Below the pieces are notes generated by a model that was not told the origin of the DNA, did no database searches, and saw only the letters and a list, made by a program, of their open reading frames with translations. From Acanthamoeba lenticulata (taxonomy: Eukaryota > Discosea > Longamoebia > Acanthamoebidae), in contig NAVB01000994.1 in the NCBI GenBank assembly GCA_002179805.1, positions 100,338 through 164,337 of the forward strand: a DNA stretch of 64,000 bases. The letters run 5' to 3'. Both the position numbers and the translations under genes were made by a program. Below, in pieces: positions 1-64,000 of this stretch. Each line of letters begins with the position of its first letter. Within the stretch, counting starts at the first letter, position 1.

Positions 1-2649
1 ATGGCTGTTGTCTCGATCATCGACCTGGGGGACGGCGCGAAATATGTCAGGCTCTTGACCTACGCAAAGGCTGCAGAGACATACCGTCCGATGATGTAGT
101 CGGGTCGTTTGTTGACGGTGGCCGAGCCCTTGTAGGGGAATGTGGGATAGGACACCGGTGGCTTGTGGCTCAGCCACACCTGCACACTGTCGTTGGCCCA
201 CCGCGATGGCGGCACCCTCGAGTCGTCCAGGCGCGACCGCATCCGGCGGAGCCCCTGCACGACGTTGCGGGGCAGACCCTTACAGAACGAATTCTGATCT
301 GTTTGGCCACCAGGCCCGCGATCGTCGTCAGCCCTGGCACTGGTTACTTGTGGCGCTCGAGGAGGGGCAAGCACCAGCAACGATGGCCACCTTGCTTAGC
401 AGCGGCTCTAATGCTGTGGCGAAGCGCACGGCCTCCAGCCCCCAGCCCGTGCAGCCTGCTCCTCGGCCAAGAGAAAAGCGGCTGGTCAGCCCAAAGGCGG
501 CGAAGCGGTCAACGGCGAGGAAGGATCAGTTACCGCCGTAGGAGTCCCAGACGAGCTCGACCTCCGACTGCCGCCTGGCGTCGACCGTACGCATCAGCTC
601 GCCGTGCCATTGCTGCTCAAAGGCCAGCTCGGTGAGCAGAAGGGAGTGCGGGAACAGCGGCATGGAGTTGTCCTCGTCGCCTGATGTGGTCGTCGCCCAT
701 CTGTAGTTGAACGCAGGCGAGGGTGACGCAGCGGCCGGTTTGGCGAGCAGCGTGGAGGAGCAGATTCCGTGGTCCTCGCGGGCCGTGTCATCCTCCGCAT
801 TCCACTTTGCTGTAGATAGAAACGAACAAGATCGTTAAGCCCTCACCATGACCCCTCGGTGCAAGCACGGGTCATGGGCGTACCGCCGGGCTTGTTGAGC
901 ACCACCGCCCGCTGCGTGGGCAGATAGAAGCTGCGGCGGCCGCTGTCTCGTCTCAATCGCAGGCTGAAGTCGAGGACTTGCAGGAAGGGCGTTTGGAGTT
1001 CGATGGCCTCGCGGCCCGCCGCGCGGAACCCACCGACGTCGTGAAAGGTGCGCCTATCGGTGATGAAGCACAGAGACGAGGGTGCGGTGATCTCGATGGG
1101 CTCGTTGAGCCGTCCATCGACGTCGGCCACACCCTCGAGCCGTCGATAGGGGAAGACGACGTCAACCAGGTCCGGATCGGCCGACGTCTGGGCTGCACCG
1201 GGCGAGGTAAGCCCGAGGATCTTGCCAGTCGCGCTGTTCGACGGTTGGGGTGTTGACATAGCCATCAGCAGCGCGCGTAGCTCTTCCGTGCCCTTCGTGG
1301 CGATGACAGACTTCCACTCTTCCATCGTCCTGGTATCGACGGGCCGCTTGCTGCGCTTCAGGGTCTGGGCTCCCGGCGCCGCCACCGGTGTCACAACAGC
1401 AGGGCTTCCACTCGCAATGGGCGGCTGCAGTTCTCGCCGCGACAAGGCAACGTCGTAGCCAGCGCTGTGGATCCTCCCAGTCGAAGGACCGTCAAGGATC
1501 TTGCAGCCGACCAGACCAGGGCGGGCGCCCTTGGTGGACCTTGTGGCAGACTGCAATGTGGTGGATCCGAGCGCTTGCAGCTGCTCCTCGAACCAGCCCT
1601 CCTCGAAGTAGGTTTCAGCGGACAGGAAGAAGAGCCACTGGCCACTGTGATGTAGAAGGGGCGCGACTCGTTAAGCACAACACAAGGGCGGTGGGAAGGA
1701 GTAGTGAAGGTGGCGAACCGTGCTCGGGCGGCACCCAGGTTGCATGCGGCACCAAACGAGTCACCCCCAGACTGACGCACGCAATGAAAATCAGGAAAAA
1801 AAGCCAGCACAAAAATAACAAAGAAGAAGAGCCAACCGCAAAACAGGCCTGAGTCGTGTCGGGGCGTGAGGTGTTGGAGAGGACGAGAAGTCGCAAGTAG
1901 GTTTCATCACGCACGCGCAAGTCGTACTGGAAGTCCTTGATCATACGCTTCAGGTGATAAAGGGCCCACTGTTGCGTGAGGCCCAGAGACGGGTAGGGCG
2001 TGGTGTGCTCCGATGTGCTGATGGGGAGTCGGGACGGGTCCACCACCAGCAGCACTTCTACAGGCCTGATGCCGGGTGATGCTTGCACGACGGGAGAGGA
2101 GAGAGATGATGGAGAGTGGCCTGCAGAAGAGCCGCTGGGTGCGATGGCAGAGGCAGGAGCCGAGAAAGCAGGGGATGGGCGAGGGTAGGTGGCGTTGAGG
2201 AAGGAGAAAAGGCGGCCCAGGTTAGCCGTGATGTTGGCGTTGAGGGAGAGGACGGGGACGATAACTGACACCTGATAGTACTCGACTCGCGGTGGCCCAC
2301 GGCTCGGCAGAGGCGAAGGAGAAGGCTGCACCGTCTTGTTCAGGGAACACGACTCAGCGGCCGCGGTCGCTGTGGGCAGAGATGAGGAGACGGGGGATGA
2401 ATTGGACAAAATTGGTGTGGCCGGTGATTGCTCTGAGGATGGAAGAGGAGAGGTGGAAGGAGGCGCTGCCGCTCGCACAGCAGTGTCTGCGTTCGCGGGG
2501 CGATGGCGCGGAGAACCCACAGTGGTGGGGGGATCAAGTGGCGCCGGAAGGAGAAAATAGAGGAGGCCCGTCATTGCAAGAAAGAGTCCCACCAAAGACA
2601 AAACTCGCGCGTACACCTTCACCACCTGCATGACCTTGTGTTGCGCCAT
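1..2649 (-). CDS. Two-domain glycosyltransferase: membrane-anchored GT2 domain plus GT-B-like domain (3' end off window)
   Basis: A type II membrane glycosyltransferase, probably Golgi or ER. The start at 2649 gives a short cytosolic end and a transmembrane helix at about residues 17-34, then a Ser/Pro-rich stem. The GT2 (GT-A fold) domain is spread over several exons: VSVIVPV, VEVLLVVD, then NLGAARAR joined to GQWLFFLSAETYFEEGW, then KILDGPSTGRIHSAG and VLDFSLRLRR. One intron is clear: exon end GCACG, intron bounded GTTCG...TACATCACAG, next exon TGGCCAG, restoring R-G-Q-W. Another runs from GGCG/GTACGCC (about 879) to TATCTACAG (about 813). Near the left edge, exons read VWLSHKPP, YPTFPYKG and, across a 60-nt intron, DYIIGR-SMIET. 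This resembles the IGRxMxET segment of GT-B enzymes, so a second catalytic domain likely continues off the window. The family call is firm for GT2 and tentative for the second domain. Substrate unknown. Confidence 0.72.
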
Positions 2650-3083
2650 GGCTGAACCGGCGCAAGTGCTCTCCCACCACTCTCTAGGTTGTGCGCCGTG
2701 CCTGCAATTTTTAATGACTGTTTGCGACTTTCGCTGCCCTTTTCTTTGATAAGAAAAAATATAAAATATTCATTTACCCTCATCTGCAGCAGTGACAGCT
2801 TCTCCCTGCAGAGCGGTGGGCCAGTGACCTTTGGGGAGGACCCAGGCACACCGGGCATGTTGTTGGCAAGCGTTGACAAGGGCTCGGCACAGTGGCCTGG
2901 TGAAATCCTCAGCCTTTTCGTCGTGTTTGACAGACCTCCGCGGAGGGCTTTGACAGCCTGCCACACGCTACGACCAGGCCATGGCCTGGAGCCAAACGAA
3001 CATAAGTGCAAGAAAAAGATCAGCTTAGAACGTGTTCCGCCTCCAGAACCGGTTCATCTCGTTCGGATCGAGTGTGGTTGAGG
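2650..3083. other. Divergent intergenic region (434 bp)
   Basis: Lies between two divergently transcribed start codons and should hold both promoters. It contains an AT-rich patch around 2745-2775. I see no RNA gene, repeat or further coding exon. Confidence 0.5.
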
Positions 3084-6056
3084 ATGAGCGTGCACACTTC
3101 TTTTCGCTTTCGTTTGGTGATGTTCCTTTTCTTGGTGAGCGGCCTTGCCGGGCAGGCATCCGGCACTACACCTATCGACGCGCCTCAGTCTTCACCTCTG
3201 CCCTTGGAGGGTCAGTGCATGAAGGCAAACGGGCACTCGGTGGCCGACTACCTCTACCGTGATCACGATAATTATCGGTATGTACCTTCGTGGTGCTGCT
3301 CGCGGCGTGGCCATCTGCGGAAGCCGCCTTTTGGCCCCTTGCAACAACGACAACCCTTGTCGTTGAACTGGTCTCAGGAGCGTTGTGACCGCTGCTCATT
3401 GCGTTTTGGGGACCACGACAGAACGCTATCGCGAGCACTGTACCCGACCGAAGGTCAGCACTCGTTGATAGTGTGGGTGAACATCGAATGGAGCAACGGT
3501 ACCACTAGTCTGGCCGGCGTACGCGATTCGTGGGGATGGAGCACATCATGCCTCTACGTGGTGCTCCCTCTGGAGCTCTTCCCGCTGCTCTCCATTTGGG
3601 TCTTCAACCCGCAGCAGCGGATGAAAGAGGCCACAGTCGTGCTCCCGCCCTTTTGCTCTAACGTCACCGCCGATCAGGCCAACTCGGCGCTCTACCTCAG
3701 CATCAAGCAAGTACGCTTGCTGGTTGCTTGCACGTTGGAGCCTTCAGTTTCCTAAGTGTGGCGTCTGGACCGCAGATGGAGGCTTACGTCCGCAACCGTG
3801 ACGACCCCGACCCGACCCTCAGCATGGCACAGTGCGTAGTGGCCCTAGACCACAGCGGGAGCCTCGCGCCGTTCGAGAGCGACGATGTGGGGCTCGAACA
3901 GGTGAGTCCAGTTGCCGGATTTTGTTGTTTTTATCAATTTTTTGATTCTAACAGACGTGGGTGCAGGCCTACTTCCTCTTCTACCTGAACCTGGTCGGGC
4001 TGAGTTTGCTCGTGTTGGCTCTGCTCTTCCTCGGTATTCAGTACGTAGTGGACTGGGTCAACGTCGATCAGTTCGAGGGCAGCGACAACGACCTGGATGC
4101 GAATGCCATCACAGGCGTGAGCTACCAAGACCATGACGACGGTCGCTACGGCATGCGTCATCCCCAGTTCACGCCGGCCGTAGCCGTAGATGGGCGGGGT
4201 CGACCCGTAGCGGCCACAGATCCGCTCTCCTACGGGAGCGTCGACAACCTGTACGTCAACGAGGATGGTCATGTGGTGCACCACGTCAATGCGCTGGACG
4301 AGGACGAGAGTGACGATGATCAAGATGAGGGCTACGATGTTGAGGAGGCCGACAGCGCGGCCAATCAGCGTGGACAAATGGGCCAGGTTCAGCGCAGCAA
4401 TGACAACCTCTACAGCCACGAGACCGGGCCGACGACCGCAGCTGCGGCCGCGCGAAGGAACTCGAGGCATCGTCTCCACGAGGGCGAGGTGGCCCAAATT
4501 AAGGACGGCCTACAGCGATGCCGAGCTCGTGTTGTGCGCCTACGAAGCGAGCTGGGCACGCTTGAGGACGACCTCGCCCTGGGCACACCGGCAGCCTCGC
4601 GCCGCGCGGCTGACCGCATCAAGATCGCCAATGGAGAGGCGCGCATGATCGAACAGGAGATTATGTTGAGCGAGGCTGAGGCACATCTCCTTCAGGATGC
4701 AGGCGTATGCTCCCTGTTCAAAGGCACGCGCTCAATCCTTCACTCGCCAGCCACGTCTCTTGTTGCTGACTTGCTCTTCTCCCATTTTACTTCTTGGCAT
4801 GCAGTCAAGGAGATAAAGTACGACTTCCTCATGATGAAGCGCGAGATGCTGGACCTCAAGAAGCGGCTGTGGGAGGCTGAAAAGGCGGCCTGGACTGCCG
4901 AAGCTGAACACCGGCGGCGCAAGCAGCGAAGCGCCGTGTGGGAGAACTACCTCAAGGCCCTCGTCGCGTCGCCCCTCCTGTGCGACCTCCTGTGCGCCGG
5001 CTTCATGGCCTTCCTCATCAAATTTTACATCTCCACGCTGGGCATCTTTCCCTCGGCCGCCGTTATACCTCTGCTCGCGGTCAACCTTGTCTGCTTCACG
5101 CCGTGGTTCATCGACTTCGTCCTCCACCGACTGGGCTCGCTCGCCTTCCTTCTCTGTTGCTCCTGCTTCCTTCTCTGCGACCGCCGCCGTCCATCCTCCG
5201 AGGCGGCATCGACCATTATCTCTTCTCGAGTACTTTGTCCCTCCTCCTTACCTGATTGCTTGTTTATGGTCACCCTGTATTGCTTCAGCTAACGATGATC
5301 ATGGCTGGCAGGGCGACGAGGACGCGCTTGAGAATGAGAGCTGTCGGCCTAAAGCCAACGTGTGGGTGCTTTTGCCGGTCTTCGTGGTCTTCGTCGTCCA
5401 TTTTGCGTTCTTCCTGACGTGGATCGTCCTGGCGACTATGTTCGACTTTGCCTATTCGCTTGAGATCATCTGCATCCTGGCGGTCGTGCTCTTCCATCTC
5501 TTCATGGCCATTAAACTCGTGCTCAAGGTCGTGAGACGCGCCAGAGGTACGCTCTTCTCTACCACGACAGCTTCTTCTCGAACACTCAACCCCCGTGGTC
5601 GTCCTTCTCTCAGACGATGAGCTTGAGAGGCGACGAAGCGTGAGGGCCCGCACACGAGAGCACACGGACTACTATGATGAGGTGATCTTTGACACGCATG
5701 ACAAAGACGAGGCGCGTGCCGCGGAAGCCGCAGAGGAGGATGACCAGCGATACCGATGCGCTCGCACGTTCGGGTGGTGCCCGAACCCGGTGCGATCGTG
5801 CCTGGGTGGCTGGGTGTGGTTCCTTCTGATGATGCTTTCCCTGCTAGCAAGCCTCGTCGTCTTCCTTCTCTGGCTGCACACGGGCTACCACACCTTCGCG
5901 CGGCAGCAGACGGCCGGGCTGCAGCTGCTGTTGGCCTTGGTCACGCTGATGGTCCTGCTGCTGGAGCGTCAGATCATCAACCTCGACATGAGCCGCCGCG
6001 GTTACGTCCGCAGCTTCCCTCGCCTGGTGCGCCGTCTCCTCACGAGAGAGCGGTAA
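3084..6056 (+). CDS. Unknown multi-pass membrane protein with signal peptide and central coiled coil
   Basis: I do not recognise the family. The ATG at 3084 opens a hydrophobic signal-like N-terminus (RLVMFLFLVSGLAG, residues about 10-23). Later exons carry membrane spans LYVVLPLELFPLLSIWVF (about 3560), FLFYLNLVGLSLLVLALLFL (about 3970-4030), a hairpin pair at about 4950-5130, another pair at about 5360-5530, and a last pair at about 5790-5960. Between the second span and the hairpins is an acidic, charged region (DEDESDDDQDEGYD) and a long helical coiled coil (about 4490-4690 and 4810-4950). Introns interrupt at about 3280, 3710, 3903, 4706, 5200 and 5545. It ends with TAA at 6054-6056, followed by AATAAA at about 6187. 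The layout (exposed N-terminus, paired helices, long cytosolic coiled coil) could suit a channel or tethering protein, but no family motif supports either. Confidence 0.72.
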
Positions 6057-6291
6057 AGCGAGTCTGTTTTTCATAAACGCTTTCTCTTGGAAGAGCCCGC
6101 CATCGACCGAATTGCCTCAAAACGAAACGTCGCACAAGGACAGAGTTGCACAGCTACGCTGGCCCTCTTTCCTTTGGTCGACAGAAATAAATGACTGAAA
6201 ATAAATGAGAAATAGAGCACCAAACGGCTTCATCTCCTTGTGATCAAGAGGAGAGGCTTCGTGGGGCCGCCTCCATACGCGCCTTTGGAGA

Positions 6292-9200
6292 ATGAAGGTG
6301 TCTGGACAAAAGAAATTGAGTGATGCGGACGCGGAAAAGGCCGACAAGAAGGCACGAGCGAAGCCAGCCCAGGGGGCGATGGAGGACAAGGAGACATGCG
6401 GCGACTACGTAAGCTCCTCCATCTCCCATTCTTCCAAATGCAGACGATCATCTAATTTCAATGTCGTTTTCTCCTTGGTTCTAGTTGTTGATGGATGTAA
6501 TTGGAAGAGGCGCATTCGGTGTTGTGTTTCGCGCTGTCCACCGACATCGAGGAAATTGGGTCGCCATTAAGAACGTTCGTCTCAACAAGAAGAAAAAGAG
6601 CCAGCTCCACTCACTCATGGTACCGACTACGCACCGCCTGCGATGTTGCAGAATTTGTTGGTGATGCTCACCGCCTGCCGCAGATGGAAATCGATCTTTT
6701 GAAAATGTTGCAACATCGCAACATCGTGCACTACATTGATCACGTCTGCACCGACCTGCAACTAAGCATCATCATGGAGTACGGCCTACTCCCCTAGCAC
6801 TTTCTTCTCTCCTTTACTAGTTTGCCAGCTTCAACTCACCGCATTGCCTTGCAGGTACGTCGAGAATGGCAGCTTGGAGTCCCTCTTGCGCAAGCATGGC
6901 CGCTTTCCCGAATCGGTGCCTCTCTACTTCATGCCTTCCCGGCTCGCACTGGCGTTTTTGCTGACCGCGCTGCGCGCTTTTCGTTGCTCTGTGCAGCTCG
7001 TCGCTGCCTACATGGCACAAGTGGTGGAGGGTCTGGCCTTCTTGCACGACCAGTGCGTCATTCATCGAGACATCAAAGGAGCCAACATTCTCATCACCAC
7101 CGCTGGTACATGTGGCTGCCTGTCTCCGCGCGAGTTGTATTTTAATCACAACCTTCACGCTTGCCTCTTGTTCGTTTTCGTGCTCACCATCTGCCTGCAG
7201 GTCATGCCAAGTTGGCCGATTTCGGTGTCAGCACCAAGCTGAGCGACATTTCCAATCCCGAGGACAGCTTTGCCGGCACGCCCTATTGGAGTACGAGCTT
7301 CTTTTCATACATCCGTTTCTTTCTTACATCCATGAATAGTAACCTCTTCCTTCTCCACTAGTGGCACCTGAGATTATTACAATGGCTGGCGCCACCACCG
7401 CTTGCGACATCTGGTCCGTAGGCTGCACCATCATTGAGTTGTGTACGTGACCTCAGCTGCTTTTTCCCATGTTTAAGTCTTTTGTTCTTGCTGATGCGCC
7501 TATTCTCGTCGTGCACAGTGACCGGTACTCCACCATACGGCAATCTACCAGCAGCTGCTTCTCTCTACCGCATTGTACAGGACGATCACCCGCCTCTGCC
7601 CGAGGGCATTACACCGGTACTTTCCTGTGCTCGTCCTCGACTTGGAGAATCTGCACTTGATTTACCCTTACTCTTTGTCGCGAAGGCACTGCACGAACTG
7701 TTGCTGCTCTGCTTCCAGAAGGATGTTGACCGACGAATCACAGCCGACAAGCTGCTCAAGCACCCATGGATTGGCGCTGCCAAGCAACGACAGGAGACCA
7801 CAGCCCTCTCCGACGTACGGCACCTCGTGTCCAATACCGCAGGCCTCTTCGGCTTATCTGGATGGGATGGCCTGGTGGTGGTGACCAGGTGGAGAGCAAG
7901 ATCGCGGAACATCATACGAAGCTCGACACAGCGACGGCCATGGCCGCCACCCGACCACTGTCGCCCAAACGAAAAGAGGAGCCAGACCTGGGCGCCGATA
8001 AGCGGAAAGGAGGCAAGAAAGAGGCCAAGAAGGAGGACAAGACCCCTTCCAAGAAGAAGAACGGCGCGGTGCGCGCCAGCCAGAAAGACATCAAGGTCAA
8101 GCCCAAAGTGCTCAACTACAAGGAAGACAGTGATGAGGAGATCAATTGGGGCGACAGCGACGACGAGGGTTCCGCCTACCCCACCTTTGAGAAGAAGCCC
8201 TCCCCCGTCAAGAGTGCGCATTTAAACTTCAAAACTCTGCGGCTTTCCTCTTGTGCGTTCTCATCGCCTTACTCGCTTCCGCCACAGACACGGGTACCGT
8301 ACAATCGATTTCGGACCTTAAGAACGCCGCAGCTGGAGTTGCGACCATGAAGGACGGAAACGATGAGGAAGACGAGGACAGCTGGTACTCGGACGACGAC
8401 GACCAGCACGCGACGGTGAAGCAAGTGCCGCAGCCCGCCACTCCGACGCCCAAGAAGAACAAGACCTCGTCCTCGTCTTCCGACGAGGGTGGGTGGTACA
8501 GCGATGAGGAAGATGCCCCGGCTACAGTGACCAAGCGCGACCTCAAGCAGCTGCCACCCGTCCAAACGCCCAGCCCGGTCAAGCCCAAGTTTGCTGCCGG
8601 CAAGCCCTCCGTCGCCTCTCCTCTGCGCAAGGCCGCCACGAAGAAGCTGCTGAGCAGCGGCGGAAGCGTCAGCGGAAGCGATGGTGAAGCCGAGTTCGTC
8701 GAAGGCAGCAGCACTGTCAAGGTGCGCGTGAGCCCGCAAGGCGCTGCTAGTGTTTTGAATTCAAGAACTCAGATTCGCGCTGCTGACTTTGCAGGTGCGC
8801 AATCTGTCCCCAAAGACGAAGTCCGTGCCAAAGCTCAAGACGCCGATCGATTCCGTTAGCTCTGTCAGTTCTATCGCCTCAGTGGACTGTGCGTTTGCCT
8901 CTTCCGCTGTGTGTGGTTCTCTAGGTTGATCTCGTGAGGCTCACGCTTCATCATTGCAGCGGACGATTTCATCATTGAGGACAGCGACAGCGAGGATCGA
9001 GGCGGCTCGGACGACGAGGTGGAGCGAACAGGCCTTTCTGTTATCCTCCGAAAGAACAAACTCGAGCACTGGGGCGAAGAGGAAGAGGAGAACGACTTTC
9101 TTGACGGCCTTGAGAGTACGTCTCTTCCCCCCCCCCATTCGCCTTTCCAATTGGATTGTGCGGCCTAGCTTTACTGGTTCTCATTCTCGTTCCCGAACCA

Positions 9201-11770
9201 CAGTGGAGGACAGTGTTGACCTGCAGCTCCGAGAGCGGTCGGCCGAGGATGAGACGGAGGACGTTGAGGAGGTGGATCCCTTTGAGCAGATCATGTGCTA
9301 TGGCACCGGTAAGCTACTGCATCACTCTTACTTGGCCGTACTTTGTCCTCTTATTTCTTCCATGCTCACACCATTCTCTCTCTTCCTGTTCAGACGATAC
9401 CGACGCCATGCTCCAGCTGCAAAAGCTCGAGCAGGTCAAAATGGAGGTTCAGTCGTGGATCTCCAAAGTCAACCCCAGCGAGCCTGATGTACGTGTTCAA
9501 CCGGCTCGTGTGTGTGTACTCGTTACTCAAGGACATGACTAAAAACTTCCTCCACCAGGCGTCGATCCTCAACGCCTGCAACAAGCTGATCGCGTTGCTT
9601 CGCGAGCAGCCCGACTTGAAGCAGCATGTGATCAACAATGCCACCATCATCCAGACCGTCAATCTGCTCGAGACCTGCGAGCAGAAGAGGGACGTCCTTC
9701 TGGCTGTCCTGCAGCTCGTTAATGAGGTTCGCATCCCATTCCCGTCTCTTTGGTACAAGCCTCAGACCATTCACCGTCACTCGCTCTGTTGGATACACAG
9801 ATGCTGCGCAACAACGTGGACAAGCGAAAGAACACGATCCAGACCAACTTCTGCCTTCTGGGTGGCATCCCCGCGGTGACGAGGTATGCCTCGCCGCACT
9901 ACCCCAAGCCCCTCCGCCTTGAGACGGCCAACTTCATCAACCAGGTAACGTTCTATCCTCATCTCCCAATTCATTGATCCGTCTTCAACGCGCTCGAGCA
10001 AAACACTCACCGTTGGCTTTCCCGCCGGTGCAGATGAGCGGCTGCAACCCGCTGGTGCTGCACATGTTCATCGCTTGCGGCGGTCTGTCTGTGTTGACGA
10101 CACTGCTGGAGACCAATTACAACGCCTTCAAGACCCTCATCCAGGCTACCATCAATTCCATTTGGAACATTTTTCACATTCAGGTTCGCTCCTCCCTTCG
10201 CTCTGCTGACTGGCAATCTCTTACCGGCTGCCCCGCGACATTGACAGATCCTGCCCAAGAACGACTTTTGCCACCTGTTCAGCAAGTGTGGCCTCATGGA
10301 CCGACTGGCGACGGCGCTCGGCCACTTTTACTACGATTCGCAGGCGACCGAGTATCTGCGGAAGACATGCGACATCATGTTCTACTTCTCGCAGGCCTCA
10401 CTCGACTCGGCTGTGCAGAAGAGCATGTGCACGACGCCTGTCCTAGCCCGTACGCGCCTCCTTATCCCTCCTCCCCCACAACCCGGTGATTTACCGTTGG
10501 CCCTTGCGCGCAGGGATCAAGGCCGTGCTGGACGGTGAAATCAAGCCTGAATACCACATCCTCTGGCTCCTTCACACCGTACGGCGTTCCGCCCACCGAT
10601 TTCCTGGGAGCCTCGCAGTGTGGAATGGGAGACAAACACTAACATGAACCGCTGCGCGGTTGCGCATCTCCCCAACCGGCAGGTGAGGAACCTGTCGATG
10701 CACATCAATGCCCGGTCAGCCCTGGAGGCGGCCGGGTTCATTCCCGTGCTCGTGCGTTTCCTCAGGCGGACGGAGGAGTTCTCCGAAGAGGAGAAGGGCA
10801 ACGTGACCAAATACGTCGACGAGCGCGAGAACGTTACCCTCACCGTACCGCCCCCTCCCTCCTTTTCTCTCCTATCCCCTCTTTGGTAGTCACTTGCCTC
10901 TATCTTCGCTTACGCGCTTCGATGTGTGCAGAAAATTCACAACCAAGTGCTGAACACGATGCTCAACATCTGCAACATGGACTACGGCAACAACGAAAAG
11001 GTGGCTCTCGCAGGCATCTTGCCGTCGCTCATGTGGTTCATCGAGGAGGGCAGCGTGCACTTCCTCAAGGAGCTCTCCCTCAAGCTCTTCCTCGCCATGC
11101 CCCACTCTTCCGGTACGCCAGCTTCTTTCCCCTCGCCCTGCCTCCTGATCTGCTGGCCGAGAGTCTCATAGAGAGATCCGGGCAGGGCGCGTGCGGGAGC
11201 TGCTGTGGGACTGCGATGCCTTCCCTGTGTACATGCGGCTGCTGCAGGACGGATCCTGGTATGTCGACGTCCTGCAGTGCCTCCTCAAGTGGCGGCGCCT
11301 GGACTCGGCGCGGATGGACGCCGAGATGGTCAAGAGCGTCGAGTACCTCGTCGACGTCTTCTGCTTCTGCGGCAAGCCCGGCTTCCAAAAGGCTCTCGAG
11401 CCGCTCCTCGACATCGTCCAGGTGCGTTTTCTATATATCCTCTCCTACTCCATCATCCTTTACTAACGCACACGTATATGTGGAACATGACCTGCAGGAG
11501 TCGGTGGCGGTGAACGTGGCGATGCGCGAGGGCGGCGTGATACCGAAGATCCTGGTGGGGCTCACGCGCGAGGAGAAGAACCCGCACGCGCAGTGCACGC
11601 TCCTCAAAATTTTGCTCGCCCTCCTGGAGGCCGCCCCGAAGGACGCTGTCGGGACCATCGTCCACGAACACCAGCTGGTGCCCGTCATCCGGCAGATCCA
11701 CGCCACCACCACGAAACTCCTTGTAAAGAACATCGCCCAGCGGCTCTTGGCCATGAAGGCCTTCCAGTAG
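6292..11770 (+). CDS. sepA: SepA/MAP3K-epsilon/Cdc7-type protein kinase with C-terminal armadillo-like repeats
   Basis: STE-group kinase of the septation/cytokinesis class: fungal Cdc7 and SepH, Dictyostelium SepA, plant MAP3K-epsilon. Exon 1 is 6292-6408 and exon 2 starts at 6485 after TTCTAG. All catalytic elements are present: glycine loop GRGAFGVV (residues 46-53), VAIK lysine (K68), [10 protein letters not shown] (about 7065-7095), DFGVS (about 7218), the APE helix after SFAGTPYW (about 7270 and 7366), and the HPW end of the kinase fold (about 7762). A long acidic/Ser-rich linker follows (WYSDDDD and WYSDEED motifs, about 8380-8510). The C-terminal helical part matches the MAP3K-epsilon tail in order: [49 protein letters not shown] and ALEPLLDI. 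That collinearity is why I treat kinase and repeats as one gene across about 20 exons. Stop TAG at 11768-11770. Expected role: septum/contractile signalling downstream of a Spg1-like GTPase (family knowledge). Confidence 0.9.
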
Positions 11771-12202
11771 AGGTCCGCCTGCGCCGTAAGGCGACAACAC
11801 ACAACACACCACCCCCAATCCCCCTCCTTGTGTCATCATCATCCCTCTACATCACCAAAAGAAAAAAGGAATCCTGAGCCCTTGTGTTTATGTCCTCCCG
11901 CCTTCTTTTCTCTTCTTGTTGGCCGAGTTGAGAGGACGTCCCTCCAATGGGCGGTTGATGAGAGAGACGGTCAACGCACTTCCGCGGTACCTCGGTCGCA
12001 CCTTGAACGGTCAAGCAACGGCAACAGTTCCTGAAGTCCGCTGACAGGGGAAGTGGAAGCTGTTGGGCAAGGAGCACTTTCGTTATCCCTAGCTATCGGG
12101 CGGGTTAGCACACTTGTTCAACCCGACCGCAACAAACGGAACCGATCTGATCCTTGGTTGCCAACCAAAGAATCGAGTGCACCTTTTATCTCACAGCAGA
12201 AG
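11771..12202. other. Intergenic region before the amidinotransferase-fold gene
   Basis: Holds the 3' end of the kinase gene and the promoter of the next gene. An in-frame upstream ATG at 12053 would lengthen the next protein by 50 residues. The added stretch is low in family-like features, so I kept 12203. No repeats or RNA genes seen. Confidence 0.4.
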
Positions 12203-14206
12203 ATGAAGGCTCCTCTACGTTTCGATGAATCAGACGTGGCCGTAGTGGCCAAGGGCGCATTGTGTATGATTGGATGCGGGCCGCGCACCAACGAGGCTGC
12301 CATCTTTCACGCGCTGCGCAAGTTGGCGAACGGCACCAACAAGAAGATGCACGATGACCACGCCTTCACTAAATTTATTGCCGATGCATCGTCTTCGCCA
12401 TTTCGCCGTGTGGCCGTGGTGCGCGATCTGTTCGATCGTGACGACGTTCTGCGGCCGCATCTGGGCAGCATTCTGAAGGTCGTTCACGAGGACGAGGATG
12501 ACCCTACGTCGGTCGCATTCGTGGTGGCCCGTTCCGTGGCCGGCCGCGACTCCCTCCGCCGCCGCCTCGTGAACGAGTACGTGCTCATACAAGAAGAAGA
12601 AGAAGAGAGCAGCCATCAACAAAAGCAGCAACGATCGGTCTACCGCCTCGCTCGGGCCGGGGTGGAACTGGTCGACTACCTCCAGCACTGCCTTCATTAC
12701 CCTGTGCTCCTGGCCGATGACAACGAGCTCGTCACGCCGCGCTCGTGGGTCGACGCCATCGCCGCGGCCAGCGTGGCGGGCAAGGCCAAGGAGGCGATGG
12801 AGACCCGCCCGCGACTCGCCACGGGGCGCGTGTGGGAGACGAGCCGCGCGGCGGCCGCGTCGCGCACGACCAACACCATCCTCATGGTGGCCCCCGTCGG
12901 CTTCCAGCTCAATGAGGAGACCGCGCAGGACAACCACTTCATGCACCGCCCGGCCGGTGATAACGCTGGACAGGCCGCCCTCAACACCGAGCGCCAGGCG
13001 CTTCTCGAGTTCTCGGCGCTGCACCGGGCGCTGAGCTCAGCCGGCGTCAACATCGTCCTCCACGCCGCCGAGCGACACCATAACACGTACGTCCGTGTGT
13101 GTGTGTGTGTGTGCATACATGGCTGGATGACTAGGTCGCTGACCAACATTCCATCGTCGGCTGCAGGCCCGACGCGGTGTTCCCCAACAACTGGTTCTCC
13201 ACGCACCCGGCGGCAGAGACCGGCGGTCCGTCCACGCTCGTGTTCTACCCGATGAAGACTGCCTCGCGCAGGTGCGTGTCCAAGCCCTCCGCCCCTCCTC
13301 TAAAGGTACTGTTGGAGGAGAAGGAGGGTAGCTCAAATACCGCCAAACGCTCAGGGCCGAGCGGCGGCAGACCATCGTGGAGGAGCTGCAGGCCGTCTAC
13401 GAGCGGGAGGTGAGCTTTGAGCACTGGGAGAACGCCGATCCGCCTCGCTTCCTTGAGAGCACAGGTACCAATACCTTCAGCCCCTATGTGCTCTGTTTTT
13501 ATAGAGGGGAAGACCGCTGACGGCTTCCTTTCTCTCCCATCCCATCCAAGGGGTGCTCATCCTGGATCGCGTGCGGAAGGTGGCCTACGCCGCCCTGTCC
13601 CAGCGCTGCTCCAAGCGTGTGGCCTTGCAGTGGGCCAAGCGTATGGGGTACACGATGTGCTTCTTCCATGCCAGCGACGCCCAGGGCCAGCCCATCTACC
13701 ACACAAACGTGATGATGGCGGTGGGTTCGTCGGTCGCCGTCGTGTGCCTCGAGTCGGTGGCCGACCCCGAGGAGCGAGAAGGCCTCCGACGCACGGTACG
13801 CCACTGTCTCTTAGCTTCTCTCTTTTTGTGATCACTACGTGCATGCGAGTAACGCTCGGCGCCTGTAGTTGAGCGTGTCCCACGAGGTCGTCGAGATTAC
13901 CCGAGCACAGGTGAACGAGTTCTGCGGCAATGTGCTCGAAGTCCAGGGCGCCGGCGGCAAGCGAGTGCTCGCCATGTCCTCTCGCGCATTTGCAGCCTTC
14001 ACCGACGCCCAGAAGGAGGTACTGCGACCTGCACCTATGCCCCCCTGCGCTGGTCAAGCGCGTGAAGCAAAAAAACACACCAACACGCTTCCTTCCCTGT
14101 GCAGGTCCTGCGGCGACACACGGATGAGGTGGTGCATGCCCCTATCCCCACCATCGAGACGGTCGGTGGGGGCGGTGTTCGTTGCATGATGGCTGAGCTC
14201 TTCTGA
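12203..14206 (+). CDS. CtlX/DDAH-type amidinotransferase-fold hydrolase with long N-terminal extension
   Basis: Belongs to the guanidino-group-modifying superfamily (arginine deiminase, dimethylargininase, citrulline hydrolase CtlX). The catalytic half starts with TNTILMVAPVGFQLNEETAQ (about 12871) and contains PDAVFPNNWFSTHP (about 13168-13207), LVFYPMKT, GVLILDRV, the histidine motif PIYHTNVMM (about 13691-13717), CGNVLEV, and the terminal nucleophile motif IPTIETVGGGGVRCMMAE (about 14145-14200). The catalytic His and Cys are both present. Introns fall at about 13086-13166, 13271-13355, 13465-13550, 13797-13868 and 14018-14105. The first about 220 residues are an extension not found in the bacterial enzymes; I recognise no domain there (it begins with FDESDVAVVAKGALCMIGCG). 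Stop TGA 14204-14206. Start choice between 12203 and 12053 is uncertain. Likely acts on a guanidino or ureido amino acid, but substrate cannot be read from sequence. Confidence 0.85.
13092..13113. repeat. (GT)n dinucleotide repeat
   Basis: Short GT run just after the donor of an intron in the amidinotransferase-fold gene. Confidence 0.75.
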
Positions 14207-14728
14207 GCAGCAGCAAATTGTTCGCGGAAAACAAACTTGTGCCATAATAAGGGCGGAGAATGCAAGGGCGAGGCTGTTTTGGGCTGCGCATCCCCGTTAT
14301 TGTCGGGGCAGGTGACGCTCTGCACACACAATTCCCCCATCTCAGTCGAAAGGATATGGGGATCGTGTGCAGTAACTTGACAACCTGTTCTTTTTGCCAC
14401 GTCATGACCCTGACACGGCATGATGAAGAACGTGGCACTTGAACAAAGGCCATCACTTTTGGAACAAACTACTTTTTGCTCAGCATTTAAGTGGCAGAAT
14501 TTTTCAACAGTACCACGGGCCTACACACACATGAAACTGAATGTGAGTGGAAACTCTTCTAATAAAACAACTGGTGACTTCTTCACCAAACATAAATAAA
14601 CATTTGTAGTATCTTTTAACGAGGCTCCAGCAATGGCAGTGATCGCAAAAGCAGAGCTAGGCCAGTGGAGCAGCACTACCAGGAAATGGCTTCTTGCCAC
14701 TGAAGATGCTGCAAAGCATCCATAATAA
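14207..14728. other. Convergent intergenic region carrying the tRNA
   Basis: 522 bp between the amidinotransferase-fold gene and the tRNA. AT-richer than the flanking exons and probably contains 3' untranslated sequence. No conserved coding frame, repeat or second RNA gene is visible. Confidence 0.4.
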
Positions 14729-14801
14729 TCCTCGGTAGCTTAGTTGGTAGAGCGCACGGCTGTTAACCGTGAGGTCGCAGGTTCGAACCCTGCCCGGGGA
14801 G
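14729..14801 (+). tRNA. tRNA-Asn (anticodon GTT), intronless
   Basis: A full cloverleaf can be drawn. The acceptor arms TCCTCGG and CCGGGGA pair over 7 bp (one T-G). The D arm closes GCT with AGC. The anticodon stem CACGG/CCGTG holds loop CTGTTAA with anticodon GTT. The T stem GCAGG/CCTGC holds TTCGAAC. The discriminator base is G, and the 3' CCA is not encoded. The internal B box GGTTCGAACCC lies at 14780-14790, and a T-rich pol III stop (TTTCTTTT) begins at 14802. It lies 81 bp beyond the NXF1 stop codon, so it sits in the downstream flank of that gene. Confidence 0.97.
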
Positions 14802-14809
14802 TTTCTTTT
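14802..14809 (+). terminator. RNA polymerase III terminator of tRNA-Asn
   Basis: TTTCTTTT immediately follows the discriminator base. The run of four T residues is the usual pol III release signal. Confidence 0.7.
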
Positions 14810-14881
14810 GTTTCGGCGTGCACCATGGGTACCCCAAATGCAAGGTTGAAATTTTTTTTAAGGTGTATGCAATTCTCTGGC

Positions 14882-17609
14882 TCACATGGTAGTGGGGGCC
14901 TTGAGGAAGGCCTCTGGTGGAAGAAGGCCCTTGCCCTAGCATGGAGAAGCCACCATTAGCCCGTCCTTCGTGGCCGGCAGCATGAAGGAAGTGTACCTTT
15001 AGCTCGTAGAAGTTGGTGAGGGCCTTGTTAAAGTCCCAGCCGTTTCGTTCGAGACATGTCTTGGCCATCTCGGGCGTCAGCTCCGTCACAAACACAAGCT
15101 TTTGCACCGGATCCTGTTCGGGGCCCGCAACCACCCATCAGCGTCTCTTCAAAAATGCGAGACAGAGCAAAAGGTTTGACGTGGGTACCTCAGTCGTCGC
15201 GCCGAACGGGGAAGAGGTTGACGAGGGCGAGCCAAAAGAGAGAGATGGGGGCGGGGTGGTCATGCTCGGGCCTGGGCTTCCGATCGACGGCGACTTAGCT
15301 GCGACGTCGCCCGCAGCGGGCTGGATGTAGTTGCGGACGTGAAGCATGTCGTTCATGACCACCACGGACATTCCAAACTGCTGCGCCCGCGATCCGGGCG
15401 GCGCCGGCGTGACCAAAAAGCTTCGGTCAAACGACCTATTTACGCCCGTTTCGACTGCACGTGCGCGTTACAAGTCATGTATGAGTGAGGGTGCCTGTGC
15501 CTGTGCGTGTGTGTGCTTGGCGCACCTTCCCAGAAGTGGCCGTGAACGTTGACGGCCATGAGCGGGAGGGCTCCGACAGAGGGCAGCATGTAGGCATCTA
15601 CGGTGAAGTGCTCCAGCTGGTGGTGCGACGTCGGAAGCTTGGACAGGAGGTGCACAATGTTCACTCGTCCCGTCTGCAGCAGCTCCGCCCGCCGTTCCGT
15701 CTCCTCCACCTGTCGAGCACACAAGCGCCGACCAGTGAGCATTTGGCAAGTCGCAGCGGGCGTGAGGCACCAGAGAAAGCGGAGTGGCAGCCACCTTAAG
15801 GAGGTTGCGGCTGGCGTGAAGGTACTCGGCAAGGCTCTTCTGCTTCTCCTTCTCGCCTGCGCGCTCGAGGGCGCCCACAGTGAGCGAGAAGAAGCTCTGG
15901 TCAGTGTAGACCTCAAGCAGGCCCTGCCGGTTCTTGTCGTACAGCTCGTAGAACCTGTGCACAGGCACCATCGTCAGCCCTTCCCCTTCCCTCCTCCCCA
16001 GTGATGATGGGCGGGTTAGGACGGCGTACTTGCGCAAGAAGTCGGCGGCGACGGCCGGTCGCTGCGGCGAGTCAAAGTAGGACGGCTGCGACGGAGGCAG
16101 CACGCTTTGCAGGACGTAGCTCGGGATGTCAAAGGAGATGACCGGCTGCAGCTTGACCCGGTCCAAGTACTTGAGCGCCGGGAAGCGCCGCGTCACTTGG
16201 CTGTTGCCAACACCACGTTGTGCGCATACAACAGCGTCGCGATCGTTAACACCACCATTTCACTTCACGATCATGACCATGCTCACCTTCTGTAGGAGGC
16301 CTCGTCGAGTTCGGCTGAGATGGGGTTGCCCGCGAGGACGAGCTCGCGCAGCTTGACCTGCTTGAGGTGGTCCAGCTGCTTAAAGTCTGAAATGTTGTTC
16401 TCCTGCAGATTGTACAATCACAAGTCAACACACCCGATGACTCTTGAATCGGACACCGTGTGGGAAGGTCCCAAAGCACCTCGAGGCTAAGGTTGACGAG
16501 AGCGGAGAAGTGGTTTGGGATGTCCTTGAAGGCCGTCAGATTGTAGATGCGGTTGCCCGACAGGTTGATCGTCGACACCTGGTCCGGCCCAGCCCAAACA
16601 ACAAACATTGCAACACAAGTTGAGCAGCCGATCGCAGGCCAAAAGGCTGGGGAGGGAGGGAGGGGGCGCACGGTGGGGCACTTCTGGGCGATGACGGCCC
16701 ACAGGTTGCGCATGGTTGACAGGTTGTTGAAGTCCAGCTTAAAGCCATTGAACTCCATGCCCTGCAGCTTGGACAGGTTGAGGTAATGCGCCTGCGCGTT
16801 GAAGCGCGGCTCCACCACGGCAACGAGGGTCGCTTTGTGCTTCTCGCCCATGGCCGACGGGCCCGCGTACTTGACGGGCTTGATGAACAGCTGCGCGCGG
16901 CCCAACAAGGTTCACCGGTCAATAACCAATCAGCTACTCATCAAGCACCGACGATGGGCGCGAGCGTTCTCTCTACCTTGGCTTGGTTGTAGCGAATGCC
17001 GCTCAGTTTCTCCACAGCAATGGCCTCTTGGCGGTTGTCGATGATGAGGAAGGCTTTGCCGTCTCGGATGTAGCTCTTGGGGGGGGGGCATCGTTAGGTA
17101 AGGTCGAGCAGCAGCGAGAAGGAGGGGTGAAGGGCACCTCGCTCACGGAGAAAGGCTGGGCAGCCTTGCTCTGCAGGAACTCCACCAGATCTTGGATCTT
17201 GGTGTTGGGTAGGATGCCTTGGACCTAGCGAGGTCGGACGGATGAGATTTGTTCAGCACATGCAGCGCAGAATGATGACGGACGTGCCATAAACTTAAAT
17301 CCAAACTCTTTCTGAGATTCGAAATCGCCCTCAGAAGCAGCAGTAGCAGACCCACCTCGGCCCCCCCTGACGTCCCGGCCTCGTCCAGCTCGGGCGCGCC
17401 CTCGGCCTAGTGTTTCAAGCCCAATTGGTCAATTCCATCCAAGTGATTTTGGGTACGTAGGAACCAAGATGCAGAAAATTACCTCCTCGCTCCCGCTCGA
17501 ACCGTGTTGCAAGGGCACTCTTGACACCTTGCCGCTTGGGTCCACCCCCTCTGCCGCGACTCTTGCCGCCCCTTCCGCCCCTGCTGCCACCGCTCCCTTC
17601 CCACTCCAT
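14882..17609 (-). CDS. NXF1: Nuclear mRNA export receptor NXF1/TAP (Mex67)
   Basis: Bulk mRNA export receptor, working at the nuclear pore with a p15/NXT partner. Domains appear in canonical order. An Arg/Gly-rich N-terminus (GGSRGGRGG, about 17550-17590) is followed by an RRM-like domain (ILPNTKIQDLVEFLQ, YIRDGKAFLIIDNRQEA, LFIKPV; about 17215-16870). Then leucine-rich repeats (LNLSKLQGM, INLSGNRIYNL, VNLSLE, LRELVLAGNPIS, ALKYLDRV; about 16790-16160), an NTF2-like domain (FLRKY, FYELYDKNRQGLLEVYTDQS, FVVDAYML-like FTVDAYML, MAVNVHGHFWE; about 16050-15520), and a UBA-like TAP-C domain (QKLVFVTELT, CLERNGWDFNKAL; about 15120-15010). The last intron, AAG/GTACACTT to ATGCTAG, joins NFYELK to GKGLLPPEAFLKAPTTM and a TGA at 14882-14884. 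This reproduces the family's usual C-terminus. Reading through that donor instead runs antisense into the tRNA and was rejected. Confidence 0.92.
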
Positions 17610-17712
17610 TGCGTGATGTTTGCAATTTCAATTGGCGCCAAAGACAAGATTATTCCACACAAACAAAGGGCCCAAAAAAACCACAAAATGTAAAACTCGT
17701 TTTTTTTTAGAT

Positions 17713-20403
17713 TTATACTTCTGGTGGTCGCTCGTGCAAGGTTTCGAGATGAAAGTCGGGCAATTGGCTCATGGGCGCGGCTGTCGGGAAGGGATAGGGA
17801 AGAGGAGGAAGCAGCCGTGATGAAGTTGGCGGCGGAAGTAACGGCGGCGTCTCGTAGGATGACCTAGAGCCTTGGCCGTTGAAGGTGGTAGCCCTCTCGA
17901 GGTATCTGTCCACAACAGCAATTAGTTCAACGAGCTAGTCAAGGATTTGAAAGAACCAACTTACGTCATTTCAGCATTGACCCAGTAGAAGTGTGGTCGA
18001 AGTGGCTGCATCGCGCGTTGCAGAAGGAGGATTTGTTCATGGAGCTGGTGGACGATGAGGACACTGATCACCTCGCGGGAGAAGATCCCACGCGAAGCAA
18101 ACTCGCTAACGACGATGGCCACCGAGGTCGGGTCGCTTATTGTAAAATGATGCACGAGATCTGTGCGTACAAGATGCTTGAGCCAGGGCGCGAGCACGAG
18201 TCTGGCAGGTTGTGCGGAACATACCCCTAAAGTGCTGCAACGCCTCCACCCGCTGATCGAGATAGTTGTACACGATTGCTCGGAAGAGCAACATGCACGC
18301 GATGTGTATAGCGCACGTTCTTGGTGGCGGCTTTCCCCTGGAAAACATCAGTGAGTAATCAAACGACCAGAACAGCGGGAAGACAACGCACTGGAATAAG
18401 TCAAAGAAGGTCTCGTCGTATTGTCGCAGCTGATGCAGCTCCACAATGAGACCTTGGATGACCTGGCCGGATTGTGGTGGACCTGCGTGCGGCCAAGACT
18501 CAGCCGATTTGGTGAAGGCTTGAGAGGGTTCGTAGATACCTTGCCGCATGACCTCCGTTAGCAAGACGATGTTCTTGTACCGATCCAGCAGCTGTTGGTG
18601 GTAGAGCTCACTAAACTGCACCTGCCGGCCCATCGATCTGCTCAAACCCCCCAATACAACCATCAGATCATACACCACACAAGAGGCCACGAGGTAAATG
18701 GGGAGGGCGTACTCAGGCACGTTCCACTCAAGCCGGAAGGGTGGATCGCGGAGGGCCCTTGCGGAGTGGCCTTCACGAGAGCTCGTGTCAGCCCGGTCTC
18801 TGATGACCAGCTTCTTCAGAGTGCCCAGCAACATGACGTCGTTGGACTGCGCTCACATAACAGTGCGTAAGTGTTTGTTGACCAAGTCATGGATCGAGGC
18901 TTGTACGCACACCCAACGCTTGACAGATATCTCTGGACAGAGACAGATAATAGGCCTCTCGGTCGAGTCCCTCTTGCTGGCTCGGGCTGAAGAGAACTGA
19001 TGCCCAAGCCTGTCAAAGATGTCAGTCAATCTTTGTCACAGAACAAACAAAGAACGAAAAAAGAGAAAACACACCATGTGGCGCAACACGCAGGCCACGT
19101 CGTAGTTGGAGGAGTCGAACACGTAGGACAGACACTCTCGAGCCCGGTTATAGAATTCGCGTCCATGTTCCACGTCCCCCATAAGCAGATAACCTGCAGA
19201 GGGGCCAAGGGGTGAGTGATCGTAACGTTTGATACACAATAGTGCGGAAGAGGCCTTTACCGATGCTGGCCACAAAGTTGGCGGTTACGGAAAGAGCACT
19301 TCTTTCAGCGGTCCCCGCTTCAGTCTTCAGAGCAAAGGAAAGGGTGTTGTAGTCCAGCATCGCTGGGTTGACCGGGCTACCGAATAGCAACAAGGGTTAG
19401 TCGCCGTGCAATTTATCCTCAAGATGAGCGTGTACCAGAAGCTCCACATTTCGGTGAGGTAAAGCTGCGTGATGTGGTAGAGAGTGTCGGAGAAGCCGAG
19501 CGGGGCGTTCTCGCCCATGGCCGAAGGGCTGACCCGAGCGGCCTCACGTTCCTCGCCTGGCGGTTGGAAGTTGCTTGTTGGCCTCAGCTCTCTGTTGATT
19601 TGCTTCACATCTTTCATCTCTGGCGTCCGGTCGGCTAGGGCTTTGTTGGCGCGGGGCTCATCTTCACTGACACTGTCCCAAGCTGACCGTTTTCGGGTGT
19701 CCCCGCCTGATGATGAAACCGTGGTGGTGGTCGCCGTGATGGGTCGTGCCCTCGACTGCTGGGGGCTGCCCGAGGAGGAGAGCTTGAGATCCCGCGTACG
19801 GAGCTGCTGGGCGGGCTGTCCTGCCGTGGCACAAGATTCGGACGCCGAGACCAATGGCGAGCTCTGTGTTGCTTCAGTCCGAATGCTACTCTCACTCGAG
19901 GTCATGTTCTCGTAGAAAAACGTCGTTTGGTTTTGCTTCACCAATCGTCGCACCTCTGTGTGCTCAGGACCGGTGAATCAGTTTTGACAGGTCATACCTT
20001 GATGATGATGCATACTGTACCAGCGGACGGAAATACGCGCTTGAACATCTTGCCGAAAGCTGCGTTGGTGGTCTTTTCGAATCTGTTCTCCGTGCAGAAG
20101 TCCTCATAGGCATCATGTACCTCTTTTTTCAGGAGCATCAATCCCTGCTGTTCGCGGTACGTGCACCTGAGCCTAGTGTGGCCAACCCCAGTCAAAAGTG
20201 CGAATCAACGGTTGGGACACAAACGGGGCAAAGCAGATCAGCCGGGCTGAGAACGAAGGGCGGCGGCAAGGGGGCGGGGAACGGTCGGGATGATAAAGCC
20301 AAAGAGGGTGGCATAGAGAGGGGCAGAGAGGATACCATTCGAGCACGTGAGGCAATGCCTCCTCTTTGCTCTTCAAAAATATGGATTGAGTGGCTGTCGC
20401 CAT
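17713..20403 (-). CDS. RFX-type winged-helix transcription factor
   Basis: The DNA-binding domain is at the extreme N-terminus and is built by two splices. MATATQSIFLKSKEEALPHV-LEW (20403 to about 20337) joins at phase 2 to CTYREQQGLMLLKKEVHDAY, then EDFCTENRFEKTTNAAFGKM (about 20182-20060). A second splice, GCTG/GTACAG to CACACAG (about 19956), gives VFPSAEVRRLVKQ and FFYEN. The helix-3 core NAAFGK and the RRL motif align with RFX with the usual spacing. However, the normally invariant GTRGNSKYHYYG wing is only loosely kept. After an acidic/Ser-rich linker (about 19900-19520), a long helical C-terminal region (about 19490-17960) resembles the RFX dimerisation extension only in general character. 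The last intron joins VNAEM-TYLERATTF; stop at 17713. Probably a nuclear sequence-specific regulator. Confidence 0.72.
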
Positions 20404-20991
20404 CGAAATCGTCTGGAGTATTACTGGAGATGCGCTGGTGTGGGTGGCCGCGAACCCTCTGAACAAGACTCTGCCAGCGGGCTCGCGAGCTTTCTGCGTA
20501 CTGTAAGCCTTGGCTTGTACGTTCTTCTCTCGGCAGAGACCGAAGAAAGCCAGCACGTGGGCGACTCAACGCAGCCTTCTCTCTGCCAGCTGACCGGAGT
20601 CCCCTCATCACCGACGCTCGCCCCGGCCGCGGGGTGCACCTCACACCTCGTCTCGCCTTCCTAGGTGCCCCCAGAGACACGGAAACGTTCACCAACAGAA
20701 ATGGCACAGAAAATGCCTGCTTGCCTACAATCTGCAGCTACAGCCGTGCCAATTGGTCCGTGAAATCGAACAGCTCTATGCCAGGGCACGAGGTCATGCC
20801 TGCAACCTTAAAAACGCGCTGTTGGCGCGAATGGCGGCGAAGCGTTCAAGGGCGTTTGCTGGTTCGACGAAGGCCAACCAATGCCGAAAATGAGTCCACG
20901 TGGGATCTGCAGCTCGTTGCAGGGACAACCCCACGAGAAAAGATGGCCAGAAAATACGGAATAAAAATCAGAAAAAACCAACGAGCAGACA
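20404..20991. other. Divergent intergenic region (588 bp)
   Basis: Shared upstream region of the RFX gene and the glycosidase gene. Open frames on both strands here show no family similarity and no clean splice link to either gene. No repeat or RNA gene seen. Confidence 0.4.
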
Positions 20992-23900
20992 ATGCAGACC
21001 GGTCTTGCAGGAGACACGTCCGTGGGAGCAGCTGCGAAGCTTTCGGCCCCACCAAGCGCCGAGTACTTTGTGGATGCCACCCACACGAAGCTCGCCGGTG
21101 TAGCACGGGCAGGCAAGTCGTCCTGAGAGGTGAGTGGTTTCACACACGGGTGACTCACCTCACGCACCCGGGTGGTGCCGAGACCTGCAGAGGGCACGGC
21201 CTACCGCGTGTTCTGCACAACAGACAGGGGCACGGACGAGAGGACTGTGGAGCCACCAGCGCCCAATGCCCATGACTTGGCCAGCCACCATCCACAGTAT
21301 GTCCTCCCTGGGCGGGCTGGGAATCACGCTCACTATGTGGCCAAAACAGGGCCTCGGTGCAAAGCGGCGCAACGCTGTTCGACGGACTGCACGCGATGGC
21401 CATGGATGACCTGCGGCAATGCGCCGTAGAGACCATTCGAGACAGCGCCTTCAACGGCGGTCAGCCGCTGCAGGTCGACCCCGTCTACGAGACTGGTACT
21501 TGCCGGCCTTGATCTGCCAGCTTGCGCTGCAAGCCACGTGACTTGGCTCGTGTTTTTGTTGTTGTAAAATTGTCCAGGCGAGAACTGGCCGTACGTGTGG
21601 ACGCGCGACACGGCCTATGCCGCCCTGTTGTCTCTGGCCGCGCTCGACCCGCAGCGCACGTGCAATTCGCTCCTCTTCAAGACCTCGCAGTTCAAGGCTG
21701 CCTGCGCAAGATCCGCGGAGCGGCCCGAGGAAAGCCTCCACATCGTGCAGGACACTGGGTTCCGCCCTCTTTGCTGCTTCCCCTTCCGGACCAGTTCCGC
21801 GCTCCTTTTGAGAAGCTCACGATGACGGCTCATCCTCACGCTGAGCAGGACCGGCGGGAGCTACCCGGTGTCGACCGACCGAGTGACGTGGGCCTTGAGC
21901 GCGCGCGCACTGCTCGCGCATCTCCACGGCGAAGCCCGCGAGCGCTTTGCCGCCATCGCCTGGTCGGCCGTCTCCAACACGGTCGAGGTCGACCGCGCAC
22001 TCGTCTACGACCCCGACGACGGCCTCTATCGGTCTGGCCTCTTCCCCATCCCCCAATCACCGTCTCGTCTGATGATGGCTCATCGCGATCATCGGACCTG
22101 GATGCGGGTGTGCAGCGGCGAGATGTCGTTCCTGGACTGGCGCGAGCAGACCTACCCGGTGTGGGCCAAGGACGATCTCGCGCTGATCGCCGGCTCCAAG
22201 TCCCTTTCGACCAACGTCGCCCACTACGGCTGCCTCTCATTCGCCGCCACGCTCGCCAAGTGCCATCAGCACGACTCTGCATTGGCCGCCAGATACGCTC
22301 AGGTATAGTACAACCACGATGGCCCTCGTCCTCTACTCTCGGTCGTGATGATGGCCAGGTCGGTGTGTGCATGTATGCCCAAATAGTGGGCGCGGGAACT
22401 GCGCCAGGCCATCGTCGCCAACTTTTACGTGGAACTGGGCGAGGGCCGTGGCATGTACGCCATCACCAAGGGCCCATGGACCGACCCCACTGTCCTGCAG
22501 CACTACGGTGGCCCTCCCCTCCCTCTCCCTCTCGCCTGTGCGGCCAAGGCCAGTGTCTCATCTGCGGCTTCCGCGGGACAGACCTGCTGGGAACGGCCCT
22601 TGCGGTGCTCGTGCTCGACGGCGACGGGCTGGCGAACGCTGATGATGACGATGACCCTGACGCCCGGCGTCGAGCCGAGTCCGTCGTGGCGGCCTACCCG
22701 CACGCTCCCCGCGGGCCGCCTGTGATCCACCCGCAGCACCCGGGGGTGCCCATCTACCACAACGCAGCCATCTGGCCCTTTACCACGGGCACGTCCCCGT
22801 CCCGGGCCGGCCCCTTTCTTTTGCGCGCATCCACGCACGGCCGTGAACTGACTTGGGCCTCGGCTCGTGGACCCGGCTCCAGCGCTGTGGGTAAAGGCCG
22901 CACTGCGGGTGGGCAACTGGAAGGTCGTCAACCACGGGGTGTGGTCCCTCGTGCGCGCGGCGGCCCTTCACCGCTCCAACATGGAGAACCTCGAGTTCCT
23001 CTCTGGCGAGACCCGCGTGGAGGCCGGCGCGCTGTCGGGCCCCGTCTTCAACTCTCGGTAATTCTTCCTTTCCTTTCTCCCGTGTGCCCTCCGCTCCGGG
23101 TCGACCGCTTCCTCACGTCGCGTGAATGCGAGCGACGCAGACGGCAGCTGTGGTCCGTGGCGGGGTACCTCTCCATGGTCCACGACGTCGTGTTTGGCAT
23201 GCAGGTCCGCGATGACGGCCAACCCGAGGACAATCGCCTAGGCGGCGTTCGCTTCGTCCCGTTCGTGACGCGGTGGATGCGCCGCAGCCTGATGGCCAGG
23301 TCGCAAGAGGCTGTCCTTGAGGGGCTGACCTACCGCGGAAAGATCCTGCGCGTGGCCATCGTCTTTCCTCCTCTGGACGCGGCTGCGGCATCGCGGCCAT
23401 TGCTGTACGAAGAGGGCGAGGACAGCGTCGAGCAGGCGATGGCGGACGGGGCGGGCGGTCCCTACCGTGTGGCTAGTATCTCCGTCAATGGGCGGACGAT
23501 CGCCGAGTGGCAGTGGCTCGAGGAAGCCGCCCTTTTGCCACCGCCGCACATCAACCAGTGGCAAATCACGCTGTCCGACGACGATAACGCGCTCGACGCC
23601 GGGCGGCCGCCGGTGGAGATGAATTTGCTCGCCGGGGACCGCGAGCTTCACTACGCGCCCCGGGAGCCCGCCATCGCCTCGCTCACGGAAGAGGCCGGGC
23701 GGTTGAAGCTGGAAATGCGAAGCGGGAGCGGAGACGATTCCGAGCACAGTACGGAACAGCCCCGCCTCAGCTGAGACCATGACTCTCGTTTGTTTGCTGC
23801 TGACGCTAGGGTCAACTTCAGTTGTGTTCAACGTCTATCGCAACGGCAAACTGCGGGCCAAGAAAGTCGGGTCCCCTTGGATCGATGCCGACTCGACCGA

Positions 23901-24726
23901 CTACGCCAACGCGACATATCTGTACTCGGCGCAAGCGGTACGTCCATCACGCTCGGTATCTTGCGTTCGCCGCCAACTGCGCTCATGCGTGATGTCTGGC
24001 GACCAATGATCAGGTGCATGCCAAGACCGGACTCACATCACGCCTCTCGCCGCCCATCTGTTATCAACCCGAGAGCAAGCAGCAAGTGGTGGAAGCTCGC
24101 GACATGCACAGCAACGGAGGTCTCTTGCATCGGGATCTGTCCGGCGAGGTGTCGAGCTTCTTCTGCTACTGGGGCGAGAGACATCACCGCCTGGCGGTAC
24201 GCTGCATTCAGCTTTCGGCCTCCCCCCAAGACAGGCAACCACACGAGACCTGCGTCACCAGGCTGACTGTCGCTTGCTTGGGCAGGTCCATGACTTCCGT
24301 CCACGGCGGACGGGCCTCTTCGCCGTGCAGGTCCTGTGCAGCAATGGCGCGGCCGAGCGCCGCACTGGCGTCGCCTGCGCCCTCAAGTGGCTCATGGCGT
24401 ACCGGCTGGACTGGGCCACGGGCCAGCGCGAGCTTCTGGAGCCCTCGCGGCAGGTCGTGGTGATGCCCCAGAACAGCGAGTATCGGTGGGACGTGTGGAA
24501 CTGGTCCACCGCGGTGCGTCTGCACCTGCGCGACGACTGCGTCTACGACATCGTCCTGTGTGACGATGCCGAGGGAGACACCGCCAAGCAAGGGCGACTG
24601 ATGAACATGAGCTACCTGGACCACTTCACGCCCTACACCAACAACGGGCGCATGCTGGGCGGTGGGCCGACCAGCGCCAACTACGCCAACATCGCGCGTC
24701 TCCGCTTCCGCTGGGTCTCGCCTTGA
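20992..24726 (+). CDS. Six-hairpin glycosidase superfamily protein with C-terminal beta-sandwich-like domain
   Basis: A large (alpha/alpha)6-barrel carbohydrate-active protein; exact GH family not identified. Start ATG 20992 (MQTGLAGDTS), then a splice from GCCG/GTGTAG to CCTGCAG gives THTKLA-EGTAYRVF. Core motifs, each rejoined by an intron, are: ETIRDSAFNGGQPLQVDP, ENWPYVWTRDTAYAALLSL (about 21583-21640), IVQDTG-TGGSYPVSTDRVTWAL (two sides of an intron ending at about 21843), NTVEVDR.LVYDPDDGLYR-GEMSFLDWREQTYPVW (about 21975-22165) and GSKSLSTNVAHYGCLSFAA. The WTRD, SFLDWREQ and LSTN blocks recur in a bacterial-rich group of six-hairpin proteins (family knowledge). An intron from about 23750 to 23810 continues the frame into a second region (STSVVFNVYRNGKLRAKK to MSYLDHFTPYTNNG) rich in beta-strand patterns, perhaps sugar-binding. 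No signal peptide is evident. Stop 24724-24726, with AATAAA about 17 nt later. Confidence 0.78.
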
Positions 24727-24817
24727 CTGCTCCAAAAGCGCGAATAAATAGGCCGCGTACTGTTGTTGGGTGAAACGCGTACAACATCGCCGCTGCCATC
24801 CGAGAGAACGTCTCCGA

Positions 24818-27195
24818 TCAGAAGATATCGTTGGTGTTGAGCGGGAGGACCACCTCTTCGGGGCTCTCGAGCATGGCGAGCTCCTGCTCCAGGAGGGCGA
24901 GCCGCTCGGGCGAGCAGGCGGCGGGCGTGTTGAACAGCATCTCGTACTCGCACTTGTTGGGCTCCTGGACCGAGATGACGCGGTTGGTGTCGCTGCAGGT
25001 CAGCACGACGATGGTCTTACGATCGGGTCCGTTCCAGCACCGCTCACCGCCCGAATACTCCATCTTCGTGTGCTCGGGGTTGAGCCACGAGCCCCAGTCG
25101 CTGCACACGCACATGCACACGAACCGAGCGTCAGCCCCACATGTGAGGGCCTTCAAGTGTGGATGACATCAGAATACCCGAGGCGCGTGTGCTGCTGCCG
25201 GACCTCCTTGAAGGGGGTCAGCTTGTAGGTGTACTGGTTCGTGTGCAGCTCAAAGGTCTGGCCGCGAATCCCGTGGAAGGCGTCCTCCCCTGGGTGTATA
25301 CACATGAGGGGATGAGCAGGTCAGAGTGAACTGATGGTGGCTGACCTTTACTTCTTCTTCAGGAAGGGATCGCGTACCGAGGTCGAGCTTCAGGTACTCC
25401 TCGATGTTGTTGATTTCGGTGGCCGTCCTGTCAACGTCATTCTGGGCGTTGTTGCGCTGGTGCCGCAGCTCCTTCAGATCTGGGCACAAACACGCATGAC
25501 ACGAACACAAGAGCGTACGCGAGTTAGCCCGTTTGTGTCCGTGGCGCGATCACCATACCACCAAGAGCTACCTGACATCTTGAGCTCTTCGAGGGGCAAG
25601 GGCGAGGAGGAAGAGGAGCCAAGGCCAAGGAAGCGCCACACGCTGGACAGGACGCCCTTCGGCGCCTCCTCTCCCTCCCCGCCCTTGAGGGCCCTCTTAT
25701 ACTCTACATAGATGATTCGCAGCAGCGGCAGCCACGCGCAGTCGATTTAAGAATAATTCGTGATTGATTGGGCCAAAGACCCCCCCCCCCGCCCGAACCC
25801 ACCACAACCAGCCGCATGTGGCGTTGAGCTCTGATCAATTTCGCTTGGCTCCCGCCACAACAAATAAAAAATGATGGCAACGACGCTGATATACGCTGAC
25901 CCCAACAGAGACAACAAACAAACAAACAAACAAACAAACAAACAAACAAACAAACAAACAAACAAACAAACAAACAAACAAACAAACAAACAAACAAACA
26001 AAAAATAGAAAACGAGGGAGAGAGGCACCTTGAACGTCCTTCTCGGCTTGCTCGAGGGCCTCCTTGACGTCGTCCGTCCGCTCGAGAAGCACCTTGGGTT
26101 CCTCCTGCGCTTCAGTCGCCTGACCGGCATCTTCCTCATCCTCGACGTCCTCCTCGCCGTCGTCGTACTCCTCGCCGTCCTCCTCATCGTCGGTGGGCTC
26201 GGGCTGTGAGTCCTGGCCCTCGGCCGGGACCGGGGTCTCCTTGGGCTTGTACTGCGCCAGCAGTTCCTCAGCGGCCTTGGCCTTGTCCTCGAGCAGAGCG
26301 ATTTGGGCTACTCTCCCGCACGTCCCAAACCAGAATGAATAAACCATAAATAAATAGCCAAACAATTGAAAAAAAAATGAATAAAAATTGGTGGAGTGGC
26401 AACGCGTACCCTGCAGGTCGCTCTTCAACTTCTCCTTCTGGACCAGTTCATCCTGGAGCTCGTTCAGGCGGCGCTGCTTCTGCTCACGCTCAGTCCGGGC
26501 CTGGGCCTCGTACTGGCGGCGGATCTCCAGACCCTGAGTTGTGTAGTGGCCGCACCGACGGTTGAGACAGCGAAGGTTGGCCGAGCGCAAGGGAAAAGGA
26601 AAAGCGGGCGCCCCAAACCTTCTTGAAGGCTTCGATCTCAACGCGCTTGGCGCTGCGGGTGCCCTCGCCGAGTGCATAGCAGGTGTTCTCGCACTTGACC
26701 TTACCATCGTACTCGTCGCTGCCGTCGCAGCAGTCTGTGAGGCGCAACGCGCAACTCATTGATTAAACGAAGGCAGGAACAAGCAGGGCAACCGAGAAGG
26801 GGCGGTACCGCAGATGCCATCGTTGACGCGAGAGGAGAAGAGCGAGAGACCAATGTGTCCACGGTTGGGGCAGAAGAAGCGACCGTTCTCACAGGCGCTC
26901 GTGCCAGGCTCGTCGCTGCCGTCCTGACAGTCACAGTAGTCATCGTTCACCTTGGACAGCGGGAGCCCTGTCTTTGATTTGTCCTTGCACGAGAACGTGC
27001 TGCCGCTGTAGAGCGATGCATCTGCGAGAAAACCTTAGTGACATCGCTGACGATTATAATCTCCCCCCCCCACCGATGAATGTCAATTTTGACGGCCAGT
27101 GTACCGGAGGGGTGAACGCCCCGTACTTCAGCCGCGTGCACAAGAGCAGCGGCTACAAGAAGGAAGAGGAGAACGAGGCCCAAGTGGCGTCCCAT
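24818..27195 (-). CDS. PRKCSH: Glucosidase II beta subunit (PRKCSH/GTB1)
   Basis: Regulatory subunit of the ER enzyme that trims the second and third glucose from N-glycans in the calnexin cycle. Signal peptide at residues 1-21 ([17 protein letters not shown]) from ATG 27195. Two LDL-receptor class A type Cys/Asp modules follow: [17 protein letters not shown] (about 26950-26900) and [17 protein letters not shown] rejoined across an intron (about 26830-26710). Then a helical region with acidic stretch ([20 protein letters not shown], about 26190-26130) and a C-terminal MRH lectin domain ([48 protein letters not shown]; about 25250-24900). Intron-rich; one intron contains a long CAAA microsatellite. 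Unusually, the protein ends in LNTNDIF and lacks an HDEL/KDEL-type retention signal, as family members usually have one. Convergent with the glycosidase gene, 91 bp apart. Confidence 0.93.
25912..26001. repeat. (CAAA)n tetranucleotide microsatellite
   Basis: About 22 near-perfect copies of CAAA on the plus strand (TTTG on the gene strand), within an intron of the glucosidase II beta gene. It creates artificial FVCL-repeat open frames on the minus strand. Confidence 0.97.
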
Positions 27196-27290
27196 TTTGC
27201 GTTGTGCAACACTCACTAGTTATCCGAATCAATCTTGAGCTGCGTGACGTCACTTGCTGACGTCACTCGTGTTATTATAAAGGAAATCCT

Positions 27291-28902
27291 TCAAGAAAAA
27301 ACACATCGCCCCACAAGACCAGCAAACACGTCCTCCTCCAGCGATAAGGGCGCGAGCAGCTCCAGCACAGCGGTAGGTGACTCCGACAATCCAGCAAAGG
27401 CCTCATCAGATACCTTCATTGTTGTAGTTGTTGTTGTCAGGCGTGCAGGCGCAGGTGGAGTGAGGGGAAGAGGGGAAGAGCCCAAAGTACCGTTACGATC
27501 TGACCAGCCACCTCGGGGAACCCAATGGTCTGGCGCCACTTGTTTGGGATCATGAACTTGCGCGGGATGATGTAGGCTCTGGGCGCCCGCGACAATCTTT
27601 GTCAGTTGGTCAATTGCGAGAAGTGATGCCGGTACGTGCTCCATACCTCCGCCCACCATCAGCAAAGATGAGGTTGTGCGGGATGTTGTGGCGCAGAAGG
27701 TCGTCCACGCATGCAAAGATGGCTGAGGAGAGCTCTTCCAGACCCGTTCCCTCCGGCGCCGAGAACAGCAGCGAGCGGATGGGATAGCCTGTGCAACAGC
27801 CACCATTCACAAACACAGCCACGTTGTGAGTAGTGGATCCAAAAGAGGCCCTCTTTTCTGGGAGCACCTTGAGACTGAGAGACGGTCAGCCCAGAGCTGG
27901 TGGTGCGCAACACTGCATAGGGGGCGCTTTCCACGGCCAGCCGTCCGTCGGGCGTGGCGTTGGGGTACCACCCCTGGAAGTGCAGGTGATTGACCGACGC
28001 GCCTCCTGTAAGCGGAAATGAAGAGGCCGTTTTGAGGATTGAACATGAAGGACAACATAGGGCGAAGAAGATGCAGTACCAGCAAGCGAGTTATAGCCAA
28101 TGTGGAGGCCCGCTGTGCTCTGCGCCGCAAGAAGGAGACCAAGCTCAACGGCCTCGCGAGTGAGCACCTGTGGCAGCATACGGTCCGTGCGGACGATCAC
28201 CACCACGCAGCCTCGTGCGAACGGATGGCTGTTGACCAACACGCTGGCTAGCGCTCCGGTCCACCCGGAATCCTGTCGTGGCGTCGTGTGCGGCGGTGCG
28301 AGGTCGATGGTGAAGAGCACTTCGCTGACGTCTTTCTTGTTGAAGTTGAAGGCGGCACTGTCGTTGGTGAAGGGCTGCACTACTTCATGCAGCTCTGCCA
28401 CTGGGTTGAACGGCCTGTGGTGGATAACCCAACAGCAGCGTCAGATCTGACGAAGGGCAGACACGAGCTGAAGCCGCAACGGGGAGTACCGATGCTTGCG
28501 ACCTTCGACTTGCAGAATGGCAAAGTGCATTTCCGTGTACTGCGGGGTTGGCCCCACGCCGAGCGCGGGAACAGAGATGTTTACGAGCCGAGTGGAAATC
28601 GATGCTGCGTCAAAGGCGTACTTCACGTAGGAACGTTTATCCGCCCAGAGTTGTTCATAGGTGGAGTCAAAGTCGCGGCACTGAGCGTAGAGCGTGGGAG
28701 ATAGCAGCAGTGTGGGCGGGGTTGTCGTGTAGTCGAAGCCAATGCTGCCGCTGCTTCCACGATGATTCCAAAGAATCGCGACTGCAACAGCGAGGACAAC
28801 TAACCCTAGCCGCACAAAAGTTGTCCAACGCTCTTCCTTCACCTGTCTCTTACTCACTTCTTCTCGCTTTAAGGGTTGATGCGCATCGCGTCCTTCTTTC
28901 AT
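27291..28902 (-). CDS. GDPGP1: Membrane-anchored GDP-hexose phosphorylase (VTC2/GDPGP1 family, HIT superfamily)
   Basis: Family enzymes split GDP-glucose or GDP-galactose with phosphate; plants use this for ascorbate synthesis, animals to clear GDP-glucose. The HIT-type nucleotidylation motif is GASVNHLHFQGWYP (HLHFQ, about 27960-28005), preceded by CVVVIVRTDRMLPQVL and LHIGYNSLAG and followed by YPIRSLLFSAPEGTG, NIPHNLIFADGGRRY and PRAYIIPRKF, all in family order. Four or more introns. The unusual part is the N-terminus: the ATG at 28902 gives a basic 25-residue head and a transmembrane helix (residues about 26-45), followed by an about 70-residue region before the catalytic fold. That implies a type II membrane protein, whereas VTC2/GDPGP1 are soluble. 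Stop TGA at 27291-27293, only 95 bp upstream of the glucosidase II beta start on the same strand. Confidence 0.85.
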
Positions 28903-28974
28903 CCTTCCGCATGTCGTGGATTAAAATAATATAAAATATTATATTTTATCTTTTGTTTGCGCAGAATATTAAGC

Positions 28975-30821
28975 TCAGAGGAGAGAAGCAAGAAGAGACC
29001 GAACGGACGACGCAGCGCTTGGCTCGGCTGAGGCGACGTTGAAGATCTCGGCCCACTTCTGGCAGAGCGGACCTCGCTGAGCGAAGGGGATGGCGGCCGG
29101 AGTCGGGTTGTAGTTGACGGTAGTTTGTTCCCACAGGAAGGCGAGCGAGTTGGTAGCGTTGTACGCGGGCCAGCCGGACTGCGGCTTGCCCTCCCTGGCG
29201 AAGGTCGACCACGACTGGATCATGCGGTAGGCGAGGGCATAGTCGACTTCGTTGAGGGTGTAGCCAGGAGAGTAGACCGTGTGGTTGAACACGAAGACGA
29301 GCTCGTTGCCGTGAGCAGCACCCTGATACTGCGAAGGGTTGTTCGCGCTCGTGTAGTTCCACACGTAGGTGTAGATTGTGTGGTCGGGGGCGTGCTCGAC
29401 CAGGTAGGGGGCAGCCAGAATCGACGGACACACGATGTACCAGTCGGCCAGAATCTGGGCCGTGCCGTAGTAGTAGCCCACCGCGGCGGTGTTGTCGCTG
29501 TACCAGTCGAGCACCTGGTTCATCTGGTCCTCGGTGAGCCAGAAGCTGAGGCTCTTGTTCTTCACGGCCGTTTCGTAGTCGGACTGGGTGATGTTGTCGC
29601 CGGGCTTCTTGTTGCCGAGGCGGGAGCCGGTCGAGAAGGTGCCCTCGTCGTAGTTGTAGCCAATCATCACAGTCACGTTGGACGCGTAGCGGCCACTCTT
29701 AATGAGAGACAGGGGCTGGTCCACGAACATCTGGCCGTCGATGATGGGCTGGAAGTAGTTGATCTCCGTCGACGAGGTCAACCCCTTGATGGTGGCGGCA
29801 TCAAGACCGCGCATGCACTCGAGCACCTCAGCCGTCGTGGACTGGTTGCAGCCCTTCTTGGCGGCCCACGAGAGGGAGGCGGTCTGGCCCTGGCTCACAG
29901 TGGGCAGGATCCACTGCCACGTGCTCTCGAGGATGACCCGCTGGAAGAGCTCCTCCGTGGCGATGGTCTCGCCCGGCACGTTGAACATGAGGTGCAGGAG
30001 GACCGATCCGGCGCCGGCACTCTCTCCGAAGATGGTGACGTTCTTGGGGTTGCCACCGAACGCCGCAATATTGTTCCTCACCCAGTGCAGGGCCAGGCGC
30101 TGATCCTGCATGCCGAGGCTGAGGCTGTTGTTGGCCTGAAGTTCGGGCAGAGTGAAGAAGCCGAAAACATTCAGGCGGTACTGCACAGAGATAGAGAGAG
30201 AGATACAAAAGGGGTAAGCTAAGTCCCGGGCTATAGTTCGCATTCTTCGGAATTAAATGTAATTAATGTTACGGAGGTCCGGTATCCCCGAAAGCCCGAA
30301 CAGAGCACGGGAAAGTGCGAGTGCGCTGGCACTCGGAGGTGAAAAAGACGAACCTGGATGGTGACCAAGACGACACGTCCGTTGCCCGAGAGGTACTGGC
30401 CGGCATACTGGTCCGACTCGCCTGTCCAGTAGCGGCCACCGTGAATAAAGACCATGACAGGCAGGTCATCGCCCGCCTTGGCGTCGCTCGGGGTGAACAC
30501 GTTGAGCTGAAGGCAGTCCTCGCTGCCGCCCGTAAGGCCCGGCTGTATGCAGTAAGTCGGGAAGGTGCTGGCGTTGAAGGGCTCGGTCCAGGGCTCTGGC
30601 GCTTTCGCTACCTCAAACCGGGCAGGCGGAGCGGCGAAAGGAATGCCGAGGAAGGCTCGAGTGAGATTGCCCTCTTCCGTCTGGTAGAAGCCCAGCACGG
30701 GGCCAGACGTGGTGTTCACCAGAAGACCGTCTTGCGCGTGAGTCGGCACAATGACGCTCAGCAGACAGAGGCCAAAGATCGCAGCAAGAAGGATGGCGCC
30801 GCGGGCAACAGTGGGCAGCAT
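28975..30821 (-). CDS. Secreted type B carboxylesterase (cholinesterase-like alpha/beta hydrolase)
   Basis: Hydrolyses carboxylic esters outside the cell or in the secretory/lysosomal path. Signal peptide residues 1-29 (GAILLAAIFGLCLLSVIV). Family blocks: FLGIPFAAPPARF, SEDCLQLNVFTP (disulfide Cys), PVMVFIHGG oxyanion loop, one intron (about 30175-30355) joining VVLVTIQ to YRLNVFGFF, then DQRLALHWVRNNIAAFGGNP and the nucleophile elbow GESAGAGS (about 30020-30040). The acid residue is likely in MIGYNYDEGTF (about 29640-29660) and the histidine in QGAAHGNELVFVF (about 29290-29325). So the Ser-Glu-His triad is complete. Length about 550 residues, normal for the family. Ends 72 bp before the start of the GDP-hexose phosphorylase gene on the same strand. 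Confidence 0.93.
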
Positions 30822-31096
30822 GGTCGGGACGGGCAACGGAGCGGTTCGCGCTTGTTGTGTTGGTGGCGGTGAAAAGAAGACAACCGATAGCAGCCCGCAA
30901 GCACAAACAGCTTTTTTGTGGTCTCCGGAGCTGTTCGGAGTAGCAGGGAGTGGTGGGCCAAAGGCGACGGGGAGACAGCTACCACGCGCGAAAAGGACGA
31001 ACCGGGGTTTCATGTTGCTCCGTGCAAGGGGAGCTCATTTTACCCTTAGAGCTTTTTGCCGCCACCTCCGGGTGGTTAAACTGCCGGGTTGCGGGG

Positions 31097-33547
31097 CTAG
31101 AAGTGGTAGATGTTGACATGCGGGTGCTCCTTCCTGAGGCGCGCAATGGTGGGTGCGGTGAATTGCGAGCTCTGCGAGATGAAGAGCGAACGCAGCTGGC
31201 CGCAGTTGTGGAAGATGGCCTCCAGGCTGGCGTCCGACAGGCCGGGCAGCATGCGTAAGTCAAGCCCTAACGCACGTGGCGTTAGTTCGCGTTCCGTTAT
31301 TCGGCTCGCCCCGGTTCGCGAGTAACCACGTAAGAGGTCACCCGGGGTGCGGGGCACAGGAGAAAGGACCTACCCGCGGTTTTTTGGCCGCACGCTTTCG
31401 CGAGAGCTATGACGCCATCATCGGTGCAGTGGTCGCAGTTGTACAGCTGGACTTTGCGCAGCGAGGGGTGCGACGCAGCCACGGCCTGCAACACGGGATC
31501 GGTGTCTGCGCAGCGTGTGTGTGTGGGAATCAGTCTCAAGAACAACTCCGCCGGAGGGCACACAGCTCGTGTCCGCGCACCAAGTCGGCCCTCCGAGAGC
31601 TTCAACACCTGGAGCTTGGGTGACCTCTTGGCAATGTTGGCCATAGCTTCGGCCGTCAGCGCTTCCTTCCTATGGAGCAAAGGATTAACGGAACACGCGG
31701 CGTGCTCGGAGCGAAGATCACGTACACAGGCAAGTTCGTCAGGCAGAGCTTGCGCAGTGAAGTGCTGGCGATGGAGAGCGTGCCCCTGGCGTGCTCCTCG
31801 CGGATGCTCGTCCTGGCTGCATGGACAGCCTTTTCGGCTTCAGTCATTTGCTCGACGTTCTGGCGTGGAGCAAAGGCAAGCTTTAGTCGAGGAGATCTCC
31901 TCACCGGCGGGGAGCTCAGGGAGCAGGAGGACAGTACTTCATCCTCGCTCTCTTCACCCACAAAATAGAGAATCAATTTGCGCAACTTGGAGAGGCCGCG
32001 GAGGGCCAGCGGCAGTGCCTCGATTTCCACCTCATGAAGCCTGAGCTTCTCCAAGTGCGGACATCCTGCAAGCAGATACCCAAGTCAGCTCCCTCGTAAG
32101 CGGGGGCACCAAAAGAGAAAGCGTACCCGCAATGATCTGCCGCGCTTGCGTGAAGCTGATGGTGGCTCCTGGGAAGGCGCCCGGTTCCGTGCAGGCCAAG
32201 ATACTGAGCTCCTGCAGGCCGTTGGGCACATCGCCGAACGTCTGGAAAACGCCTTCCGATCGAGAATTGACGCACAGGGAAAGGCTCTCGAGTTGACCAC
32301 ATCCTGCCCGCCACAAGATGAGGCGGTTGAGCCAAGCGTCAAACAAAGAGGCCGTTGGCAGAAGCGCACCACGCAGAAGCGCCTCCAGAATCTCGCGGGT
32401 GATCAAGCACCATGACGAGCTGATTTCGAACCGGCGCAAGGAAGCCAGTTTGGCTATCTCCAGCACTGCACCAGGCTCCCTAAAGGAGGGACTGAGGAAG
32501 GCCATCCGCTCAAGCTGGCTGCACGAAGCCACCAGCTGGTCGAGGTGCGCTCCAGTCAGGCGAGGACAGCCCAGCGTGAGCGATTTGAGCTTGTGCAGCC
32601 CGCCTTGCCCATCTTGTCAGGCATGATCGAGTCCGCCAGGCGGGGGAAGAGTCAGTCTCGGAGCGAGGCCTCGCATTTGCACATGTTGCTGACGTACCAG
32701 TGCCGTGCGCGATGTACTCAATGACGTCGTCGCTTAGGTTCGGGCTATTGATGATCTCAAGGCTCACGAGTTGCTTGCAGTCATCGGCCACGACCCCTAC
32801 CTTGACCGTTCGCACATCACATCAGCATCATGGAGCGCTTGGCTGTGCTGTGGTGAGGTTGCCACGCACGAGGCTGTTCCTCAATGCGGCGGAGGAGTTG
32901 ATGGATAGACTGCGGAGGTTAGGGACTGAGATGAGGAGCTGGTTGAGCGCGGGCGAGGTGAGCTTGTTGGGAGTGTTAAGCTCCAGGTGCCGCAGCCGGC
33001 TCCCCATCCTGTGCAAGACCAGTGGTGAGCCACAGGGTGGTGTTTCTGACCTCATAAGGCTGTACCTGTCTTTGATATCGAGGATTGCCTTGTCTGTGAT
33101 GTTCATCGCTCCTGAGAGGTACAGCGCCTCGAGGTGCGGCAGCGCGTCCAGCATCACTTTCACAAGGCTGTCGTTGAGAACGCGGCAGTTCTTCAACCGC
33201 TGGTGCAGGTATTGTGGTCATTCCTCAGTACGCCAGCGCGCACGCAGTGGACGGCGTACCAGTTCGCGTAATTGCGGAGCGCAAGTGCCTATATGTCGCA
33301 GGAGACTAGCAGAGGGACCACCAGTTTCCTCATAAGGTGAAGAAGACAGGTCAAGCACTTGGATCACGGGCGTCTTTCCTTCCTCGCCCATGAGGGCCGA
33401 GAAGTCGGCCTCCTCCAGCTTCATCCGCTGCGTGAGGTGACTCAGCACCGCCGATCTCAGCTCGAAAGGCAGTGCCTGGAGAGCCTCATGGCTGAACGTT
33501 TGAAGATTGGAAGCGATAAACTGCACACACAGCCCGACCAACAACAT
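31097..33547 (-). CDS. Leucine-rich-repeat (F-box/AMN1-like) protein
   Basis: A run of irregular LRRs of the ribonuclease-inhibitor/cysteine-containing type spread over about 8 exons: IQVLDLSSSPYEE, ALYLSGAMNITDKAI, LRHLELNTPNKLTS, LRSLSINSS, LVSLEIINSPNLSDDVIEYIAHGTG, LEKLRLHEVEI, KVQLYNCDHCTDDGVIALAKAC and LPGLSDASLEAIFHNCGQLR. The N-terminus (LQTFSHEALQALPFELRSAVLSHL) resembles an F-box-like or degenerate F-box segment, suggesting a possible SCF adaptor; that is inference. The first exon is uncertain. FIASNLQ is preceded by a good acceptor (GTGTGCAG), so a start further upstream (for example a Lys-rich MSNTERKTKKK peptide at about 33610) is possible. Otherwise the ATG at 33547 is used. Stop at 31097-31099. 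Confidence 0.75.
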
Positions 33548-33931
33548 CAGTATCGTTTTTGTTGTGTTTCCTTTTCTTTTTGGTTTTTCTCTCCGTATTG
33601 CTCATTTTTTTAAAGCTGAAAACGAGCGACAAGAAACGAAAGCGGCGAAGAAAAACGAAGACGCCCAACGCCCGGCGTCAGCTTTGTCTTTGTGGTCAAT
33701 CGTGGTTACCTGCTTTCCCGGCGCACGCGAGAAAAAAACAGCGGCATTCACAATCACGGGTGACTCCTCGCACCCTGCCTATTGCACCAGCTGGTGCACG
33801 CCTGGGTACCCCGACTGCACGCGAAACATACGCGAGAGGGTGGGTGACGCAGCAGGCCTGGTGTTGCAGCCTTGGCAAACGCCTGTGTGCCCTGCCCAGC
33901 AGTCTGACCAACAACACAGCAACGTGTGTGC
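33548..33931. other. Divergent intergenic region (384 bp)
   Basis: Between the LRR and SAM-kinase genes. T-rich tract at about 33570-33615, and a possible upstream coding exon for the LRR gene on the minus strand (about 33555-33615). No RNA gene seen. Confidence 0.4.
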
Positions 33932-36900
33932 ATGGATCGATACAAAGCGTGGGACCGAGACGAAGTCGAGGCCACAATAGAGGCCAGGCGAGGCAGTTTG
34001 GCCACTTGTTTCGCGCTGCCTCGCCAGGAGGGCGAAACAGAGGGTGCCTCTACTGACTCGCGCGCGTCCAAATGCTGCAAAGACGAGATTGTACGGCCCT
34101 CCAGACGTCCGACAGGAGAACACAAGGACCACACGTCGACTCCTCGCGAACCTGCGAAGCTTATCCCAGCCAGTTATAGCTCAAGGTCGGGCCGCTGTCG
34201 AACGTTTGACGCTGGGGAGCTGCGCAGCCCTACGCCCCTCAGGCGGACAATTGAGGCTCGGCCTCAAAACGACAAGCTGGTGCGTCCACTTAGAGCCTCC
34301 ATCTTTTGTTTTAGTTTTGATCGTTGTTGTTTTGCAGGCAAAGTCACAAGGTGCGGTGAGAGTTGGCTCGCCTGTGTCGATCCGCCGCAAGCAACGTAAC
34401 TCGGCTCAACCGGAGCTGAGAGAGTTCTCGCAGAGCGACGACGAAGAGCTCTCGCAGTTGCCGCCACGTCGCCACCTCAACCCGCCATCCACGCCACCAG
34501 CCGCCAGAAGGCCGCACAGCTGGAACGACCGCCTGGAGCGGCGTCGAGCAGATAAAGATGCGAAGGAGAAGGAAAAGGAGAAGGAGAAAGTCAAGAAGGA
34601 GAAGCCACTCAACCGTCTGAGCGCCCTACTGATCTCCTCGTCCGATTCCGTATCGTCTTCCTCCGACGCGGCCATCATCCGCGCTGCACCCGAGGACGAG
34701 GAGGCCAGCAGCGCTCCCGCCGGAGGCGAGGGTCCGTCGAAACACCGTCGGCGACTCTCGCTCGGACGCGTGCCCTCATTCTTCAACTCCTTGTCCTCCA
34801 GCCTCGCTGCCGTGCGCTCGCCTCGGCCGGCGGCCTCTACCATACCCGTGCCTCGCGGTTCCCCACCATCTTCCCCGTCGGCCCCGATGCCAGCGCCAAT
34901 GCCAGCGCCGCTGCCGGCCGTTTCGTTCGAGCTCAGCGAGCAGGAGCGAAGGGAGGTCGTCGGGTCGGGCGACGCGCGGCTCTACTGCCTCCTGCGCGAG
35001 CTGCAGCTGGCCAAGTACTGGCCCCACTTCCTGGCGGAGGAGATCCTCATCACCGACATCGGCACCATGACCGAAGACGTACGCATGCCGCGCCGTCCGT
35101 GCGTCGTGCAGTCTCTGACAAGCTGTGCTCGTGTGCGCGCAGGAACTGGTGGCCGACTTCCGCTTGACCAAGTACCACGCGCGCCGCTTGATCAACGCCT
35201 TCACGGCTCGCGGGCCGAGCCTGTCGCGAGACCATATCGTGCTTCCCGCGGCTGCTGCAAGCGAGGCATCGAACAAGCCCGTGCCCGCGGGAGTCCACCA
35301 AGAGGAGAAGGAGGAGGAGGAGAAAGACGAGGCCGAGCACCAGCCCGCCGTAGCGGCGCCGCTGTCTCCGGCCTCGACCCCGCTTGCCACAGCGCACGCC
35401 GCACGGCGGCTCTCATGGACGGACCTGCAGGACTCGATGAAGGTCAAGCACACCCGGAGCACCGAATTCCACCGCCAGAACCTGCTCGCGGCCGGCGTGG
35501 ACAGCGGCACTAGCGTCTTGCGCGAGCAGGATGACCGAGCACTCGGCGACCCGGCGCCGACCAGGCCCGCGCTGGGGCGGCTCGTGCGGAAGCGGAGCCA
35601 GAGCGCGTTCGACCGCGTCTCGCGCTCGGCGAGCGAGGTAGAGTCCATGGGGCACCAGCAGCATGGGCCCGTGGCCGGTGAGGGGCTGGCCAAGGTCAAG
35701 AGCGAGGGGGAAGACTTTGGCGGCCAGCTCCATCGACTGCGGAGGAAGCTCACCAAGCGCCGCGCCAAGCACAAGTCGCAGAGCACGGGCAAGGAGAGCG
35801 GCGAAGTGGAGGTGATCGCCTCTCCGAGGAGCGGCAGTAGCAGCAGCAGTAGCAATAGCGGCCTGCGGCGCAAGCTGCCGTCGGACTCCAAGCTCAAGCT
35901 CACGCCGTCGCTTCACGGCGAGCGCGCCGCCAGCTGCCGGGAGCTGCGCAAGAGCGACACCGCGACAAAGCCGGACAGGCCGAAGGCGACGCAGCTTGTG
36001 GACGTCCACTCGTGCGAGGAGCCGCTGCTGACGGACCGACGGGACAGCGAGGTGGACCGGCTGGACGCGCTCGTGCGCAAGCACCGGGAGCTGGCCCTCG
36101 ACGAGCTCGAGTGGGACGAGGAGCGGGGCATCATATCTAGCGGCATGTTTGGACGCGTCTACAAGGGCAAGTGGCGCGGCGTCGACTGCGCGATCAAGGA
36201 GCTCAAGCTCATGGCCTCTGATGGTACTCTTCTTTCTTTAGTTCTTTCTTAATTCATTAAATTATTTACCTCTACGGGAGGCACAGACCCGGTGCAACAA
36301 GCGCTGCTGATCAAGGAGTTCAGGCGAGAGGCCGCCCTTATGCAGGCTCTGGGCCACCACCCCAATTGCAGTACGGCAAGCGCTCTTGGGATTGGTTCCC
36401 CTATGTCTCGCACTCACCGGGGGGATCTGTCGACAGCTTGCTTCTTTGGCGCCGTCACGGTGGGCTCTCGGCTGTGCCTCGTCACGGAGTGGGTTCCCAA
36501 CGGGAGCGTCTACGATCTCCTCGTCAAAAAGGTGTCCTCCTCTTCCCTCTTTCTTCCCTTTACTCTTCAATTTTCCTCACACGCTGATCCGTACATAGCG
36601 AGTCGAGCTGCCGCGCGAGGTTTTGGTCAAGATCGCGCGCGACGCCGCCTGCGGCATTCTCCACCTCCACTCAGAGAACGTACGCTTGGCCCTGCTCGCC
36701 CGCCAGCTGAGCATGCGTCGTGGCGGAGACGGTTCCTCATACGCTGGGCTATGGGCTCGATCAGGTGATCCACCGGGACGTGGCGGCGCGCAACGTGCTG
36801 GTGGGTGAGAACTACACCGGCAAGATCGGAGACCTTGGCCTGTCGCGTATGGTGGCCGGCGTGAGCGCCTCCCTGCGGCACTACACCAACAGCAACGTCG

Positions 36901-37527
36901 GCGCGGTCAAGTGGATGAGCCCCGAGTCCATCCACGCGGGCACCTATAGCGAGAAGAGCGACAGCTACTCATTCGGCGTCTTCCTGTGGGAGATGTGGAC
37001 CCGGCAGGAGCCTTGGACCGATTTGCCTCCTCTCCAAGCCGCCCTTCGGGTACTGCCCCCTCATCGGCGGCTCCGCCCCAGACCTTCTTGAGAGACGTTG
37101 TCATGCTCATTGAGCGGGTGTGCAGATCGCCGGAGGGAGCAAGCTCGCGATCCCAGAGGACTGCCCGCGCGGCCTGGCCGAGTTGATGGCGCAGTGCATG
37201 GCGACCCGGCCCGAGGACCGGCCCAACTTTGCCGGGATCGTGCAGGCCCTTGACGTCCTGCTTGCGCAGCTTCGTGCCGAAGTGCGGCCAAGCCAAGGCG
37301 GCGCAGGCGTGGCAGCTTCCGCTGCCATGGAGCCGAACAACGCTTCAACAGAGAGCCGGGAAAGCCGCTGGCGGAGACTGTTCCTCGCTGGCGACAACGA
37401 ATCCAGCGATGACGAGAGCAGCAGCAGTGACGGCCACTCAAGCGACAGCGACAGCGAGGAGGACAACCTTGCGCCAAGACTCATCGACTACACCCTTGAC
37501 CGGAGTCGTGTGGCCGTTCATGGGTAG
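33932..37527 (+). CDS. SAM-domain TKL-group protein kinase
   Basis: Start ATG 33932 (MDRYKAWDRDEVEA), with an intron at 34279-34337 (CTG/GTGCG to TTTTGCAG, phase 0). A basic/Ser-rich region (KEKEKEKEKVKKEK) is followed by a SAM domain (LYCLLRELQLAKYWPHFLAE, LTKYHARRLINAF; about 34975-35205, split by one intron). A long disordered linker follows, then a kinase domain with glycine loop SSGMFGRVYKG (about 36137-36168), lysine CAIKELK, catalytic loop VIHRDVAARNVL (about 36768-36803), magnesium motif GDLGLS in place of GDFG, and substrate loop VKWMSPESI plus SYSFGVFLWEMWT. The APE is SPE, as in TKL and Tyr-like kinases. The architecture (SAM plus TKL) is widely expanded in amoebae. The Phe-to-Leu DLG change is tolerated by active kinases. 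Stop TAG 37525-37527. Confidence 0.88.
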
Positions 37528-37816
37528 CTACAATGTACATAAACCAAAGATTCTTTCAAGATTTATTTCTCCCTTGGCCCCAGAAGCACACTCACAACCA
37601 ATGAGAAATTTGCTTGTCTGTTAAATAATAATTCTCCTTTACCAGCTATTTATTTAGTAATTTTTGCACGGAAGGTCCTTGTGCTGCAGCACACACCACT
37701 CTGTACACACCAGACCACACACTCTTACAAAACTCGGCAGGGCCTGTCGTTGCATTTGTTCGCCTTCGTTTGATTTTCTCGAGGTCGTCTCGAGCCCAAG
37801 AGGGCACAGGTCTGCC

Positions 37817-39437
37817 TTAGATCTTGGTAGAGATGTACTGGTTGTAGATCTCCATGTTGCGCCTCAAGATCTCTTCGCACGGGCCCATGACCCGGTTGAA
37901 GCGCTCCCGATCCATCTTCACCACCTTTGACACACGCAGCAGGTCAGACAAAGACTTGAGACTTCATCATGTTGTGCGGGAGAGGAGGTGCAGCAGTACC
38001 TTGACGTTGCCGATGGCGGTGACAGTCGCAGCTCGGGGCCTGTCGGTGAGCAGAGCGATCTCACCAAAGTATGAGGACGGGTAAAGACGGGCCACCTCCA
38101 CCTCGCCCTGCTCGTTCACCTGCGAGACCCTGGTCTCGCCCTGAGCACCGCGCCATGAACAGAAAAAAAAAAAGCATGAGCGTTAGTTTCCCTCCAACTC
38201 ACCTCTAGACCTGAACGGGCAGACGCGTGCGCACCTCGACGATGATGAAGAAGGAGTCGCCCCTGTCTCCCTGGCGAATGATGACCTCGCCGTCGTGGTA
38301 GACCTCCGGCTCCAGGGCGTCGGCAACGGTAAGCCTTTCCCAGTGGTTGAGCGGCGCTGCGGAAGGGGAGGGAACGGTGAGGGGTGAGAAGGACAAACAA
38401 AAGGCGAACCAAAGCTAACAAGAGGCCATACCAAGAATGGGCACTTTCTCGAGGAAGCCCTCATACATCTTTCGCTTCTTGATAGTCGCCCCCATCAAGA
38501 TCTTTCGGTAGGTGACACGGTCAATGGCCCACAGCGTCACGTCCGTGGCAGCCTGCCCGAAAAGAAGCAACATAATTTAAAGGGTGAAAAAAAAAAACTA
38601 AAACTTTCGAAAAAGAAAAGAAGAGTAAAGCACCTTGACCGTAGCAGCTCTTTGAGTGCCGTAGATGAGAGCCAGCTCACCGAAGCTGCCACCCTCACGG
38701 ACGACGCTAACCCGTTGAGGGGGTTGACCCTCCTTGGCGATCCAAATTTCGCATTCGCCTGACTCAACGACGTAGAAGTTGTCACCCTCGTCGCCCTGTT
38801 GAATGATGATGTCGTTGCCCTTGAATTTTACCTCCACCATGGCGTCGAACACTTGCCTACGCTCGTCTTCCTCAAGATGAGCGAAGAGGACGTTGGTGCG
38901 CAGCGCTTCCTCGAGGGCCTGCAGCGTTTCAGGGCTCTTCGGTGTGTTGGTCACCCCGTGGCCGGGAAGATCCGAGTCGAAGCCACTGAGATCAACCGGC
39001 TCGGAAGAGATGGCCATTCGGCGGCGCTGCAGAGATCGGTTGCTGAAGGTCGGATCAATGTCCACAGGGCCCCCGTCAGGCGAAGTGACCTGCATATCCT
39101 CACCCCCATATTCTCCACTGTGGTTGTTCTCGTTCTCCATCTCTACGGCGCCGTCATCCTCGGTCGTCGACGGGTGCGGGCTGCCATTTGCGTGAAGAGT
39201 AATTACGGGAGCGGGCGAGCCAGAAGAAAAGGAGGAAGAGGCGCCAGAGAAGGAGCTTCGCTCGAGCTTGGAGTGCTGGAGATAGTTGATCATGAAGCTG
39301 ATGGCGTCGTCAGGTTTATGGAGGTACAGCTGTGACACGAGATTCGAGAGCAGGTTATCGATGCCTGTGGCCTTGATGTACTGCTCCTCCCTCTGCGGGA
39401 TTCGCACCACACTCACCAAGTTGCTGCTAGAATCCAT
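37817..39437 (-). CDS. PKAR: cAMP-dependent protein kinase regulatory subunit (type I-like)
   Basis: Inhibits the PKA catalytic subunit until cAMP binds. An N-terminal dimerisation/docking helix pair at about residues 24-54 ([20 protein letters not shown]) is followed by an acidic linker and the inhibitor site RRRMAIS at 138-144. Here the phospho-acceptor position is Ala, so it is a pseudosubstrate as in type I subunits. Two cyclic-nucleotide-binding domains follow: A with [18 protein letters not shown] (249-266) and B with [18 protein letters not shown] (about 38040-38095). Each keeps the FGE and RAAT phosphate-binding residues. The C-terminus [19 protein letters not shown] is spliced from the exon ending at about 37925; stop TAA 37817-37819. 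Introns at about 37926-38000, 38145-38215, 38356-38430 and 38553-38632. Confidence 0.95.
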
Positions 39438-39737
39438 TCGCTTTCAATTGTGAGGTGATCTTTCTGCTTTTGAAGGGTTCCAATTGTTGGACACGGTCGC
39501 GTAAATATGGGCAGACGACTCTGAAGGGGGCTGGTAGAGCGCGTTGGGCCTTGCCGAAGAGAGTGGGGCTGTGAAAAACAGAAGCAAGACGAGCAGCAGG
39601 CACTCAGCTCTGCGCGTCTACAGCGCACGGCCGGAGCAGGTTGCTAGACGACTATCCACGCCGTTTACATACGAAAAATCGTTGGGTTTATTTGCGGCTA
39701 CTTTAGCGCCGGAGCCAAGAGAACGCTTAAGCGTTAT
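39438..39737. other. Intergenic region (300 bp)
   Basis: Between the PKA-R start and the stop of the next minus-strand gene. It should hold the PKA-R promoter. No coding or repeat signal recognised. Confidence 0.4.
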
Positions 39738-40597
39738 CTAGATGAAGAGGAACGAAAGCGGGTTGGCTGCGCTGGCATCACCTCCGTCCCGCATGAGAAG
39801 ATACTTTTCGTACACCTTGGTGCCCACCTGACGACTGAGCAGTTGGGACGTTTTGTTGGAGAAGCGATGTGGATGCCACCATAACACCAAGCCAGCCTGG
39901 CCGTTGGTTTATTCTTCAGTTCACTATATTTGAAGGACTGAACAAAGTGGACCAGACTACATACTTGAGCAGCAGCATCAGTGAAGGTAACCCAAGTCAG
40001 GGTGATGTTCATTGCTGGGGTGTAGCTCAGACCATGTGCAAGCAGGACGGGGGGGGGGGGAAGGTGTATCACCAGGCTCCTTCCGGACAGGCCACCCTTC
40101 ACTGGATAGTGTGCCAGACATTCTTTGCTGCTGTCACGCGCGTCGCGTTCGTTCCCCATGCGCTCCTAGAGGGAGCAAGAGAGAGGCTCTGAAGGCGGGA
40201 TCGTGGATGGTTCAGTCAGCAGAGGTAGTGCTGTGTGCAGCACAAAGGCTGGCAGTGTACCTGGGCTTGTTGAAACCAGCATTGGGCATGTCAGTTACTC
40301 CAGCAATGTAGCCAATGGTGCTGGGGTCAGTGATCATTGGTTCAACATGAGAGTGGCCAGCTCCAAAGGTCACAAACTTATTAAACACATCACTACCAAA
40401 GAAGTGTTTCAAGACCTCTGCTGACACTGCACTAAAGGCTGACATCACCACAAGATGAGAACAAGGAGACTCTTACAAAGGAAGGAACCAGCTACAGTCT
40501 GTTGAGTGAGCCACACAACTCGCAAAGCTAGGAAGGCGTGGAGAACTGTTGAGTAGTATGTGGGCATGTTGCCTGACTGGTAGCTGGAGCAAGTCAT
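39738..40597 (-). CDS. Small unknown multi-pass membrane protein
   Basis: Not recognised. Four exons splice into about 170 codons: MPTYYSTVLHAFLALRVVWL; SAEVLKHFFGSDVFNKF with HSHVEPMITDPSTIGYIAG; PAMNITLTWVTFTDAAAQ; and AGLVLWWHPHRFSNKTSQLL ending in ANPLSFLFI. Splice sites used: CTTT/GTAAGAG to GATGTCAG (about 40485-40440), CCCAG/GTACAC to GGTCTGAG (about 40264-40030), and CTCAA/GTATGTAG to ACGGCCAG (about 39970-39900). Only this combination keeps the frame open. Two or three hydrophobic segments suggest a small integral membrane protein with a His/Lys-rich loop. The coding bases look AT-richer than in neighbours (e.g. GTG TTT AAT AAG TTT). Divergent from the SMYD gene with 125 bp between starts. 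Stop TAG at 39738-39740. Confidence 0.68.
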
Positions 40598-40722
40598 ACT
40601 CCGCCAAGGCGAAGCAGGCGCCCTTTTAACCTGCCTGTAGCGCCAATTCCTATTTTTCTTTCTTGCTTTCCATCTTTTCCGAAGGCGACGCAACCACAAA
40701 CGGAACAGAGTTGTGCTCCGAG

Positions 40723-42902
40723 ATGGCCGACCTTCCAGAGGTACTAACTTGTTTACTGTACCTGCGTGCTTTCCACGCATTCAGTTGCTACCGAATTCTG
40801 ATTGTTCTATTCATCCAAATCAGCCGCGTCATGTTCAATGGTTTCCCCTGCTCGAGATGCGGCAAGAAGAGGGTCGTGGGCGTTTTCTTGTGGCGGCACA
40901 ATCAATTCCTGTGGGGGAGGTCGTTTGCTGGTCACCACCCTACTGCAGGTTTTAACGCCTCCCTCTAGTGCGTCTTGAAGCCCGTTACAGCCCTCTGACC
41001 CGGGCCAACCCCTCAGGTCGGTGACAACTTCGTTGAAACGGATGGTCTGCAGCCACTGCTACCGCGCCAGCACCAAACGCCTGCCCGTGCAGTGCGATCG
41101 CTGTGGCGAAGTTTCATTCTGCTCTGCGGAGTGCAGGTGTGGTACAACCAGGCCTCTTCAACCAGGGTTACGATGCATTCGAACTTAGCTCTTGCCTGTA
41201 GGGATAAGGAAATGGAACAGCATCTCCCCTACGAATGTAGTTCTTTCAAGCGGATGAACCGTACCCGAGTGCGGTCCCCTTCAGTACTTACAGTACTGGG
41301 GCTCTCTTTGCTAACCTTGACGTCTGATGTAGGGGCGAGGGACTCTGGACCTGGACGACGTGCGCGTGATCATCAACATGCTTAACAAGCGCTACTGGGA
41401 GAGAGTCAAGCGTAATGGTGGACAAGCCAACCACCATTTGCAAGGTCAAGCGAAAGCGAGGTCTGACGCGCCCTCACAAGCAGAGACCACTACCGTGCCC
41501 GAGGCCTGCTCCGTTCCTGCTACAACGACCGTCGCGGAGCAGCCAGAACAAGCAACTCCCCTTCAAGTTGGGGCTTCGTCTACGGTGGTCGCGGCCAGCC
41601 TAGAGCCTGCCCCTTTGACAAGCGGAACATTTAGCGTGGACCCTCGCACAGAACCGGCGCCCTCTACCGAGACCTGTGCTACATTGGTGGACGAGGCCTT
41701 AGCAGGACAGCCGACAACGGCGGAGACGAGCTCAGTTGAGCCTGAAATTCAGAACACCGGAAGCACTGCAGCCGAGCAGGAAGAACTCAACGCACAAGCA
41801 GTGGCCGGACATGAGCGAACGGCGACAGAACAAGGTGCTCAGCCAGCTGCTCATGCCGAGTCGTCGGTTGCGAACCCCAACACCCCGGCGTACGCTCTGC
41901 CTCTCCATCGGAGCGAAGCTCGTTCGAGTTCTCTGATGGCTAGGATCGCGCAGAGTCGAAGAGCTCGACTTTGATAAAGATATTGCCGTTTTGGTTGGCG
42001 ATCCCGAGATGCTGCCCAACACCGTGGAGAAGAAGGTGTTTGAGGACATGACCGTCTTTCTCATGCGCCTCGTGGACGAGCCTCTGAAGGAGGGCCTCAC
42101 CCACGACTTGGTCAAACAACTCTTCTGCAAGAGCCGGTAATGCGCCTTCATGTTTGTTGCAGTTCGCCGCATGAGCCACGCCTTTAAAATTTGACTTGGG
42201 CCTGCCATTTTAGGTTCAATCGCTTCGGAAAGTGGAGCAAGAAGGGCACGGCTATGGGCTTCGGCGTGTTCCCGTGGGTCAGCTACTTCAACCACTCCTG
42301 CATCCCCAACCTTCGGCGCTATCAAGCGGTCTGTCCCTCCCGCCGTTTCATTTCGTACTCTGAGTGGTTCCCCTCTCTGGTCTCAAAAGCTCACATGACC
42401 TGAGGCAGGAGGATTATGGCACACTTGAGGTGCGGGCCATTCGACCCATCGAGGTCGGTGAAGAGTTGTGCATCAGCTACACTGACATCCACCTGTCCAC
42501 CGCCGACCGGAGGAGCGTTTTGCGGGTATAGCTGCCTCTCTACTACTCGCCTCTTGGCCTCTATTTTGCTTGTCGCGTCCGCAATTGCTGCTGCTAACAC
42601 TTGGGACTCAGGACTACTTTGGGTTCACTTGTATGTGCCCGCGCTGCACCGACACGACCGACGCAAGTGATCAGGTGCGGGTTTCTCCCACCTTCTTTGC
42701 CTTTCGCCTGCTTGTAACAACAAAGGACAACGGTATCGGCTGACCTTGTTGGTTATGCCACTTCGCGCAGTACATTCTGGAGATGTCATGTCCAAGCCGA
42801 TTCTGCCAGGAGCTGCTCTTGCCGCTAAAGGAGTACGATTGCCAGGTGCTGCACTGTCGGCACTGCGGTATCATCAAGCCCAAGCACCGCCCCAAGAACT
42901 GA
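40723..42902 (+). CDS. SMYD-type SET and MYND domain lysine methyltransferase
   Basis: The split SET domain begins with EEGRGRFLVAAQSIPVGEVV (about 40865-40930, N-SET with S-adenosylmethionine-binding GRG). It is interrupted by a MYND zinc finger, CSHCYRAS...CDRCGEVSFCSAEC (about 41050-41140), and resumes with FGVFPWVSYFNHSCIPNLRR (about 42262-42325; NHSCxPN catalytic core) and VRAIRPIEVGEELCISYTD (Y of the SET pocket, about 42430-42486). The post-SET cysteines are in FTCMCPRC. Exon 1 is only 18 nt coding (MADLPE, 40723-40740). Between MYND and the second SET part lies an insertion of about 180 residues, Ala/Thr/Glu/Pro-rich and probably disordered (41440-41960). Stop TGA 42900-42902, 42 bp from the convergent RidA stop codon. 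Likely substrate is a histone or another protein lysine. Confidence 0.9.
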
Positions 42903-42943
42903 GCTCGATCAAAGACCTTTACTGGCGAGTACTTTTGCTTTAT

Positions 42944-43453
42944 TCAAGCAAGATCGGCCACCACTTCGATCTCCACTTTCATCTCCTTCTCGGCCAGCTG
43001 GGCCACGCCAACGCACGTCCAGATGGGTTGGTGGGACGGCATCCATTTCTTCATCTGCTCGGCCATGAGGGCCACCGTCTCGTCGCCCAGAGGCACATGG
43101 TAGGAGTTGATGCGGTACACCTGCTCCCACCCTTTACCTCCTGCGTCCTTGATAGCCAGCTCCACGTTTTTAAAGGCCTGCTCGATCTGCTCCTTCTCCG
43201 TGCTGGGGAAGACCCCCGTTTCTGGGTCCCATCCGCCTGCATTCGCTAACGTCAGGAGAGCGAAAGGAGGAAAGAACGAAAAGCGACAGTTGGCCCCCCC
43301 CCCTCCCTCCCTTGAGGCTCGTGGTGGGAGAAGTGGTGAACCTTGCCCGGAACACTCGATGCGGTTGCCCACACGCACGGCTTGCGAGTACGAATACTGA
43401 GCCCAGTTGCGCATACCCACGCCCGGGTAGGAAGAGTACTTGAGGTGAGACAT
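42944..43453 (-). CDS. RidA/YjgF-family enamine/imine deaminase-like protein
   Basis: Two exons joined at CAAG/GTTCACC to GAATGCAG (about 43342-43242), giving ECSGQG-GWDPETGVFP. Family features: NRIECSGQG strand, QIEQAFKNVELAIKDAGGKG helix, VYRINSYHVPL and the C-terminal PIWTCVGVAQLAEKEMKVEIE strand pair. About 136 residues, the normal length for the trimer-forming family. RidA proteins hydrolyse reactive enamines made by PLP enzymes; this branch (with YSQAVRVGNR near the N-terminus) is of the fungal/amoebal L-PSP type and its substrate is not established. Divergent from the SLC35F gene, 149 bp between starts. Confidence 0.9.
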   Translation of the reverse strand: MSHLKYSSYPGVGMRNWAQYSYSQAVRVGNRIECSGQGSPLLPPRASREGGGGANCRFSFFPPFALLTLANAGGWDPETGVFPSTEKEQIEQAFKNVELAIKDAGGKGWEQVYRINSYHVPLGDETVALMAEQMKKWMPSHQPIWTCVGVAQLAEKEMKVEIEVVADLA

Positions 43454-43602
43454 GGTAGTTGTGTTGGTGGTTTCGGCTGACGAGGGCTTGTGTGGCCCGC
43501 GTAGTTTGTGTTGTGTTCTGGCGCTGTCGAGCAAATTTCGGTCGAGATGCTGAGCTGAGAAAGTACATAAAAAAATACATTTCCGTTTAGTTCGGCGATA
43601 AA

Positions 43603-45625
43603 ATGTACGGAAATGTCGAACGCGAAGAGGCGGGACCGATGATAGAGATGGAGCGAAGACGGCGAGATGAAGACGATGAGGACGAAGCTGAAGACTCGCT
43701 GCACGACACGAAGGCCAGCCCCGACGATGCAGATCTTCTAGAATCTCGCCCGCTTTCTGCATTCCGCCTTTCGTCACTCATAGAGCGCTCGAATCGAGCA
43801 GGTCGATGGACACTTGGTCTCCTTATACTCTTAGGAGTGGTCTTCATTTGGGTTTTTTCGGGAGTTTTGATGCAGGTAACTTCCCCTTCACTACTCGAAT
43901 CTCTTTAAATTCATTTAATCTTATCCTCTCTCCTCCACCTAGTACATCTTCACCAACGCAGATTTTGACCATCCGTTCTTCTTGACCTACTTCTCCACCT
44001 CCCTGTTCACCACCTACCTCCTTGACTTCCTGCGCGACCTCCCTTGGCGGTATTTTCCTGTGCTATGCTCTCTTCTGGTCAACAACAACTCTCACATGCA
44101 CGCATGCGTGGCCCCATGACTCAGGCGAGCGTGCGGCATGCGCGAGGCCAAGGACGAGCGGCGGGAGCTGATCCTCAACGACGGTGACCCGTCAGAGTCC
44201 AATGGAGCCCACGCCGCAGGGAAGCTGAGCGTAGACGAGATCTCGGCTGCAGCGGTGGCGCATGGGGACACAGAGAACGGCGCCCGGCCGAAGAGTAATG
44301 AGGACGGAGGGGAAGGAGATGCACCGTACACGGTCTGGCAGATCGCCAAGACGTCGCTCATCTTTTGCCCGGTGTGGTTCGCGGCCAACTACTCGTACAA
44401 CAAGAGCCTCTCGCTCACCAGCGTCTCCTCCAACACTATCCTCTCCTCGACTTCCAGTACGTCACGCATCGTGCACCCCCTTCCCCCTTCAACTTCCGCC
44501 GCTGTCTCGTCCCGTCTCTCACTGACACTCCTGCAGGTCTCGGCACACTCTTCCTGGGTAGCGTCCTCGGCGTGGACTCCTTCTCGTTCGGTAAGCTCAT
44601 CGCCGTGGGTCTCAGGTGCGCTCGCGGGACTTGCAATCGTGCGACGGTGGCACAATGCACTGACGATCCGAACGGACACGTATGTTTGGCTCGGCAACAG
44701 CTTGGGCGGTGTGGCCATGGTGGCCCTTACGGACTCCAACAGCAGCGACGAAGACTCGCTGGCTGGCGACATCCTGTGCCTCATCGGTACGCATGACCTG
44801 CTGGCTCTCTCCTGCTTTTTCGTTCATCGTTTCGGCTGCCCCGCTCAAGTGGTCGTTTGACGATTGGACAGGAGCCGCGTTCTACGCGCTCTACGTGGTG
44901 CTTCTCAAGTTGTTGATCAAGGACGAGACGAAGCTCAACACTCGGCGATTCTTTGGTTCGCGATCCTTCTCCTCACCGCCTTCTCTCGTCGTCTACCAGC
45001 TCACAGCGGTGCCCGTTGGTGTTCAGGTCTTGTCGGGCTCTTCAACGTGCTTCTCCTGTGGCCGTTCGGATTCCTTCTTCACTACACGGGCATCGAGCCC
45101 TTCGCCCTCCCTTCGGTACGCTTGACCTCTGTGGTGTGGTCTTTGCTTGGTGGCTGAGAGGGCTCATACGACCGATGCATGAGCAGGGCCAAGTGTGGAT
45201 CTTTCTGACGGTGAATGGGTTCATTGGCACCGTGCTGTCGGACTACCTGTGGCTGTGGTCGGTGCTCCTCACTAGCCCGCTCGTGGCCACCATCGGCCTG
45301 AGGTGCGCCGCAACTTTCACCCATCGGATTTAGTTCCAATGGCCATTCTCTTAACACATCCGGTGTCGGTCGCAGCTTGACGATTCCACTGGCGATGCTT
45401 ACCGACATCGTGATCAAAGGCAAGAGCTTTGCGTGGCTCTACCTGCTCGGCTCGGCCTCTGTGATCGCCGGCTTCTTGCTGGTCAACTGCGACGATTTTG
45501 TGCTGGTCTACCAGCGGCGTACGGTGGCGTGGCTTCGGCGCGTTTTTTGCGGCCATGAAGAAGTGGCGATCGTCGTAGAACACCAGCCAGTTCCCCGCCT
45601 TGAAGAACAGAACGGGCCGGGCTGA
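43603..45625 (+). CDS. SLC35F-type solute/nucleotide-sugar transporter (DMT/EamA superfamily)
   Basis: Multi-pass transporter resembling SLC35F5. An acidic cytosolic N-terminus (RRRRDEDDEDEAEDS) is followed by a first helix WTLGLLILLGVVFIWVFSGVL, spliced to YIFTNADFDHPFFLTYFSTS. A cytosolic loop carries GDTENG. The family core comes next: LIFCPVWFAANYSYNKSLSLT, VSSNTILSSTS, LGTLFLGSVLGVDSFSFGKL, ALYVVLLKLLIKDE, FLTVNGFIGTVLSDYLWLWS, SPLVATIGL and LTIPLAMLTDIVIKG, then LGSASVIAGFLLVN. The ANYSYN and VSSNTILSSTS blocks and the order of helices match the SLC35F3/4/5 group. About eight introns. Location probably Golgi, vacuole or plasma membrane; substrate unknown. Confidence 0.86.
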
Positions 45626-45692
45626 GCCACTTTCCCACCGTGAGCCGTTTCTATTTATTTTTGTTTTTTTTATTTAATTGATAAATAATCGA

Positions 45693-48600
45693 TCAAAGCA
45701 AGTAGAAGCCTCGCGTGTTCTCGCCCTCGTAGTTGGCGTAAGCGTCCTTGACCCACTCCTCGAACGTCATGATCACCGGCTTGAAGCTCCCTGCACGCCG
45801 TTGCGTTGAGTGTTGCTGTCATCAAACACGTGATCATGGGGGCAGCAGCGCACCGAAGAGGATCTCCTGCGAGCCCGGGTTATCCACTACCCACATGTCT
45901 TCCTTGTCCAAGTGCTCATAGGTGACTAGCGTGATCGGCTCGTCGTCCCAGTCGGCGTCCACCTTCAATAGACATCAACAGAATTAAAAGCAGGAACAAG
46001 AATAATCCGGCATATAAACGCGTACCACCGTGCCGTCGGGCTCGCCCGTGCAGATGGGGACGCAAATGACCTCTTGCACGCTGTATCCAAACGCGCATAT
46101 CGTGACTTCGGACCGCGGCGGCGTACAGATCTCCAGCCGGTACCACATGTCTGCGCCCCGCCCCCAATCAACCATGCGTGCATCCATCAGCAGCCGCGAT
46201 GGTCAACATCACACGATGAGGGCGCGCGCGAGTACCGTTGGCGCGCTGGTTGACCTGCATGCAGTGGGCGAGGATATTGTGTGCGTGCCAGTTGGGCCCG
46301 TAGGGAATGTGAATGCCAGCGTAGTCGCTCGGGTTCTTGTGCTCCTCCTCGAAGACGGCCTTTTGCTCTCTGTCGTAGCGGCCGGCCGACTTCAGCCCGC
46401 GGTAGTTGCGTTCGAAATGGGCGCTGCGCCGCACAATCACAAACAAAACAACTTTGTGTAAGCCCTCTCCTCAACCGCAGTGTTGAAAGGACGAACGCTG
46501 CCAGAAAGTGCGCACTTGTGGTAGCCGTGTTCGAGGAGGAGCAAACGGGCGAGGCCTTGACGCTTGCTCCGGAGCGCGCCCGCCGAGCTGTAGACCGCCG
46601 TCTTGTAGAACGATGAGTGGACCTTGGATCGATCGAAGCCCGGCACTGCGATGGCAAATCCTGTGTCATCGGCCGCCGCGGTGAGCCGCATGCGACGAGT
46701 GACCAAGCGGCCAGTGAGTGCAGGCAAGAAAAGGACCGCGTACCTCGCTTGCTGTACTTGTACAGGCGGTACTCGTAGGAGCGCGAGCGGCGCCCGACGT
46801 CGACCTGGTTGTACTGCATCTTGAGGGCCCGCGCGCACCGCGGGTGTAGCAGCACGTTGACGCCGTCGAAGCCGATGCAGCAGCAGTCCACTGCGGAGTC
46901 CCGTGCTTGCAATCAGCGCACAAGAAGATCATTGACCTTCCCAGCCGAGGGGAGGTTGGCCGCACCGTCAAAGCCCATGAGGATCTCGACCGGGCTCTTG
47001 TACAATCGCAGCACGATCTGGATATGTCTGTTGTGTGCACAACCAACCAACAACGTCAACGTCGTGCGCGACCAATCAACAACGCATGGGGTGTCCATGA
47101 CGTGGATGAACAGAAAAAGAGCTTCGTGGAGGCGAGGACAAGGACGAACCGTCGCGGGTAATGCGACACGATCGTGATGGCGTGGAGACTGCGGACCAGC
47201 GCGACTGGCTTGGGGTTGGCCGCCTTCACAGCGTTGAAGATCTCCAGCAGCTGCTCGTTTGTCGCAATCTGATCAGTCTCACGAGATCTCTGGCAGCTCC
47301 TGGGAAGTAGGGGAGGGGAAGGACGTGTGCCTTGGCGTTGGCCTGCTTCTTGTCGAGGCCGTAGATGAAGAGGTCGATGTCGGAGGCCTTGTAGGCGTGC
47401 CTGTGGTAGTAGCCGCGCAGGTCGGCCAGGGGCGTGGGCATGGCTGACGCCAACACCGACCTAAGGTCACGAGGGCCGCCCGCCGGCAATCATCATCAGA
47501 TGATAATGACGAGGATGGTGGCGAATGGCTGGAGGGAGAACGTGCCCGCCGGCCACGAAGACGTTGTTCCAGTTGAGCTTGCGCAGCTGGCCCTCCGTGA
47601 AGATGTCAAAGTTGCGCTCAAACTCGGCAAAGGGAACGACGGCCTGCCCGCTCGTACGCTTGTGGATCGGCATCACCATCTCCACCGATCGCTGCACGTT
47701 CGTCCCACGATTCGGGTCAGAAAAAGGAGAGGAGAGGAGACGGCCCTCATCGCTGAGGAAGCGGCATCTGGAAAGCATGAACGGACCTCTTCGTCTTCGA
47801 AATCCTCAAAGTGAAAGAGGGACAGATCCTCGTGGGGGTTGATCAGCATCAGGTTCGGATCACTGCAGCGAGACAGCGACGTGGCGTCAGGGTCGTCGTC
47901 GCCGACCAAAAGCGGAAGGGGCCAACACGTAACTCGAGGATGGGGTGGTTGCGCTGCCGGACGAAGAGGGTCCGGTAGTAGTCCTCCTCCTGCTTGAGGA
48001 GGGCGTACTTGGCTGTGTTGGACATGAGGCGCGCAAAGTAGGGCAGTTTGCGCAGCCGCTGGAAGGCGGACCACGACATATGAGCCATGATCTGCCGCAT
48101 GTAGTCGGTCGGCACTGTGCGCACCAACACGTCCCGTCGCCTCAAGTCAGAGCCAATGCGGAAAATCAAACATAAATAAAATAAAATAAAATAAAATAAA
48201 TAAGTGCAGTCCTGCGACGCGAACCGGTCATGAGGTTCTCCACGTAGAGGTCCATCTGGTTGCCGATCTCGACGGCCAGCGCACGAGCCGCGAGTTCCTG
48301 CAGCTTGGGCATATGCATCACCGACCAGTGGGGCGCCGCCCAGCTGGGCTCTTTCTCCCTCTGCGTGGTCGGCCCATCTATGAATGTTTTAAAACTGAAT
48401 ATTAATAATTGCAAAAAGCATTCTTTGAATTGCAGAAGGAAAGGTACCGTGGGTGGAGGGAGGCGAAGGGGACTCGAACGCCTGCAAGCGAATGATCTGC
48501 TCGCACTTGCGCACTTGGCGCAGGGCATCGCGATCGCCCGGCTGAAGGGCAAGCACCTTCTTGAAGTCGGTCAGCGCCTTGCGGTGCTGATTGAGCTCCA

Positions 48601-50558
48601 TAAAGGCCGTCCCGCGTCGATAGTAGCTCTTGGCATAGGCCGGGTCGAGTTCGCTGGCGCGGGTCGAGTCACTAACGGCGCTCGCGTAGTTGCCCCACCT
48701 GCCTCCCAACACGCCCGCACAGCGGAGCCAGATTATGAGCAGCCAAGCAGAGGTCCCAATGAGAGAGAGAGAGAGAGAGCGGACTTGAGGTGCGCCAGCG
48801 CGCGGTTGGCAAAGTAGACGGCCTTGTGCGAGCGGTCTTCGTCGCTCTCGCCGCCCCGCTCGCGGCTCTCCCGCGTGGCCATCCTGATGGCCTTGGTGTA
48901 GTACCGCACCGCCGCTTCAAACTGTCCGCCTAGCGTGGGTGCGCCTCAGCACCAGCACACGTGCGGGACCACAAAGAGAAGGAGGAAGAGGGCGGAGAGG
49001 GCACTCTCCGTACCGGTCAAAAGGGCGTTGGCCCGCGTCTTGCAGTCCTCTGCCGACGCCTGGTCGGCCGCGGCCTCGGCGGCCACGTCGAGATCCTCGT
49101 CATCCGCCGAGTCCTCAAGATCGTCATTCTCCTCCTCCCGGCGATACCGCTCGATGAGTCTGATCAGCTTGGCCTTCCGGCCGTCGCTCTCGGGCGTGCC
49201 CTCTTCCATCTGCCGCAGCTTGCCCTTGCGCTCGCGGGCCCGTCGCAGCAGTATGCCCTTGCGCTCGCAATATTGTTCGAGCGCCTCGAGCGAGCACTGA
49301 GCAAGGTTGCCCAGGTCCAGCTCACCCGTCTCGCCGCTGCCGTCCGAGCTGGCCGCATCAGCTTCGGTTGTCGTCGAGGCCGTCGCTGAATCGGCCATAG
49401 CCGTCGGCTGAGCGATGTTGTGCGACTGCGACGCATCTGCCGCGGTTGTGGACGTTGGCTGCGTGGAGGTCGGCAAGCCCAAGGGCTCCTCGGCCTCGTC
49501 CTGCGACTCCTCGTAATCGTCATCCTCGCTGCTTGAACCGGTCTCTGTGTCGCGATCCGAGTCAGCGCGGAGAGGAGGCAGCGAAGCCTGCGGGCCTCGG
49601 CGCGCCGGGCCGAACGGGAGCGGCGAGCTGGTGTCCGGCTCGGGTGAGAAGAGGTACGGTCGAAAGGGATTGTTGACCAGCAATTCCTCGTGGAGCGTCC
49701 GGTAGTCGTCTTCTTCGTCGTCATCGTCACTCAGGCCGTCTTCATCTTCGTTGTAGCTGTCCAGGCCCCGCAGCGCGTCGCCGGCCTCGTCTTCACTGGA
49801 CTGCTCGAGCAGCGGCGGGATCTCCTCATCGTCGTCGACGAGCGCGGAGGCCAGAAGCCCCTCTGGCGGCACGGTGTAGAAGGTGTTGGCTGAACCCGCG
49901 GGAGGCTGGTGCAGGGGATCGTCGTCCTCGTCGCTGGAGCCGCTGAGGAGGGCCGGCATATCGTCATCGTCATCGTCGTCCTCGGCATCGTCGTCATCGT
50001 CACTCAGGCCGCCCACGGTCGGTAGCGTATTGACCATGCTGCTAAGCGACTGCTTGAGGAGCGACTGTGAAGGCTCGGTGCCGCTGCTGCCAGTGATTGC
50101 TGCGTGCGCGGCCTGCAGTTGATCTAGCGCGTCCTGTCCGCCCAGGCACCATCAGAAAGCTCGTCTTGGGGCAACGTCACACAACACCAGCTGGCAACGC
50201 GTACAACAATGTGTGGTGAGGTCACGTCAACACCGGCCAGGCCCTCGAGGGTGGACAGAAGGAACGTTCGGTCGAAGGGTATGCCTTGTTCGTGGCCTGA
50301 GGGTGTGCTGCAGGCGTCAGCATGTGCCACTTGCTCAACTTCCTTGAGAGCCTCGGCAATAATATCTTCCTGCTGCGACGATTCATTGAAATCGTTTATG
50401 TATGCGGTGGGTTCAGCTGGAGAAGCAAGGAATTCAGGAGGTGCAGCAAAGGGGGCTTGCTGCCCAGACGATTCCTCTTCCTGTACTGCGCGAAGAGCTT
50501 GCTCAAGCGCAGCCGCCATGGAATCGAAAACTGACTCCCGTTCGGGAGAGCCCTCCAT
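45693..50558 (-). CDS. Very large acidic/SAP-like/TPR protein with nucleotidyltransferase-like C-terminal half
   Basis: One gene of about 20 exons. Order from the N-terminus: a helical start (MEGSPERESVFDSMAAALEQ); an Asp/Glu-rich region (about 50010-49500); a SAP-like helix pair (SLEALEQYCERKGILLRRAR, about 49310-49230); TPRs (KAVYFANRALAHLK, SDSTRASELDPAYAKSYYRR, KALTDFKKVLALQPGDRDAL; about 48930-48480); a mixed region with VPTDYMRQIMAHMSWSAFQR; then FVAGGHVL (about 47560) and, after an intron, ASDIDLFIYGLDKK (about 47385-47345). The pair GGxVL...SDIDLFxYG is the shape of a nucleotidyltransferase-fold active site (Gly-rich turn then DxD), followed by SLHAITIVSHYPRR, CCIGFDGVNVLLHPRCARAL, SRSYEYRLYKYSKRG and FAIAVPGFDRS. 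The family is known from fungi and protists without a defined function. C-terminus ENTRGFYLL, stop 45693-45695. That all exons belong to one gene is inferred from continuous open exons and absence of promoters between them. Confidence 0.68.
48175..48203. repeat. (AAAAT)n pentanucleotide repeat
   Basis: About five copies of AAAAT/AAATA inside an intron of the large TPR/nucleotidyltransferase-like gene. Confidence 0.85.
48760..48779. repeat. (GA)n dinucleotide repeat
   Basis: About nine GA units within an intron between two TPR-coding exons of the large TPR/nucleotidyltransferase-like gene. Confidence 0.85.
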
Positions 50559-50638
50559 CTTGCCGCCCCAGTATTTTAATCAATAAGTTGTTTTTTTTTT
50601 GTTTTTTTTTCGAATTTATTTGGTTTTCCCAGCAAGCG

Positions 50639-50833
50639 TTAGTGCTTGTCCTTCTTCTCTTTGCCTTCCTTCTTGTCTTTCTTCTCCTTGCCTTCCTTCT
50701 TGTCCTTCTTATCCTTGCCTTCCTTGTGCTCCTTGCCTTCCTTGTTCTTTTTGTCCTTTTTGTCTTTCCCCTCCTTGCCTTCCTTGTTCTTCTTGTCCTT
50801 CTTGTCTTTGCCTTCCTTGCCGGGGACAGCCTA
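50639..50833 (-). repeat. Coding tandem repeat, Lys-Glu-Gly-Lys type
   Basis: Degenerate units of 12-33 nt encoding KEGKDKKDKKN / KEGKEKKDK, repeated about seven times to the stop codon. Confidence 0.85.
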
Positions 50834-51221
50834 AAACATTCAAGCCCCTGCCATGTTAGTGCCGAGGACCGCCACTTGGATAAGTAGTACGGCAGCGTAC
50901 ATGAGGGCCAGCCTGGGCCACTGGAGCGCCGTGCGGGTACGCGCCACCAGGAGGGAAAGCGCCTTGTTGCGGTGGGAAGGCGCCATGCTGAGGGGGATAA
51001 GCACCAGGAGGGTAGACGCCTTGCTGAGGCGGGTAGGCGCCAGGCGGATAGGCGCCCTGCTGAGGAGCGTATGCGCCAGGAGGGAAGGCGCCTTGTTGGG
51101 GTGGGAAGGCGCCAGGCGGGTACGCGCCCTGCTGAGGGGGATAAGCGCCAGGAGGGTAGGCCCCACCCTGCTGAGGAGGGTGAGCGCCTGGGGGATAAGC
51201 GGCAGCTTGGTCGTGCGACAT
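50639..51221 (-). CDS. Low-complexity protein: PPGAYPPQQG repeats plus Lys/Glu/Gly KEGKDKKDK tail
   Basis: Start ATG 51221 (MSHDQAAAYPPGAHPPQQG). The first exon consists of about ten imperfect copies of YPPGAYPPQQGA, an XYPPX-type Pro/Gly/Gln/Tyr-rich array like the heads of annexin VII, rhodopsin tails and other phase-separating proteins. An intron CAT/GTACGC to GTTTTAG (about 50901-50834) joins AQAGPH to AVPG and a purely polar tail of KEGKDKKDKKN-type repeats to KKDKH and TAA 50639-50641. Nothing else is encoded: no catalytic or membrane segment. The head would be flexible and adhesive, the tail strongly charged and suited to binding nucleic acid, acidic lipid or microtubules. These roles are inference. 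Confidence 0.8.
50930..51215 (-). repeat. Coding tandem repeat, YPPGAYPPQQGA type
   Basis: Imperfect repeats of about 24-36 nt encoding YPPGAYPPQQG, FPPGAYAPQQG, FPPQQGAFPPGG and relatives. Base divergence between copies is visible, so the array is not recent. Confidence 0.88.
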
Positions 51222-51435
51222 GGCTCGGTTCTGGGTTCTTTGTGTTGCCTTTGCCTGGCGCCTGAAGCGACAAGAAGTGCGCTGGGTTTTTGCAGACACC
51301 CACGTGCGTGTGTGCTGTGGCCCTTAGGCTTCTGCTTCGTTGTGGTCTGTGGGCAAGGTTCTTCGAACGTTGTCCACGGACAAAAGGATGTTTTCTTTGC
51401 TAGTGAGCGGGCCATCTGCTTCTTGCGGTCCCCTA

Positions 51436-54400
51436 TCACAGATTGTAGTGCTTTACGGCCGCTTCCAGCTCGCGTGCGAGCTCGGTAGGCGAGTGGGTTG
51501 GCGCGTGACACACCTTGGACTGCGCGTCGCAGACCAGGGCGGTGACCTTGCCACCCACGGTGGTCTTGTCCTTGAGCATTCCCACCTCATAGCGCGGTTC
51601 CTGGTCGCCGTCGAGCTCTTTCATGGCCACCACGGCGTTGGGCAGGAACATGCGGCCGAGCATGGTGAGGAAGGCATCCACCGGCGACTCCTCGCCAGAT
51701 GGGGCGATGATGGCCACTTGCAAGTTCGAGTCCGTCAGGAAGTCAATCGCGACAAGCAACTGGTAGAAGGCCTGGAAGACAGAAATTGAAAGACGCGATG
51801 AGCGAACTGGGAGCGAGCGTAAAGGGTGCTAAAAGATGGCGTCATACCTGGTGAGCCTTAATGACGATGTCGCCAGCGGCCTGGATCACCTTGACGGCGC
51901 GAGCTCTGTAACCCTTCTCCTCGTCTTGAGTGAGCATGTCAAGTAGAAGCAGATTCATGGCCGAGGCGTTGTTCGCGCTGGGCGTCGCTCTGCATACGGC
52001 AATAGCAGTGCTGATTAGTGGACAGCTCAAGAGCGTAAGCATTCATCTAGACTCATACCCATCCATGAAATCCTTCGTCCGCACGATGAGGGGCATTGTC
52101 GGTGACTGGGGCGTGTAGAAGTAGCCCCCGCCCTGCGCGTCCCAGAACAGCTCATCTTGCTTTTGCTGTGCGTGTGTGAGATTGGGTTTGCAAGGCGCTA
52201 GAACGCAGGTAAAGAGGCCCACGAACCTGAAGCTGCTGGGCCCACTCGACCCAGGCCGGGTTGAAGTCGGCCTGATAGAGCTGCAGGAGGCCTCTGGACA
52301 AAGAGACACAGAATGAATGAGTAATTAGATGACCATGATGATCAAGGCACAACACTGGAGGCGAAAAGGCAGACGCGTACCGAATGAGGAAGACGTAATC
52401 GTCTAGCGTGCCATCGTACCTGGACTCGCCATCACGGAAGCGGCGCAGCAGAGTGTTCCTGCCGGCGTCATATAGGTGCTCCTTCACGAATTTGGCTGCA
52501 TACCGTGGGTCAGCGGTTCTTCGAAGAGTTTCAGGACACGGAGGGTTCGGACAAAGTACCGGCTCTCTGGGCCGACACAAGGTAGGATGATTGGCCCAGT
52601 GCATTGGCGGCCAGCGCCATCGAGCAGATCATGAGCCCGTTCCAGAAGGTCAGCTGCTTGTCGTCCTCTGAGGAGACGGGGCAGACCGGGGACAGTCCGT
52701 GACCGCGTTACCAACAAGGCGGGGAAGGAGCAAAAGGAGGCTGGCGTACTGAGCGGGTGTATCCTGCGCTCCCGCACTTCCATCAGCTTTGCCGTAGCCC
52801 TTTGGATGAGCGGGTCCGTCTTGACACTCCAGTCCAATTCCTGTACCGCGCACCCATGTTGATCGGTTGTTCTCTCAACCGCGCCCACAGGCACCAAGAG
52901 GGGCGGGAGAGCACCTTCTGGCCGAGAAGGTTGAGGTGATTGGTGTGATGCTCGAAGTTGCCTCGGTCGGTGACGCCATACACCTCGCAAAACCGGGCTG
53001 CCTCCTGAACGAGCAAAGAGCAGCATGAGGACTGGCCGGTCATGAAGTGGGAATGTGGTGAGCGCACATCAGGGCTGAGAATCTGTTGAATCTCGTGCTT
53101 GGTCCACACGTAGAACTTGCCCTCCTCGCCCTCGCTGTCGGCGTCCTCAGCCGAGTAGAACCCGCCCAACTGCTTGTTCTCCATCACCCGCTGCACATAG
53201 TCCAGCGTTTCCTTGGCGATACTGGCGTAGGTCGCGTTGCCTGTCGCCTGGTAGGCCTCAAGATAGGCCTGAGCCAGCAGCGCGTTGTCGTACAGCATCT
53301 TCTCAAAGTCTTGTTTTAATGCGTGTGTTTTGTGGGTGAGCGCCTGTCGTGTGGCCGACGTGCTTCAAGCAGGGGAGGGGAATCATACGAGGGATGAGCC
53401 ACTTGCGATCGGTAGAGTAGCGCGCAAAGCCGCCACCCAGGTGGTCGTAGAGTCCGCCCTGAGCCATCCGCTTCAACGTGTGCTGATCACGAAAAGTGAT
53501 CAGCAAGGCGTAAGAAATGTGATGGCCAACGCGTACCTCAGCCATGCGAAGCGCTTCCTGCTCGCCAGTCCTCTGATGAATGCGCAGAAGGATCATAATG
53601 TGCATCAACGGCGGGAACTTGGGTGCGCCGCCGAAGCCTCCGTACTGCTCATCAAAGTCGTCTACAGCCAAAACGTCCATGTTGAGCACTTCGCTATCCC
53701 GGGAGCTCCCTCCGGAGCGCATATTTCCTTTGAGCTATACGCACCAAGTGACTCGCGGAAGACTCTTCTGAACAGGTCTTCGTCGAGCGGAACGTGGCCG
53801 TTGCCAAATAGCCTGCACTCAGGTAAGGTAAGCCCTCTTGTGTGAAGAGCTCTTGGCGGGGACGTGCGCGACGCACCGGGTGGAGTTGGCGTTGAGGTGG
53901 GTGTGCAGCTCGTCCGCCACCCGCAGCAGCTTGTTCCAGCTCAACTCCCAGGCTGTGGCCAGATTGCGAAGAATGTGCATGAAGTGATCCTTGGGGAAGT
54001 AGGTTCCCGCAAAGAAGGGCTTGAGCTCGGGCGTAACGAAGACCTAAAGAAGGAAGGATAGGCCATGACATCACCATCAACGAGCTCTTTGGCTGGCAGA
54101 GGGGGGAGAGGCGAACGTTCAAGGGCCAGCCGCCTGAGACTCCCATGCTTTGTGCCGCAGTCATGTAGATCGTGTCCACATCTGTAATACATAAAGCCAC
54201 GTAAGTCATCGAAGAAAAGGGTTGTGTGGTGGCGATGCTTACCGGGAAGCTCCTCACGGTCAATCTTGATGGCGATAAAGTTGTCGTTTAGCAGCTGTGC
54301 TACTTGCTCGTCTTCGAAGGACTCCCGCTCCATGACGTGGCACCAGTGGCACGTCGCTGCACGGCGCAGGTTGCGCATATGAGACCCTGCTGCGTAGGAT

Positions 54401-54823
54401 GTTCACTCACTTGTGCCGTACCGTAACCGATAGAAATGAGGATGGGCTTGTCTTGCTGTCGGGCTTGCTCAAAGGCGGTAGGCCCAAAGGCAAACCAGTG
54501 CACAGGGTTATGCGCATGCTGCAGCAGGTAAGGGCTCTTCTCCTCGCTGAGGTGGTTCTGTGTGCAGTTGTGTCAGCCCCTACAGCAAACACAACAACCA
54601 CCAAGGGGCGGACATCACGCACCTTCCTGTGGGCCACGATGCTCGGGTCCAGTCGATGTTCTTGAGCCAAGGCAATGAGCTGCTCCTTGCTCTCAGCACC
54701 GACTGAGCCAACGCCGGCACCCTTGAGCAAGTCCTTCAGCTGTTTCGCGCTCAAGTTGTCGAAGCTGTCGCCCTTCTGTTGCTGTTGTTGGCCGCCTTGC
54801 TGATAGTGCTCTACTCCCTCCAT
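51436..54823 (-). CDS. SPATA20: SPATA20/DUF255 family thioredoxin-like plus six-hairpin protein
   Basis: The conserved family found from bacteria (YyaL) to animals; biochemical role unsettled. The thioredoxin-fold start is assembled by splicing: [20 protein letters not shown] and ILISIGYGT joined to [20 protein letters not shown] (CHWCHVM, the CxxC-like site, about 54350-54300), then [37 protein letters not shown] and GTYFPKDHF (about 54010-53985). The (alpha/alpha)6 part follows: [11 protein letters not shown] (about 53640-53600), [44 protein letters not shown] (about 53300) and [19 protein letters not shown] (about 53160-53100). The protein has an extra N-terminal Gln-rich head and a SAP-like helix pair ([18 protein letters not shown]) not usual in the family. 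The usual NPVDWFPW is replaced by VHWFAF. Stop TGA 51436-51438; about 15 introns. Confidence 0.93.
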
Positions 54824-55067
54824 TGCGTGCGTGTGCCTCTCGCTGGTTGTTTGTGTTATGGCGGCTCCACAGTTTGCCGCGAGTTAAACCTGCCCAAGCT
54901 CATGCCTGCTCGCACAACGCTCGTGAAATGTTTTACATTGTTTAGAGGAACCTTGGCGGCGACATTTCTGGTGCTCGTGGCCGCACTCCACCGAGAAAGC
55001 CGCTTGTACTGGCCAGGCGCACGCCAAAGGGACTTTTCGTTCTTTCCTCCCTGCAGACCGGGATAAG

Positions 55068-55069
55068 TA
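55068..55069. repeat. TA target-site duplication, left
   Basis: TA immediately outside the left terminal inverted repeat, matching the TA at 56883-56884. TA duplication is the mark of Tc1/mariner/IS630 insertion. Confidence 0.85.
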
Positions 55070-55098
55070 TTGATGTTCCCGAAATTTTTGGGTCCAAG
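55070..55098 (+). repeat. Left terminal inverted repeat
   Basis: 29 bp starting TTGATGTTCCCG and ending GGGTCCAAG; matches the right end in reverse complement at 27 of 29 positions. Confidence 0.93.
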
Positions 55099-55225
55099 TG
55101 CCGACTTTTCATGACTCTAGAGCCGAGAAAGGTGGTGCTGGTGGCGCAAAATGATGAACCTTTGCCATCAAATAAAAAAGCCAACAGACAGACAAGGCGC
55201 AAAAATCTTGACTCTATTGCTTCAT

Positions 55226-56638
55226 ATGAGCACCACACCAACACCAGTCGTTGAACTGCCTCGAGTCGAACCGGAGGAAGTCTTGGCCACCTTACGGGTC
55301 GAGAACGAAGCGCTGACCAAGGAGTGGCAAGAGATCCATGAAAAGGCCATCACCACGTTGGCCAAACGAGATGAAAACGAGCGCAAGCGACGGGCCCTCG
55401 AGAAGCACATCTCTGCATGTGGCCCTACAGAAAAGGAGAAAGGGCCTCCTGCAAAGCGCAAGAAGCACAAGCCGATTAGCTCCCAGATCAAGGCGCTCAT
55501 CATCCACCAAATCCTCAAAGTGGGTGAGCTTACCTGGCAACAAGCAGCAGAGCTCTACCAAGTCTCGAAGAGCTCTGTGCAACGCATCATCCACAAGGCA
55601 CAAGAGGAAGCAGCACGAAAGCTTGCCTGTGCACTCCATGAACCAGCTCCACCTGCTCCTGTCACGAAGCGCAAAGGGCGTAAATCAGTCCTCAATGGTG
55701 AAGATCTGGTGGAGATTCTGGGTTGGATTGAAGATCGCCCTTCAATGACACTGAAAGAAGTGCATGAGTGTGCTGCAGTCGACCTGCAGAAGAAAGTCAG
55801 CAAGTCCACCCTCAAGCGCATGTTCAACACTCTTGACATCATGTACAAGAACATGACGTTGATCCCAGCCAAGTGGAATGAAGAGAGTGTCCTCAACGCC
55901 CAGCAGCACTACGTTCATGATGAAGTGCACAACTTTCTTGGTCGGCCACTGGTCTTCATCAATGAAAGCGCTTTCAACCTGCACCTCGTGGCCAAGAAAG
56001 GGTGGGCTTCTTGAGGAGAGCCTGCTCACCTGAGTGTGCTGCCCAAGCGAACAAATCTGACGCTCATCGGGGCTTTGGCATGTACTGGCATCATCTTCTT
56101 GAAGTTGATCGATTCACAAGAGTTGAAAGGGAAGTGTGGTGTCAATGCAGACGACTTTCGCCTCTTCCTCCTTGACCTGCACAAGCATCTTCCCGAATCG
56201 GCGGTGATTCTCCTCAACAATGCGTCCATCCACAAAACTGACGTGGTCAACGACACTTTCGATCTTCTTCGATCTGATGGGTTCAAAGTGCTCTTCCTTC
56301 CTCTGTACTCGCCCTTCTTGAATCCAATTGAGTACGCCTTCTTGAAGATCAAGGGGGCTGTGCACACAATGCCGTTCCACAACAAAAGTGAGCTCGTGGA
56401 CGCCATCAACAACGCCCTCACCACCATCATGGCAACTGACGCGCGAGATTGGTTTACACACATGATTCACTACTATCAACAATGTGCACTTGGCTTGCCC
56501 TTCACTGGGAAGCCCCTCAAACCGACCATCTTTGAGACTGCTCCGCCTCCAACCGCTGTGCAACGTCACCAGTGGGAGGCATCTGTCTCCACCAAGGCCC
56601 AACCAGCTGTCCCTCGTATCACGCCAGCACCTTAACCT
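55226..56638 (+). pseudogene. Tc1/mariner/IS630-type transposase, interrupted by one in-frame stop and lacking two catalytic Asp
   Basis: N-terminus with a basic region (PPAKRKKHKP) and a helix-turn-helix (WQQAAELYQVSKSSVQRIIH, about 55532-55590), then KSTLKRMFNTL. The first catalytic block reads VFINESAFN (about 55951-55977), where the family has D before E-S. The second reads ILLNNASIHKT (about 56203-56235), where D-N-A is expected. The third, YSPFLNPIEYAF, keeps its Glu. A TGA at 56012-56014 interrupts the frame between KKGWAS and GEPAHLSVLPKR. The same frame then stays open to TAA at 56636, so there is no frameshift. The start at 55226 is chosen over the in-frame ATG at 55151. The protein cannot be catalytically active in its present form. 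Confidence 0.9.
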
Positions 56639-56853
56639 TCTTTTTCTTAATTCTTCTCCTGCTTGCTCCCACATCGACTCGGATCTCTGCGCTTCGTCGC
56701 TCGCTCGCAAAAGCGGCCTTTTCTTTCTCCCAATACAACTCTTTTTCTTTCCCTTTTCTTGAGTCTTTTTTGCGATTTTGGGTTCAGGCTTTTTGCGGAG
56801 GCTCGGCGCAAAGCCTTGGGTCTGCGGCTGCACAAATTCAACCTTTTTGCTGG

Positions 56854-56882
56854 CTTGGACCCAGGAATTTCGGGAACATCAA
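56854..56882 (-). repeat. Right terminal inverted repeat
   Basis: Reverse complement of the left end (27 of 29 positions), ending GGGAACATCAA next to TA at 56883-56884. Confidence 0.93.
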
Positions 56883-56884
56883 TA
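56883..56884. repeat. TA target-site duplication, right
   Basis: Partner of the TA at 55068-55069. Confidence 0.85.
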
Positions 56885-57056
56885 TGACAAAAGGAGCCGG
56901 TCCCAAAAGCCAACATTTGCCCGGCAGCACCAAGATATACCCCCGAAATTTCACGCCGGCTCCGTTCCCGGAGCGGTTGATGCAAACAAAATTGTACAAA
57001 ACGGCGACAAGCCAAAGCAAAACTCTTTTCTTGCTGGGCCGTTTGTTGAGCTGAAG

Positions 57057-59021
<1,965 letters not shown>

Positions 59022-59377
59022 GGCGGTGTGTCATTCTCGACGTGATGCCAGTTGTCCTGCCTGCACAGCCGTTTTCGGTTGCTGGGCTTGGCCACCTCAT
59101 TCTTGTGACAAGGTGGCCACTTTGGGAGCAGCAAGATAGAAGATAAAAGAGAAAGTTGAGCCAACTCGCTCGTTGAAGTGGTGGCGCAGGAAGGTGGGCG
59201 CCAGCAGATGCGTCCAGGTCGCTCAGCTGGGCCCGTCAACTTCCCGGAAGGAAGAGAAAAAAGACAGGCAATCTACCGCAAGAAGAGTGATTGTGAAGAA
59301 CCACGAAGAACACTGCGTGTGGGGTGTGGCACGGCTAAGGCAACGCGACTGGTTGTCGTGGCCGAATCAGCGCTCGA
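59022..59377. other. Convergent intergenic region (356 bp)
   Basis: Between the stop codons of the sulfide:quinone oxidoreductase and histone-doublet genes. No RNA gene, repeat or coding signal recognised; in particular I cannot point to a histone-type 3' stem-loop. Confidence 0.4.
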
Positions 59378-60636
59378 TCAAACTTCCTCCGCCTCATCGT
59401 CAGCACCGCCGAAACCGCCCAGAGGACCACCCGTCGAGATGGCTCGCGGAATGAGCATGGCATGAATGTTGGGGAGAACGCCACCATCTGGAACGGCGAG
59501 CCGACACGGCGGACGGTAAGAGAAAGTGTGAAAGTTGGACGGGTATTGTGGCGTCGAAAATGTCGGGAGGGAGCTCCAAGGTACCGGGCAGTACGACATG
59601 GCGAAGCAGCTTGTTGAGCTCCTCGTCGTTGCGGATGGCCAGCATGATGTGCCTCGGAATGATACGTACTTTCTTGTTATCACGCGACGCATTGCCGGCC
59701 AGCTCTGCATTGGGAAAGTACAGATCAACGCCACGTGGAGTAGAGAAAAGGAGCACAAGAGAGGAGCAAACCCAGGATCTCAGCCGTAAGGTATTCTGCA
59801 CACCATTAATAACACGCCACGTCCCATAAATCAGTCTCGAGACACGAACTGCCGAGTCCTTCGGGGGAGGAGAGGAGGCCAAGGCACGTACCCAGCACGG
59901 CAGCCAGGTAGACCGGGGCACCTGCACCAGTCCACAAGGGAGAGTAACATGGGAACAGGGATGTTACTGAAAGGACAGCAAAGAGAGGGTGAGAAAAAAA
60001 GGGATTTGGGGGGGTGCAAGTGCCTGCGCCGACCCTGGCCTTAGACCGTTCCTTAAGATAGCGGTGAATGAAGCCCACCGGGAACAGCAGCCTGTGGGAG
60101 AGCGAGCGATGAGCGAGCAGAAGCTGCTGATCTGCTCGTCTGCCGCGTACGTACCCTGCACGACTCGACTTGCTCATCCTTCCGCTGCTTTTGTCGAGCG
60201 TTGTGTACTTAGTTACAGCCTTTGTGCCCTCTGAAACGGCGTGCTGTGGTTGGAAAGGGTGTCAGCAAACGTAGCAAGGGAAGGTCATGCGGTCTTGATG
60301 GAACGCCCACCTTGGCCAGCTCGCCTGGCAACATAAGACGCACAGATGTCTGCACCTCGCGGCTCGTAAGGGATTTCTTGGCGCACAGCTCTACAAGTTC
60401 CACAGCTTGCTGGAGAATGAAAATCAAGATCATTAACATGCCAGACCTGCCCCCAATAAGAATCAAACCACATGTACCGAGTGAATTCGATCGGCCATAT
60501 CGTGAACAAACGAGTTCATGATGGACATCGCCTTTTGTGAAATGCCCGTGTCTGGGTGCACTTGTTTTAGCACCTTGTAGATGTAGGTGCTGAAGCTCTT
60601 CTGCGTAACAGGCACAATTCGCTTCTTCCTCGCCAT
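59378..60636 (-). CDS. Fused core histone H2B-H2A (histone doublet)
   Basis: Eight exons (60478-60636, 60311-60409, 60155-60243, 60024-60091, 59892-59921, 59772-59795, 59585-59704, 59378-59487) total 699 nt, i.e. 232 residues, with every phase consistent. H2B part (residues 1 to about 100): short tail [55 protein letters not shown], then [17 protein letters not shown] spanning an intron. There is no stop: the frame continues through a linker of about 12 residues ([12 protein letters not shown]) into H2[81 protein letters not shown]. The acidic-patch residues of H2A are present (E in VLE, AEI and ELA; DEE). Differences: Arg to Phe in FPVGF, a shortened L1 loop, an acidic C-tail [10 protein letters not shown], no SQ motif. 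Intron 4 (59922-60023) is GC-AG. Would occupy an H2A-H2B dimer slot in a nucleosome. Confidence 0.93.
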
Positions 60637-60798
60637 CTCTCGATTGGGGGGTGTAGCGGCTGTTTTCGGGTCACACAAACTCGAAATCTGAAACAGCAAG
60701 CTGCCTCCCGCCCTTTACTTACATAAAGCGTTCCTCGAAATCATATTAACTAAAAATTAATTTGCCATTTTTCAATTCTGATTAAATAAAATGTCGCT

Positions 60799-63700
60799 TC
60801 ATCCACGGGGTGGGCCGCGAAGAGGGTCAACGAGGAGGAGAGGCCCGCCCTCGCGAGAGGCCATCATGGCGGCCGTCTTCTTCGACTCTTCGGTCACTCG
60901 GTCTGGCGCCATCCTGAAGAATCAGAACGGTGCTGGAGGTGAGTTCATCGTCGAGCGAAGAGCAAAGAGCTAAGGGCACGTACACGTCAGGTCGGAAGTT
61001 AAAGAGGAGAGCGCGCAGCTGCGTGCCGGAGAGCGCGGTCAACTGACGTCGGACGGCCTGGGGCTTGGTGAACACGGCCTTGTCCATGATCAGCAGCGTG
61101 ACGGCTTCGGTGATATGCTGCAGCTCGCTCCTACACCGGTTTCACAACGTGGTGAGCACCAGTACACGATCTGCATGCGTGTGTGGGCTGGGCTGCGGCG
61201 CACTCAATCTCATCGGGGTGGAGGAAGTTGAAGGGCGCGTCGCTGTCCTTAAAGAGCCACGACGTGAGACGGGCCAGGCCCCACTTCATCTGCACACAAC
61301 AAAGCCATCGAGCGGTGAGAACCAACAACATCACCACACATAAGGAACCATTCGATAGGGGAGAGGTTTCTTTTTACCTTGAACGCGTTGGAGCAGGTGC
61401 ACAGCTCCGGCCGTTGGATCACCACGTTGACCAGGACCACGTTGATGGAATAGTATACCAGCGCCGCCATTTGTTGCATGATGGCCGGCAAAACGCAGTG
61501 GCCTGTCCGGTTGCGTGTTCAGCGTTAGCCGCCGCATAGAAAGAGGACGAGGGGCTGCGGGGTCAGCGGCGTACCGCTGAGCTGCGTAAAGACGATGTCG
61601 AGATGACGCGTGACGTCTTGCTCGGTGGGCGGCAGCCGATCATTTCCGCCGCCGCTCATCTCGGCCGGCGAGGGAAGGTCTGCGTGATGTGACGCAACTC
61701 AGGTCAGTCATCACAAACCGATTAGCACAAAGGACAGGGCGGCGTACGCTGCGCGCGCGGGCCACCGGGCTTGGGTGGCGCGACGGACGGGGCCGGGTTC
61801 GGGTGGCTCAGGATGGCCGGGATGAGGAGGGGCACCACCGTGTCGACTACCTTGGCGTGCATCTCGAGGAAGATGCGCTCGGCCACAAAGTAGAGCTGGC
61901 GCAGGAAGGAGGACAGGAGGCTCTCCCCCGTGGCCGACCTTCGGAGCTCGACTCGCTTGCGCGGCGCCGGCAGCGGAGCCGCCACGGGCTCGTCTCGTGG
62001 TGGCGGCCGGCCTCGGCCCTCGTCGTCGCTCCCGTCGGGCGAGTAGGGCGGCGCGCCGCCGCGGCCGCGGCCCTCGCTGGGCCGTCGTGGCTCGTCCCAG
62101 CCGGGCGGGCCACCATTGCCACGACCTCGGCCGCCGGGCCCGTCGGCCGGTCCTGGCCCGCCATTGCTCCCGCGGGCGGGACCACCGGAACTGTCCCACA
62201 TAGGCGGACCGCCACGGCCGGACGGAGCGCCGCGCCCAGGACCGCCGGCGCCGGGCGGGCCAAAATCGCCGCGCCCACCGCGACTCGGCGGACCACCACC
62301 TCCGCGGCCTCTGTTCGGGCTATCGTAGGGACCACCAGGACCGGGGGCGCCGCGGCCACGGCCATCACCGGGCGGCGGACCTCCGCGGCCAGCCGGAGAC
62401 ATGGGACCGCCTCCGCGACCGCGGCCCGCGCTCTCGCCGCTGCCAGCGAAGGCTGGTCGGCGGTCAGCCTCGGGATCGGGGCCGGGCAGGTCCTGGCCCA
62501 TGGAAGCCACCATTGCAGCACGGCGACGCTTGTCGTCGAGCTCGGCCGCGCGCCGCTCGTCAATAACGAGCAGCCCGCTTTCGCGCATCGCCGCACAGGC
62601 CTCGACGAGGTCCTCGTCTACGTGGAAGGGCTCGATCTTCTCCCTGTCCATGATGATGCTCTGGATCAGCGTCGACACCAGCGACAGGTAGTAGGCCTGG
62701 TGCTCCGAGTTGCCCACGCATCGCTCGAGCGTGGCGTCCAGCGCGTCGATGACGTGGTTGAGCAGGTGCTGGTCGGTGTGCTCCCTGTCGAACAGCCCGT
62801 TCTTCTCCAGGAACCAAAAGAGGTCCTGCGCCACCTCGATGGCGTCGCCGCCGTCGCCTGGCTCGCGATCATCCTGCGACAGGCAAGAGCCAACGATGAG
62901 CGATAACATGAGAAGGGGAAGCAAGACGAGAGAGAGCGTACATCGCTGTCGCCGTCGCGCTTGGGAGCCTCGCTGTTGCGGTGAACCTCCACGGCGAGAA
63001 TGGTCTTCTCCACCATGTCGAGCTTCTCCAGGCGCTGTTTGAGGACGTCCTTCTTAATCTCGAGCTTCTTGAGCATCTTCTTGAGCTCTTTGCTGTCGCC
63101 CTTCTTCTTTTTATCATCATCGTCGTCATCATCGTCGTCGTCATCGTCATCCTTGCTCTTCGTGCTGGACTTCTTCTTTTTCTTCTTCTTGTCATCATCA
63201 TCATCATCGCTGTCGGTGTCGTCGTCGCTCTCGCTCTCCTTCTTGCCGCTCTCCATCTCCTCGAGCTGAGCCTTGAGGTTCTCGACCTTTTCCTTGAGGC
63301 GGCGGATCTCGGCCTCCTTCTGCTCGCTCTGCTTGATGGCTTTCTTGAGGCTCTGCTTCTTGACGTTGAGCTCGACGTGCATGTCGCGCACCATCTTCTC
63401 CAGCTTGGTGGTCTTCTGCTGCAGGAGGCTCTCCTTGCCCACCTCGGTCTTGTCGGCCCGCTCGCGCTCGATCAGCTCGCCGGTCTTGATGGAGAGCTCC
63501 GCCCGCAGCCGCTCGACTTTGTCGCTGTGCTCCTCGACGTGGCCCTTGAGCTGTTCGATCTCCCGCACGCGCTCCTCGAGATCAGCCTTGAGCTTGTCCA
63601 TCTCCTCGTCCTTGTCCCGCAGGTCCTCCTTCAGGTCATCGACCTCTTCCTTCAAGTCGTCGATCTTCTGCTGCCGCGCCCGCAGCTCCTCCTGCAGTCG

Positions 63701-64000
63701 GGCCACCTCGGACCGCTGGCCGTCGAGCGCGATGGCCAGGTTCCGCTTCTCCTCGAGCGCGCGGTTTACCTCGGTCCGCAGGGCCGCGACCTCGTTGCTC
63801 TCGCTGCCCTGGCGCGCACGCAGTTCGCGTTCTCGGCTTTCGCGCTCGGCCCGCTCTCGATCGACAGCGGCCCGGAGGTCGGCCTTCTCCCGCTCGGCCC
63901 GCTGGAGCTCTTCCCGGACCGAGTCAGTCGCGCGCTTCTCATCTCGGATCTCGCGGTCCTTGTCACCCAGCTTCTGCGATAGCGCGTTGTAGTCCTGTTT
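60799..64000 (-). CDS. Coiled-coil protein with C-terminal DIL (dilute) domain (5' end off window)
   Basis: Enters from the right edge as a long coiled coil (DLKEEVDDLKEDLRDKDEEM and similar heptads, 63990 to about 63250), followed by Asp and Lys runs (about 63230-63105) and another helical stretch (KKMLKKLEIKKDVLKQRLEK). The DIL fold starts at AQDLFWFLEKNGLFDREHTD (about 62845) and includes SLVSTLIQSIIMDREKIEPF. It is interrupted by an about 150-residue Gly/Pro/Arg-rich insertion (GRGRGGGP, GGPGPADGP; about 62460-62020). It resumes with LRQLYFVAERIFLEMHAKVV, YYSINVVLVNVVIQRPELCT (about 61465-61400), MKWGLARLTSWLF and LLFNFRPDV. The last splice (GACGT/GTACGTG to ATTCTTCAG) ends at PLRGPPRG and TGA 60799-60801. 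DIL domains occur in class V myosin tails, binding cargo, and in afadin-like proteins. No motor is visible in the window, so identity with a myosin is open. Confidence 0.83.

Follow-up and report, generated by a model that had tools for sequence, protein, structure and literature searches.

An intron-rich gene of Acanthamoeba lenticulata predicted to encode a conserved, cellular H2B-H2A histone doublet

Can a eukaryote carry, among its own genes, histones H2B and H2A joined in a single polypeptide? The question is raised by a locus in a 64,000-nucleotide stretch of Acanthamoeba lenticulata DNA (the window), which belongs to an assembly of 48.5 megabases in 1,825 contigs. Two profilin genes have Acanthamoeba profilins as their best Protein Data Bank matches, one of them being ~91% identical to profilin II (114 of 125 aligned residues); this assigns the DNA to an Acanthamoeba, though probably to a different strain from that of the matched entries, which come from A. 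castellanii. In the parts of the literature that treat them, fused eukaryotic histones are described as unconfirmed, as unobserved, or as a rule absent (Talbert 2022; Irwin and Richards 2024; "Nucleosomes at the Dawn of Eukaryotes" 2024). No title or abstract reporting a cellular doublet was found in the open-access literature, a body of work that leaves subscription journals and preprints largely outside. The architecture is known from viral and archaeal doublets; what the locus presents is this architecture in eukaryotes, where it is said not to exist.

The doublet gene and its copies in the genome

Splicing and translation of the locus reproduced the coordinates, strand, eight exons, 232-codon frame, consistent phases, and Met109 of the original prediction. 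The linker between the halves is in frame, as had been proposed, and is 14 residues long rather than about 12. The features, in window positions, are as follows.

59378..60636, minus strand: complete coding sequence of the doublet gene (H2B-H2A), with 232 codons and a stop codon spread over 8 exons
60478..60636, minus strand: exon 1, from the start codon through a short N-terminal tail and H2B alpha1 into alpha2, most of which it encodes
60311..60409, minus strand: exon 2, H2B from QAVELVEL through GELAK
60155..60243, minus strand: exon 3, H2B C-terminal helix, linker, and H2A start, unbroken
60163..60204, minus strand: linker, residues 100-113, wholly within exon 3 and carrying Met109
60024..60091, minus strand: exon 4, H2A portion, followed by the GC-AG intron
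60023-59922, minus strand: intron 4, GC-AG, its GC donor kept in the copies on contigs C1261 and C1224
59892..59921, minus strand: exon 5, H2A portion
59772..59795, minus strand: exon 6, H2A EYLTAEIL, with acidic-patch Glu61
59585..59704, minus strand: exon 7, H2A up to RHVVLP, with acidic-patch Asp90, Glu91, and Glu92
59378..59487, minus strand: exon 8, H2A docking region, C-terminal tail ADDEAEEV, and stop

The predicted protein has the order of a histone doublet, with H2B first and both folds in one unbroken frame. A short N-terminal tail leads into a full H2B fold, the linker spans from the H2B C-terminal helix to the H2A motif RAG, and then come a full H2A fold, its docking region, and the acidic tail. 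The translation of exon 1 matches Pfam Histone at 32.8 bits. All seven introns end in AG and six of them start with GT, intron 4 being the one that starts with GC.

Two more copies of the doublet gene were found, on contigs C1261 and C1224, with seven introns at the same positions as in the window gene. Each is 84-85% identical to the window gene in coding sequence, and the two are 98.8% identical to each other. Their upstream flanks are mostly unalignable, so that duplication, and not simple allelism, may account for the two copies. Both paralogues end in EQEY where the window protein has its acidic tail. Comparison of the window gene with the C1224 copy gave a dN of 0.121 and a dS of 0.368 (dN/dS of 0.33, bootstrap interval 0.21-0.51), with dN/dS reaching 1 or more in none of 500 bootstrap replicates; differences at codon positions 1, 2, and 3 numbered 29, 28, and 51. 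Each half is constrained on its own, with dN/dS pairs of 0.080/0.324 for the H2B part and 0.098/0.365 for the H2A core. These substitution patterns show that the doublet has been retained under purifying selection.

These copies bear directly on whether the join is an artefact of assembly or annotation that links adjacent H2B and H2A genes. Such errors are common. In the part of Talbert et al. that deals with putative animal fusions, the cases investigated are put down to mispredicted splicing between neighboring genes; several animal records of this joined type were among the matches listed in our own protein searches, and two database proteins (P0243 and P0275) look chimeric. The join in the window gene, however, sits inside exon 3 (60243-60155), so mispredicted splicing cannot make it. 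Furthermore, three contigs carry this join with all seven introns in common, and it occurs in at least 27 other proteins. The original prediction had named an assembly error joining two loci as a way in which it could fail; as far as the assembled DNA goes, that reading is refuted. An assembly error is unlikely, and we regard an artefact of either kind as barely conceivable. Taken with the relatives described below, sequence comparison confirms the window gene as a real, conserved, cellular H2B-H2A doublet.

Relatives in databases and trees of the two halves

Searches with the window protein, its H2A half, and a profile recovered at least 27 database proteins with a joined H2B-H2A frame in the same order, a lower bound given that each protein search took the best 120 of ~8,000 scored candidates. 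One is from Balamuthia mandrillaris (P0295, 218 residues, deposited as "Histone H2B type 1-A" on a 109,842-base contig), and the remaining 26 are environmental sequences. In the databases, doublets go by labels like "histone H2A" or "Histone H2B type 1-A". One relative, P0004, which was recovered with the window protein, has 269 amino acids and is 77% identical to it over 203 columns that cover both halves, with just two single-residue gaps, small and at the linker. Since the contig that holds P0004 is just 950 bases, its gene is without introns there. Pfam Histone and Histone_H2A_C were found in all 10 database doublets scanned. Of the main fetched set, 23 of 32 proteins entered the alignment used for the comparisons (A2), and 3 of 22 proteins in a further fetched set are doublets. 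One genome-contig scan returned 5 contaminant loci with separate H2A and H2B frames alone and no doublet.

Several joined records were set apart from this family. P0243 and P0275 were excluded because they are probably chimeric, a canonical-like H2B half having been set on a doublet found elsewhere, and P0271, P0285, and P0298 were left out as animal records with ordinary halves. P0280, P0286, P0294, and P0305 are joined proteins with canonical-like halves; they were kept out of A2 and entered in the trees as a "tandem" group. Three of these four have a common linker element, SNAGKGGRG. They may represent a second independent fusion or joins made by gene prediction. Within the family proper, five environmental doublets (P0256, P0268, P0277, P0279, and P0310) carry related N-terminal extensions ahead of H2B. 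A SAP domain in these five N termini was unconfirmed, P0268 alone matching Pfam at 19.6 bits against a cutoff of 23.9. If real, the SAP-like extension would give these histone doublets a DNA-binding module.

The relatives also address the possibility that the locus amounts to two ordinary genes, with H2B ending after exon 3, H2A starting from Met109 or by reinitiation, and the open frame between them accidental. The window gene does have an in-frame ATG, that of Met109, just ahead of the H2A fold, and at least one Met lies there in 9 of 30 doublets, the window gene included. In the other 21 of the 30 (27 database proteins plus the three genome copies), no Met lies in the stretch that leads from the H2B helix to the FPVG motif of H2A. 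The Met-less set includes both paralogues, in which Met109 is replaced by Thr, and the Balamuthia protein, whose H2A half is without any Met. None of the 30 doublets has a stop between its halves, and the linker, 10-37 residues long, is in frame throughout. Because most doublets lack this Met and the paralogues have Thr at 109, a separately translated H2A is not the conserved product, and we consider the two-gene explanation very improbable. The refuting condition set by the original prediction, in which H2A messages of their own begin at Met109, loses force for the same reasons.

The original prediction had called for a phylogeny of the two halves, and the outcome differs between them. When two long rows were dropped (the host H2B variant of contig C927 and the metagenome-assembled sequence MAG L045), the H2B halves of 28 doublets fell on one side of a branch and 18 other H2Bs on the other, with support of 98/92; the canonical H2B sample in these trees is small and mostly animal. 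With the long rows kept, 2 changes were needed, and one change sufficed in only 12% of bootstrap trees. In the tree that kept the long rows, the Balamuthia doublet, P0004, and the Acanthamoeba copies stand together (94/92). P0135 and P0150, whose H2B halves are incomplete, were excluded from the H2B trees and the site counts. The H2A-half tree (66 rows) unites the window gene, P0004, P0135, and the two paralogues with support of 98/94, but it does not place the doublets in one group (4 changes), and a single clade is not rejected (p-AU of 0.357). Distances among H2B halves and among H2A halves are correlated across 27 doublets (r = 0.406, with 0 of 5,000 permutations as high). Such a correlation is expected if the halves travel together, and shared species history alone would also yield it. 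The trees and distances are compatible with one single fusion event, but they do not prove it.

Fold, conserved residues, and comparison with host and viral histones

An AlphaFold2 model was made for the relative P0004 from a 27-row alignment. Its mean pLDDT is 83.5, with values of ~91-98 over both folds, and this prediction on the relative has the doublet folding as an intramolecular H2A-H2B dimer. The best Protein Data Bank matches of the model are engineered single-chain H2B-H2A chimeras (6w4l, rmsd of 1.1 and 67% identity), and such chimeras are also the best matches of the window protein. The engineered chimeras 6w4l, 6k00, 2jss, and 7wlp share with the doublet the order of the halves and nearly the same fold (rmsd of 0.8-2.2 for most, 57-67% identity to P0004). 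They differ from it in being made in the laboratory, whereas the amoebal doublet is natural and has its own linker and tails.

Residues that serve the nucleosome are conserved in the doublets. In the acidic patch, H2A E56, E61, E64, D90, and E92 and H2B E105 and E113 are each kept in all 28 doublets compared, and the eighth position, H2A E91, is kept in 26. H2A R77 and H2B K120 are likewise present in 28 of 28. The doublets carry both the acidic patch and the docking region, as core histones do, and with this conservation the surface used by nucleosome binders and the H2B ubiquitylation site are in place. The free N-terminal tail of H2A is lost. Of 28 doublets, 4 have lysine in the H2A K13 column and none has it in the K15 column, positions at which alignment within the linker is uncertain; at H2A K118 and K119, lysine is present in 9 and 11 of 28, respectively. 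At the C terminus, an SQ-x-hydrophobic ending (SQ-x-aromatic/aliphatic) is found in 10 of 30 doublets and a final Phe or Tyr in 28 of 30. The window protein lacks the SQ-(E/D)-hydrophobic C terminus that defines H2A.X, as do the paralogues with their EQEY ends. The endings found across the family hint at an ancestor of H2A.X type, the Acanthamoeba copies being acidic ended instead, and the H2A parent was probably of this type.

A fused protein of this kind might serve outside the nucleosome, as a chaperone-like decoy, a storage form, or a histone-fold dimer resembling a transcription factor. Nonnucleosomal histone-fold proteins usually lose the acidic patch, H2A R77, and H2B K120. The doublets keep all of these, and the halves of the window protein are 66% (H2B) and 75% (H2A) identical to the bulk histones of vertebrates. 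Nonnucleosomal histone-fold pairs do exist (the histone domain of Son of Sevenless, 1q9c, matches the fold at 23-24% identity), and the Acanthamoeba copies have short tails and acidic C termini that are unlike those of bulk histones. On balance, a nonnucleosomal role seems unlikely, although it is the most serious of the competing explanations, and we favor a nucleosomal doublet.

The same genome also contains separate genes for H2A.X (loci on contigs C148 and C973), H2A.Z, and H2B (locus on contig C303), all with intact and uninterrupted frames. Therefore, the doublet is an addition to the histone complement and not the bulk histone supply. Each window half is 70% identical to its host counterpart, H2B or H2A.X, and the H2A half is only 60% identical to host H2A.Z, which does not place it with H2A.Z. 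Like host H2A.X and H2B, the doublet keeps the acidic patch, the docking region, and H2B K120. Unlike them, it is joined, has no free H2A N-terminal tail, does not keep K13/K15, and is interrupted by seven introns.

Other unusual H2B sequences were seen in this genome. Two loci, L007 (contig C927, minus strand, ~1869-1350 onward) and L008 (contig C1110, 92-1097), have an H2B core that is broken after RLLLPG. The downstream frame (GELAKHAISEGTKA...) leads to a long acidic stretch and then to a sequence that by eye is HMG-box-like, which suggests a putative H2B-HMG protein in two copies. Two divergent H2B-like sequences, L013 (contig C927, minus strand, 2992-2402) and L011 (contig C275, 2580-2843), were also noted; one is very long-branched in the H2B tree, and the other is cut by the contig end.

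The original prediction left three origins open: host invention, a viral gene long domesticated with intron gain, and a relative of the host stock from which viral doublets arose. Under the second, a doublet of marseillevirus type would have entered the amoebal genome and then gained introns. Viral doublets do have H2B ahead of H2A, Acanthamoeba is infected by giant viruses that carry doublets (as stated in part of PMC9145170), and viral doublets with the same fold are among the BFVD matches listed. In sequence, however, P0004 is only 17-43% identical to the viral doublets listed (LCPAC304, 43%; LCMAC102, 39%; Marseillevirus D2XB49, 36%; clandestinovirus, 23%), compared to 64-67% for eukaryotic single-chain chimeras. 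By these identities, neither P0004 nor the window protein is closest to viral doublets among the matches listed, as a member of the Marseilleviridae family would be. The halves of the window protein resemble vertebrate histones, as given above, and the base composition of the gene region is inside the range of the window. Single-domain pandoravirus H2Bs are 45-48% identical to P0004 over a shorter stretch. Three scans of viral contigs (queries P0004, A1, and A2) confirmed no relative, a result of little weight as the patterns are too narrow for known viral doublets, and a blastn search of the locus against a phage collection gave no match.

The genes around the doublet were also considered. 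A Pfam scan of eight neighboring open pieces gave matches above the cutoff to an FAD-dependent oxidoreductase, a thioredoxin-like DsbH, and a DDE transposase, and no virus-naming match was among them. The DDE transposase (window 55151-56632, plus strand) consists of two open pieces with a stop codon between them, ~2.7 kb from the 3' end of the doublet gene; the Pfam DDE_3 match, at 2.5e-14, is on the second piece.

The Marseilleviridae H2B-H2A proteins (H-beta/H-alpha; Melbournevirus 7n8n and Marseillevirus D2XB49) resemble the amoebal doublet in being one chain, H2B first, with a short linker and folds that pair within the chain. They are 35-36% identical to P0004 (7n8n, 35%) and are viral, with an H4-H3 doublet adjoining in the virus. 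The amoebal gene, in contrast, is a cellular, intron-rich one, and its genome also has canonical histones encoded separately. The clandestinovirus doublet likewise has the same order and comes from a virus of amoebae, but it shares the lowest identity to P0004 of the doublets named above. These comparisons say that the window doublet is eukaryotic, not viral, in sequence. We consider entry from a marseillevirus highly unlikely, and domestication of a viral gene is not supported by the identities. No support was found for a relative of the stock behind viral doublets, as the halves are crown-eukaryote-like and unlike the deep viral ones. It is host invention that the evidence supports, with an intron-rich gene, three copies, relatives in Balamuthia and environmental sequences, and ordinary eukaryotic halves.

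Proposed role and significance

The evidence makes it likely that the locus encodes a replacement-variant cellular doublet, an intramolecular dimer that arose in protists when eukaryotic genes for H2B and H2A fused and that is held under purifying selection. In the proposed mechanism, the H2B and H2A folds of one polypeptide would pack together as an intramolecular H2A-H2B dimer. We infer that the doublet is expressed and assembled into nucleosomes, where two doublet molecules could substitute for both H2A-H2B dimers. It would act as a replication-independent variant beside ordinary H2A.X, H2A.Z, and H2B, presumably by bringing a dimer that is already paired, its partner fixed, to particular chromatin or to a particular stage. 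As the partners are tethered, H2A would be deliverable solely with its own H2B, in exact stoichiometry and with no free H2A N-terminal tail. That such a protein is workable is suggested by Xenopus histones joined by viral linkers, which in the portion of PMC11222145 that reports them showed better assembly and solubility in Escherichia coli.

For the family as a whole, we lean modestly toward an old and diverse group of nucleosomal H2B-H2A doublets in Acanthamoeba-Balamuthia amoebae and probably in further protists, a group that descends from histones of crown eukaryotes, had a parent resembling H2A.X, and bears a SAP-like N-terminal module in some lineages. If this is true, the published pre-LECA ratchet that bars histone fusion in eukaryotes would be wrong, and eukaryotic doublets could have supplied some of the viral doublets. 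Reviews and primary papers on the origin of nucleosomes lean partly on the absence of fused eukaryotic histones, a premise that a conserved cellular family would break. The family also offers a new sequence set for the question of viral doublet origin and a tractable system, in a laboratory host of giant viruses that use doublets, for studying the effects of fusion on histone exchange, chaperoning, and marks. Living eukaryotes, it would appear, can keep a joined H2A-H2B with no free H2A N-terminal tail beside their ordinary histones.
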